Origin: Bryum argenteum
Lineage: Eukaryota; Streptophyta; Bryopsida; Bryales; Bryaceae
Length of the DNA stretch: 64,000 bases
Direction: 5' to 3'
Assembly (NCBI GenBank): GCA_037043015.1
Contig: CM073327.1
Location: 11,142,727 to 11,206,726, forward strand
The notes beneath the pieces are model-generated. The model saw only the letters and a program-made list of their open reading frames with translations. It was not told the DNA's origin and did not search any database. Shown here piece by piece: positions 1 through 64,000 of the stretch. The first letter of the stretch is position 1. Each line of letters opens with the position of its first letter. The position numbers and the translations under genes are program-made.

Positions 1-323
1 GTGATGCATATGAAGGTCCAGGACACGGTGACGGCGGTTCCAGTGGATCTCGGGGTGCTGAATCCGGTGGTGAATACGGTGACGGGGGTGGTGGACATGG
101 CGCTGAATGTGGTGCAGGGTGTGGTGGACGGCGTGGCCACGATGACGGTGACGGATACGGTTGGCACCGTGATTGCTGCATTGGGAGGGCTCTAGATGCT
201 TACAAGGTGTGGTGTTCGTGCGTGATGACCTCCCGTGCATGTGGGTGTCAGCATTTCAAGGCATCATTGGTCGGGCAACATGAACTAAATTTTCCTGAAA
301 GCAAGAATGAGCAGAAACTGTAG
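1..323 (+). CDS. Possible 3' end of a glycine-rich protein gene (partial, frame uncertain)
   Basis: The window opens inside a GC-rich open stretch. The frame beginning at base 3 stays open to a TAG at 321-323 and reads as Gly-rich, then Cys-containing protein (repeated GGT/GGC codons, CGAGCGG-like runs, ending in NEQKL). A second frame from base 1 is open to a TAG at 193-195 and reads as a Val/Thr-rich repeat. Both frames come from the same low-complexity GGT/GTG-rich DNA, so at most one is real. The Gly-rich frame looks more like known plant glycine-rich proteins, but no domain is recognisable and the start lies outside the window. Confidence 0.3.
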   Translation, partial: DAYEGPGHGDGGSSGSRGAESGGEYGDGGGGHGAECGAGCGGRRGHDDGDGYGWHRDCCIGRALDAYKVWCSCVMTSRACGCQHFKASLVGQHELNFPESKNEQKL

Positions 324-1039
324 TTTGTGTTACAGACGAGTCAGGTATCCGAGTAATGTTACTAGTGGAGCTGATCGTTGGTAGTTTTTTTGTGATCGCT
401 ATGGGAGCTGTACTATTTGTCTGATACTTTTTATTGTCTTGTAACTGTAGCATGATGTCGCATTCACGTGAGATGAAAATGTATGAATGGAAAGAGACAG
501 AGGAAGATTATGGAGCTTGCAAATCCGATGTACATGTGGCTGGTTTTGTTCACCGCGTGAAGTCGCATCTCTTACCACTGTAGACGATTTATTGGTTGAA
601 TATTGTGGATGTCACATCATTTCTAACTTATTTAATTTCCTATGAAAAATAAGTGACAGAATGGTAAGGAAGTGTGAAGTCAAGAGACAGCACCTATCCC
701 TATATGCGAGCATTGAAATTAAAGGCATCCAGATCCGCCTCGTGGAATGGCATCGTTCACAGCCGCTAGCGTCGGTTGATCATCTCGGGACAACTACGTT
801 GTCTTCAAGATTCTGCACTGACTTGAATCTTAATTTCGTTTAACTGGCCTGAACTCTATGCGCTTTGATTGAGGGGTTTTGTAGAACAAATTCCTGTGAT
901 TACTGCAAGTTCTGAACTGCACAATGGTTTAGCAAAGTGTCCAGCATTTTTTTCGACGCATTTATGATCTGCAGATACGAATACAAATTTTAACGCGTTA
1001 GGTAATACCTTAGTGCTTAAACGTGACTTGAAAGCGCCC
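324..1039. other. Spacer without a recognised gene
   Basis: AT-rich DNA with only short random open frames. It separates the first partial ORF from the duplicated VIT block. I see no RNA gene, clear promoter or mobile-element ends in it. Confidence 0.5.
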
Positions 1040-1224
1040 TCCTCCATTAAATTGAGGTGAGTATTACAGAAACCACTATCAGTCTTGTGTACATGATTGA
1101 TCAACATAATGCCTCCGAAAAGTCTACATTCCCAACTTACTACCGTATGTTACACATGCAACTGCCAATTCGCAACAGCCAAAATGTCATATGTATACTC
1201 CTCTTTCCTACCATGGTACAGAGC

Positions 1225-1618
1225 AATCATTCTTCTTTGATGCCGAACACATCTTTAAGGACAATCATAGCTGATGACGAAAGCGGCACAAGCAGCGAAG
1301 CCGCCGTTGAACACCACCTCAGCGATGGACTACAGCATCCTCTGTCCGGAGATTCATGCCTTGGCAGCACCCAGAAGCGCGAGGGCGAGGATGGTGACGA
1401 TGCAGGCTACCAGAAACTCAATGTCGTTGTTGTCTGTGAGTGGCTTGAGAATCAAGTATGTCAGCACTGGTGTGAACCCGCACTGCGAGGAAGGAGACGA
1501 AGGTGACGCAGCCGTTCTTCGAGGGACTGTCGGAGGGGTCTGGTGGGAGGAGGCCTTGCGTCATTGTGAGCTCTTGGTCTACCATTATGTCCTTGTACTT
1601 GGAAAGTATGTCCACCAC
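1225..1618 (-). pseudogene. Decayed copy of the last exon of the adjacent VIT-family gene
   Basis: Read on the minus strand, this aligns with the last exon of the intact gene at 2601-2987, including the VDILSKYKDIM, LTMTQGLLPPDPSDSP and NGCVTFVSFLA segments. After that the frame breaks: where the intact copy continues into the membrane segments (GSTPVLTYLILK), this copy reads out of frame. The 3' splice-site sequence before the exon is kept. The similarity extends into both flanks, roughly 1040-1755 against 2410-3125, so this is a DNA-level partial tandem duplication and not a processed copy. No copy of exons 1 or 2 is seen, so it cannot encode a transporter. Confidence 0.85.
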
Positions 1619-1749
1619 CTGCACCACCAATCAAACACCGTCACATTCAGCACTCATGTCCCTACCAAGAAAGCATTGAGCAAAAGACAATAATTACTCT
1701 GCAGAGCGCAATCGAAGTTTAAGATGGTTTGTTACGGTTTAGGGGATGT

Positions 1750-3500
1750 GTCCATGTTTCATAAGCAGCACGAATAGTTATTCATGAGGCAGATATTATT
1801 CTTCAAGCATTCGTGTCCCTAACAAGTAGAAATATTGAACCAAAAAACATGACTGATAAGCATCGGCTTTGCAGAGCCCATCGAAGTTTTTCAGTGCGTT
1901 TAAATTTCGATAAGTTTGTCAGAGTGTGCAAATAATGAAAGATGTGAGCATGTTGTATAGGCTACACACGTTTTTGTGATATGAATACTCTCATTCATAA
2001 GGAGGAAAAAATTCATTCGAGCATTTGCATGTACATGAAGAAAAAGGGCGATATGATCAACTTTATAGAGCCCTAGCAGAGTTTAGAGTGGCTTGAGATT
2101 TTAAGGAGAGTTATAAAAATGTGCGCAAATAAATCATGATTCATAAGCTGCAAGCATGAGTTTGTGATCTAGTTCCACACAACCAGGTGCACGATGGAGA
2201 AGTACGGTAAGAGGTCGTGATGAAAGTATTCAGAGTGACTACCTTCTTGTGGGGCTTGCAACGTACATGGGTATTGTGACTGATGACTGTACGGCAGGGA
2301 ATAGGGAACCAATTTGTGGTCTAAGAAAAAGTACAAATTGTTGTGGTATCAGGCAAGGCTTGGCAGTAGATCTGGTCTTTGCACACATCGGAAGGTAATG
2401 CGTCACTTGTTAAAAAGCACTCTTCTCCATGCAAATAGAGGTGAGCGTTTGTAAACATTACAAAAACCACAATCAGTTCCGTGTACATGCCAAAATGATG
2501 CCTCCACAAGACCTACTACTGTTATACAACTGCCAATTGCAACAGCCCAAAATTTCATACAAACGAATATATACTCTTCTCTTTCCTACCATGGTACAGA
2601 TCAATCCTCTTTGATGCCAAAGACATTGTTGAGGACATAGCTGATAGCATAAGCGGCAGCAGCAGCGAAGCCGCCATTGAACACCACGACAGCGATGGAC
2701 TGCAGCATCCTCTGTCCGGAGATTCGTGCCTTGGCAGCACCCAGGAGCGCGAGAGCAAGAATGGTGACGATGCAGGCTACCAGAAACTTGATGTCCTTGT
2801 TGTCTGTGAATGGCTTGAGAATCAAGTATGTAAGCACTGGTGTGGAGCCGAATGCGAGGAAGGAGACGAAGGTGACGCAGCCGTTCTTCAAGGGACTGTC
2901 AGAGGGGTCGGGTGGGAGGAGACCTTGCGTCATTGTGAGCTTTTGGTCTGCCATTATATCCTTGTACTTGGAAAGTATGTCCACCACCTGCATCACCAAT
3001 CAAACATCGTCACATTCAGCACTCAATTCCCTGTACCAAGCATGTAGATTAATCAAAAGAACAATATTCACTTTGCAAAGCTTATTCTAAGTTTAGGAAA
3101 GTTAGCAAGAATGTGAAAGATGTCTTCATGTTTCATAAGCTGCACAAAAGTTTGTTGTATCCTTATTCTTTTTCAAATTGCAGAAAAGCATTTGTAAACC
3201 TAACAATATGCAGAAAAGGCATGTACATATAGCGAAAAGACAGTATCAACTTTAACGAGCCCAGTAAGAGTTTGAGATTTCGATGAGGGTTTCTCACGGT
3301 GTAAGGCAAATATTATCATTCCAGCACTTTCGCCAATATGAAACAAATAGCGTGTAGATATAGCAATACATCAGAATCGAGTTCGTAACCCAGTCAGAGT
3401 TCTTAAATGACTCGAGCTTCCGATGCGAGGTATGGACAATTAGTGAGAGATGTGCTCATCTTTCACAAACTGTTTTTGATACCGATACTCGTAATCAGGA
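1750..3500. repeat. Degenerate repeats shared by VIT intron 2 and the downstream duplicated DNA
   Basis: Short related segments recur around 1755, 1950, 2140 and 3125 (variants of CATGTTTCATAAGCTGCA followed by a TTTGTGAT-like stretch), and again near 2030 and 3235 (GCATGTACAT followed by a GAGCCC-containing block). They suggest that the block carrying the last VIT exon and part of intron 2 was duplicated more than once and then decayed. Confidence 0.5.
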
Positions 3501-4574
3501 GACGAAAGTTGTTAGGGTTACCTTGTCAGCGTCCTCTTTTTCCATGCCTTGCTCTTGATAAGCAGACACTAGCTCCATCATCTCCCCGTGTATGTCATTC
3601 TCCACTTCCCAGTCGGCGATAAGCTGCTGGTTTGCTGAAAACTCTTGCTCCGCTGTGCTCGATAGATAGTCTCCATAGCCCATGGAAATGCCATCAGCTA
3701 CCAGGTTTGCAAATCCCAGCACTAACACAGCACCTGCACACACCCACATTCCACTATCACAACTCATCCGAGTGATACATGTTTTTACGTCTCTGAAAAA
3801 CCTGTACATCATAGAACAAGTCGTAATAATACAGGGAACAAAATGAAGCATAGGACGGTATGTGCGTAACATTCATCACTAAAACACATCACGGAGTTAA
3901 CGCATTAAGAATGCCTTTATACATCATATAAAAACACAAAGAGTAACCCATAGACCACAAACCTCACATTAAACCCTAACTATTTTTCTACACCTCATGA
4001 CCAATCAAAATGAGACATTCGATTAAAAGAGACCCAGAGATTATCAGCTCCACTATGGAGATTTTCAACCATGAACGATGGAACGTAATTTGTAACTCAA
4101 GCCTCAAGAATACTGCAAAGAATAATAAGCATCGCCCACTACAGACCCGGACGACGTAGCATTGTACCCAAAGCATCGAAAACGATTCCAACCACAACCA
4201 TAGCCCGCATTCATCACCAAAAGGAAACTAAAGACTCAATTCCAGTTCAAAGTTTGAGCGGTCCACTGACCTGCAGGGAGGTTGCCACCAGAAACAGAAG
4301 CCACAAGCGCGAAGCTAGTGACAATGGCGTCGAGTCCACCATAAACAATGCTCTTCAAGTAATCTCCACCCCACCCAGCTTCCCGCGGCTTCTCCATGCC
4401 CACAACCCGTTGCCCGCGCCTTCCAGAGTTACTCCCTTGCTCCACATCGTTGGTAATGTTGCCTTCCCCGACCAGCGGTTCCTGCAACCCCTCCTCCCTG
4501 CGCCTCACTTGCAGTGACGATGCCCGGCGCTTGAACTTGCCCCCCTCATGCCTCCAGCTCTTCCCCTTCTCCAT
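2601..4574 (-). CDS. VIT/CCC1-family membrane transporter (vacuolar iron transporter-like), 3 exons
   Basis: Exons on the minus strand are 4574-4271, 3733-3522 and 2987-2601; they join in frame to about 300 residues with GT-AG introns. Exon 1 gives a basic, Arg/Gly-rich cytosolic N-terminus and then the first membrane segment, with the family signature YGGLDAIVTSFALVASVSG near residues 77-95. Exon 2 has the second segment (VLGFANLVADGISMGYGDYLS) and an acidic stretch rich in Glu and Met (ENDIHGEMMELVSAYQEQGMEKED), the position of the cytosolic metal-binding domain in VIT1 proteins. Exon 3 has the Pro-containing loop and three more hydrophobic segments. VIT1 proteins export Fe2+ or Mn2+ from the cytosol into the vacuole in exchange for protons; transport by this protein is inferred from family. 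It differs from seed-plant VIT1 in its long N-terminus, so a VIT-like subgroup is possible. A damaged copy of its last exon lies downstream. Confidence 0.85.
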
Positions 4575-5440
4575 AGCGCCAGCTCTCTCTCACTTCCCAC
4601 CTTTCTTTCTTCCGGTAGACTACCTCTTTTCCAATACTGCGACTCTCGGGGGAATGAAGGGATTGTATGGGGGAGGATTGTATGGGGAGTAGGAGGGGGC
4701 CGGCTACGATAGAAGGTTTGTGTCCCGGGTGCTGCTTTGCAACGGCAGGGGTGTGGAGGGAGCGCCATTTGGCGTGCCAGGTGGGATGACACGTGGTGTG
4801 GCGGGAACCGTTGTGGGAGTGTGCTGCTCACGTGGGTAAAGGACGATCGTCCTTTCTTCCCCGATTTCGTCGATCGATAAGTACGACTTGTGTTTGGAAA
4901 GTCTATCTCTTTCGAATCCATTCCTTCACTTGGTGGATTAAGGTAGGAACACCTATTTTTGTAAATTTAAGAATCTAAATTGGTAATAGAATACGATGGT
5001 GATTCTTTGTAACTGACAAGAATTTTCATAGATAAGAAGTGCCTATGGACTTTCAATCTATTCGTTTTCACACTTTTTGGGCATATATATAAAGATCAAT
5101 AATGAGTTAATAGTCTTTAATTCTCAAGAGGATAGAGGTTGAGAGAATAGTCATGGATTTTTATGCGTATTATACTTTAATATTAAATTGCATGCAATTC
5201 AAATAAGAGGAGAGATTCTATACCAAATCAAAATGAAGGCTTGTCTTAGGGCTTCATGTGAAAGCTAGCTTGATATGCAAGTCCAAATGTCTTGTGCTTA
5301 ACTTTGGGTTTGTCAACAACCTTAGTGAAGCATTTTCATGGGAGCACGTAAGATTGCAGAAGGTAAGCGTTAAGGGTCACCCATATGACACTCCTTTTGG
5401 CAATGCATGAGAAGAAGTTGTGTCGTGGTCAAAGCTTCTC
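4575..5440. promoter_or_regulatory. 5' flank of the VIT-family gene and spacer
   Basis: Bases 4575-4900 are GC-richer than the surroundings and lie directly upstream of the VIT start codon, so they probably hold its promoter and 5' UTR. No TATA box or specific element could be assigned with confidence. From 4930 to 5440 the DNA is AT-rich with no gene seen. Confidence 0.35.
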
Positions 5441-5446
5441 TTTGTT

Positions 5447-5619
5447 CATATAAATTCCAACCCCGATCCTATTGAGAGCCTATTGAGAGCCTATTGAGAG
5501 CGTCTTCTCTATTGCATATAAATTCCAACCCCGATCCTATTAAGAGCTTTCATATAAATTCCAACCCCGGTCCTATTGAGAGCTTCCATATAAATTCCAA
5601 CTCCGACCCTATTGAGAGC
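5447..5619. repeat. Minisatellite, four copies of a 33-bp unit
   Basis: A unit beginning CATATAAATTCCAACCCCGA and ending CCTATTGAGAGC recurs at 5447, 5514, 5551 and 5587. The first copy is followed by extra tandem copies of the CTATTGAGAG end. Copies differ at one to three positions. No coding or known regulatory role is visible. Confidence 0.85.
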
Positions 5620-5945
5620 ATCCATGCGAAGGACCCATTTGCTTCAACATCTCCTTCAAGCTGAATAATATGAAATTGCAAGGGCAAGTATTTTGATCCC
5701 CCTATACATCCATCCTAACCACTTGGGTTATCAAAATATTCCCCATGTTTTATTGGAGGTATTGCTGCATACAAATGTTCCATACATACTACCAACTCCA
5801 AGACAAATCTTCAGAACTTCATGTAGGTATAAGTTTAGGATAAAGGGGTGCAAATGAGTTTCAACGACTTTACTCACATAAAACTCTGTGCACAATATTC
5901 ATTGTCCAATTTCGATGTCCACCTCGAATAGCCGTGTAACCCTAT

Positions 5946-6119
5946 TTAACCACTAAAGCATAATGGCCTCAAAACTACCAAAACCCTCAAAACCGACTGC
6001 TTTTGATGCAACATGTAAATTCTCAATCTTTATTAACCACTAAAGCATAATGGCCTCAAAACTACCAAAACCCTCAAAACTGACTGCTTTTGATGCAACA
6101 TGTAAATTCTCAATCTTTA
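5946..6119. repeat. Tandem duplication, 87-bp unit x2
   Basis: Two consecutive copies of a unit beginning TTAACCACTAAAGCATAATG are nearly identical (one visible substitution, ACCGACTG versus ACTGACTG). The near identity indicates a recent duplication. It lies in non-coding DNA. Confidence 0.9.
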
Positions 6120-6539
6120 ACAAAATTTGAAATATGCAACTATAAGATCTTGTAGCTAACTTGCACGTACACATGCATACCAATCCAATCGCAGACTATG
6201 ACCCCCAAAAATAGCCTCATTAGTGTCCAAAAATAATAAGAAAACCAAGCCCCATTTGTGTTTGAAGGCGTGATGTGAACATTTATGAACCCAAACACAA
6301 ATATGTAAATTAGATGTGAATTTTCACTCACCAAATTTCTGTGACAAAAACACAACTTCAATGCTTCTTCTTTTTTCTCAAAATTTTTCCTTAAATTTCA
6401 AAATCAGCCATAAATCCGTTCATCGGACTTTTAAGAAATTAGTGGAGATATTACGTGGTATCACAAAAATATTGTAACCTGAAATGAATTTACTCGAATT
6501 TTGAGCATCTTACCGCATATTTATCATTTTGTCTTAAAA

Positions 6540-7510
6540 AGTGACTTAGCCTTGAACCATTACGACACACAGAGGGCACTGAAGGTGCACATTTTTAGGT
6601 CGCCAAATTTTGAGAGCCTTAACTCCTAAACGACCATGGTGTTTTGTGAGCTCCAAACTCCAAAACTGCAATTCCATACCACCTTGTAAACTTTGGAGTG
6701 TGAGAATACTTTTTTTATACTTTTTTGACACTTTCAACCGTATGATCTTGAAGAGAACTATTATTAAATGTAGTGGCTGAAATTTCAACCATTGGATCGT
6801 AGCCATTTGTAAGATCATAACATTCAAAGTTGGTGCAATCTTTTTTTCAACAAACATAGTCGACTTTATGCAAAGGAAAACGTGATGCTTATTACCTTAA
6901 ACATCTAGCTCATATTTTTTTCCATGTATATAACTAAGTGGGGCATGCCCATGCAAAATTTTAGACACTCATTTTGCTTTTTGAACCTTCATGCAATTTA
7001 TTTACTACAAGAAGGTAGAAATCAAGAATTTGGTAAAACATGCACCACGTTTATTGTATATGGATTAGGGGGAAAATGAACGGCAAGTATATACTTTCTT
7101 GAGTTTTTGAATTTCAAGAAAAAAGAAAGAAAAAATTGTAATATCAAAGAAAACTTTGAATCTAGCTCTTGTAATTTTTGAAGGGTGACCTTGTAGGATT
7201 GGTAAAAGTTTTAACTTGGGTCACTTCGAAACCTAAGTACAAAATCAATCTAGAAAAGATTTCAAAAAAAATAAAAAGAAAAAAAAGGTATAAATAAAAA
7301 GTTTTTTTCTGCCCACCCCAAGGTTGAAAACTAAAATTTGCGTTTAAAGACTCCATAGGTGGAGTTTGACTTTGCAAATTCCCCACATACACCTTGTAGT
7401 ATAGGGAACATCTAGTAAAAATCTTAGGCAAAATTATTACTTTTAACATCTTCACTTAGGCTGCCCGAAATTGCAAATCTCCTAATCGAAGGCCTTGGTA
7501 GTTTAGGGGT
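6540..7510 (+). repeat. Copy of a dispersed foldback-type repeat family
   Basis: The segment shares an ordered series of motifs with copies at 36.4-37.1, 38.0-38.9, 47.1-48.4 and 52.9-53.9 kb: a stretch about gene-like 'gatcttgtacc/gatcgtaac' phrases, then TTTTGAAGG plus TTGGTAAA, a TCACTTYGAAA block, GCCCACCCCAAGG, TTTGACTTTG, CCCCACATACA, a TATTACTTTTAAC block, CTAGGCTGCCCGAAATTGCAA and a terminal TTTAGGGGTTAA. No protein is encoded, so this is a non-autonomous repeat. Confidence 0.7.
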
Positions 7511-7699
7511 TAAGGGTGCTCAAAACTGAAACCGTACCAATAATGAAGCACTATGCTTCATCACCCATATGTACAAATAGCTTCTTCATTCAACAACAAC
7601 ATGTACTTCTGGCAAACTTGGGGCACAGATGTAAAAGAGTTTAAAAATTGCAAAATTAGGGCACCATTTCAAAAACACTTATGAAACCGCCTTCAAAAA

Positions 7700-8733
7700 T
7701 TCTTAGCAGATTGTAAGAGAGTCCAAAAATCAATTGTAGGAAGCCTATCTTTAGGATTATGGAGTAAAAGGCAGTTTGCTGCTTTTAAGTCTCTGTGGAG
7801 TATATTGTTCTCATGTAAAGCTGCCATCCCTTTGAGCAATCCCCCACATTATACTTATTGCCTCCAAGTTTGGAAATGGAGGACTTACGTGCTTCCTATC
7901 TTTGGCAATTTGAAGGTCAATGGCCTTGCGTAAGTCTCCCCAACATCTTTGCAACATGAAGGTAAATCGTCCATCTTCCAATAGAATACCAATTTTTAAT
8001 ACCACAACAATTCGTCGGTTTCTCACCAAATGTTCAAATCCCATGAATAATCTTGCAATATTCTTCGACCATGTGCGTTGTAGGTCTTCAAGAGGCAGTC
8101 ACTTCTAAACACTTTTAACACGCACCAATTCAACACTTTTCCATCATAGATTGCTTCGTGAATCTCCGCTTGGGCTCCTCCGCCAATCTTTCGCCCTGCC
8201 TCCAATGTTTTACAAAATTTTCCATAGAATTGTGTTGAACCAGATTGCATCAGATGTTGCAATGGGTTTCTAAATGTCTGTTGCTCCAGACGAAGTAGAC
8301 GAAGTAGACGAAGTCCAGTAGTGCTCGAAGGCTCTCGCAACCTCCATAGCATTTCTAGATAGGCCGAACGATCTAGAAGGCATAATGGCGCTCCGGGCCC
8401 ATAATAGTAATTTCGACTGAAAGCAGAAGGATCGTGAGTAGGCTCTGTAATCAGAAGGTGCTGGAAGTAGAGTTGATTCTGCTCACGAATGCGTTGCAAG
8501 GCTGCGGGCGACGGACCGTTTGGTGGGCGCGGATAGCAGCACGGTGTACAGTCCAGTTGTGTCCAAATGGGTTGCGTCCTCGCAGTCTGAAACTCTTCCT
8601 CGGTAGTGCACTCCCTCCGTAACCTTTTCAGCCACTCCACGCGTGCCCTCCTCGCATCCTTCACTCTCTTATTGTTACTGCGGCTGTCGGCCCGTTGCTC
8701 CGTAGCTCGACTGCACCCACAAACTGCACCCAT
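7700..8733 (-). pseudogene. Frameshifted protein-kinase pseudogene with an N-terminal acylation motif
   Basis: From the ATG at 8733 the frame reads MGAVCGC, a classic N-myristoylation plus palmitoylation signal. About 190 residues of an Arg/Leu-rich N-terminal region follow, then a kinase start: a Gly-rich loop (GGGAQAEIHEAIYDG) and the VAIK-like lysine (WCVLKVF). The frame stops near 8023. In a second frame the kinase continues (MGFEHL, then GRFTFMLQRCWGDLRKAIDL). In a third frame, near 7830-7760, the catalytic loop appears as HRDLKAAN after GMAALHENNIL. The match then fades before a clear DFG and C-lobe. At least two frameshifts and a missing C-terminal half make a working kinase very unlikely. 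The class (a membrane-anchored Ser/Thr or Tyr-like plant kinase) is inferred from motifs only. Confidence 0.75.
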
Positions 8734-9823
8734 GCTACCTGCTTCAAGTTGTGGAATCCTTGGCTGCAGACAGGGTATTATCAGGTTAAATCCGAAATTA
8801 AAGATATTCGGTGAAATGTGCTGGACAGTAGCAAAGCAATACCTCATACCTCCTAAATTAGCACTCTTGATGGTCGCAAACGCCTATGTCCTAGAGATTA
8901 ATTACCGAGTGTCGGTTTCATGGCAATAGGAGGCTGGAGAATTCCTACACAAATTCATCACGTCTATGGCACATCACAAGTAGCATGAGCGTTTTTATGA
9001 CAACCATATCGCGACGAAGAGCACAGGTCGTGTGCAGAATTTTTCTTCAGAATCCAGTCTACACTACCGACAGCCACCGTTGAGAATGAACCTTAGTAAC
9101 TAGCGACTGATGAGCCCTTACTCCAAAGTCTCACCAGAGCTATTGAATTCAGCACGACCATCGATTGACATGATGAAAACCTTGCGAATCCTTGAGAGAT
9201 CACCTGACGCACTAGGAAACACAGGGTACACAGACATTCACAACTTACACAAGACTTCCCTTTGTAAGTAGATGTTGAAGTGGTTCGAAAGCCAGAGGAG
9301 AGAGAAACCAAATAAGCATCGAAATAGGATGCTTGCAAGCATCCTAAAGCAGGGCAGAATCACGGAACTGGAGGGCATCCTGCAGGAATATATATAAGGT
9401 GGTGAGATACCTTCGCGTTTCGCAAACATGCAAGTTGTGCAGTTGAATATGGTAGATATACAGTAGATAATTCCTATTAAGAATCTGCTCTCCCGATAAG
9501 AATCTCGACTATTTGTATGGAAGAAATCATTGCAGAATATTTGAGTGACTGTGCAACTAGAAGATGAGTCACACTGCTCTCCCTCTTTGCCATTTTCATT
9601 GGCTTCTCAATTTCAATGTGTACATGCAAGATTTCAAATTTGTTGGATTGGCAATACTATATGTCATCTTGAAACATTTTACTTTGAATTGAAATTTCTG
9701 GAATTGGGAGTGCTTTATTAGCAGATTTAATTGAAAATTGAGTGATTGAGCACGTGAAATTACACATGAGAACTCACGAATGTTATTGAAAGGCCTCTTC
9801 ACGTAAGGGATGCCACAACTAGC
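8734..9823. other. Spacer upstream of the kinase pseudogene
   Basis: The kinase frame runs open upstream of its ATG to about 8847 but without recognisable motif. Further upstream only short open frames on the minus strand are seen, and none resembles a known protein. The stretch may contain the old promoter and leader of the kinase. Confidence 0.35.
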
Positions 9824-9925
9824 TCATTTATAAAAAATTAAAAAATATAATTCCAGGGCATATCCTTTTCTCACTCATTTATAAAAAATTAAAAAATATA
9901 ATTCCAGGGCATATCCTTTTCTCAC
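9824..9925. repeat. Perfect tandem duplication, 51-bp unit x2
   Basis: Two head-to-tail copies of an AT-rich 51-bp unit starting TCATTTATAAAAAATTAAAA and ending TCCTTTTCTCAC are identical as read. The second copy runs directly into the CACTA-like element that follows. Confidence 0.9.
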
Positions 9926-10290
9926 TACCAGAAAAGAGAGGGGTTTGCAACATTACAAACGATGTTTTTGTGTAAACGTTCCTCATGTTTATGAGCGTTT
10001 CGGAACTTGCTTGAGGAATGTTTTCAAGAAAATAAGCAATGTTTTCAACTAGATTAAAAACAACGTTGCTTACCAGTGATCTGAGAACTTTGCTTATTTT
10101 CTTGAAAACCTTCCTCAAGCAAGTCTCAAAACGTTGCTAAAGATAAAAGCAACATTTGAGATGCAACCAGTGATCTGAGAACTTTGCTTATTTTCTTGAA
10201 AACCTTCCTCAAGCAAGTCCCAGAACGTTGCTAAAGATAAAAGCAACATTTGAGAAGAAGACGTTGCAAACTTTCTCAAATTGTAGTAGC
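9923..10290. mobile_element. CACTA-like MITE with internal inverted and tandem repeats
   Basis: The left end is CACTACCAGAAAAGAGAG, close to the CACTACAAGAAA ends of plant CACTA transposons. The right end, read inverted, is CTACTACAATTTGAGAAA, and both ends continue into GTTTGCAAC. Inside, a 94-bp unit beginning CTGAGAACTTTGCTTATTTT is repeated in tandem at 10081 and 10175, and an inverted copy of its core lies near 10005-10050. It encodes no transposase, so it is non-autonomous. The exact right terminus and the target duplication are uncertain. Confidence 0.65.
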
Positions 10291-10633
10291 GCCTCCTTTT
10301 CAGATTGGCACTTGAATTCCATCCATGTGTCTTCTAAGCTGGTTCACATCGGAAGGATTTGAGTGCACATAATTTTTAGTCGATACCTCGATGATAATCA
10401 AGGAAGAGACATCGATCACTATGCCGAAGCCAGTGCTCAAAACCTAGGACATCGAAAAAGGCTGAATAGGTTACGAATGCTGCTTGATTAGTGTTGCTCG
10501 AGTTAATTAAACTCCATGCATTGATTCAGCAGGTTGTTGTAGATAAACTCCATTTCCATGCATTTGTTGCAGGCATTTAGCAGTTTTGTAATATAAGAGA
10601 TGATTTGCTTCTAGTAGCTGAGGATCAGAAAGA

Positions 10634-10834
10634 TTAGTTTATGTCAATGGGGATGAACCGGTCGAGCAGTGACACCAAATTCTGTGCACAGCCAGGGAGG
10701 GGGATGTCCACCAGTATTTGCTTGAGAGCAGCTTGACTGCAGAAGTGGAAGCCGTAGCCCATACTTTTCTTGGAATTGATGGTAAGTTCTGTTGGAAAGC
10801 TTAGAGTGTGTGAGTGAGTTATCTCCGCAGTCAT
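10634..10834 (-). CDS. Unrecognised 66-residue open frame
   Basis: An ATG-initiated minus-strand frame with mixed composition (ends DRFIPIDIN) and no low complexity. I do not recognise a domain. It is bordered by a foldback-derived repeat upstream and the CACTA-like MITE downstream. It could be a stray exon or chance. It is listed only because its composition looks more protein-like than neighbouring random frames. Confidence 0.15.
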   Translation of the reverse strand: MTAEITHSHTLSFPTELTINSKKSMGYGFHFCSQAALKQILVDIPLPGCAQNLVSLLDRFIPIDIN

Positions 10835-10867
10835 GAGTGCAAATCATTTTTCTCAAAAGCAGGTAAG

Positions 10868-11119
10868 TTAACGCTTAACTCTCCTTAAAACCCGAAACAG
10901 GTTTTGGAGGTTCCCGCACGAGAAAAACTCAGCCAACTTTGATCATTATAATCTCACAAATGAGGAAGAATGAACGGTTTGGTATGTGAGAAGAATGTCA
11001 AGTGAACTTTGAGATCTTACAGTTGAATCCTTCAAATAATGCTTTTTTTGAGCTTAATCTAAAGGAAGGTCAAATTTTGTGACTTAGACCGTTTTGCAAC
11101 AAGGAGAGTTAGGGGTTAA
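10868..11119. repeat. Short foldback element with TTAACCCCTAACT-type ends
   Basis: The left side reads TTAACGCTTAACTCTCCTTA with AAACCCGAAAC shortly after; the right side reads AAGGAGAGTTAGGGGTTAA. These ends are inverted and match the termini of the long hairpin at 47541-48435, so it is probably a shorter internal-deletion relative of the same family. Confidence 0.55.
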
Positions 11120-11159
11120 ATGGTCAACCACCAGCTTCGGTGTGTGAAAATCTAGGAAG

Positions 11160-11300
11160 AGGTGGAAGTGGAGGCTCCGAAAACGTGGTGCTGTTTCAGA
11201 TCGGTGGTTGAGAGATGGCTATGGCGTGGGCTTTGGTGAATGCACATTTGGGTATGTGTTAGATTGGAATTCCAGCGCGTGAGGTGGAGGTGCGAGAGAC
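11160..11300 (+). pseudogene. Inverted, broken fragment of the ABC1K first exon
   Basis: From 11216 the plus strand reads [13 protein letters not shown], then a TAG stop soon after, followed by EVEVRE. The intact ABC1K gene on the opposite strand begins with [10 protein letters not shown] and has ELEVREL at the same spacing. The similarity also covers the bases before the start codon (GTGGTGCTG, TTTCAG, CGGTGG in order). It ends after about 90 coding bases, with nothing matching the rest of exon 1. This is a partial inverted duplication lying about 1 kb beyond the 3' end of the parent gene. Confidence 0.75.
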
Positions 11301-12288
11301 GAAGAATAATGCAAACATTGTATGCATGGGAGCTCCAATTCCCGCATAGTTGTAAGTGAGGAGGCTCTGTCAACCATCTGGATAAGAAGCCTAAGAGCGC
11401 CACGAATGGTATGAAACACCGGTGGATGTATTATTTGCAGATTTTAACAGTAACCCGCGCTGTACGAAGTCCTGAAAAGGTTGATTTGAAAAGGTTGATT
11501 TGCTCCGAAACTAAATCTAGGCGATTACTTATGATGACTCATACATGTAGGTCATTTGTCATGTGTAAAGTTGAGTGACTATGTGAGTGCTTGAGGCATC
11601 TATTACTTCATGCAGGTTGTTTGGTTTGTTGGATATGTCCTTTAGACAGAGTCTTCGTAATGGGTGCCCCTGTCTAAAACAATGTAAGATCCAATAATTA
11701 TAGAGTCTTTTTATTGCTCTTATTAAACTTATAGTTTTTGTAATAACTTACTTAGATATACAAAATTTGAAAATAAATCCGTGGCAATGCCACATGCCTT
11801 ACCAGTAGCTCTTCAAAGTTGTTGCATTCCATCCAAACTAATGTTTTTCAACATTTGACACGTTGAGGGGTTGACATGGTTGTCTGTGGATTCAGCCCAA
11901 AAACTACAATAGCCTTAATGAGAATTACACCCGAATATAGTTTCTTTGTATTGAAACATTGACTCATAGTCTTACTCCAACGAAAACATCAACCTTACCC
12001 TTTCAAGGCCTTCATCAATGAATTATATTTTCAAACTTGCTTGAGGAAAAAATACAATAATCTCACAAAATAACCCACCGAAGAACCAATTAACCTTATC
12101 AACTGTCTTTTGCAAAAGCAAGGTGACCTTAAGTTATGGCAAGATGTTCACTTAAACACAATCATCTTCAAAAAATTCAATATGCAAATACAAGATCTGA
12201 AATAGCAATTGTTTCCATAAATTTTGATAAAAATACAAAAAAATTGTAGTATATTTTCCTATACAGTTTCAACTATGCCTCACCTAAA
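11301..12288. other. Spacer downstream of ABC1K
   Basis: AT-rich DNA probably including the ABC1K 3' UTR next to 12289. I see a short direct repeat (AAAAGGTTGATTTG twice near 11475) but no gene. Confidence 0.4.
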
Positions 12289-12833
12289 CTACATCATTTT
12301 CTCAAATCTGTCAAGGTTGCGAATCCGCCGCACATTGTTGAACAATAGTAACAAAAATACACCTGCAATACCACCAACACATTGAAGCAAATATTTACAT
12401 GTAAATAATGTACTCCTACATTATCTCCTACACTCATTTCTAAATGATACTCAACTTACTTGATCAACAACAACAATTCCAGGCTTTTGAATGATCCAAC
12501 TATATTAAAATATACAGAAAAAACAGGAAAAACAGGGGGAAAAAAAAAAAAAAAAAAGACACAGAGTTAGATGTTGAACTTACCAGCTCCAACAAATGAA
12601 GAAGTAGACAAAGGATTGATTCCTTGAGCAGTACTTAAAGTGACTCCAATATTAGCTAAGCCAACAGCAAACATAGTGTTGATGGTCGCCATTTGCATGA
12701 CAGATTGTCGTCTGTCTGCCCTTTCCCCCTGACACAAACAACATCCACAAGACTGTCAAAAAACCTAGAAATACACAAACATGTACACATATTCATCAAA
12801 CCATCAATACCATGAAAAACCATACTTGAACTA

Positions 12834-12871
<38 letters not shown>

Positions 12872-15800
12872 CAACGATTCTTTCAACATTGACGACAACA
12901 CAATCAACTCTTTGAACCAAGAAAAGAATAATTTGGGTACCATATAGTGAAGAGTATCAAGCAACAACAGAATAGTAAACCTACATTACCATGAATTGAG
13001 TAACATACTCCCTCGAACTGTACATTCTCTCAAATCTACCCTAATAAAGAACTAGACATTATGGAAGATATTATGGAACAGTGAATAATTTTAGTGATGG
13101 ATGTGCAGACCTCAAGATTTCGGGTTCGCAGCTTCAAATCACCAGCTTCGAGCTGCCGCATTATTTTCTCCACACGCTGCACTCTCACGGGCATCGAAAC
13201 TGTGGCATCCCTTGCCTAGAAACAAACACAAGCACATTGAGGATATTAGAATTGAATAACATGAAAAAGAATTGATTGCGAAGGATATCCTTGTTGCTGT
13301 TCAGGAACTTACATCGTTTGCTTGTCGTTGCAATTGTTGAACAAAATACTGTGACCCAGTTTGCTGCCCATTCCTTGTATCCAGCAACTCCTGATAACAC
13401 ACACAACAGAATGAAAGGTTTAAGATTCATCATCGATGGTCATATTGGAATTGAACCAGTTGACTAGACCAAAAATGAAGGGGGCTGTTCTCGTATGACC
13501 AACTGAAAACTGCCTGAAACACGACAATGAGGTGCTTACTTGAGCATACGGTGCAGCGATTTTCGCAAACGAAAAATCAGGATCCAGTGTCTTGCCAATA
13601 CCTGTCAATTCAGAACAATGTTTGTTGATGAGAAACAATCTTCAAGTTCTTGTACAAGATAAAATGTAACGAAGGATGAGAATTTTGGCAGATCACCCGG
13701 ATACAATGGTTCGAATCGACTGGTTTCTGAAGATAATGTTATAAATAGTTGAAATTGATGCCCTGAATGTATGCAAAGCAAAGCATGGTTTGAATTTGCA
13801 TACGAACCTTCTAATGTAGAGAATGCACGAAGCACAAACGTAAATGTGGCTGGGAAGCGAAATGGTTGATCCACCGCAATGGCAAATAAATCCTGCATAA
13901 AAAAAAAAAGTAACTCCGATGAGCAACTTGTCGGTAGAAAAGCAGGAGTGAAAAAATGGGTTGTAAGGTGAAATAAAACCAACAAGATTTAGGGTTCAAG
14001 TGGAGACTAGAAGCGTTACCTCTCCAATAGCAGAGAAGGTTGCCGCTTGATCAGGAGTTTGGTTCATTAGATTATCCAGGAAGTATTGCACTGATCTCCG
14101 CACCGAGCCCATGTCGCCAGTCGGTAGCAATGCACCAAGGGCGATCAAAGCTTGGATGATCTTCTGTGCATCTTTCTCGTACACGGCGTAGAACATCTCA
14201 AGCAGTTTCTCTCTTGTGAATGACTTGATTTCGCCCATCATTCCAAAGTCATAGTAGATTAGTGATCCGTCTGCATCCACGGCTAAGTTACCCGGATGTG
14301 GATCTGCGTGGAAGAACCCTGTTCTCAATATCTGCAAAATCACCACACAAATGTAAGACATGTATGAAAAGTGCAAAGAAAGAATCCACCAATGGTCCTA
14401 GTTCCGATCTGCTTATTGGTGCATAAGAGACAATGGGCATGTAAGGCACCTGTATCAAATAAGCTTCGATAGCGAGGCTTGCTATTTTGGCTTTGTCGAA
14501 AGCTCCAGCATCCAATACTGCAACGTCGTTCACCTTGATACCTGCTCACAAGATTCACCTCCAGAAGTTTAGTCTTTACACACCACGAAATGAACGATAC
14601 GGGAGTAAGAAAGGATAGAAACGGTACCAGGCACGTATTCCAAAGTCAACACCTTCTTCGATGAGTAATCCCAGTACACTTGCTGCACAACACAAAACCT
14701 TCATCAGACTCCAAACTCTAAACCCTAAACCCTACTTGCATTTGAAGAGCAATCGGTAAAATGAGCAACTTACAGGCACTTTAACCCAGTGCTGCTTCCG
14801 AAAATCTCGTCTGAACCTTTCAGCGTTCCGTCCTTCGTTCAGATAATCAATCTCCTGATACAAGATTCTGCAGATGGAACATGAAACCTTAGGATTATGC
14901 TGCAGAAACTCGGAAGAACCTGAATGTAGGGTTGGCAATCGCTTACGTTGCACATTCCTCGTAGATGCCAAGCCAGTCCTTCGTTGGACCTCCCGTGGAT
15001 TCATTATTTTGAAAGTACTGAGCAATCACCTTCAGATTACCTGCATAAATATAACAGAAATTGAGCAGAATTCTAAAATTGATGTCTCATTCTTACTGTA
15101 CGTCTGTTGCGTGTTCTTACCCAAATCGATATCGAACAATCTCTTCAAGCCAGGTCTCTGAACTTTGACTACTACTCTCTCGCCGTTGGGCAATATTGCT
15201 CGATGAACTTGTCCAAGGCTTGCTGCAGCAATGGGCTGCCGCTCAAAATCTGCGTATAATGCACTCACTGGCGCCCCGAGCTCATTCTCTATGAATGACA
15301 TTGCTTTCTCTGCTGAAAAAGCTGGCACTCGATCCTGTGCACAACAGAAAGCAGTTGAGAATCATTATAGTGCGCACCTTCCAGCTATTTCATTGATGCA
15401 CTGAAACAGACTTTATACGTTCTCTCACATGCCGAGGTGCAAGATTTGTCACTCCTAGTCCATGCCGGCAGCAAGAATGGATATGGTCAAAACCGAATGA
15501 TGAAAGTGTGCATTGGACTCACTTGCATTGGTTATTGTGATTCGAAATTAATGTTGTGCATGACTGGAAGCACATGATTACCTGAAGCTTCGCGAGCTCC
15601 TCGACTATTTCAGCCGGGAAGAGATCTGATCTGGTAGAAGAGAGTTGGCCAAGCTTGATGAACGTAGGTCCAAGTTGCAAGATCTTTTCCCTCAGCCACG
15701 AGGCTAAACTTCGTCGCCTCGATTTCTGGTGTAGAGAGGTGCCATTTTAATCAGGAAATTTTCAAGGTCTCATTTGGAATGGTTGCAAGCATGAAGGCAC

Positions 15801-16713
15801 GAAGGGTAGAGGATTCTTCAACAAAGTGAAAGGTTTAGACATTCACAATCATTCATTGTTATCGACTAAAGAACAGTCTTTTGTCCTTAGAAATAACTGT
15901 ACCATAAAGACTTGAGATCGATACATCAATCATTACTTGTATCAATCTGACTCCTAGGAAGAATAACTCTATTCCAATTTTATAGCAGATTAGGTGTTGA
16001 TACGAACCGAAAACCCTAATGCAATGCATAGATGAGAGCACGAACCTGCTTCTCCTCACTGAATCCGCCCACGTAGGTCCATTTCGCATCCAAGAGCCAC
16101 ACTCGCGATCGCAATTCCAGAACGAAGCTCCACACATCAATCTGCCGTTTCGTGGCACTGTAATCGTCCTTGGCCCAACTAAAGCCTTCGTCTGATGGTA
16201 GCACACGAAGCGGTTGCTGCTGTACTTCCACTGGAGGCTGCAGTACCCTCTTGGCCACTTCCACATTCGGAATCACCACCGGCGGGCTCAAACTCCCATT
16301 CACTTTCCCGATGGAAACACCTGAATTCGCAGTACTCACTCTTGCTGCACCTGGCATCGATCAGAAAACCGAGTATTAAAGAGACCGCTCAGAACACGAG
16401 TACCAAATAGTCCGCTCAGGAGACTCTGTGTGTGTGTGTATTTCGTACCATTCGTGGTGGTGCTCCTCGGCTTTTGTTCGAGGTAAGTCGCAGACCGCCC
16501 CTTGAGAGCCTCCTCAATCGGTACCATGCGCGAATTCGAGCTTCCATTCTCAGCGCTCGCACAAATTCTTCGGTGATTCTTCTTACGACGAAGCGGCAGC
16601 TTCGATCGAAGCCCAGCTGCTTGACCCCCCAGCTCTCGCACTTCTAGCTCAGAAACCGAGCTTCCTATCTGACATACCAGACCCAAATGCGCATTCACCA
16701 AAGCCGTCGCCAT
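12289..16713 (-). CDS. Chloroplast ABC1 atypical kinase (ABC1K1/ABC1K3 type), 15 exons
   Basis: Exons on the minus strand: 16713-16449, 16350-16046, 15725-15582, 15334-15121, 15040-14947, 14867-14774, 14682-14628, 14541-14450, 14331-14020, 13892-13808, 13601-13540, 13390-13313, 13215-13111, 12728-12584, 12362-12289. They join in frame to about 707 residues, the usual length for plastid ABC1K proteins. Diagnostic UbiB/ABC1 motifs are KLGQ (214-217), the Ala-rich loop AAAS (274-277), the lysine of VVVKVQRP (295), HADPHPGN (429-436) and YDFG (448-451). The Ser/Ala/Arg-rich first 80 residues look like a transit peptide, and two hydrophobic stretches near 651-666 and 680-693 could anchor it. Family members sit on plastoglobules or thylakoids and affect plastoquinone, tocopherol and carotenoid metabolism. 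The C-terminal tail resembles ABC1K3 as I recall it, but the paralogue was not tested. The upstream GTG codon in the same frame is not needed as a start. Confidence 0.92.
12835..12868. repeat. A34 homopolymer in ABC1K intron 13
   Basis: An uninterrupted run of A on the plus strand, so poly(T) in the ABC1K transcript, inside the intron between exons 13 and 14. A second A-run lies near 12541-12557 in the last intron. No target duplication or retroposed sequence was noticed beside them. Confidence 0.8.
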
Positions 16714-17439
16714 AGCCACCGCTCTGAAACCAGCACCACCTCGCTACTGATCAAACTAGCAACGCCAGGAAAAACTCCCAACAGCTAGATTTATCAAATG
16801 TCCAAGAGCTACTTTTATCGAATATGAATTGAAAGCCAACTACTGATTGAGAAGGTTGACAAGAGGCTCGCACCTAGAATTTGATGTACAGCTTGAGAAG
16901 AATTTGCGGTGTGATTGGGAACGGAGTGGGGGGGGGGGGGGGTCTCTAGTTGGTTAGTGAGTGGAGTGGATTGAAGCGGAGGTTTGTGGAATTGAGAAAT
17001 GTGGGAGCATTGGTAACGTACTAGAAGCGAATGATGAATTCGCGGTTGGCAAGCGGTTGGCGCAAAGCGGTACGCAAGCCCAGAGTCGGACCGGGCGACG
17101 TGGGCCTCGCAGGAGAGATCGATGACCACCGAAGAGGCCGTCGACCGACGACGGAAGCATCGTCGTCGTCACGGCAGGAGCAGCAGCAAAAGGGTGGTCT
17201 ATGAGTGGTGGCCACTAAATCATCAGTTTCCATGGTGAGTTCATGTAATAATCGAATAGGGGATTGGATGAGAGTTTTATCTTGGAAACACCACAAACAA
17301 TTACCCACGTGTGAACCAACATGCTCATATTTTATTTCTATCAAGCATGCTCACAAGAATGAAATATTTCGTGGACATTAGTATGCCCCTCACCGTGTTG
17401 CCATGGCCACTTATATACTTTGTCTATGTCTTTTTTGTT
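16714..17439 (-). promoter_or_regulatory. 5' flank of ABC1K
   Basis: This stretch is GC-richer than the surrounding spacer and directly precedes the ABC1K start codon. It includes a G15 run at 16928-16942 and GC-rich DNA at 17040-17200. It probably contains the 5' UTR and promoter. Open frames on the minus strand here show no recognisable domain. Confidence 0.4.
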
Positions 17440-18300
17440 TTTCCTGCTAAATCTAAAACTAGGTTATTTTTAGTTATTACTTTGAAACCCAATATCTCGG
17501 AATCTGTCCGCCCAATTCAAGATCCTATCATTGCCTACATCTCTACAAGAAATATTCAAGATCCTATCGTTGCCCACATCTCTACAAGAAAAATCCACTT
17601 CTTACAAAAATGATGCAACTTAATCCAATCGGCGGTTCCCGAGATCATAATGTCACTCATAAAACAAAACAAAACAAAACATCCCCCTTCTATAATAAAC
17701 TAGTACATCCCGCTGCGTTGGCCATGCTCATACAAATCATTTTTGTACTATCGGGGGCATAAATACTTTGAAATTCAATATCTTGAGATTTATAAGTCCA
17801 ATTCATAATCTAAATGTTTTCAAAAACTCTGCAAAAAAACCCGCTTTCAATTACACCTCATGTGCCCTAATCGACCTGCACTTCCCGAGACCATGATGTT
17901 ACGTCCACAACTAAACCTAACCAAACCAAATCACATGCTTAAGATAATAGACTAGAATGGCACGTGGCGTTGCCGCAAAAATTCTATATTGAGTATAAAA
18001 TATGTGGCTACAAACGACATGATTATTGCATGGTTGGATTTTCTTGTTATTCTCCTGGATCTATAATTAGGATGTTGTTATGATTTGTGGTGATTAGAGG
18101 GTCATAAATACTTCAAAATTCAATATCTATGGACCCGTTTACCCGTTTTGCGATCTGATTGTTTTCCACGACTCTACAAAAGCACTCACTTTCAACGACA
18201 TCTCATGTGGCTTGATCCCAATTGCGGTTCCCAAGATCATAATGTCACTCGCAAACCAAACTAAAACAAAACAAACTACCTGGTTTTGATAATAGATAAC
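17440..18300 (+). repeat. Three degenerate copies of a dispersed non-coding repeat (family R2)
   Basis: Blocks near 17455-17715, 17760-17965 and 18110-18300 share the order: TACTTTGAAATTCAATATCT, a CTCTACAAAA segment, ATCTCATGTG, a CGGTTCCCGAGATCATAATG-type core, an AAACCAAAC tract and GATAATAGACTAG, with GTGGCGTTGCC in two of them. A minus-strand relative lies at 46440-46870. No protein is encoded. Confidence 0.65.
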
Positions 18301-18304
18301 TTCT

Positions 18305-19130
18305 TTATTCGGAGTCTGTTTTGGATAAAATTACTCGGATTGGGTTCAGATATAGTCTAGTTTGTGTGATAATACTTGCAGACGCATACACTGAAGTATG
18401 AATAAATGGCATGCAATTTGGTGAAGGCAAATCTTAATTTCAAGCTTTCAAACCTGGGGCATGTTTTACCATAGAGAGGCAACTATGGAAACTGAAGAAG
18501 ATGTATTCAAGATTTTTCTTTTTCTTTTTTGTACATAGTCATGATTTTAAGATAAAGGCTATCAACTTCTTAGTTGGAAGATTTTTTGTTTAAATATTTT
18601 TGGTATTGGATTTGCAATGATGTTCCTATCCTGCAAAAGTGAATAAGTGGATGACTTTTTGAGGAGCTATATCTCCTTTATCCACCATTGGATTTTGACT
18701 TTATTCTTTTGGAACGAATTCAATTCAAAGTCTAGTTTTAGTGGTATAATCCTTGAAAAAATCAAAGATGTATTGAATACAAGATATAGATTTGAGTGCA
18801 ATGGCTTGAGTTTCGAACTATTTTTCTTTTGTAAAATTTTTGGCCATTTTCACCATTGCAAGGTCATTATTTGTGCAAAAAAATTTCTTGATGGGTTTTT
18901 ATTTGTTCAAGGGTGCTATAGAAATGAAAGCAAACATCTTAGTAGTTGGTGATTTATTCTTTCAAGTGGAAATGTTGAGATTTTTTGATATATTTTGAAT
19001 ACTAATATGTTAAGCTCTTGCAATCTCCAAGGCCTCATGACTCAGATTTTGACCTACATGATGTACAATATGTCTACTACAAGATTGTATGGTTGAAATC
19101 TAAATAGCTTGCATTTGTTTATTTCTTGAG
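18305..19130 (+). repeat. Dispersed repeat family R3, copy 1
   Basis: The segment aligns along its length with 52005-52830: GATTGGGT, AAGTATGAATAAATGGCATG, TTTTTTGTACATA, TTTGGTATTGGATTTGC, TGAGGAGCTA, GATTTTGACTTTATT, TAGTTTTAGTGGTA, TTTTCACCATTG and TTTGTATGGTTGA occur in the same order. It follows family R2 directly here. It encodes nothing recognisable. Confidence 0.75.
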
Positions 19131-19959
19131 ATTTTGCTTATTAAAGATTGCAAATTCAAATGGAGTCGATTACAATCCCTTTCTAGTGATCATACATAAA
19201 CTTTTGTAGTCATACTAAAAGGATTAATAAATGCATGATTGACAAATCCTATAAGATAATTGTAATTTCTTTTTCTTTTCTTACTTACATACACACGAAG
19301 AAGCCATGGTCGACCATATATCATTCTCAATGGTGACAACGGTGTGAAAAGAACCAAGACTTTACGCCAAGATAACCACTTAAAGAAACTCCCCATTCAC
19401 ACGCACCAAAGCAATTGAGAAATCGACAAGGCCGCCTTTCGTAACCGCTCAACAGAGGGTGACCATCGGAGCCGTCGCCACCAACCAATTCCGACGGCCC
19501 AGATCAGGGGTACTCGAGAATGCTGGCCATCAAGATTCCCAAACCGACCCAACCAGTAACACCACCGCTTATATCCCGTCCTCTCCCTAATGACACCTCT
19601 CTCCCTGACCGAGAGATGCCGGTGGTCCAAATCGGTTGGGTCCCAGTATCATGAGACGGACATCCGGTAACTGTCATCTTGCCCTCTGCGGCTTTCCAAA
19701 TCGTGTGGATGCCTCTTGCTTCGCATGTACAAATCGCTTTGCAATTTGGCTTTAAAATTGCTTCCCTTCAAGCTCTCATTTCTTTCATCTTGTTGAGAGC
19801 TGCCCAATCATCATGCCTCTGTTGCTAGCCTGAGGATGATAAGCATCTGCACTTGTTTTTACCGCTCCACTATTGAGAGATCATGCAGGTAAGGACAACA
19901 GAGAGAGACAATAGTGAAAATTGTACCCAGAAGTTGTTGGAGAAGTTCCATTTCCGAGA
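19131..19959. other. Spacer, probably distal promoter of the CC-like gene
   Basis: 19131-19390 is AT-rich; 19400-19700 is GC-richer without a recognisable protein in any frame. It may include the transcription start of the LEA2 gene downstream, but no element is clear enough to call. Confidence 0.3.
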
Positions 19960-20665
19960 TAAATGATGTTTTTGATTGAGGAGAAAGTTCAATGAAAATT
20001 CCTGAGAGAGTATCTGTTCTTGATAACGAGCTCGAACACATGGGGGACTCACCTTGCTCGTTAAGAACACTTGTTGATTCCAATTCTTGACATTCCCAGA
20101 TTGTGAGGAATACGAGAGAGCTGGAGAGCTGGAAAGCAATCCTTAGAAGCTGAAAAGATATTGGACATCTTGCATTCGAGATAGGCAGTAGCTTTTAATC
20201 CATGAGAGAGTGTTTCCAGCATTATCACTGAATTTTGGCGGGCTGAGGAGAGCGAGTTTTTATTCATGATAGAGAGCTCCAACACATCGGAAGCTCACCT
20301 CACTCGTTGGTTCCGATTCTTGACATTGTCAGATGTGGTGATTTTGCGAGATTGGGTGCTTTGATATTTGAAAGCAAGTGAGTCGAAGCAAAAAAGATAT
20401 CAGACATCTTGCATTCGAGATAGATAGTAGCTTTTGATCCACGAAAGAAAAATCTAGCTCTGTCAGACTTTTGGCGCACCTGAGATAGGAAGTCTTTGTT
20501 CATAATAGAGAGCTCGGGCATATTGGGGAGTTGCCTCACTCGTGTTGGTTGTTACGAAGACTGGTTGATGCGGTGCTTTGGTGAGAGGGATAGAAAGAGA
20601 GTATTGAGCCCTGTAAGCAAGTGTGTCAGTGATTGCAAGGGAGATATCTGACATCTTGGATCCCG
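19960..20665 (+). repeat. About 240-bp tandem repeats leading into the CC-like gene start
   Basis: Three degenerate units follow one another. GATAT-GACATCTTG landmarks are at 20157, 20396 and 20643; the AATAGAGAGCTC landmark and the CTCACTCGT-GGTT landmark recur at matching offsets. The last unit runs into ATCCCGTTCCCATGGAG, which holds the start codon, where the earlier units read TTCGAGATA instead. The array therefore forms the proximal promoter or 5' UTR of the LEA2 gene. Confidence 0.75.
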
Positions 20666-20670
20666 TTCCC

Positions 20671-22051
20671 ATGGAGTACTTCCTGATGCAGGATCAGCAG
20701 AAATCTGATGAGTCGTCCTATCCCACGTCCACATGTGGATCTGCTTACACCACTCCATACAACAGTAGGTATCCATCAGGGCAGATGGCTGCATACTTTG
20801 TTGACAGTCCGTCCACGGTTGTGGACATGAGCCAAATCAGCTACGAGGATCAAAGAACCTCAGACCGATTGACGGAGCCGTTCACTGCCAGCTTGTTGAG
20901 CAGGAGCACATCGTTTTTGAGCAACTGTACGTCGGAGGCTATCTCGTTACCTGATGTCTCGGCTCGCCTGCAGTCATGGTGCAAGTCGAGGCCGCCGGCG
21001 TCGGTGCCGACAACGAACAAGTGGGCTTCGTGTGACGAAGAGGCGGGGTTGGAGGACGACTCTCGATCAAGGTGTCGCGACATTTTGATCTCTTTTACAT
21101 TATGGTCGTGTATGACTGTCCTTCTCACGGCTTTCTTACTGGCTCTCTCCACTTCCATGTATTGGCTCATTTGCCACCCTCACGCACCTAGCATCACTTT
21201 CAAGGTGCGCACTTCCCTTTTGCTAATCGCACTTCAACCAGTCAATCAATGTAACCAATTTCCGGCATTTCAATCGTTCCGGCAATAGAAGATGGTGCAC
21301 CTTTCATTTGGTAGGCTCTGTGGTTGATCTGATAAGTCTTTGTCTACTGAAGTATGAGTACTTAGGGGTCAACGTTCTTAGGAAAGAGAAAGTGGATTGC
21401 ACTGGATTTGTTTTGAACTGACCTTCAGTTGATTCCGTTTTAATGGCAGGGGGTGGAGTTTCGGAGGTTTAACGTCCTGCAAGGATATGATCGAACAGGT
21501 GTACCTACTGATATGGTCAGCTTGGACTCAATGGTTAGACTTGCTTTCAATAATCCCTCTAAACACTATGGCGCATTTGTGAGCGGTGCCAATGTCGCCC
21601 TTTCGTACCTCCCAAGACCGATTGCCCATGGCCAGGTAGAGTAATGCAATCGCGAAAAACTTACCCTTTTCGACGACATTACTGTTGATGCATGATAGTT
21701 TCTATAACGAAAGTGGTATGTACTGCATTCCAGGTGCCGGACTTCTACCAAGACTGCCATTCAAGGAGAGATGTCGAGATAAAAGCCAAAGCCGAATACG
21801 AACCTTTGTATGGGGCAGGGCCGAGCTTGAAGCAAGCCATAATCGAGAATCGCCATGTCCCACTGGGCCTCACAATCTCTGTGAAGTCGCACGTCAACGT
21901 GTTCGGAAGCCTTCTCAAAAAACACTTCACAGAGACAATTAACTGCAACGTTTTATTGAATCCAGTCACTGGAGTAGTAGCAGCCACGTACTGTGAACCT
22001 CCTCAGAAACAAGAGGAACGTGAAATTCCTCAATGGAAAACGCGACACTGA
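20671..22051 (+). CDS. LEA2-domain membrane protein of the companion-of-cellulose-synthase (CC) type, 3 exons
   Basis: Exons 20671-21204, 21450-21635 and 21734-22051 join in frame to 345 residues with GT-AG introns. The N-terminal half is Ser/Thr-rich and disordered and holds AAYFVDSPST, matching the YYVQSPS-type signature of the plant family that includes Arabidopsis CC1 (At1g45688) and CC2. One membrane helix lies at about 138-162 (ILISFTLWSCMTVLLTAFLLALS). The C-terminal half is an LEA2/WHy-like domain (residues about 180-320, e.g. VPLGLTISVKSHVNVFG), expected outside the membrane. The three-exon layout is, as I recall, also that of the family. CC1/CC2 link cellulose synthase to microtubules and support cellulose synthesis under salt stress; the same role here is an inference. 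An in-frame GTG 48 bases upstream was not chosen because the first ATG fits the family start. Confidence 0.85.
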
Positions 22052-22759
22052 CGCTCGACCCCGCATCCTCACTTGCCCGACCTAACACGAGATGCTCCAA
22101 CTTATGCATGCTCTCAAGTATCCGGATTACAGTCAAAAAAGGACACCCGACATAATACTTATCGACCTCCTGCAAAGAGAAGCATAATCCTCTCAATAGC
22201 GGAACGTTTACAAGCGCAGTGGCATAACAATAGGATGACTTCAGTATAATATTTATGCATTGTAACTGTTTAGTTGTAAATATTCTTGTTTCATCGTACT
22301 GCAATGATTCCTGTGTTATAAAAAGGTGCAGGTTTCCTCACATGAGTCTAGGTGCCTGAAATGTTGATATAAATAGTTCAGCATTGAAATTTTTTATTGC
22401 CAATTCGTAACCTCGTACATCAGTAACTGCTGTTTTCTTTGAAATTTAAGCTTTGTTTTGGCCCACAAGTCACAGCTACTCGAACCTAACCATTCGAAAT
22501 ATCCGAGCAGTTAACAATTGCAGCATTGCACAATCACAGCAATTGACAATCTCAGCATCTGACAAACACAGCATTTAACAGTTGCCAGTTCCAGTCCCCT
22601 ACTGTAAACGTGAAGACCAAAAAGCGTCCAGATTCATAGTAAAAAAGTGAACAAAGCCTTCACCCAGGACAAAGCACGGGATAGGGACCCTCCCAAGCAA
22701 AAGAAAAAGACAGAAACGCGAACGTAAAAGAAATTAAGAAAAGGAAAGTATCACAGAAG
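22052..22759. other. Spacer between the CC-like gene and glutathione reductase
   Basis: The first part is probably the 3' UTR of the CC-like gene. Around 22495-22585 there are short imperfect repeats of the type ACAATTGCAGCATT/GACAATCTCAGCATC. No gene is seen. Confidence 0.4.
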
Positions 22760-24079
22760 TTGCTCATACTCCGCCACGTCCAGGCCCAAAAGCCTTCTTT
22801 CCGTTTCCTCACACTTCCCGCTTGTCACACACCAGCCTTCTCCGTCACCGTCCTTCCCAATTTTCCCCTCACTCAATTCCTGCAACCCGCATCGATTCAC
22901 CCTCGCATCCACACTTTCAAGGTGCGCACAATCTCGCTCAGCTTGAATCGATAGGAATTGCCAGTTTCCTGTGAAATTTGAGGTTTTCCCAGTCGATTGA
23001 GCTTTTTCCTGCTACACGGGGTGGTAAATCACCATCTACGGTGATTGCAGTCGAGAATGCTTCTGTGCTAGTTATAAGTATTGGACTTTGCTCCGTCCGG
23101 TTCGATTTTGTTGAGAAACCTAACAGGTAATTGATTAGGTAACACTGCTTCTTCATATTGATGCAGACGAGGTGGAATAACTCGTTACTTATTGCATCTG
23201 AGACGTTTAAATTTTCCTGAAAATTATTTTCGTTTGAGTTGGAAGAATGAGATTGTCCAGTCGATTGAGCTTCCGCTGGTACCCCTGATGATCGTTGCAA
23301 AATCAATCGTGGTGTTATCGGATCTGCTTAATCTGGTTGCGATTCTACCTGAAAACCTAGTAGGTAACCAAGTAGAATTTCAAAGAGAATTCCTGATTTA
23401 TGTATGTTCTTGTTGATGCAGTCGGGGTAGAGCTCTTCGGTTTTTATTACATCTGTATATAGCGGTAGTTGTTTCATTTGTTCATTCTGAGCTAGTGCTG
23501 AAACTCTGGCGAGTTCTATGGAAGAATTGAGGATTTTTAGTCGACTGAGCTTTATCCTGTTGCCCTCGGTCTCGTGGTAGAGATTCGTCATCCTTCGGCG
23601 TTGATTTGTGAATTCAATCGGAGAATGCTCCTGTGTTAGTATTAATTTATCGGATCTGATGGTTTTTGCGGAGTAACCTTATTGTGAATTTTTTGGATGA
23701 GAATCGAATTCCTGTAAAATTCGACGTTTTTCAACTCGATCGTGTTTTGTCCCGAAAGTTGCCCGCGGTCTAGTGGTAGAAATTTGTCATATTCGGCGAT
23801 TTCGTTGTGAATTTAACCGAAGAATGCTTATGTGTCAGTAAGAATTGACTGGATTTGTTGCTGAGAATTCTAACAGTTCATCATTTGTATGTATACTGGA
23901 GCTGGATTTGTTCGTTTTCTACTTCATTTGTACGTAAAGGCAGTTACTTTGTTTGTTGTTACAGATGAAGTAACCGTGGTAAAGGCTGCACTATATTCTT
24001 CTTTGTTTGTTTTTCCATGGTTGCAGTCTTCGCTTTTCAGTTAGACCTGACAATGGTCAGTGTTGCAGGGTAGGTCAAG
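22760..24079 (+). promoter_or_regulatory. 5' leader of glutathione reductase with a 1.1-kb leader intron
   Basis: A pyrimidine-rich stretch (22780-22920) ends in TTTCAAG followed by GTGCGC, a plausible non-coding first exon and donor. The likely acceptor is TGTTGCAG at 24061-24068, eleven bases before the ATG. The intron contains four degenerate repeats of roughly 190-280 bp, each marked by a CAGTCGATTGAGCTT-like core at about 22991, 23258, 23539 and 23733. Leader introns can raise expression of housekeeping plant genes; that is only a possibility here. Confidence 0.55.
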
Positions 24080-28094
<4,015 letters not shown>

Positions 28095-28826
28095 GTCCAA
28101 GGGAATTAAGCTTAACGCCACTTTGAGTAGAGCGTCGTACATTGTATGGAAGTATTTCTGACATTTAATGGTTAGCATTTCGCCCTTACGAATTTATATT
28201 GGAAGTGACCATTGCAGAATTGGCCATCATTTCAAAAACTGCATTCGAGGATATGAAGTCCGTTTCTTAAGCAAAACCTCTTGGAATTATGTTGTACCGG
28301 TGCTGCATGAGGTAGCTGGTGCTATAGATATGTTCATCAAACCTGCGCCCTTGAGATTTGTGCAGTGTAGTTGGTTATTGATATCAAAAGAAGATAGGAT
28401 TTTGAACAAATTTGTATACCCACCGTTGTCAGATTTTAACTTAATATTGCTTGGTGAGTGTTACGAGAATAGGGCTTCTTTTCTGTATTATGGGAGCAAG
28501 TTTGATATGTAAAGTTTCCTAAACGGAGGGTTTTCCATTCGTCATCTGCTACATTACCATCTCCCCATGGTATTAGGTTGAGTCAAACAAATTAACTTGG
28601 ATATGATGCCCAATTTCTTGAGTAGTTATTTTCTATAATATCATGTTTTTCAATGATACCGTATCTTTTACTATTTCTAATTTTTTTGGGTGAATTACAA
28701 TTAATATTGAAATAATTTCCTATTTTGAAGAACTTAGTATTGAAGGTTTGTAGGAATGACTCTTCTATAGTGAACAAGACACTTGCTATCCTCTCCTAAC
28801 CATATCTTAATATCATCCTTATGATA
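28095..28826. other. 3' flank of glutathione reductase
   Basis: Probably 3' UTR close to the stop codon, then AT-rich spacer. A plus-strand open frame at about 28168-28512 has no recognisable domain and lies where the 3' UTR is expected, so I do not call it a gene. Confidence 0.4.
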
Positions 28827-28828
28827 TA

Positions 28829-28930
28829 CTCCCTCTGTCCCATTATGATTTTCCGGTAGGTTCTCTCAAATCTACCTCCAAAGGTAGATTTGACAGAACC
28901 TACCAGAAAATCATAATGGGACAGAGGGAG
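28829..28930. mobile_element. Stowaway-like MITE, 102 bp, almost a pure hairpin
   Basis: The ends read CTCCCTCTGTCCCATTATGA and its inverse, and the arms pair for about 48 bases with one or two mismatches around a loop of only a few bases. TA dinucleotides flank both ends (28827-28828 and 28931-28932), the target duplication of Tc1/mariner-type Stowaway elements, whose consensus ends begin CTCCCTCCGT. No coding capacity. Confidence 0.92.
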
Positions 28931-28932
28931 TA

Positions 28933-30027
28933 CATGATTGCAAGGCAATTGGCACAATTGCGAGACAAATTTATAGTCTTTTTTTACAAAATCCACAATA
29001 ACCTTGAGGAATGTTTTTGTTGCAATAAATAAGAATTATCGAAATGATTCTTAAATAAATTGAATAAAGATTGAGAGCTTAACCCTTCATGTGTTGTAGG
29101 TACATAAGGCGTAGTAGATACAGTACATTGAGCATCATATGTACATCAAAAAATCTCGAAGTATTATTGAGTGAGTGGACTTGTGGTGCAATATCATTTG
29201 CATTGCTCTCACCACCTTAGGCATGTTGCAATTCAGTACATCCAATCTCATTTTTTCCATTTTCAAAAATTTATAGTAGATGTTTAAATTTGTCTTCATA
29301 TCCATTGACAAGTGGTATGTCATTTGTATTTGCTACTATGTTTCCATCCCTTTGTCGGTGTTTGTTAGTCATCATTTGTGTTGTCACTTCTATTAACGTT
29401 AATGTTACCCATTTTGGACTTGATAAAATTGGTTTAAGAGAAACCAATATATGTGCAACACTATTGTATACCAAAAACCACAATGTGACAATATGGGTTG
29501 AGATTTAAAAGCATGTAATTTCAACCCGTATGTAAAAGCATGTAAGTACTATTGGTTTGTATGAAATAATTGAAAAGATGTGCTTATATACTAGATGGCA
29601 CAAAAATTATAAATATCCTGAACTACTTTTGTATCGAGTGGACTTTGTGGACTAAAAGTGACCATGCAAATACAAGAGTGTAAAACTCGTCATTTCTATA
29701 AGCACATCTTTTCAATTATTGTGGTAAACCACTTGTATACTCTCATGAGGTTGAACTACATCTTACCAAAACTACTTAGTATCCTCCAATAAAGTGCTCA
29801 ATGCCATCCAATAAGCTATACATGTAATAGTTTTTGATGATTGCGCAATTAGCATTCATGTCCCTACTAGTTTTTACACAAAATTCAACAATACTAAAAT
29901 TTATATTTGGATGGCAAATAGTGTATTTATCCACATGTACAAGATACAATACTAATAGTTTTCTAAGACAATTAGTGTTTGAGGCAACATCTCCTCCACC
30001 TTCCACCTCCCTTTTCCCTTTGTCAGG
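28933..30027. other. AT-rich spacer
   Basis: No gene recognised. It contains the inverted repeat at 29563-29722 described separately and a simple CTCC/TTCC-rich stretch near 29990-30020 just before the Copia insertion site. Confidence 0.45.
29563..29722. repeat. Inverted repeat, about 24-bp arms
   Basis: AATAATTGAAAAGATGTGCT at the left recurs inverted at the right (AGCACATCTTTTCAATTATT), extended by TATA on the inside, with about 110 bases between. It may be the ends of a small MITE; no target duplication is clear. Confidence 0.6.
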
Positions 30028-30032
30028 CTTTG
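30028..30032 (+). repeat. Target-site duplication of Copia element 1, left copy
   Basis: CTTTG directly before the left LTR. The same five bases follow the right LTR at 36348-36352, as expected for Copia integration. Confidence 0.9.
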
Positions 30033-30259
30033 TGTTGAGAATTAATATTCTCACATACGCTCTCCTTTGTATTCTAGCTAGATGAGTCACTAGTGTAAGA
30101 TACCTCCACTACTTTAGACCTATGAGAGAGAAGTACTATTCATCTTCTCTCTCCTTGTACCTCCATATACTCTTTCCCACAATCTAAGACTCCCTCTTTT
30201 GTGTCTATCTTCTTGGTGCTTACTTTGTAATCTCCTTGCTTTCAATTGCATCTTCAACA
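30033..30259 (+). repeat. Left LTR of Copia element 1
   Basis: Begins TGTTGAGAATTAATATTCTC, containing the 16-base palindrome GAGAATTAATATTCTC, and ends CTTCAACA. It differs from the right LTR at one visible base (AAGATACCTCC versus AAGATATCTCC). The candidate minus-strand primer site begins directly after it, at 30260 (CGTTATCAGCACGC). Confidence 0.95.
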
Positions 30260-30779
30260 CGTTATCAGCACGCTCTTTCATAGTTCTTAGTTCTTAGTAC
30301 TAATTTCTTGATACTCTATCTTAGCTATCTCTACTTCTCTTTGATTTTATTGTAGTTTTTAGAAGGAGTTTTGTTTTTAGAACAAAATCTTAGAACAAGT
30401 TCTTTTTCTTCTAATCTTCCCTTTTCACTTAAAACTTCCCTTCTCACACTCTAAACTTCCTTACATCTCTTTCTTAACTTCTATTGACAAAATTCACAAC
30501 TTAGTTTTGTTGTTTTTCAAACTTCGTTTTTGGCCACTTCTTCTCGTTTTGTTCATATTTGGTTTCATTTTATTGTTCTTACTTGTTTTAGTTGTCATTT
30601 AGAAGCTTTCTCTTTACAAATCTTCCTCTACAAACCTCAATTTCCTCTCTAAGCTTCTTCTCCAAACCCTCATTCTATATTATCACACCTAATATCACTA
30701 CTCCAAAACTCCCTGGACTCTTCTCCATCTCTCCCATTTCCATAATATAATAATATTTTCTCCTTTTTCCTTTATTCCT

Positions 30780-31010
30780 TTACTTCCCACTTGCCGTTTT
30801 TTACCTTTACTATTTACTGTTTTACTTTTACGTTTACTTTTTACTTTTACCTTTACTGTATTACTTTTACTTTTTACTTTTACTGTTTTTTACTTTTACT
30901 GTTTTTTACTTTTACTGTTTTTACTTTTTACCTTTTTTAAATTTTTACTTTATTGTATTTTTTTACTTTTACCGTTTTTACTGTTTTCTTTTAGCGATAC
31001 ATATTTTACT
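30780..31010 (+). repeat. Low-complexity leader of Copia element 1
   Basis: The DNA between the primer site and gag is pyrimidine-rich and turns into tandem variants of TTTTTACTTTTACTG. It is non-coding and ends before the gag ATG at 31193. Confidence 0.85.
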
Positions 31011-31192
31011 TTCTAAACTTCTTTACTTTCTTATTAACTTTTACCGTACATTTCTTTAAGTTTCTAATTTGTACTTTGTACATTTACCTTCTCACTAACT
31101 ATCTAATATTTCTCTTTCCTCACTATACATAAAACTCGAACTAACTTGATTATATTTTCCTCAATCTCTCACTATATATTTTCAATAATATT

Positions 31193-32202
31193 ATGTCTTC
31201 TTCTACTTCTTCCGTGACTACATCTTCAGCCATACCGGTGGCTGTTACTAACCTTGACCCTCCGATGAGACTTCAACCTCTACAATTCCCACAGTTATCA
31301 GCCGATGGCAACAACTATCTATTATGGGCGAGGACTGCTAAAGCTCACATCTTCGCGGACCAGTTATCGGGTTCTATTGCTTTCGACCCGGGAATGGTTG
31401 TAAGTCCTACTCTCCAGCCTTCCATTTCTTGGAAAACTTTACTTCTCCTCCGTCACCATTTAGTCCCATCTCTCCAGTATCAATATCTGGAGATTGAAGA
31501 TCCTAATGAACTTTGGCAAAAGCTCAAGTCTCGTTTTGATCACCAGAAAACTATTTTTCATCCTCGAGCTCTCTCTGACTAGACCCATCTCCGAGTGTTG
31601 GATTTTCCAACACTTGTTGCTTTTAACAACGAGCTTTATAGGATAATTTCACTCTCTCAACTTTTCCACCTGTTCATGCTGTACTGGCCCAACAGTACAG
31701 AAATATGAGATTTACTAACCATTCTGATCTCATGTCTCTTCTACTTCTTGCTGAGAAGCAGAATGAGCTTCTTTTGCGAAATCGCAGTTTCTCGCCCCAT
31801 TAGTACCTCACTGCACCAGTCTCATCTTTGTCCCAGGTTCCTAGTGTTAAAAATAAGAACCAAAAGTTTAAGAAATACCGTAACAAACAGCATGGTCAGT
31901 CTAACCAGAGAAAACCGCAGACTCAACGGAAGAATAATTCTTCCGTTACCACTAGTAGTGGTAAGCGTCCATCAGAGACGCGTTCTTGCCACAAATGTGG
32001 CAGAGTGGGTCATCTGGCTAATGTTTGCAGAACACCAGAGTATTTCGTAAAGATGTTCCAAGAGAACAAGCGATATAAATCTCAGAAACGAGAGGCCCAC
32101 ACCATGGATGCTTCCATGGATCCATTTCAAACCGACGAAATGGAAACGTCGTTGCGGAGGACATCTCTCCCCGGTGAGTCGCACGATCTTCTCGATGATT
32201 AA
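31193..32202 (+). pseudogene. gag region of Copia element 1 (broken)
   Basis: The ATG at 31193 opens a Ser/Thr-rich start followed by a typical Copia gag (LSADGNNYLLWARTAKAHI, then YLEIEDPNELWQKLKSRFD) but stops at 31580-31582. Matching gag sequence continues past that stop in other frames. A second frame (about 31828-32202) has a CX2CX4HX4C zinc knuckle, CHKCGRVGHLANVC, of the nucleocapsid. Confidence 0.9.
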
Positions 32203-32479
32203 CGCAACTACTCATACAATCCTCGCGGATAAGGCATTTTTCGACATAGATAATCATCAACCCTGGCAAACCAGAAAATTTAATGACTATGGCTGGATCG
32301 AATGTATTTCGTTTCCGGAGGGACCAAAGAAATGATTTTGCCGAGGCACACCACCATTACATGCATGCGTCTGCTATGTCTCTCTCCTGCACCTCGGGCT
32401 GATCGGCCTATCGAGATGTTCGCACTAACGGTTTCTTGCACTCTCGACTAGTATTCTAGATAAGCGAGAGGCTTTGGTT

Positions 32480-33440
32480 TTTGTGCTGAGAATAACAAAG
32501 TGGTAGAAACACCTTTCTTCAAGAATCGGCTTGTCTCAATTCCAATCCGACCACCTACTATATGTAGTTTTGCTTTGTCTTCTAAAGATAATAAAGTTGC
32601 ACTTTGGCGGAAGATTGGGTCATCCCGCTCTACACTTTTACGCAAAATTCTTCCATGCGTTGTAGGACATAACCTACAACCAGCAAGTGTTAACTCGATG
32701 GCTTTGTGTGAGGCTTGCGTAAAAGGCAAATTAATTGCCGCCTTCGCTATACAAACTACCTAATGAATTGCCACCAACGCTCTCCGGGACTACATGGAGA
32801 TATTTGCGGTCCAATTACTCCAATGAGTGGACCATTTCGATACTTTTTGGTTCTTGTTGATGCATCGGGTCGGCAATCCCATGTTTCTTTATTATTATCA
32901 AGAAATTTGGCGTTCGCCAATTTACTTTCGATGCTTATACGTTTCAAGGCTCATTTTCCTGATTATCCAATTCGAACGCTACGTATGGATAATGCTCAAG
33001 AGTTTCGTTCGAAGGCATTTGAGGATTATTGCAGCGCAACGGGGATTGACCTCACTTATTCAGTCCCGTATGAACACGCTCAAAACGGTCTAGCTGAATC
33101 TTTTATTAAAAGGATTCAGTGGATTACACGACCACTACTTCTTTACGCTCATTTACCTTCAACAATGTAGGGACATGCTGTTTTACACGCTGCGACACTA
33201 ATCCGTCTTCGACCTTCATCTATGGAAATTGCCTCTTCACAAGAACTTAACTTTTTTCGGGACGAGTTTCCAAATGCTTTCACCCGCGCATTTGGATGCC
33301 GTGTTTGGGTTCCTGTCTCTGAACCCTATCGTCAGAAGACTAATGCTCATCGACAAGAAGGGATTTATGTTGGATTCGATTCTCCAAGTATCATTCGCTA
33401 CATCAGTCCAACTACCGGTACGTTGCTATGAGCCCGTTTT
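32480..33440 (+). pseudogene. Integrase region of Copia element 1 (broken)
   Basis: A pre-integrase zinc region is recognisable across a frameshift (RLGHPAL, then CEACVKGKLIAA). The integrase core follows: GDICGPITP, first Asp in VLVDASG, second in RMDNAQEF and the Glu in NGLAESF. A stop lies at 33168-33170 and the match resumes in another frame (AFGCRVWVPV, EGIYVGFDSPS). Confidence 0.92.
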
Positions 33441-33889
33441 TTGCTTAATCGGTTTGAAGAGGATAAATTTCCGTCTTTAAGTTACGCAACATCTTCTCAA
33501 GAGTCTGAACCTCTTGTTTTCAAAGCCTCTGAAACATTTATATCAAATCCTGATCCAAGATCTTCTTTGGCTGAAAGTGAAGTTGCTAAAATTCTATATT
33601 TGCAAAAGATTGCTAATCAAACACCTGACGATTTCAACAACGCATCGAGGATTACTAAGAATCCACTCAATGAAGCCCAAAACCTTCCTTCTCGAGTTTC
33701 TATAGTGGATTCTCCAAAGAACTATACACGCCAAATTAACAACGAAGCGTCTTTCGTGGTCGAGATAAGCAACCACGTAAAAGAAGGATAAGCTTTGATC
33801 AACTTCCTTCTACTCCACCCGTAGCATCTCCTACAGAAAATCGAACTGTTTTTCTTCAAACTTCACAAATTGGAGAAATATCTTCATCT

Positions 33890-35510
33890 AATACAGAATT
33901 ATCAATTTTGTATTGTAACACTGGTGAGATATTGAATAGGCCAGATTTCGAATTCGATGATCATTTCTTGTGTATGATTCCTGAGAGCATCTCTTGTGAG
34001 AAAGATGATCCCGAACCAACATCTATTGACGAAGCGATGCGTCGCTCTGATTGGCCGAAATGGAAAGCTGCTATTGAGGAGGAGTATACATCTTTGAGAA
34101 AACGTCAAGTTTTGGTCCTATTGTGAATAATCTCACAAACAAACCTCTTGGCTACAAACTTGTATTTGTGCAAAAACGTGATGACAAAGTGCGATCGATC
34201 ACTATATAAAGTCCGTTTGGTTGCTCAAGGTTTTTCTCATAAGTTTGGAATTCATTATGATTCAACATATTCACCTGTTATGGATTCTATTACTTTCCGA
34301 TATTTAATCGGTATGGTATGTCATTTCACTTTGGAAATGCGTCTCTGTGGATGTTGTCATTTTCTATCTCTACGGATCACTCGGACTAACCTTTACATGA
34401 AGGTTCCTCCCGGACTTGATCGATCGCACGGTTCTTCAAAGACCTATTCTTTGGTAAACACCGTGGAGTTAAATTCGCAACGTCTTTATATGGCCTTAAA
34501 CAATCGGGCCGTGTCCTGCATACAACGTTTAAGAGATTTTCTCATCAGTCATCATTTTAAGAATGACCAATTACTCCCATGTTTATTTATCAAACGAGAT
34601 AAACAAGAGTTTGTTATCATAGCAGTATATGTTGATGATCTAAATCTTGTTGGAACACCATCTGCATGCAATGCAGCTACTCAGCTTTTAACTCGGGAAT
34701 TTGAAATGAAATTACTTGGTCAAACCACTTTCTGTATTGGTTTACAAGTACTTCATTTGAAAGATGGTAGCGTTTTTCTTTCTCAATCGACATATATCAA
34801 TCGAATCTTAAAACGTTTCAACATGATTGATGCCCATCCTTTATCTACACCGATGGTTGGCCGTAGTACCAAAGGTGATGACCCTTATCGTCCTTGCGAG
34901 GAGGAGGAGGATATATTGGGCAAACAATATCCATACCTCGCAGCGGTTGGAGCTTTATTATATTTGGCTACATCAACAAGGCCAGATATTTCTTTTGCAG
35001 TGAGTGTCCTAGCACGACATAGTGCCCGTCCTACTTTACGACATTGGAATGGCGTAAAGCATTTATTCCGATATTTGAAGGAAATCGGCGTTTGGGTCTA
35101 CATTATACACGATCGGCTAATTCAACATTAGTTGGATATCTTGATCTTTGGTTATAGATCCGATCCAAAGAACCTCCAAATCTCAAATCGGTATGTTTTT
35201 TCTTGAGAGACGGTCTTTGCTATCTCTCTTGAAATCAGAAAAACAAACAATAACTGCGACATCATCGAATCATTCAGAAGTTATTGCTTTACACGAGGCT
35301 TCCAGAGAATGCATATGGCTAAGATCCGTTGATAAGTTTATTTTAACAAATTCTGGATTACCATATGACAACGCTGCTACAGTTTTGTATGAGGATAATA
35401 GTGCTTGTGTTTCACAAATGCAAGCTGGTTTTATCAAGGGCGATCGAACTAAACATATTGATCCAAGTATTTCAAACTTCACTCATGATTTGATAACAAC
35501 CTGAGTACTT
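33890..35510 (+). pseudogene. Reverse transcriptase and RNase H region of Copia element 1 (broken)
   Basis: The start of RT appears near 34020-34110 (DWPKWKAAIEEEYTSL), a new frame carries YKVRLVAQGFSHKFGI and, after shifts, the catalytic YVDD (VYVDDLNLVG) near 34630. RNase H follows from about 35150 with NHSEVIALHEASRECIWLR and YEDNSACVSQM. Several stops and frame changes break the chain. Confidence 0.92.
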
Positions 35511-36105
35511 GAAATCAAGAAGATTATATCGTGAGACAATCTTGCAGATTTGTTCACGAAGGCACTTCCGGTATCTGTTGATCGTCGACTTGTTCATGGT
35601 ATTGGCATGCGTCAGTTAAATGTAATAGAACAAGAAGTTACCCTATAACTTTTGATACTCTTCTCTGGATTTTTCCCAATGGGTTTTACCATGAGAAAAG
35701 TTGATGAAGTTAGTCATCTTTTTTTCCTTCATTTGTGTTTTTTCCTTGATCATCATCAGGTTTTTCGCAAATAAGGTTTTAATGAGGCAAAAAATAAAGG
35801 TGGGTCGTGGTGAGAACCACGATTTACGATTCCATGCATGGAGTCTGTTAGCCATCTTGGGGTGCTTTGCATCTTGTCACGGTTTAGGTAGGTGATTGGG
35901 CCGACTGGTTATTCCTGCCTCACTAGCATGCCAAGCCGCGAGTTTCCCCGACCAGTCGACAAGGCCATCGCGAATCGAACCTCGGACCGGTCGGTTAACC
36001 ACCGACGTTTTATCCAGTCGACCAAGTCCACGACTTGGCGACTATCATCGGCATTTAGCCGTATTTGTATCAGTTCACTGCGTTAGCTTATATTATAATA
36101 CCTCG

Positions 36106-36120
36106 TCGAGCGAGGAGGAG
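36106..36120 (+). promoter_or_regulatory. Polypurine tract of Copia element 1
   Basis: GCGAGGAGGAG directly precedes the right LTR and is the likely plus-strand primer. The 35640-36105 stretch before it is non-coding and contains a GC-rich block at 35890-36060 of unknown origin. Confidence 0.75.
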
Positions 36121-36347
36121 TGTTGAGAATTAATATTCTCACATACGCTCTCCTTTGTATTCTAGCTAGATGAGTCACTAGTGTAAGATATCTCCACTAC
36201 TTTAGACCTATGAGAGAGAAGTACTATTCATCTTCTCTCTCCTTGTACCTCCATATACTCTTTCCCACAATCTAAGACTCCCTCTTTTGTGTCTATCTTC
36301 TTGGTGCTTACTTTGTAATCTCCTTGCTTTCAATTGCATCTTCAACA
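36121..36347 (+). repeat. Right LTR of Copia element 1
   Basis: The same 227 bases as the left LTR with a single visible substitution. It is followed directly by the CTTTG target duplication at 36348-36352. Confidence 0.95.
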
Positions 36348-36439
36348 CTTTGCATGCTTCTTTTTGAAACCGTAGTTGTTGGTTATTCCTCATTGCCTTT
36401 TGATAGCTTGGCTAGTTCTCCGCCTTGTCGAGCTGACTT

Positions 36440-37060
36440 GATCAACCCCTAACCGTCCGTGTGTGTTTTTGGGACCTTGGAACCTCAAAATTGTGATTTG
36501 CAAAAACTTGGTTCACACCCTTGGGAGTGCATAGAGGTAGATTCTTTACCTATATGCACTCCCGGGGGTGTGAACATTTTTTTTTTAAAAAAACTTTCAA
36601 CCGTAAGATCTTGTACCTAAGACCATGTTTGGTTGTTGGTCCAAAAATTGACCGTTTGATATATACCATTTGAGAGATCGTAACATCCAAAGTTTGTTTT
36701 CCAATTTGTTTTTAGCATTGTCAAGATTGTGTTGAAATTTTTCGAGGTTGCCCTTGTAAAATTTGTAATTTTTTGACTAGGTGCCCTTTGAAACTTATGT
36801 AGTGATCTGGTAATGAAAATAACTTTAAGATAAAAATTTCAAAATAAATAAATAGACTGCCCATCTCGGCTCCCACCCCAAGAATTGCTCTGGAAGAATC
36901 AAAAATTGGAATCTGGCTTTCCAAGTTTTACCACATACACTTTGGAGTATAAGGAGAGTTCAATAAAATTGTTGGGGAAAAGTATTACTTTTGACACCTT
37001 CATCTAGGATGTCTGAAATCGCAAAAATCCATTTGGGGATTTAAGAACAATAGGGGGTTC
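36440..37060 (+). repeat. Copy of the dispersed foldback-type repeat family
   Basis: Same motif order as the copy at 6540-7510 and the right arm of the 47541-48435 hairpin: CACCCTTGGGAGTGCATAGA, AACCGTAAGATCTTGTACCT, GTTGCCCTTGTAAAAT, GCCCATCTCGGCT, TTACCACATACACTTTG, AGTATTACTTTTGAC and CTTCATCTAGGATG. An internal inverted repeat (GTGCATAGAGGTAGA, then TATATGCACTCCC) gives a small hairpin near 36520-36570. Confidence 0.75.
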
Positions 37061-37984
37061 AACTAATGTAAAACTAGGAACGTGAACTTGTATAAGTGGC
37101 GACGACCATTGGTATGATTTTGGCAAGCGCCACCTCGTGTCCAAGTTGAAGTTGGTTAGAAATCGAAGTAGGTGCTAACAATGTGTACGCAACATACCTT
37201 AACAACTTAACTCACAGAGAATTGGAACTGCCGCAATTGGTTAGAAGCGCCTATCGACGACGTCGGCCTTTCTTATACATCAAAAAAAAAAAAAATTGCG
37301 ACACAAATGTTCCCACAATTTCAACCCTTAAGTTATTTACCTACAATGTAAATTCTCTGACAATTTCAACGGGCTTGTACATGTCATCTAAAGTCCAGCA
37401 CTAAATGTCATTTTTCTCATTGTCTCATTCTTTAAATTTTACTGTTGTTTACAAAAAGTGTTGAGAGTTGATATTTTGAGTAATTATATGTTAACTCTTG
37501 TAAAAAATTTGTGTTGTTTGTATTTTGTGTTGCCAATAGTATATATAATTTTTATTTGGTATCCTATTATTTTTTGTAGCACTCTATCTTTGGTATTGTG
37601 TTATTTTCAAGCAAGCTACCCTATCTTGTGGAGTCAAGGGAAAGTGAGATGTAGATACTACTTGTGACTGTTTACAATGAAGAATTCAAATGGTTGTGTT
37701 AAGATTTTGTACAATCAATATAGAACCTCAAAGAGTTTGTGATATATTCATGTTTAGTTTATGTTGGTAGACTACAACAAGTTCAGACATCTATATATAT
37801 CACTATTCATAGAAGAAAAAAGTAATGATGTTCCATTGGCAAAGTCATCTAAGAAAGTTTTTGTTGGTTGAAGACTATTCTTTCCATTACAAGAACTGAT
37901 CTATCGATTTGATGGCCAATAATGTATTGAATTGTGTAAGGCATGCCTAAAAGTGGGATTTTTTTTGGTAATATACTACTAGAT
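37061..37984. other. AT-rich spacer
   Basis: No gene or element ends recognised between two foldback-family copies. Confidence 0.45.
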
Positions 37985-38890
37985 TTTCTTGTGTTTTTGA
38001 AAGCTTGAGACCTCAAAATTGCAATTTTCTACCTCTATGGACTTCCAAGGGTGTGAAATATATGTTCTCCCCCTTTTTTAATCCTTCAACCCTAATATGT
38101 GTATGTAAATCATTGTTTCTAAATTTGATTGTTTGATGTTTACCACTTGCAAGAATTTAACATCCAACGTTTGTGCAAAAGTGTTTTTGGGCTCATTGAT
38201 GACCTCTAGACGCCTTGTCTCCATGGTGTAAAGGAAGAGTTGAAGATTGTTACACCAAACATTTTGGTCATATTACTTTCTATGTAGATAATCAAGTTGG
38301 GTACATCCATGCAAAATTTTAAATACCCATTCCTCTATGTGGAAATTCATGCAAAAAAATTCCCGAAGAAGGTCTAAAAACAACGAGATAGTAAAACATG
38401 CATCACATTAGATATTTAGTCTATGAAAAAGTGAACATGGATTAGGTGCCTTTATGCATTATTTAATATCAAACAAGTTTTTTTCTTTAATATATAGATT
38501 CAAAAATCTTTGTGATTTTGACAAATTGTAAAGAAAATAATCCAAAATTTATAAAAAAAAATGAAGATTGTTTTTGTAATTTTAGACGCTGCCCGTGTAG
38601 AATTGGCTATCTTTTTAACTTGGGTCACTTTGAAATTTGAGTAGTGCTTTGTTTTTGAACATATCTCAAAAAAACATAGAATCTCATAAAACTTAATTTA
38701 AACTTCTCATTTTCAAATTAGAAACCTAAATTTCTAAAATAAAGATTTCAAAATTGGAGATGGCTTTGCAAATTTTACCACATGTACATTAGAGTATAGG
38801 GAGCACTAGGTAAAGATCTTAGGCAAAAATATTACTTTTAATCTATTCATTAAGGTTGTTCAAAATTGCAAGAACGTATTTTTGGTCCTA
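37985..38890 (+). repeat. Copy of the dispersed foldback-type repeat family
   Basis: Shares with the preceding copy ACCTCAAAATTGCAATTTTC, CTGCCCGTGTAGAATTGG, CTTGGGTCACTTTGAAATTT, TTACCACATGTACATT, ATATTACTTTTAATC and CATTAAGGTTGTTCAAAATT in the same order. More diverged than the others; no protein encoded. Confidence 0.7.
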
Positions 38891-39322
38891 AGGAGATTTT
38901 GAAAATAAATAGAAATGGCATTTGATTCTTTTATTCAAGTGATGCATGATTATAATTTGAATCTAATGGTTTTTCTAAATCTATTTGCCCTAAAAAATGT
39001 TTGAGAGAATAAAACATGTAGTTTGATGAATTGTTTAGTAAATACTGATAACTCTTATGAGTCAAATATACTAGCTACATATTGAGGTTTAATAACTTTG
39101 ATCTAATTACACCTACATTTTATTACACTTCATTACAAAAACTAAGCTTTATGAATGGGAGTTTTTTCCTGGGACTATTCGCATTTACTTTCATATGATA
39201 CTATCATTTGCTATAGATATATATAACAATGAAAACTTGTTATCAAAAGCATACCAATATAGTGCTACATCAATTTGTAGATGAACTTATTAAGACCTCA
39301 AAAATAGTCTTTATTAGATACC
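38891..39322. other. Spacer, probably 3' UTR of the NERD-like gene at its right side
   Basis: Very AT-rich. No gene seen. Confidence 0.4.
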
Positions 39323-42300
39323 TCAATTATGCCAATATCCACATGCCTTACCTTTCCAACAATATCCTTGTAAATGGAATTTGCAAGGCATTTTGGAATC
39401 TATTTGACCTTTTATTGATTGTTCATCTATATTGTTGTAACCTTTAACTCCCCCTGCTTCTGAGGATGTTCTTTGATAATTTCCAACAACTTCTTCCAAT
39501 CTATCAGAAGAGGAAATTCCTACAAGGTTATCTATATATATGTCATTAACTGAATGGCATATATTAACAGGAGCATTTGGTGTCAAATAATCTAATCCTT
39601 CAGCATTAATCATTGTATTTCCACTTTCTTGAGTAGAAATTATTTGATTATGCATAGACTTTGATGAATTTATTGACATAGATGCTTCACATGCATTATT
39701 GTTTCCTTCAACCAATCGAAATATATGATTTTGTTTCATATTGAATTTCCCTTGTAAGCCATCTGTCAAAAGAATGGATTGATTTTGCCCTTCAGTGGTT
39801 TTCCATATCCTTAAGTCGATGGGAAATAAACCTGTTCCATTCCACTTTCGCAATTGCTCCATGGAGAAAGGCCCTTGTATTGTTCCAGAAGGATCAATAT
39901 AATGCCATAATTTTTCATATTCCATTGAGTTGGTAGAATGCGCCAAAATCGTTGGAACTATGGTTCCAGGCATTCCTCCATGATGTCGTACATAGTTTGG
40001 TGAAAATAATGGAGAGTTTATATTTTGTGAAACCTTTGGTTCAATTTTATGATTAATATACTTCATGGTTTCTATTTCTTTCTTTTCATGAGGCTCTTGT
40101 CCATCCCTTACTTTCTTTGGAAGATCGCTTGAGTGATGTGGAGAAATTTCATGCTTTTCATGAACTCTTTCATTAGTCCGATGCGACTTTTCATCTTTGT
40201 TCTGAATATTATGATTTATTGAGTTGGATGATTTCAATATTGGGCGGTATGGCAATGATTCTAATTGCCTCCAATTTATTGCCTTTTTATTAGAATCTTC
40301 ATCTCTTGAACTTGATGAGACCTTGTTATTGCTACCTTGTTTCCATTTAAAATCATCTATACCTTTCAATTGACTTGAATGGAGATTTAATGTTGGAGGT
40401 TGAAGTCGAGTTGGATGAATATCTTTATCTGCATCACCAATAAGTTGATAAGGGTTTGTTTGAAATAATAAAATCAATAAAGTTATCATAATGTATAACC
40501 TGTAATCTATTAACACTTTGAAACCAAATTTATACGTTCAAAAGAAGCTTATGTCATTTCTTGCTTCATTCTTCTTTATTTTAGTATATGTATGTGTCAT
40601 ATAGCACCTTGTGTTCAATGCATATATTGCTTTTGTACTTTTTTGAATGATATGATGTATTTGTTCTTGGTTGGCTATGCAATTTTGATCAACTCGTGTA
40701 TAATAAAGATTTATCTCGTAAATCATGAAAAAAATTAAGATTGCAAATGGTAATAAACACCTTATTATCTATAGACAATAGAAATGAATATGAAAAAGTT
40801 TAATGCTCACCCATGAGTGTACCTCCTTCACCATGTTCGCTACCATCATCAGATTCATAATTTGGATCCATATGAGGATCTGCACAAATCTCAGGTCTTG
40901 CTTTTACCTTTTGGATTCGGAAAGCAGGATTGTTGAGTTCTTGGAGTTTCTCAACACATTCTCGTAGTGTGAGAATCAAATTTGAAGTTAAGTACACAAT
41001 ATGATTGAATCTAAATATTGTTCAAATGTGACAATGGACCCTTTAATGTGTCTCAAATATGGTTTTTGCAAGGTTTATGTTATAATTTCACATTGTTCTA
41101 TTTTCATGTGTCAAACTATTATAGAACTATTATAATATTTTGAATGGTTGAAAATAAAAACATGTTATATAAAAGATCAATGTGCATCATCAAAAGATAT
41201 TCTTTTTTTCGGCCTTTTTCACTTGCTCTATCTCTTAGGTTAATGAGGCGTTGTCGTTCGCTTTCTATCCACTGTCACAAAATGATTTTAGTAAAACTAC
41301 TTCAAGATTACAAAAGAATTATACATTAGAATCACGTATAAGCATAAAATATAAGATATAAATATACTATCTATACTTATATATACATATAAACTTATGT
41401 ATATGAACATAAGACTGTTTGTAGATATCATAATGTTTTATTCCATACATCATTAACTTTGGCTTCTTGTAATACTATGGCTTTTTCTTCTAGTTCACCC
41501 TGTATACAACAAATGATGTAATAATTTGAGTCAAAAAACATACTTTTATAGAGTTAAAATTCTCAAAAAATCATATGTAAGTGCAATATATGAGACCTTT
41601 GACTACCATCAAATTACCACAGTAAGTGTCTTCAAAAAGCCACACTTTATGTTAAGTCGTAGTCTCTCGCATTCTTCCTAGAGTCACATTCATCGATGTA
41701 AGTGTATAAGAATTTGAACATAAATTTTATAAAACTCCTACAAATCAAATGTCTTATTTTGGAATTTATGAAGTATTTACAAAAGTAATATTTTTGATAT
41801 ATGTGGAAACCAAACCACTGATTCAAATATAGACAAACCTCTGTAAAATCTTGATTTGAAACAATATCAATTGTGATGGTCTCCTTTTTTTGAAGATTCA
41901 AAATCAATAATGTTAGATTTGTTGTAGACAACCCAACCATATATGATTCTTTTTGTACACTAGTACCTACGTCATAACACAGACGTTTAGTCTTCTATAT
42001 AAGTACTGGATAGAATTTGATTATTGTTATGAATCATACTTCAAATTATATTCAAGAAAATCACTTACCTATAACAAGAACAAGTCGATAGCATGAGTCC
42101 ACTTTTGAGTTCCCTGGAACTCGTATTTTAACAAATGTTCCAACAACTTTACTTTTAAAATTGGGATCACCTATAAACTCTTCAAGTATTGACCTTCGTA
42201 AATATATTAAGCTTATATTCTTGTAATTTATAGCTGCGAATTCATCACTTTTAGGTCGTTGAGAGCTTTCGTCCAATTTTCTAGATTTTTTACGCTTATT

Positions 42301-44849
42301 TTTTAGTAGATTACATTTAGACTTCTCATTGTTTGATCCAGCGACAATTGTAAAATCCTCGGTTTTGTGTTTATCAATGGTGATGATTGCTTTTTTATTA
42401 CAATTTGAAGAATCCTTTGAAGGAAAGTGCTTGTTCAATAATTTGAACATTTCAAATTGTCCAATTGAATCCTTTCCAAATATAAGACGAAGTTCTTTGT
42501 CACAAATAATATCACTTGTTTTTCTTGGGTTTTGAAGCTTATGTTGTTTGATGTACATCCAAAGTAGTTTGTGAACAGCAAACTTTGTAAGGGGCTTACT
42601 TGTGTCTTCTTCTATTTTCTCAAGAAAGGTTATAAGCTCTTTTGATGCCCACCCTTCTATCGTAGAAGAACTCAGAGTATTTTTCTCTTCATTTAAATTA
42701 TGATTTGATGATTGACAAGGTCTACCACAATTTGTGTTGCTATGAATGTTATCATCATCAAGAACATTTTCACATATATTTTCTTCAGATGTTTCTCTTA
42801 ACTTGATATCTTTATCATTAATACCTTCAGGTTTTGATTTATATTCAAAACATTCATGTGAGCTACGAGAAGCTTTTTCGGACTCAGAATCAGATTCTTC
42901 ACTAATAATCTGATTTTCTACGGGTGAATAATGATCACTATCGTTTTTTAGCTCAATATTACCGTTGTCTAAAATAGTAAATATGATGGAATGCTTGGCT
43001 TTTAATTCAAGCCAATATTCTTTGAATAAGTATTCATAAGTCTCTTTATCTTCAAAGTCTACCTTTTCCTATAATGTAAACTTATTTCAATTCATAATTT
43101 GTAAATATATGTATCTTTAATATTATATGTAGAAGATGAGTTAAGTGCCTAAGTTTGAAAATTCTTCTACTACTTCAAAAATAGGAATTTTGTCAAGAAA
43201 AATGTCAAAATATCAATGTGTACAACTTTCAAGAATTAACTTATTATTTCTATTAATGTAAATAGTATTTTAATAGCAAATTGAAATTGGCATACCCCTT
43301 CATTGTTTATAGTCTTGTTGTGCTCAATCATAGTTACAATTGGCAAACATTCTTCACATATTCCTTTTCGCTTGTTTTGGATGCAGAATTCAGATTTTTT
43401 TACACATTGTTTACAAAATGATGTTGGACATGTATAACACTGATAGTTTCCGGACTTTTTACAAGTTGAACAAAAATGAGAACCTACATGCAAACACAAA
43501 AATCATAAGTGATGAAAAGTATACATGTGTTTGACGTTTTAAGGTTATCGGTTTTAACAAATAATTGAAACTTGAGAGGAAGAAATCATTCAGTTTTACA
43601 ATATTTGCAAAAACTTAATTATTTGTATTAAAAATTTGATGTATTCTTCTACATACCGCAAAACCATGTGCCTTTTTTAAAGAAGAAGGCTTTATCACGA
43701 CCAATACAACTCAAGTGGTATGCTTTTGGACATAACCTATTATACAATTTGAAATTGTCATTTTGATTTATCATAAGACAATTCCTCAAACATTGCATAT
43801 GAAACATAAAACAAGTAGAAAACATCAAAAACAAAATAATATAGAATAAATGAAAATTACAAACGTATACAAATATATATAGATATATATATAAATATTG
43901 ATAACTCAAGTAAACTAAATTATGATTACAGATATCTGAATATGAATTACATAATATAGAGTTATATATAACTGTATGAACAAATTATTTACCTATGATC
44001 ACAAAGAACAAGGTCACCACCATCAAAGCATATAAAGCATACATCTTCCTCATTTTTTGTACTTATGACCGTATGTTGTTCAGGTTTATTGCGTTTCTTT
44101 TTCCGTTCATAATAATATCCTTCAAGAGCACGTTTCTTCATATTTAAGGGTTCTATTGCGAGTGATGATTCTTCTTTTTGTAAGTCATGAGGTTCTCGGT
44201 TGATCAATCTTGCCTCTTCATCTTTTTCAAAAGCTTCATATAGCTCCATTTCTCGTTCCAACTCTGATTTGTAGACATTTTTGTCTATTATGGACTCACT
44301 ATGTAAAGCATTTGAGTTATTAAACTTAAACTCATAGTTGGATTTAGAACTGCCTTCATCATCCAAAGAATATTGTAGTTCCGCATTTGTAGACATGTTA
44401 TTAATCATGACAACATCATGCAAGTTTTGAGCAACTCCATCAATTACATCATTCATGGGGTTTTGCTTATTTTCCTTTTGGTTATTGTTTGTTGTTAGAC
44501 TTGCACAATCTAGACCATTTGTTCTGTTATCACTTGTATGCAATTGAGCATATTCGTATTGCATTGATTTAGACTTTGATTTTGCATTTGACTCAAATTT
44601 CTTTCTAGTGTAATATTTGGATTCGACATGGTCATTTGGAAAATTGTTATTTGATAACAAAACAACATTTTCCAAGATATTAGACTCGTGTTTAGTCTTA
44701 AATGAGTTAATAATATTATCATCTATTCTTGGTTTCCTACTTTCATCTTTGACTTTGATATTAAAATTTAAATTGCTTTGGATGCTATTTATATTGTTGA
44801 CAACTCCATTTCTTTTATATACATCATACACATCATTTGTAGACATCAT
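39323..44849 (-). CDS. NERD-type chromatin/RNA-silencing protein (PHD, SWIB, Plus3, GYF, CCCH), 10 recognised exons
   Basis: Exons on the minus strand: 44849-43993, 43736-43657, 43483-43296, 43068-42069, 41966-41839, 41677-41618, 41499-41449, 41271-41201, 40968-40811, 40428-39323. They join in frame to about 1232 residues. Domains in order: PHD finger (271-340, CFICFDGGDLVLCDH then HLSC and WFCG) with a further Cys-rich part to about 366, SWIB (about 523-600), Plus3 (about 650-770, ending EECERLR), GYF (about 1041-1080, WHYIDPSGTIQGPFSMEQL), and a C-terminal CX7CX5CX3H zinc finger. This order is that of Arabidopsis NERD, which binds histone H3 and AGO2 and links small RNAs to chromatin silencing, and of its relative CCCH44. 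The open frame continues 39 bases beyond the first ATG with a TTG and a possible splice acceptor, so an upstream coding exon may be missing. The exon 8-9 junction is an apparent AT-AC intron. Confidence 0.9.
40969..41200 (-). other. Candidate U12-type AT-AC intron in the NERD-like gene
   Basis: On the minus strand exon 8 ends GAAAAAAAGA and the intron begins ATATCTTTTG, one base off the minor-spliceosome AT-AC donor ATATCCTTT. It ends GATTCTCAC. A GTACTTAAC branch-like motif (consensus TTCCTTRAY) lies about 19 bases before the AC. This junction alone joins GRKKE to LRECVEKLQ in frame, the sequence I expect for this part of NERD proteins. No AG occurs in a position that gives the same join. 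A GT-AG alternative would add about 26 unconserved residues. Confidence 0.7.
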
Positions 44850-45558
44850 ACCAAATGAAGGTATTAAGATATCTAAAAACACTTTCAAAATTATTGTTTT
44901 AAATTTTTAAGGCACATATATGATCCATAATTCTTTTTTAATGTTCACTTCTTATCTTTCATTGTTATTCAATAAAAAGACTGACAAAGAAAAGTTTGAG
45001 ATGACCAAATGTTCTTCTTCACATTTTGTTATATATGATGCCATGATCAGTGTCCTAAAAATGACAAGTCAAGTTTTTTGGAACCATGTGTTTTTCTCTA
45101 CGCTTTACCAACTAACTTATTAGCATAATCCAATTTCTTGCACAAAATATGAAACAATGTGTAATGGATGTTGACCCATTTTAAAATAAGTATTGCATAT
45201 GTTAAATATAATTTATGCAATTTATCATAGACCAAATAGGAATACTACTCATATGATTCACATCATTTAAGATAAACTACAAACAAATCAATGCTTGAAT
45301 AAAAGTGGAAGTATCTTCAAGGATTAGGGTTTGAGCACACAAAAATGCCTCTCAAGAATACTTAAAAATCAACATGTATATTATACTTCTATACTAGGAA
45401 TTTCTTGAACGACACAATGTTATTTGTACGTATATGTATGAACTCAATAACACCTGGATATGAATTGGAAGTGAATACTAGGTCATAATTTCCTTTCTAT
45501 ATTTTTGAAATTCTATCAAGAGATTCAATATATTGTTGAAGATCCTATCATAAATAGT

Positions 45559-45649
<91 letters not shown>

Positions 45650-46439
45650 TTATTTTTTTTAAATTTTTAAATTTTTAAATTTTTTTAGAACAAGTATTAT
45701 CAAACAATATTGTATAATATTTGTATCGTAAAGGTTTTTTTTCTCAAAATTAGTATTTTTGGGCTCAATAATATATTTTGCAATTATAATCCACAAAAAT
45801 ACATGTATTTAACTTCTGATACGTAAGATTCTTTTACTATTCATTACTTTGAAGTTTTGTTGCACTTTAGAATATTTTTTTCATCTCAAATAAAGGATCA
45901 TTTATTGCAACATTTTTCACTAAGGTATGGGATCTACTAATATTTTTTCAGTTCAAATGTATCTTTCACTGAATAAAATGATATGTAATAGAATTGATAT
46001 TTCATTTGAAATAAGAAGGTGACACATTCAAATGTTGGTATAATTTCAACTTGTATGTTCTAAGTCATTATAAAACTAAAATTTATTTCTACAAAACTAA
46101 AATTTATTTCTACAAGTCAAGAAGGGTCTCCTTTGTCCTTGGTCATGTTTGTGTTTTTGAATTTTTGTAATTATATGATTCTGCAATAGAAGTTTTTAGT
46201 GTAAAAGATGCAATTTAGGCTACGTGACTTAAGGAGTTAGACATTGATGTGGAGATTTTAGGAAACAAATTGCACTCTCATCTTGATTTCAATCTACTTA
46301 TGCAGAAAAAAGCAACCATGATAACTTTTATTTAACTAAGGCACGTAGTTTATTTTGCTTTGTTGTGTTTTGGACGTGACATCATAATCTAGGGCATTGT
46401 TGGTCAAATCAGGGTGCAAGAGGTGTCATAAGAAGTAGG
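44850..46439. other. AT-rich 5' flank of the NERD-like gene
   Basis: Should hold the promoter and perhaps an unseen first exon of the NERD-like gene. It includes the TA microsatellite at 45561-45646 and an A/T-only tract to about 45690, plus a 21-base tandem duplication near 46075-46115 (ACTAAAATTTATTTCTACAA twice). No other gene is seen. Confidence 0.4.
45561..45646. repeat. TA microsatellite, about 43 repeats
   Basis: An uninterrupted run of alternating T and A, self-complementary and likely to be length-variable. Confidence 0.97.
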
Positions 46440-46870
46440 TTATTTTTCAGAATTGTGGAAAACAATCGGATTGTGAAACGGGTCAACGGATCCTATGGTA
46501 TTAGATTTTCACGTAATTATGGCCTCCAAAGTCCAAATCACCAAAAAATACAAAAAAGACCTAATTTTTGATCCAAAAGAAAAACATGGGGGCGTAGTCA
46601 AGTATGGAAGTGACCGTGGCAACGCCGTGAGAGAAATCAATACTAGTCTATTATTTAAGGTAGGTAGTTTGTTTGTTTTGTTTCATATAATCTTGAAAAC
46701 CACCGATTGGATTTGAGCGCATGACATGTTGTTGGAGGTGGATTCTTTTGTAGATTGCGCAACGGGTTGATGGAGCCCAAGATATTCAATTTCCAAGTAA
46801 TTATGACCCTAAAAATATAGAAATTATTTGTATAAGCATGGCAACACCACGTGGATGTACTGTACTAAAC
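46440..46870 (-). repeat. Dispersed repeat family R2, minus-strand copies
   Basis: Inverted relatives of the 17440-18300 blocks: GAAACGGGTCAACGGAT, GTGGCAACGCCGTG, ATACTAGTCTATTAT, TTGTTTTGTTTCATATAA and CCCAAGATATTCAATTTCCA occur in mirror order. Two units are seen. Non-coding. Confidence 0.6.
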
Positions 46871-47059
46871 CTTTCATTAAGACTCAGATTATACTTATTA
46901 TCTTTTCCAAAGCATTATATATGTATACCAGTATACATATGTAATGGTATCTTTTTCTTCTTACATATGTTTGACTGATCCCGTTCCTACAATTTCATTA
47001 TGTATATTCATTACTTTAGTTTTTTACATCCTCATTAATCTTCACAAGTTTCTTGAACC

Positions 47060-47540
47060 TCTAATACTCTTTGAATACAAAATTCACTTTTTGGAATTTT
47101 GGGAGTCTAGATGAATGGTTTAATTTTGGTATTTTGGGCTCCAATTTGGTATGAGCGTAGCAATATGTATAAGTTTTGTGCAGTAAAATTTGCAAAGTCA
47201 AATTCCATTTTCTTAGTCTTCTACTAGGAAAACCCATGGGTTGTGAGCCAAAATGGGGGGGGGGGGGGGGTTTGAATTTAGATTTTATTTTTATTTTTAT
47301 TTTTATAATTAGGAAACAAAAAAAAACAAAAACAAAGCATGAAAGAAAAATGTAATTTTGAAAGGTTATCTTTTTAATTTAGTTTGGACGCAACCAATAG
47401 ACTTTTCTAACTTGAAAATCATCAACGTCGTGAAATAATACACAACATGAATCTCAATCTCCATATACCATATATATGAGATAACTTACTCAAGAAAGCT
47501 GCAAATTTCACCTTGGCAAATCTATAATGAAGTTAACCAT
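47060..47540 (-). repeat. Diverged minus-strand copy of the foldback family
   Basis: Read inverted it matches the family end to middle: GTCTAGATGAATGGTTT, GCAAAGTCAAATTCCA, GGGTTGTGAGCCAAAATGGG and AAAGGTTATCTTTTTAATTT. A G16 run lies at 47255-47270 where other copies have GGGG. It directly abuts the long hairpin. Confidence 0.65.
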
Positions 47541-48435
47541 TTAACCCCTAACTTTCCTTGAAGCCCGAAACGGGCTTTTGCAATTCCGGGCAGCCTAGAT
47601 GAAGGGGTTAAAAGTAATATTTTTGCTTAAAAATTTTATCGAGTCCTCCTTATACTGCAAAGTGTATGTGGTAAAATTTTCAAAGTCAAATTCCAACTTT
47701 CGAGTCTTCTAGGACGATCCTTGGGTTGCGAGCCGAGATGGGGCAGCTCAAAAAAGTGACTTTTTTGAAATTTTTTTTTTGGAACATGATCATTACTAAA
47801 TCACTACTCAAATTTCAAAGTGACTCAAGTCAAAAAGCTTACCAATTTTACAAGGGCAGCCTCCAAAAAACTTTAGAACCAATCTTCGCAATACCCAAAA
47901 AAACTTGGGAGACAAACTTTGGATGTTATGATCTCTCAAATGGTAAACATCCAACGGTCGATTTTTTGAAGAGTAATCAGGCATATTCTTAGGTACAAGA
48001 TCTTACGGTTGGAAGTTTTAAAAAAAGAATAGAAATCGGTTTACACCCCACGAGTGCTTAGAGGTAGAGTTTTTTTTTGGGTATTGGGAAGATTGGTTTA
48101 AAATTTTTTTGGAGGCTGCCCTTGTAAAATTGGTAAACTTTTTGACTTGAGTCACTTTGAAAATTGAGTAGTGATTTAGTAATGATCATGTTTCAAAAAA
48201 AAAATTTCAAAAAAGTCACTTTTTTGAGCTGCCCCATCTCGGCTCGCAACCCAAGGATCGTCCTAGAAGACTCGAAAGTTGGAATTTGACTTTGAAAATT
48301 TTACCACATACACTTTGCAGTATAAGGAGGACTCGATAAAATTTTTAAGCAAAAATATTACTTTTAACCCCTTCATCTAGGCTGCCCGGAATTGCAAAAG
48401 CCCGTTTCGGGCTTCAAGGAAAGTTAGGGGTTAAG
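47541..48435. mobile_element. 895-bp near-perfect inverted repeat (foldback element)
   Basis: The left arm (47541-47905) and the right arm (48070-48435) are reverse complements: the outer 260 or so bases of each are identical as read, and about six differences are clustered toward the centre. The centre (47906-48069) is 164 bases. The ends begin TTAACCCCTAACTTTCCTTG and include CCCGAAACGGG, itself a small palindrome. It encodes no protein. Transcription through it would give a long stem of about 365 base pairs, a suitable substrate for Dicer-like enzymes; that is inference. Confidence 0.95.
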
Positions 48436-48884
48436 CAACTTGTGATTGAACCTACTAGAGTAATCACGTTTAGAACCATTTAAGAATTTTAGAACCATTT
48501 AAGAATTTTATGACAATTTGAAGTTGAACTCGTAGGTGTTCCTAAAGTGGTGTAGTTTACAGTGAATATATCAAAAATTAGCCTTCAGAGAAGTTATGTA
48601 CGTCCTCCAAAGTTCCCTCAGTGGGCCATTTTCAATGCCACTGCATTTTTGAGGAGGCTATCTTATCAACATACAACATCAATCATATGTAACAAGAAAA
48701 AATCATCCATTTCTATCAAATTAGATGACAGAGTAATATTATGGTAGGAAACCTAAAATATTATTATGGTGGCCTGCCATAATAGTGTAGTCTATACTTA
48801 TGTTGAAATCAAGATATTCTTGAGATTATATGTTCCTACTACATACATGGAGTAGAGTGAACGAGTATAGGTGCACCCACCTTA
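48436..48884. other. Spacer
   Basis: Holds a short tandem duplication near 48470-48515 (TTTAGAACCATTTAAGAATT twice). No gene is seen. Confidence 0.4.
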
Positions 48885-49302
48885 AGGCCTGTTCGCACCT
48901 GGCCTAAGAGGAGGTCTTAGGAGGGGGTCTTAACTTCATTAAAAAGTGTGTATTCCCACCTACATTCATTAATAATTACCAATCTTACATGGATGTCCAG
49001 ATGGCACACTTTAAAGAGTAGGGTATTAGTAAACATTTAGGAGGACAAAAGAGATTTGAGCAATAGTAGGCAATACTTAAGGGAGCACCAATATTGGAAA
49101 GATTCTCAAAATTTTCTCACTTAAGAGTGGTCTTATGTATTGTCGCACTTGAGGGGCCATTACATAATCCCCTCACTACTGATTACACCTTTACAAACCT
49201 CATTGATGACACCTTTCCTCAAAAGAAGGTATTACTCTCCAAATTGTGGGGGTGTTAAATTTTTATGCACGCTCTTTGCAAAGGCCAAGTGCGAACAAGC
49301 CT
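48885..49302. mobile_element. Tourist-like (PIF/Harbinger) MITE, 418 bp
   Basis: Terminal inverted repeats: left AGGCCTGTTCGCACCTGGCC, right (inverted) AGGCTTGTTCGCACTTGGCC. TTA flanks both ends (48882-48884 and 49303-49305), the three-base target duplication of PIF/Harbinger elements. The interior is non-coding with a TCTTAGGAGGGGGTCTTAA segment. It lies about 430 bases upstream of the RAB2 start codon. Confidence 0.9.
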
Positions 49303-51698
<2,396 letters not shown>

Positions 51699-52004
51699 TG
51701 ATCAATATGCATACTGCTTGCTTTCTAGGGGTGATTGACTTTGGATTCTTATGTCATTATATTGTGTATACAACGTTGTAAGCATAGCCACTCAAATCCT
51801 ACTAAAGGGTTTTAGATACAGAATTATACATGTATATATTTACACCTATTTTTGTGAAACATCACGGCCCCTCTCGCTGATGAGATGAAGCATTTTGTAA
51901 CTTGTTGGGAGGGTTGTGATGCTCATCGGAAGATATTTGGTTGGATTGTCTTCATTTGAAGCTCTAAAAGCATTGAAGAAACTTTGAAGAGCCATAACTT
52001 CTTC

Positions 52005-52830
52005 ATTTGGACTCTGTTTTAGACAAAATCTCTTGGATTGGGTCACAAACCACGTTAGTATCGTGAAACTTTTAGATCTATAAAATAAAGTATGAATAAA
52101 TGGCATGCATTTTAGAGAAGGCAGCTTTTGTTTTTGGGTTTTTGGGTATGTTTTCCATTGCAAGCCAATTATGTTATATTATTAAAAATAGTTTTTCATG
52201 ATTTTTTTACATAAAGTGTGATCACCTCTTTTTAGTTGGAAGCTTTTTGATCCAAGTAACTTTGGTATTGGATTTGCTATGATGTTTCTACTGTGAAAAA
52301 AGTGAAAAATGATTGATTTTTGAGGAGCTACAGTATATCTCCGTCATCCACCGTTAGATTTTGACTTTATTTTTTGGGATGGATAAAAATTATATTCTAG
52401 TTTTAGTGGTACAAACCTTGACTGGATTTTAGATGTATTGTAGATAAGGTATAAATTTGAGTGCAAGGGTGAAGATTTGGACCATTTTTCTTTGTAAAAT
52501 GTTTGGCAGTTTTCACCATTGTAAGGCTACTATTTGAGCGAGGAATTTTTTTTTTATGAATGTACAATAGAGTCTTTGTGATAAAGATAGACAATTTTCT
52601 TTAAAAAAATTGATTGAAAATTTCATGTTGATAGTATTTTCACTTCAAAGTGAAAATGATGGTTTTTTATAGCATGTTTTGCGCACTAAAACGTTACGAT
52701 CTCGCAATCTACAAGGTCCCATGAGTCAAGTTTTGGTCCATATGATCTACAACAAGAATAGTGTAAGTTTGTATGGTTGAGATGTGAATATTTTATGATT
52801 ATTTTTATCTATGTCCTTTATTTTAAAAAT
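52005..52830 (+). repeat. Dispersed repeat family R3, copy 2
   Basis: The partner of 18305-19130, with the same landmarks in the same order (AAGTATGAATAAATGGCATG, TTTGGTATTGGATTTGC, TTTTGAGGAGCTA, TAGTTTTAGTGGTA, TTTTCACCATTG). Copies are diverged by many substitutions and small indels. It begins soon after the RAB2 3' UTR. Confidence 0.75.
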
Positions 52831-52849
52831 GAGTTTTTGGCTAAAAAAA

Positions 52850-53895
52850 CCTCAAGGACGTTTAGGGGTTAAGCTTCCAAAAACACAAGGCAATTTAGAA
52901 TATACAACAAAAGTCCAAGGATTTTAGAAAATAGCTTAGTTTTCTTTAAAAAAATATGCATATGCCTTAGATATATTAGCGAACTATTTTATTTTTTATT
53001 ATGAATCAATATAAATACACATTGCATTCTCATGATCTCTATTTTCTAATTTTAGCCCCTACATTTTCCTGTTGTTTTGGGAGCGAGAAGTCTCAAAACT
53101 GCCTTTTTTGAGTCTTGTGCACTCCCATGTGAATCAATTCTGTTATTCATTTCAAGACTTTTAACCATAGGATCTTGTACCTTACTTTTTTATGAGTTAC
53201 TAATAAAATTTTCAACCGTTGGATCTTCTTCATTTGTGAGATTGTAACGTTCAAAGTTAATGCAGAAGTCTTTTTGGTCATTGACCGAAAAAGATATTGT
53301 AAATGGTGCCAAGAGCAAGTTGAAGTTTGTTATCCCTTATATTTTGGGCATATTTTTTTCCATTTATGGAAAGAAAGTTGGGTATGGTCAAGCAAAATTT
53401 TAGAGATTTGTTTTGATTTTTTCACCTTCATGCAAATTATTTTTTAAAAAAAAGTTCTAAATATTTAGAACTTTTTCCAAAAAATGAATCAATGACGAGT
53501 AGGTGTCTTTATGAGTTTGAGAACTTTGAGAAAAAAAGTTTTGAAAATATCAAGAATCCCGAATTTTGACCAATTTTGTAAGAAATTACTAGAAGTTGTG
53601 AAGATTATTTTTGTAAATTTTAAAGGCTGATTTGAGGAATTGACAAAATATTTGACTTAGGTCACTTCAAAACTTAAATAATTATTTGGTTATTAGCATA
53701 TTTCTCAGAAAAAAACTCAAGAAAATCTAAATTTAAACTACCCATTTTGGACTACAAACCTACAAATTATAAATAAATGTATTCAAATTTGGCTTTGCTA
53801 ATTTTAGCACACACTTCAAAGTGTAGGGAGAGCCTGGACAATAAATCAAATTTAACCTCTTCTAATGCCTTAAGTCCTAAAAACTGATTTTGGAT
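52850..53895 (+). repeat. Copy of the dispersed foldback-type repeat family
   Basis: Starts after GACGTTTAGGGGTTAAGC and contains AGTCTCAAAACTGCC, TGTGCACTCCCATGTGAA, TAACCATAGGATCTTGTACC, GACTTAGGTCACTTCAAAAC, TTTGGCTTTGCTAATTTTAG and CTTCAAAGTGTAGGGAG in family order. Among the more diverged copies. Confidence 0.65.
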
Positions 53896-54017
53896 TTTTA
53901 TGTTAACATGATATGTGACCAGGGTATGTGTATAATGTGGCTTACAATACATTGACATAGTAGGTGTTATCACGTTTTTAAAAAAGTTAAAAAATTAAAA
54001 ATTAAAAGATTTTAGTT

Positions 54018-54468
54018 AAATAGAATCAACCAATATTAGTAAAAGAAAATCAATCACGATAACACACAAGCTAGAACTAGGATCGAAGGAAAAACCAAGG
54101 AAACGAGAAAGAAAGCTGGAGAGCAAAATTCGGCAGCAAGACGGTATGAAAATGAGAAAAGTTATCCCTAAAATGGGATTGGGGGGTTTATATATTGAGG
54201 GAGCAAAAAGGTAGCAGTGACCAGTCACAAAAGTGACGAGTCAACAAAAGGAAGGTAGTGGGGCGGCGCATGGCCTTGGTGGGTCCCATGAGTGGATCTA
54301 CGTCCATCAGTCTAATGAAAAAGGGGAACTCTCGGGTATGGGTTGGTCCAGAGTCTATCTACTGAGTCCTAAATATTGCTAAGTGTCAAGAGAGAGAGAG
54401 AGAGAGGTGCCCGGGGTTAAGCACCCGGGATTTTGAGGTCCTCGTATCCTCATACTTCAACACTCCTC
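54018..54468 (-). repeat. Candidate 3' LTR of Copia element 2
   Basis: On the minus strand a purine tract (CGACGAGGAG) is followed by TGTTGAAGTATGAGGATACG, matching the TGTTGA start and GAGGAG purine tract of element 1. The inner boundary is therefore firm. The outer end is uncertain: a 42-base tail (54032-54073) recurs at 62067-62108 with 40 matches, which suggests the LTR reaches to about 54018. A GA microsatellite lies at about 54390-54405. Confidence 0.65.
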
Positions 54469-54813
54469 GTCGAGGACAGAAAAGTCAAAAAACTAAACAG
54501 GAGTTCAAAAAAACTATACATGTATATACAAGCGCTATGAATTTTTCTAAAAGAGTTCTGATTCATAAACTCCATGAGTAGCAAGCCTCTCGTTTAAAAA
54601 CTTGAACACCACCAAAAAAACCTTTGTAAGAGAAAAAAAAAATTAGGTTGCTAAAAAAAAAGAGATAGGCTGCTGATGAAGTTCGTGGAGGAGACGCATC
54701 CCGGCTTTGTAAACAAGACGTCAATGTGTGTGTGTGCTGTGAGCGCTTTAGTAAGTAAGTCGGGTATATTGCCACTGGATTCAACTTTTGTGATGATTGA
54801 CCATTTTATGCTC

Positions 54814-57465
54814 TCAGACTAAGTCTTGAGAATAGTTGAAGAGTTGGGGATCGATATCCTTGGTGCGGCCGGCCTTCATGAAGTCTGCGCCCATCTGGAT
54901 GATGCACGCGGCGTTGTCCTCATACAAGGTAGTCGGTTGCTGCCAAAACTCGAGCGGCATCTTGCTGATAATGAGCTCCTCCATGGTCCGCAGCCAAACT
55001 AACTCCCATGCCGCCTCGTCAAACGCTATCAACCCCGAGTGGTTTGTTGATGTCGCGATGACGGTCTGCTTGAATGATTTCCAAGACACAAGTGCGTTGT
55101 TTTTCATAAACGCGTAGCCGGTCTGAGATTTACCTGAAAGTGCGTCAGACTTGTATCTCGCGTCGACGTAGCTGGTGAACCCTCAATTTCTGGGATCTCT
55201 TGTGTAATGCAAACTCAGGTCCTCAGTACCTCTCAAATAACGGAATAAATGTTTAATGTCGGCCCAATGGCGAGCAATAGGCTTTTGACTATATCTGGCA
55301 AGAACACTAACACTTTACGAGATATCAGGGCGAGTATTTGTTGATAGGTAGAGGAGCGCGCCCACAGGGGCAAGGTAGCGATCTTTGTCTAACTCGATTT
55401 CTTGCTCATCACTTTGTGTGTAAGGGTCATCAGCAGTTTTGCTTCTCCCAATCATCGGGGCCGGGAGGAGATTGGTCTATTTTTCATGTTAAATCGTTTT
55501 AGGATTTTACGAGAGTAAGCGGTTTGATGAAGAAAAGGACTACCGTCCTCAAAATGTTTGAGCTGAAGCTCCAAACACAAGGTTGTAGGACTTAAAAATT
55601 TCATCTCGAATTTGCTCTCAAGTAGGGATCGAGCATAAAAAATGGACTTGGATGCTCCAATCAAATTCAAGTCATCGACATAAGCAGCGACAATGACGAA
55701 GTCTTTGTTTTTAGAAGAGATGATGATACAAGGTAGAGTAGAATCATTATGGAAAAATTGACTCACTAAAAAATCATGAAGGCGTTCGTACCACATCCTA
55801 CCGCCCTGTTTCAGCTAGTAGAGTGCCTTCTGAATTCTAAGTGCCGAGAAGGAGGATGAAGTTTGAAGGGCAGAATGGGATGAGAGAAAACCGGGAGGGG
55901 GGAGAATGTAGAGCTCGGTGTCAATTGGACCATGAAGGTAAGCGGCCACCACGTCTTAAAGGTGGATTTCGAGAGAATATTAAACTATATATTGTAACTT
56001 GGCCATCCGGGTTTTGTTTCTTCATGAAGATCAGTTTGTGGCCCATGGGCATTTTTCTAAGGTTTGTAGCAAGTTCCCCAAACACCTGATGTTTTCGGAG
56101 GGAACTGTACCCGCGCTCTAAGGCCTCGGACGATTTGGGCCAATCCGGGCTTTTTTGAGCTTGGGTGAGGGTCATCGGTTCAGAACTAGATTCAAGAAAG
56201 AATGACTCGAATGCTTCGGTTGCGGTGCGTTTAAGTTTATTCAACGGTGTTAGGCCGGTGCCCAGAGACGGGTTCCTAGTGACTCGGCGTGCGTTACTGG
56301 AAGACGGTTGGCTAAGGCCTTAAGTGCATTAATTTGGCTACTTCTTGCTCGGATAGTGCGGTTCTGGGAGCGGGGTTACTTGTGGAGGATTCCGGAGAAT
56401 AGAAGTTGAGTTCTTTGCTTCTATCACTCGAAAGAAGAGAGGGGATATTCGTTTCTTCAAATTGACAATTCAGAAAACGGGCTCTAAGCAAAGTGCGAGC
56501 ACATAAGGACAAGTATCGGATGATAGAAGGGGACTCATAACCTATGTAAATTCTGGGGAGTCTTAAGATCGAAATAGTTTTTCTTTGAGGTTTGGGAGCG
56601 GGAACCTAGACCTTGCACTCGAAAGTGCGAAGGTGGGAAATATCCGGGGTTTTCTCGGTGACTAATTCTGAACGGGACTGGATGTGAAGAAGGGTGGGTC
56701 TGAGCCTAAGGAGTGTTGCGGCATGGAGACCCCGTCACCCCAGCAAGAAAATGGGAGCTTTGAATGGGTGAGGAGAGGCCCGATTACTAATTGTAACTTT
56801 TTAATATAGGCCTCCGCTAACCCATTTTGCGAGTGCTCATATGGCACGGAGTATTGAAGGCTAATCCTGGAAGCTAAACAGAAATCCTCGAAGGTTTTAG
56901 AACTGAATTTTTTGGCATTATCTAATCTTATGGACTTTATATGAATATCAGGGTAGTGGTTTCGGAATTTTAGAATCATTGCTGAGGTTTTTGGGAAAAT
57001 CATGTTTCGGTAATCAAAGAGAGAGACCTCGGCCTGATGACCTGAAGCATCGATCAAGACAAAGAAGTACCTGAAAGGGCCGCATGCAGGGGTGATGGGG
57101 CCACAGACGTCACCTTGAAGACGCTCCAGCGCGTCCGGCATCTCCTTGGGCAGCCTCTATTTCGACGCAGCGACGGCGAACTTCTGTTGTACTCATGAGG
57201 TGCAAGTCCCGACCTTCTCCGCGTCTCAGTGGCAAACAGTGTGGCCGGTGGTGACTGGAAGCATGCGCCTGAATATGATGGTTCATGGGTGTCCAAGGCG
57301 GTTGTGTACTGTGAAAAGCCGAAGCGGTTCTAGCTTGTACGAATTATAATCTATAAGCGTAAGTCTAATATTTTCATATTCAAATTCCCTAATTGGGACA
57401 TTTAGGATAATTCTTCCGGTTTCCGGAAAATCCATGATAATTGGAGGAGTCTTGCCTTAATGGCC
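54814..57465 (-). pseudogene. pol region of Copia element 2 (broken), minus strand
   Basis: From right to left: a pre-integrase part (RLGHP, DAEKVGTC, QKFAVAAS, with in-frame stops) at about 57465-57130, integrase core at 57141-56662 (GDVCGPITP, VLIDASG, RLDNAKKF, NGLAEAY), RT start at about 56210-55970 (SPDWPKSSEALERGYSSL), RT YVDD at about 55680 (AYVDDLNLIG), and RNase H at 55107-54814 (TSTNHSGLIAFDEAAWELVW, YEDNAACIIQM). Many stops and shifts show it is dead. Its sequence is of the same lineage as element 1. Its 5' part is displaced by the foreign DNA beginning near 57470. Confidence 0.9.
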
Positions 57466-57899
57466 CGGCGTTTATTTAGTTTATTCCAAATTAGTAATAT
57501 TAATTTGTATCAAAGTATCATGACATGTTTTTGGTTATGTTTTATGACTCTATCATTATTTATAATTGCTTAGATTCCTCCTATTTAATAATCTAGGAAA
57601 TAATTAAACTCTGCGGATGAATTGCCGAATGAACAAAGTTTCATCCGTTTGGAACAGATGAAGCTTTATCCCATCCAAGTACCCAACTAGGGAGAGAGGG
57701 TGAGAGTTAGGTTAGAGGATTGTGAGTTTTTTGGGTGAGAATGTATGTGCATGGTGGAGATCTAGAATAGTTTTTTGGTCACGTTTTTGTGGTGCTTAGT
57801 GTGGAAGTGTACGTATGATTGTAGTGGAAGTGGCGTGTACTGTAAGGGAAGTGTGTTTGTGTGATTTGGAAAAAAGTTCGTGTTGTGAGAGCAGATTGA

Positions 57900-59060
57900 G
57901 AGGGATCAGCTCAGGCTTCGACGGCGGATCGTGGCAGTGACGACGAGGAGCAGATCGGAGGAGCAGCACAAGGCTCTGGTGATCGGAGGAGCAGCACAAG
58001 GCTCCGGCAACCAGACGAAGGGCGACGAAGGGAAGATCGACACTGCCAAAGCAGCACCGGCAGGGCAACCGAACCAACTTCGGTGATCCGCACAGCATCA
58101 ACAACACCAGATCCGAACCGGAGAGACGGCCGAAGGTCGGCGCTCCAGCTGCAAGAAATCGGCAGTAACTCTGTAGTGAGCTGGACAGCAACGGCGATCA
58201 AAACCGGCTCGAAGGAGGAAGTCGGGGAAGGCGGTCGACACCGAACATGGAGGCGCCGGCGCAAGAGATTCGGCATGCCGGCAACGCCAGCGTCAAAGTG
58301 AGCAGCGGACAGCATCGAACGGCAGTCAACGCCGACTCGCCGGCGCTTCATCGGCACGAGGCCAGCAGCTCCTCTGTTCCGCCAACACCAGAAGCTCGGC
58401 TCCTGCACCGGAGGCCTTGACGGCGATCAGCAGCAGCCCCGAACGGAACCAGGAGCGACCAAACGGCAATCGGCGCCAGTAACGACTCGGACCGAAGGAG
58501 GATCAGCTACCTCGCGTCGACGAGGAGTGAGCGATCAACCAGCACAAGAACGGAACCGGCATTTCAACATCCAGCAGCGGCGGCAAAAACATCGGCAGTC
58601 GGCATGCGATTGGGAAGCTTGAGCGACGTTGTTGGCTGGCGGGGGAGAACCAAATCAGCCGCGCCGAAGACCGGCAGTCGGCAGCAGATTGACACCGACA
58701 ACGAGGAGGGTAGTCGCTGGCTCAGGCAGGGGCTCCGGCAGTCATTACCGCGGCGAAGGAGCAGCGGCGCCGCACCGATGTTGGCAGCGGATAGGAAGGA
58801 CATAAACACCGGCAATTCAGCAGCCGGAGGAGACAGGCGATCAACGCCTGCGCAGCAACTCGAAGGTCGACACCAACACCACCGGCGGCGGCGGTCAAGG
58901 GCCGACATCGGCTCCACCGCAGCGCAGCATCGACGGCAGCTGGGCAACATGGCGGCGAGAGCGAGCAGCTCGTAGGCGGATCACGACAGTAACGGCGGTG
59001 GTTCATTAGCCGGCAGCAGTAGGTCATCGACACCGCAGAACAGGGAGCGTGCTTCACAAG
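57900..59060. other. GC-rich island with long open frames on both strands
   Basis: The DNA is rich in CGGC, GCAGC and GAACCGG and stays open in several frames on both strands, because A/T-rich stop codons are rare. The translations are repetitive Ser/Arg/Ala/Gln mixtures with no domain. The island contrasts sharply with its AT-rich surroundings. It is more likely part of a mobile element than a gene. Confidence 0.5.
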
Positions 59061-59608
59061 GAGCTTCCTTCACTGTTAATGAATTCTTGATTTGGGTTTG
59101 ATTAAATTCAATAATTAGGATTTAATTTGATGAAAGCCACCAAAAAATGTTTATGAATATATTGATTGAATTGTGATGTTATGATTGCATGTTGTGTATG
59201 GTGGTGCATGTTTTGCTTGTTTGATTGCTGAAATTGCATCCTTGAGGGTACGGGGTATGGATTAAGTGCGGAAGGGCTGTCCGAATCACCCCGGTGTTTA
59301 AGGTAATTCATTGCATGGTTGGATTAGCATTTTAGGGTTTTCAGTGGAACGCGGAAGCGCTGCACGATTTGATTATTGTGGTTGCAATTGGGTTGAATTG
59401 TATTATTGTATGAGGGATTTGTGTGTTCATTGCTTGGAAGGTTCTATTGGTTGCACCCTCCCTCGGCCCAACTTGCGAGCTAAAACCGGACAACCGGAAT
59501 TTAGCCTCACATAATTGGTGCATCTGCCGGTAGGGCTGGAAGCTTTTGCTCTAATTTTTGTTTGTTTTTTGTCTCTTTTTCGGGCATTCGATTTGAAGAA
59601 AAAAGACC

Positions 59609-59630
59609 AGCTTACTATGAATAGTAAGCT
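59609..59630. repeat. Palindrome 1 of three related hairpins
   Basis: Arms AGCTTACTAT and ATAGTAAGCT pair perfectly around GA. It is followed by GTGATTTCTTGTAC. It shares the core TTACTAT-NN-ATAGTAA with the palindromes at 60180 and 60575. Confidence 0.85.
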
Positions 59631-60179
59631 GTGATTTCTTGTACAATCCAAGCTTGATTGTTTTGGTTTATTGCTTGGTGCTCTGTGTGGATTGGGTTTC
59701 GTTTTTTCATTGGTTGGTTGGCTTGGATTTTATGGTGTTTAAATTGATTGAGTAATTGGTTTGAAGAATCTTGCCTTGAAGTTTTGGTTGATGCTTGGAC
59801 TTGGGTACATTTGAGTTAATGTAAATTGCATCAATTTGAATCTAAACATATTGAATTGATTTTAATTAAATTATATTAAAATGAATTAAACCACGTTGAT
59901 GTGAATGGAATTGCATTGAAGTGGTTTTGTTGTAAGTAGGTGCTTGTGGTTCTAATTTTTTTGTTATACCTTGTGTGGTGTGAATGAAGGGGATTTGGAG
60001 CTTGAGGAGTCAAGCAAGGAGAACTTGCTTTGACGAATGGTTTATTTATGTTTGAATTTTGATTTGGGTTGCTTTTGCTTCATTGTCTTGTTCTCTCTTG
60101 AAGGATTGAAGTTCATTGCTTTGTGAATTGATTGATTTGGTGCATTGTGTAGGCGCACTCTTAGAGTGGAGGGGGGCAA

Positions 60180-60197
60180 ATTACTATATATAGTAAT
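60180..60197. repeat. Palindrome 2 of three related hairpins
   Basis: A perfect 18-base palindrome, ATTACTATATATAGTAAT, preceded by a G-rich run and followed by CTGGAGTTACGAGTAC. Confidence 0.85.
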
Positions 60198-60574
60198 CTG
60201 GAGTTACGAGTACTTGAAGAACAAAACAATAGTTTTTTTTTTTTTTAAAACCGAGTCTCATTTGCCTTGCTTATTGTATGTATGTGAATTGTATGCAAGT
60301 TGACCGTGGTTTGTCTGTGTAGCCAAGATCAAACGTGCTTTTTGTAACTCTATGTTGTTGATTTTCGTTGGGGGTGGGTAACTTAGTGAGCCGGCTGATT
60401 CGGACACAAAGTAGGAGTATTGGCCATTTGGCCTATCCCACTTGTGTTGTAATTGTGGGTGTTTTGAATTTTTTGTAATAAGGAGGTTTTTTGAGTTGCG
60501 TTGTGTTACCGCTAAAATATTGAGCGTTAAAGAGGATCTCCCCCTTGCCTATTGTAGTGTTGGGAGATACAAGA

Positions 60575-60598
60575 CAGATTACTATTTATAGCAATCTG
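60575..60598. repeat. Palindrome 3 of three related hairpins
   Basis: Arms CAGATTACTAT and ATAGCAATCTG pair around TT with one mismatch. It is followed by CCCTCTCGTAC. A separate GC hairpin (GCCCCCTCGGGGGC) lies at about 60676. Confidence 0.85.
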
Positions 60599-61328
60599 CC
60601 CTCTCGTACAAGGCGCACGGTGAGTGTTTTTAATACTTAGTGCCCAACCCTAGTAGGATGGAACACCGGAGTAGCCCCCTCGGGGGCGAAAATGAATTGT
60701 TCTCACTATTTGGGTGAGAGTTCACTTGTGTTTAACTTTGCAATCTTCCAACCAAAAGTAGAAGTTCACCGTTGTTGGGTGACTTATATTTGTGTGTAGT
60801 AGCTAATCTTTTCTATAGGCGTTTTGTATATGGTGAAGTCGAGTTAATCACCGGCGTGGTCATTTTTATTGTTTGAAATTGCGACCGGTGGCAGTGATGC
60901 CCCAACGGTCTTGGGAGCTTGTGTTTGCAGGTTGAACACACATGTTGTCTATAATCCCGTCCATCGAGACTTTTGTGCTCCACGCTTTATTTTCCACTTA
61001 ATCATTTATTTAATTCATTTGTAAACCTCTCGTGGGTCCGGAAGCCTAATTGGGAAATTGAGAAGTGGGTCACCTGAAGCCGCTCATTTAAGAACCGGCA
61101 CATAGTTTTTGAGTGGTTACCACTCTCAAGACATACACCATCACGGTAAAGGGCGGAGGGCCATTTGTGTTTACTTGTGGTGAAAGACTTGTGTTAAAAG
61201 TTAATTTACCAAGCCTAATTGAGGGTTTTTCTATCCAGAGTCCGTAGAGGTCGTGGCTTGCGGTAGACGCGGCCGCTGTTCGTTGCTGCCAAGAATTGTG
61301 TCATCTTTGGTTCGCTGTATGGCGCCTT

Positions 61329-61990
61329 TCACCACGTCCTGGCCCCACATATTGCATGTGGGAGTCCGGGATCAATAGAGGCTACAATCAGTTGACTGTT
61401 GGCATGCCGTGGCGCACGTCTCGGTCCAGCTGATACGCACCTCGGATTGTGCAGAGCTCGGAAGTGGGTTGCGCCATATTTGAATTCCGTATAGGCCGTT
61501 AGCTCTGAGCATTTGGGTGATGGCGAGGACTTTTTTACCTCGCCTGAGCTCGAGCACCTCTTCACCTCTAGCGGCAGCTGTGTTGAGGTGGAATCCATTG
61601 CTTCGGAGATCACGATAAAAAATTAGGTTGCAGAGTGCGTTGTACGAAATTATCCTTTAATTTTGAATTTGATGGCATTATATTTTGCATCCTTGCTTGA
61701 ATCTTCGATTCACTTTAATGAAATGAAGCAGCTAATGCAACAAGCTCACATTTCAATGAGTCAATTATTTTGTCATGTTTAAGAATCGTCTCTTTGAATT
61801 CTCTGAACTTCTTTTCGTATTCTGTAAGTTTATCGATAACCCGTGCCTTCTCAATCATGAGATTTTCAAATTTTTTCTTGTATACTTCTTCATTTTGTAG
61901 AATAAAATTATTTTTTGATTGAAGTTCAAATTCTTTCAAGTAGTTCTTAAAAGCCTCGTAATTGGGAATTCTTCAACTTAAACTCTATTC
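61329..61990 (-). CDS. Open frames of unknown origin, possibly 5' (gag) remains of Copia element 2
   Basis: Two minus-strand frames: 61939-61715 encodes a Lys/Glu-rich heptad-like helix (coiled coil, e.g. KKKFENLMIEKARVIDKL), and 61613-61329 encodes MDSTSTQLPLEVKRCSSSGEV followed by a basic, unrecognised part; another frame in the same place reads LAITQMLRANGLYGIQIW. I recognise no domain. The position, strand and the LTR-like tail beyond it fit the start of Copia element 2, in which gag would be expected, but typical gag motifs are not visible. Could equally be an unrelated gene fragment. Confidence 0.25.
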
Positions 61991-62066
61991 AGCTCCTGTG
62001 CTTTGTCGTTCCACCAAATTGACGGCGCGCGCTACTTCACAGCCGCTCAAATAAATATAATAAACG

Positions 62067-62108
62067 AATATTAGTAAAAGAAAATTAATGACGATAACAC
62101 ACAAGCTA
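62067..62108 (-). repeat. LTR-tail fragment matching Copia element 2
   Basis: Forty of 42 bases match 54032-54073 in the same orientation, beginning AATATTAGTAAAAGAAAAT. Similarity weakly continues for about 14 bases toward lower coordinates and stops abruptly on the other side. It is probably the inner end of the 5' LTR, the rest being lost. Confidence 0.65.
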
Positions 62109-64000
62109 AGCATTACTCATATCTTAAAATTTAATGACTCTTACTTTAATATATAGTATCATACACTAGTATTAATTTTCAAAGAAGAAAAATATATTCT
62201 TAAAGATATAATATTTGATTTAATGATGAAAATAATACCGATAATAATAAATACATTCATAATTTTAAAACTCAACTTGAACATCTACTAGCAACAACTT
62301 CACATATACTAATGACAAAGGTGTTAAATTCTTAATAAGAAGTCTTTTTTAAAATTATCAACCTTTTGATCTCTCATTAACAAAGTAACATAGACTCATT
62401 TTGCAAGTATTACTCAGTAATTTGATTTACGACGAGCATTCCTTACATAACTTGAATACATTATACGTGATATTTTTTATAAAATTTCTTAGTGAAATTA
62501 AATATGCTGCAAAATTTTTGAAGATACGAGATCTGATTATTGGTTTTTCTTAACCAATAAAATTATCTATTGAAATAGGAAGAAAGAACAGTATATAATT
62601 CTATCTTTAATAGAATTTTAGTATATGTCGTTAGTTATAGCAGAAACTATTTGCTTAGAAAGTTGCTCAATGAAATTGATTTTGCAGAAAGGAACTAAGT
62701 ATTGTTTACTCAAAAAGCTAAGCTACTATAAAAAATTTCTTACAAAATTTCAATATTAATCAAGTTTTGAGTAAATAAACACATAATTATTATATTTGTA
62801 GAAATTTTTGATCAATAAATAATATTACAATGTACCACAAAAAGTGTTATCGTGTCTTATATTCTTAAAGACTCACTCATTTTTAAAAAAATGACATTGT
62901 ATGAAAAAACTTATAATATTCTTAATACCTATTCAAAAAATAAATCTATTCAAACAAGCTTTATTTAGTATTAAAGCTATTCACTTCTATTAGTGTATTT
63001 CCTATTTTAATTACTCTTTACGGAATAAAGTAAATTTACAATAAAATGCAATATTTAAAATTTATTGATAAAAAAATAAATAAAAAAATGAGCATGCATA
63101 GATTTATGTGTAAAATAGAACTTTATATATATATATATGGTCATAATTATCTTATAAATTCAAATATGATAAGTTATTTTTTATGAATAATACTCGTAAT
63201 CATGGAAAATTATAAAAATATCTTATAAAAACTAATGGCTCATGAAAAATCTTATGACATCATAAGATTTGGACTCATAAATATAAAACTATTTTCAGTG
63301 ATACATGATTTGTCTGGCCAACGATGCTGACTCATATTAGACTATTAGAATAATTTTTGGTTATTTGGGTGCTATAAATACTTCAAAATATAATTTTTCA
63401 AGTCGCATATTTAAACATTATTAAGTTGCGGTTTGCGATTGCGATGCGAACTAGAATATCGGAGAGTGGAGCGCCTGCGCGGCATCGCTACTCGTGTCCT
63501 TCAACAAACCGAGTTCGCCAGGTTCGCTTAGTTACTAGCCCGTTAATTTTCCGAAAGCTAACTCGTCTCCAACTTGTTGAAAGAAGATTAAATTTTTAAG
63601 CGAATCGCAGAAAAACAAATAGTTTTTGAAGATCTTTAAAAGCAATTAGAAAGCTCATTTGTACGATAGATGAGTTTCACTAAACAAAACTATACTATTA
63701 CGGGGAGGTAAGCTATCGCAGTATATACTCGTGTAAGAAATATCGTCAATATTTGCTCGGTTATAAAAATGTTTTCCACATCAACGACTTTTAGTACGGT
63801 GTTTGTAATATGCGAGCGTACATCGTAGAGCGGTACGCGTAATTGATATGGAATCAATTGCCACTTCCTTTCTTTTACAACTACATATAATAAGAAGATA
63901 ATATTATTCCCTTCTTACGTTATTTATATCTAAATTGCTCTTAAATTTCATACGAAAATAATTCATTTTGCTCAATGTTTTGGACAGTCTTCATTTTACT
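62109..64000. other. AT-rich DNA without a recognised gene
   Basis: Strongly AT-rich, with only short frames, A/T microsatellite-like tracts (e.g. 63125-63140) and a short segment near 63360-63400 resembling repeat family R2. A GC-richer patch at about 63425-63560 has no recognisable content. Confidence 0.5.

Follow-up and report, generated by a model that had tools for sequence, protein, structure and literature searches.

In a gene of Bryum argenteum that resembles the plant NERD, CCCH19 and CCCH44 genes, intron 8 is very probably an AT-AC intron excised by the minor (U12-dependent) spliceosome, a judgement based on its splice signals and on related copies of the gene in the same genome. 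The window, that is, the whole stretch of DNA analysed, is 64,000 nucleotides long and covers positions 11142727-11206726 of contig C7 in a genome of 258.8 Mb; the intron lies at 40969..41200 of the window on the minus strand, with a length of 232 nt and phase 2. A U12-type AT-AC intron had already been proposed at this place in a sequence-only reading, and that proposal fits the donor, the branch core, the AC at the homologous junction, the better-preserved intron in the same codon of a paralogue, and the junction peptide of an intronless copy. It is an intron of a known kind, and this instance is new.

The host gene was modeled on the minus strand from 44849 to 39323 as ten coding exons, which give a 1232-aa open reading frame from the first ATG to a TGA with no internal stop, and further upstream exons are possible. 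Pfam places Plus-3 (1.1e-21), SWIB (9.4e-17) and GYF (1.8e-12) domains in the protein, all above the cut-off; a PHD-like finger scores below it, and the C-terminal CKFHLQGYCWKGKACGYWH is a CCCH finger by eye only, with no Pfam match. The window protein has these domains in the order PHD-like, SWIB, Plus-3, GYF and CCCH, counting the sub-cut-off PHD-like finger and the CCCH finger seen by eye, and we take this to be the layout of the plant NERD, CCCH19 and CCCH44 proteins. Arabidopsis NERD has a role in RNA silencing and is presumably the orthologue of the window gene. The best match in the PDB is the Plus-3 domain of RTF1, in alignments that, as shown, end before the exon 8-exon 9 junction, and the junction peptide of the true join was matched by no family in Pfam. 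Rfam and tRNA scans of the window found nothing.

Eight of the nine introns in this model are GT-AG introns, intron 8 being the exception. Upstream of it, exon 8 (41201..41271) encodes WIESERQRLINLRDRASEKGRKK followed by GA and terminates at 41201 (..AAAAAAAGA); downstream, exon 9 (40811..40968) begins at 40968 (ACTACGAG..) and supplies A plus LRECVEKLQELNNPAFRIQKVKARPEICADPHMDPNYESDD.... Both flanks are well matched in the paralogue on contig C1, at 87.5% identity over 24 aa for exon 8 and 75% over 40 aa for exon 9. The GYF domain and the C-terminal CCCH finger are encoded by exon 10 (39323..40428) and would be absent from the protein if intron 8 were retained, as the length of the intron is not a multiple of three and in-frame stops follow 26 codons past GRKKE.

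The 5' splice site of intron 8, ATATCTTTTG (41191..41200), matches ATATCCTTT at 8 of 9 positions. Measured against the U12 donor consensus ATATCCTT at +1 to +8, as given in PMC2831892, it reads ATATCTTT, a single transition to T at +6. The branch-site-like GTACTTAAC (40987..40995) resembles TTCCTTRAY rather weakly, at 7 of 9 positions, and contains the full CTTAAC core; its branch A is at 40988, from which 19 nt remain before the intron end. The 3' splice site, CTCAC (40969..40973), was read from the sequence and the exon model, and the intron closes with AC (TTTGATTCTCAC). The limits of the intron, its two ends and a branch-like motif about 19 bases from the end had all been described in the sequence-only reading, and we verified both the letters and the coordinates. 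Judged by its letters, then, the window intron appears to have a slightly decayed donor, with T at +6, and a weak branch site.

We estimated chance expectations for these signals by dinucleotide shuffling of the intron, repeated 4000 times. A donor matching ATATCCTTT at no fewer than 8 of 9 positions arises at the fixed position with a frequency of 3.8e-4, a CTTRAY core whose branch A lies 9-25 nt before the intron end with a frequency of 0.020, and a 7/9 match to TTCCTTRAY in that same range with a frequency of 0.13. Counting both strands, the window contains the motif ATATC[CT]TTT six times; a donor motif of this form is thus not rare in itself, and what matters is its location at a junction defined by homology. 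Elsewhere in the window, two ATATCCTTT 9-mers, each the exact U12 donor consensus by letter, are found 51 bases apart at 9860 and 9911 of the plus strand.

We enumerated the joins between exon 8 and exon 9 that have GT/GC-AG, AT-AC or AT-AG ends and an intron of at least 60 nt, and that keep the frame free of stops throughout. We counted 173 of them (36 GT/GC-AG, 70 AT-AC and 67 AT-AG), thus the reading frame alone does not dictate which join is used. When we recounted with any termini, at the same minimum length, exactly three joins were found to yield the peptide GRKKELRECVEKL: one at offset 0 (AT-AC), one at +1 (TA-CA) and one at +2 (AT-AC, ATCTT...CACAC). All three give the same mRNA, none of them is GT-AG or ends in AG, and it is the join at offset 0 that is singled out by the U12 donor motif. 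This recount agrees with the earlier statement that GRKKE-LRECVEKL is obtained in frame here and is unattainable with an AG acceptor.

A genome search using the Plus-3 to exon 9 portion of the window protein as query gave 15 matches, of which six belong to the window gene itself, five to an intron-bearing paralogue on contig C1 (minus strand, tblastn matches 31026739 to 31020791), and four to contig C10. In the C1 paralogue, the only intron-bearing one that we examined, the same codon is split by a U12-like AT-AC intron, GA|ATATCCTTTTTGACC ... CGCCTTGACATAAAAGTTTGTCTTAC|TTTGAGG, 311 nt long and giving the peptide GRKKDLREYVEKL. Its donor ATATCCTTTT matches the U12 consensus at 9 of 9 positions, its branch site CGCCTTGAC (CCTTGAC) places the branch A 18 nt from the intron end, and its 3' end is CTTAC. 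C1 also allows an in-frame AT-AG join six bases further along, which gives GRKKEEYVEKL, with two residues fewer. Compared by blastn, the window intron and the C1 intron match at E 0.35 at best, so what the two have in common is their splice signals. Because introns this diverged still agree in their U12 donor, in a CTTRAC core placed 18-19 nt before the end, in an AC end and in the phase-2 codon that they interrupt, they are best read as descendants of one ancestral U12 AT-AC intron.

On contig C10 the matches consist of one intronless copy and three pieces near 3867746-3873893, two of these with stops. The intronless copy (3879056-3882400), a probable retrocopy, is a single open frame of 1115 codons. 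It can be aligned to the window protein over residues 237-852 and 1034-1232, and the alignment is continuous over the first of these stretches, beyond the sites of introns 1 to 8. At the junction it shows SEKGRKKELRECVEKLQEL, the predicted spliced peptide, and it has the look of a spliced message preserved in the genome. Between the window gene and this copy, pS ranges from 0.76 to 1.05 and pN from 0.27 to 0.52; with synonymous sites saturated, we claim no dN/dS ratio. The intron is likewise missing at the intron 8 site of one decayed C10 piece (EKGRKRELRDYAGKLQE). Close to the intronless gene, at 3867705-3875060, lie several NERD-like pieces that have decayed and contain stops, suggesting local duplication and decay.

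We scored donors with a U2 matrix built from 13 U2 donors, eight from the window and five from C1, whose leave-one-out scores run from 2.5 to 12.9. On this scale the AT donor of intron 8 scores -9.0. Among the GTs within the intron the top score is 2.6, at 40995, about that of the lowest-scoring true U2 donor (2.5), and this GT serves no frame-keeping join among the 173; the best of the 16 GTs in the region (6.3, at 40822) is located late in exon 9, where it could not act as the donor of intron 8. The GT-AG and GC-AG alternatives were rejected on their joins and donor scores. The one that had been named beforehand as a possible refutation, a U2 intron from a donor at 41161 to the AG ending at 41011, does join in frame (offsets +39/-42) and would add 27 residues, but its donor, CAT|GTTTTTATT, scores -1.0 and the 27-residue insertion is absent from both the C1 and the intronless C10 paralogues, which leaves it next to no chance of being right. 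Just as improbable is a GT-AG intron running from the GT at 41222 (CAA|GTGAAAAAG) to CTACGAG, again in frame (offsets -22/+8), by which SEKGRKKELRE would be reduced to K, giving RAKCVEKL: the donor scores -5.1, and the join deletes a block present in both paralogues (SEKGRKKELREC in C10 and SEKGRKKDLREY in C1).

A different possibility is that the AT-AC ends are correct and are cut by the major (U2) spliceosome. U2-type AT-AC introns are indeed known, one in an Arabidopsis GFP reporter according to PMC6283158, and others, with G at +5, in sodium channel genes as described in PMC2831892. Intron 8, however, has C at +5 and the extended ATATCYTTT donor motif, and the 9/9 donor of the C1 paralogue together with its CCTTGAC branch site also speaks against U2 cutting, so that we regard this possibility as very improbable. 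We return, then, to removal of intron 8 by the minor spliceosome.

In that reading, U11 would pair with the donor ATATCTTTT, the T at +6 forming a G.U pair where the C1 paralogue has G-C, and U12 would pair with the CTTAAC branch core. Splicing to CTCAC would join GA to A-CTA-CGA and so produce GRKKELRECVEKL; with the intron retained, the protein would stop 26 residues past GRKKE. Pairing with the genome's own U12 was computed (duplexfold) as -2.1 for the branch site of intron 8, -4.9 for that of C1 and -7.7 for the consensus, and pairing with its U11 as -3.6 for the intron 8 donor and -6.1 for the C1 donor. The simple reading of the weaker pairing is consensus drift in the window copy: the intron would predate the duplication that separated the window gene from its C1 paralogue, with departure from the donor consensus following later in the window copy.

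The same genome has one gene each for U12, U11 and U6atac above the Rfam gathering scores. U4atac was not detected in the genome; its search matched none of the 14 control genomes, nor did the other family searches, and such silence makes the controls uninformative on sensitivity. A member of the CENATAC/CCDC84 family and a TXNL4B/DROL1-like protein (PDB matches: TXNL4B at 2e-25, U5-15K at 2.1e-8) are also encoded. CENATAC acts on AT-AN minor introns, according to PMC8280824, and DROL1, the plant TXNL4B, acts on AT-AC introns, according to PMC11039992.

We also looked for other introns of this kind. The strict pattern RTATCCTTTN{60,90}TTCCTTRAC has four matches in the genome and its reversal has none. 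Three of the four have WAC_Acf1, MCM or Indigoidine_A coding sequence on both sides; the matches have canonical donors because the pattern demanded them, and the C1 donor is the only canonical one that was not pre-required by the search pattern. These three flanked matches, on contigs C2, C3 and C6, are U12-like GT introns (GTATCCTTTT...TTCCTTGAC). We considered the one RTATCYYT-type site in the CENATAC region, GTATCTTTT, as a U12 donor, but it sits in an open frame, is thus probably exonic, and was left out of the count. Glutathione synthetase is a gene with a U12 intron, and in this genome it has one intronless match and one partial match. The domain is found on contig C11 (4181671-4183056) in a single 557-aa open frame without introns.

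The sole U6atac gene found, on contig C5 at 2338666-2338788, carries UGAGCCGAGAGA at the place of UGAAAGGAGAGA in the Rfam consensus. The AAGGA of U6atac pairs with the donor, and in this gene that element reads GCCGA, with GAGAGAAGGUUAGCA and GACAAGGA retained; the gene ends in a T run and is preceded, about 30 bases upstream, by a TATA-like box rich in A. Neither a 161-base DNA search nor a degenerate pattern for the core, which tolerated as many as 3 mismatches, found a second U6atac locus. Searched as a pattern with 2 mismatches at most, the consensus 5' region yielded 11 matches, against 12 for the control, and cmscan reported no U6atac at the 8 of these 11 that were taken up as loci. There may be a normal copy that the assembly lacks or that these searches passed over; alternatively, the element may be dispensable in this plant, or the gene found may not be the one in use. 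One might go further and suppose that U6atac has lost AAGGA while some U12 donors stay canonical, that donors are recognised through U11 and proteins instead of U6atac pairing, that +6 and +7 are relaxed, allowing the drift to ATATCTTTT, and that the intronless NERD copy escapes control by the minor spliceosome; taken as a whole we think this unlikely. If the change in U6atac is real and the gene found is the working copy, it would offer a test of how far pairing between U6atac and the donor is needed.

Using locus tags for NERD and its relatives, we found no U12 intron in these genes in the main text of papers, and such an intron may be listed in supplements or U12 intron databases. No co-mention of At2g16485 (NERD) with U12 was found in the literature, nor any of ATATCTTT with U12, and CCCH domain-containing protein 44 has no mention among the U12 and minor-intron literature matches listed. 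Relatives sought in viral contigs (25 pattern stretches) and in bacterial and archaeal genomes (20) yielded none that could be confirmed.

That AT-AC introns are rare, as the sequence-only reading had it, holds for introns overall, but among U12 introns they are not exotic: they make up 13-26% of U12 introns in four plants (PMC7367187, Table 2), compared with 4.8% in an earlier study quoted in PMC5932401. The closest likeness is to intron 4 of plant CBP20, also a U12 AT-AC intron whose position in a plant gene is fixed and which precedes a C-terminal part of the protein. The CBP20 intron is described in PMC5932401 as present in all ten land plants compared and was studied there with minigenes, whereas the NERD-like intron is known from one genome and its paralogues, by sequence. 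A human U12 intron in UFD1, GTATCTTTTT (PMC7367187, Table 1), likewise has a U12-type donor with T at +6, although its ends are GT-AG and the gene is another one. The DROL1-dependent introns of Arabidopsis and the CENATAC-dependent introns of human, which are AT-AC or AT-AN, are of the same subtype, and the B. argenteum genome encodes both families; the dependency is known for those introns, and intron 8 shares the subtype by its letters.

Gene predictors that allow only GT/GC-AG introns are expected to mis-annotate the NERD-like gene past the Plus-3 domain. Since retention of the intron brings stops after GRKKE and the loss of GYF and CCCH, minor splicing would be needed for full-length protein from the window gene and its C1 sister; minor-spliceosome activity would be a requirement for these two and not for the intronless C10 copy, which would escape any such control. 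We infer from this that expression may be tied to minor-spliceosome activity, as had been suggested from the window alone. A single genome thus offers a natural comparison among a C1 intron with a canonical donor, a window intron whose donor and branch site have decayed, and a C10 copy with no intron, and this comparison lets one ask whether minor splicing limits a gene that is thought to act in silencing.
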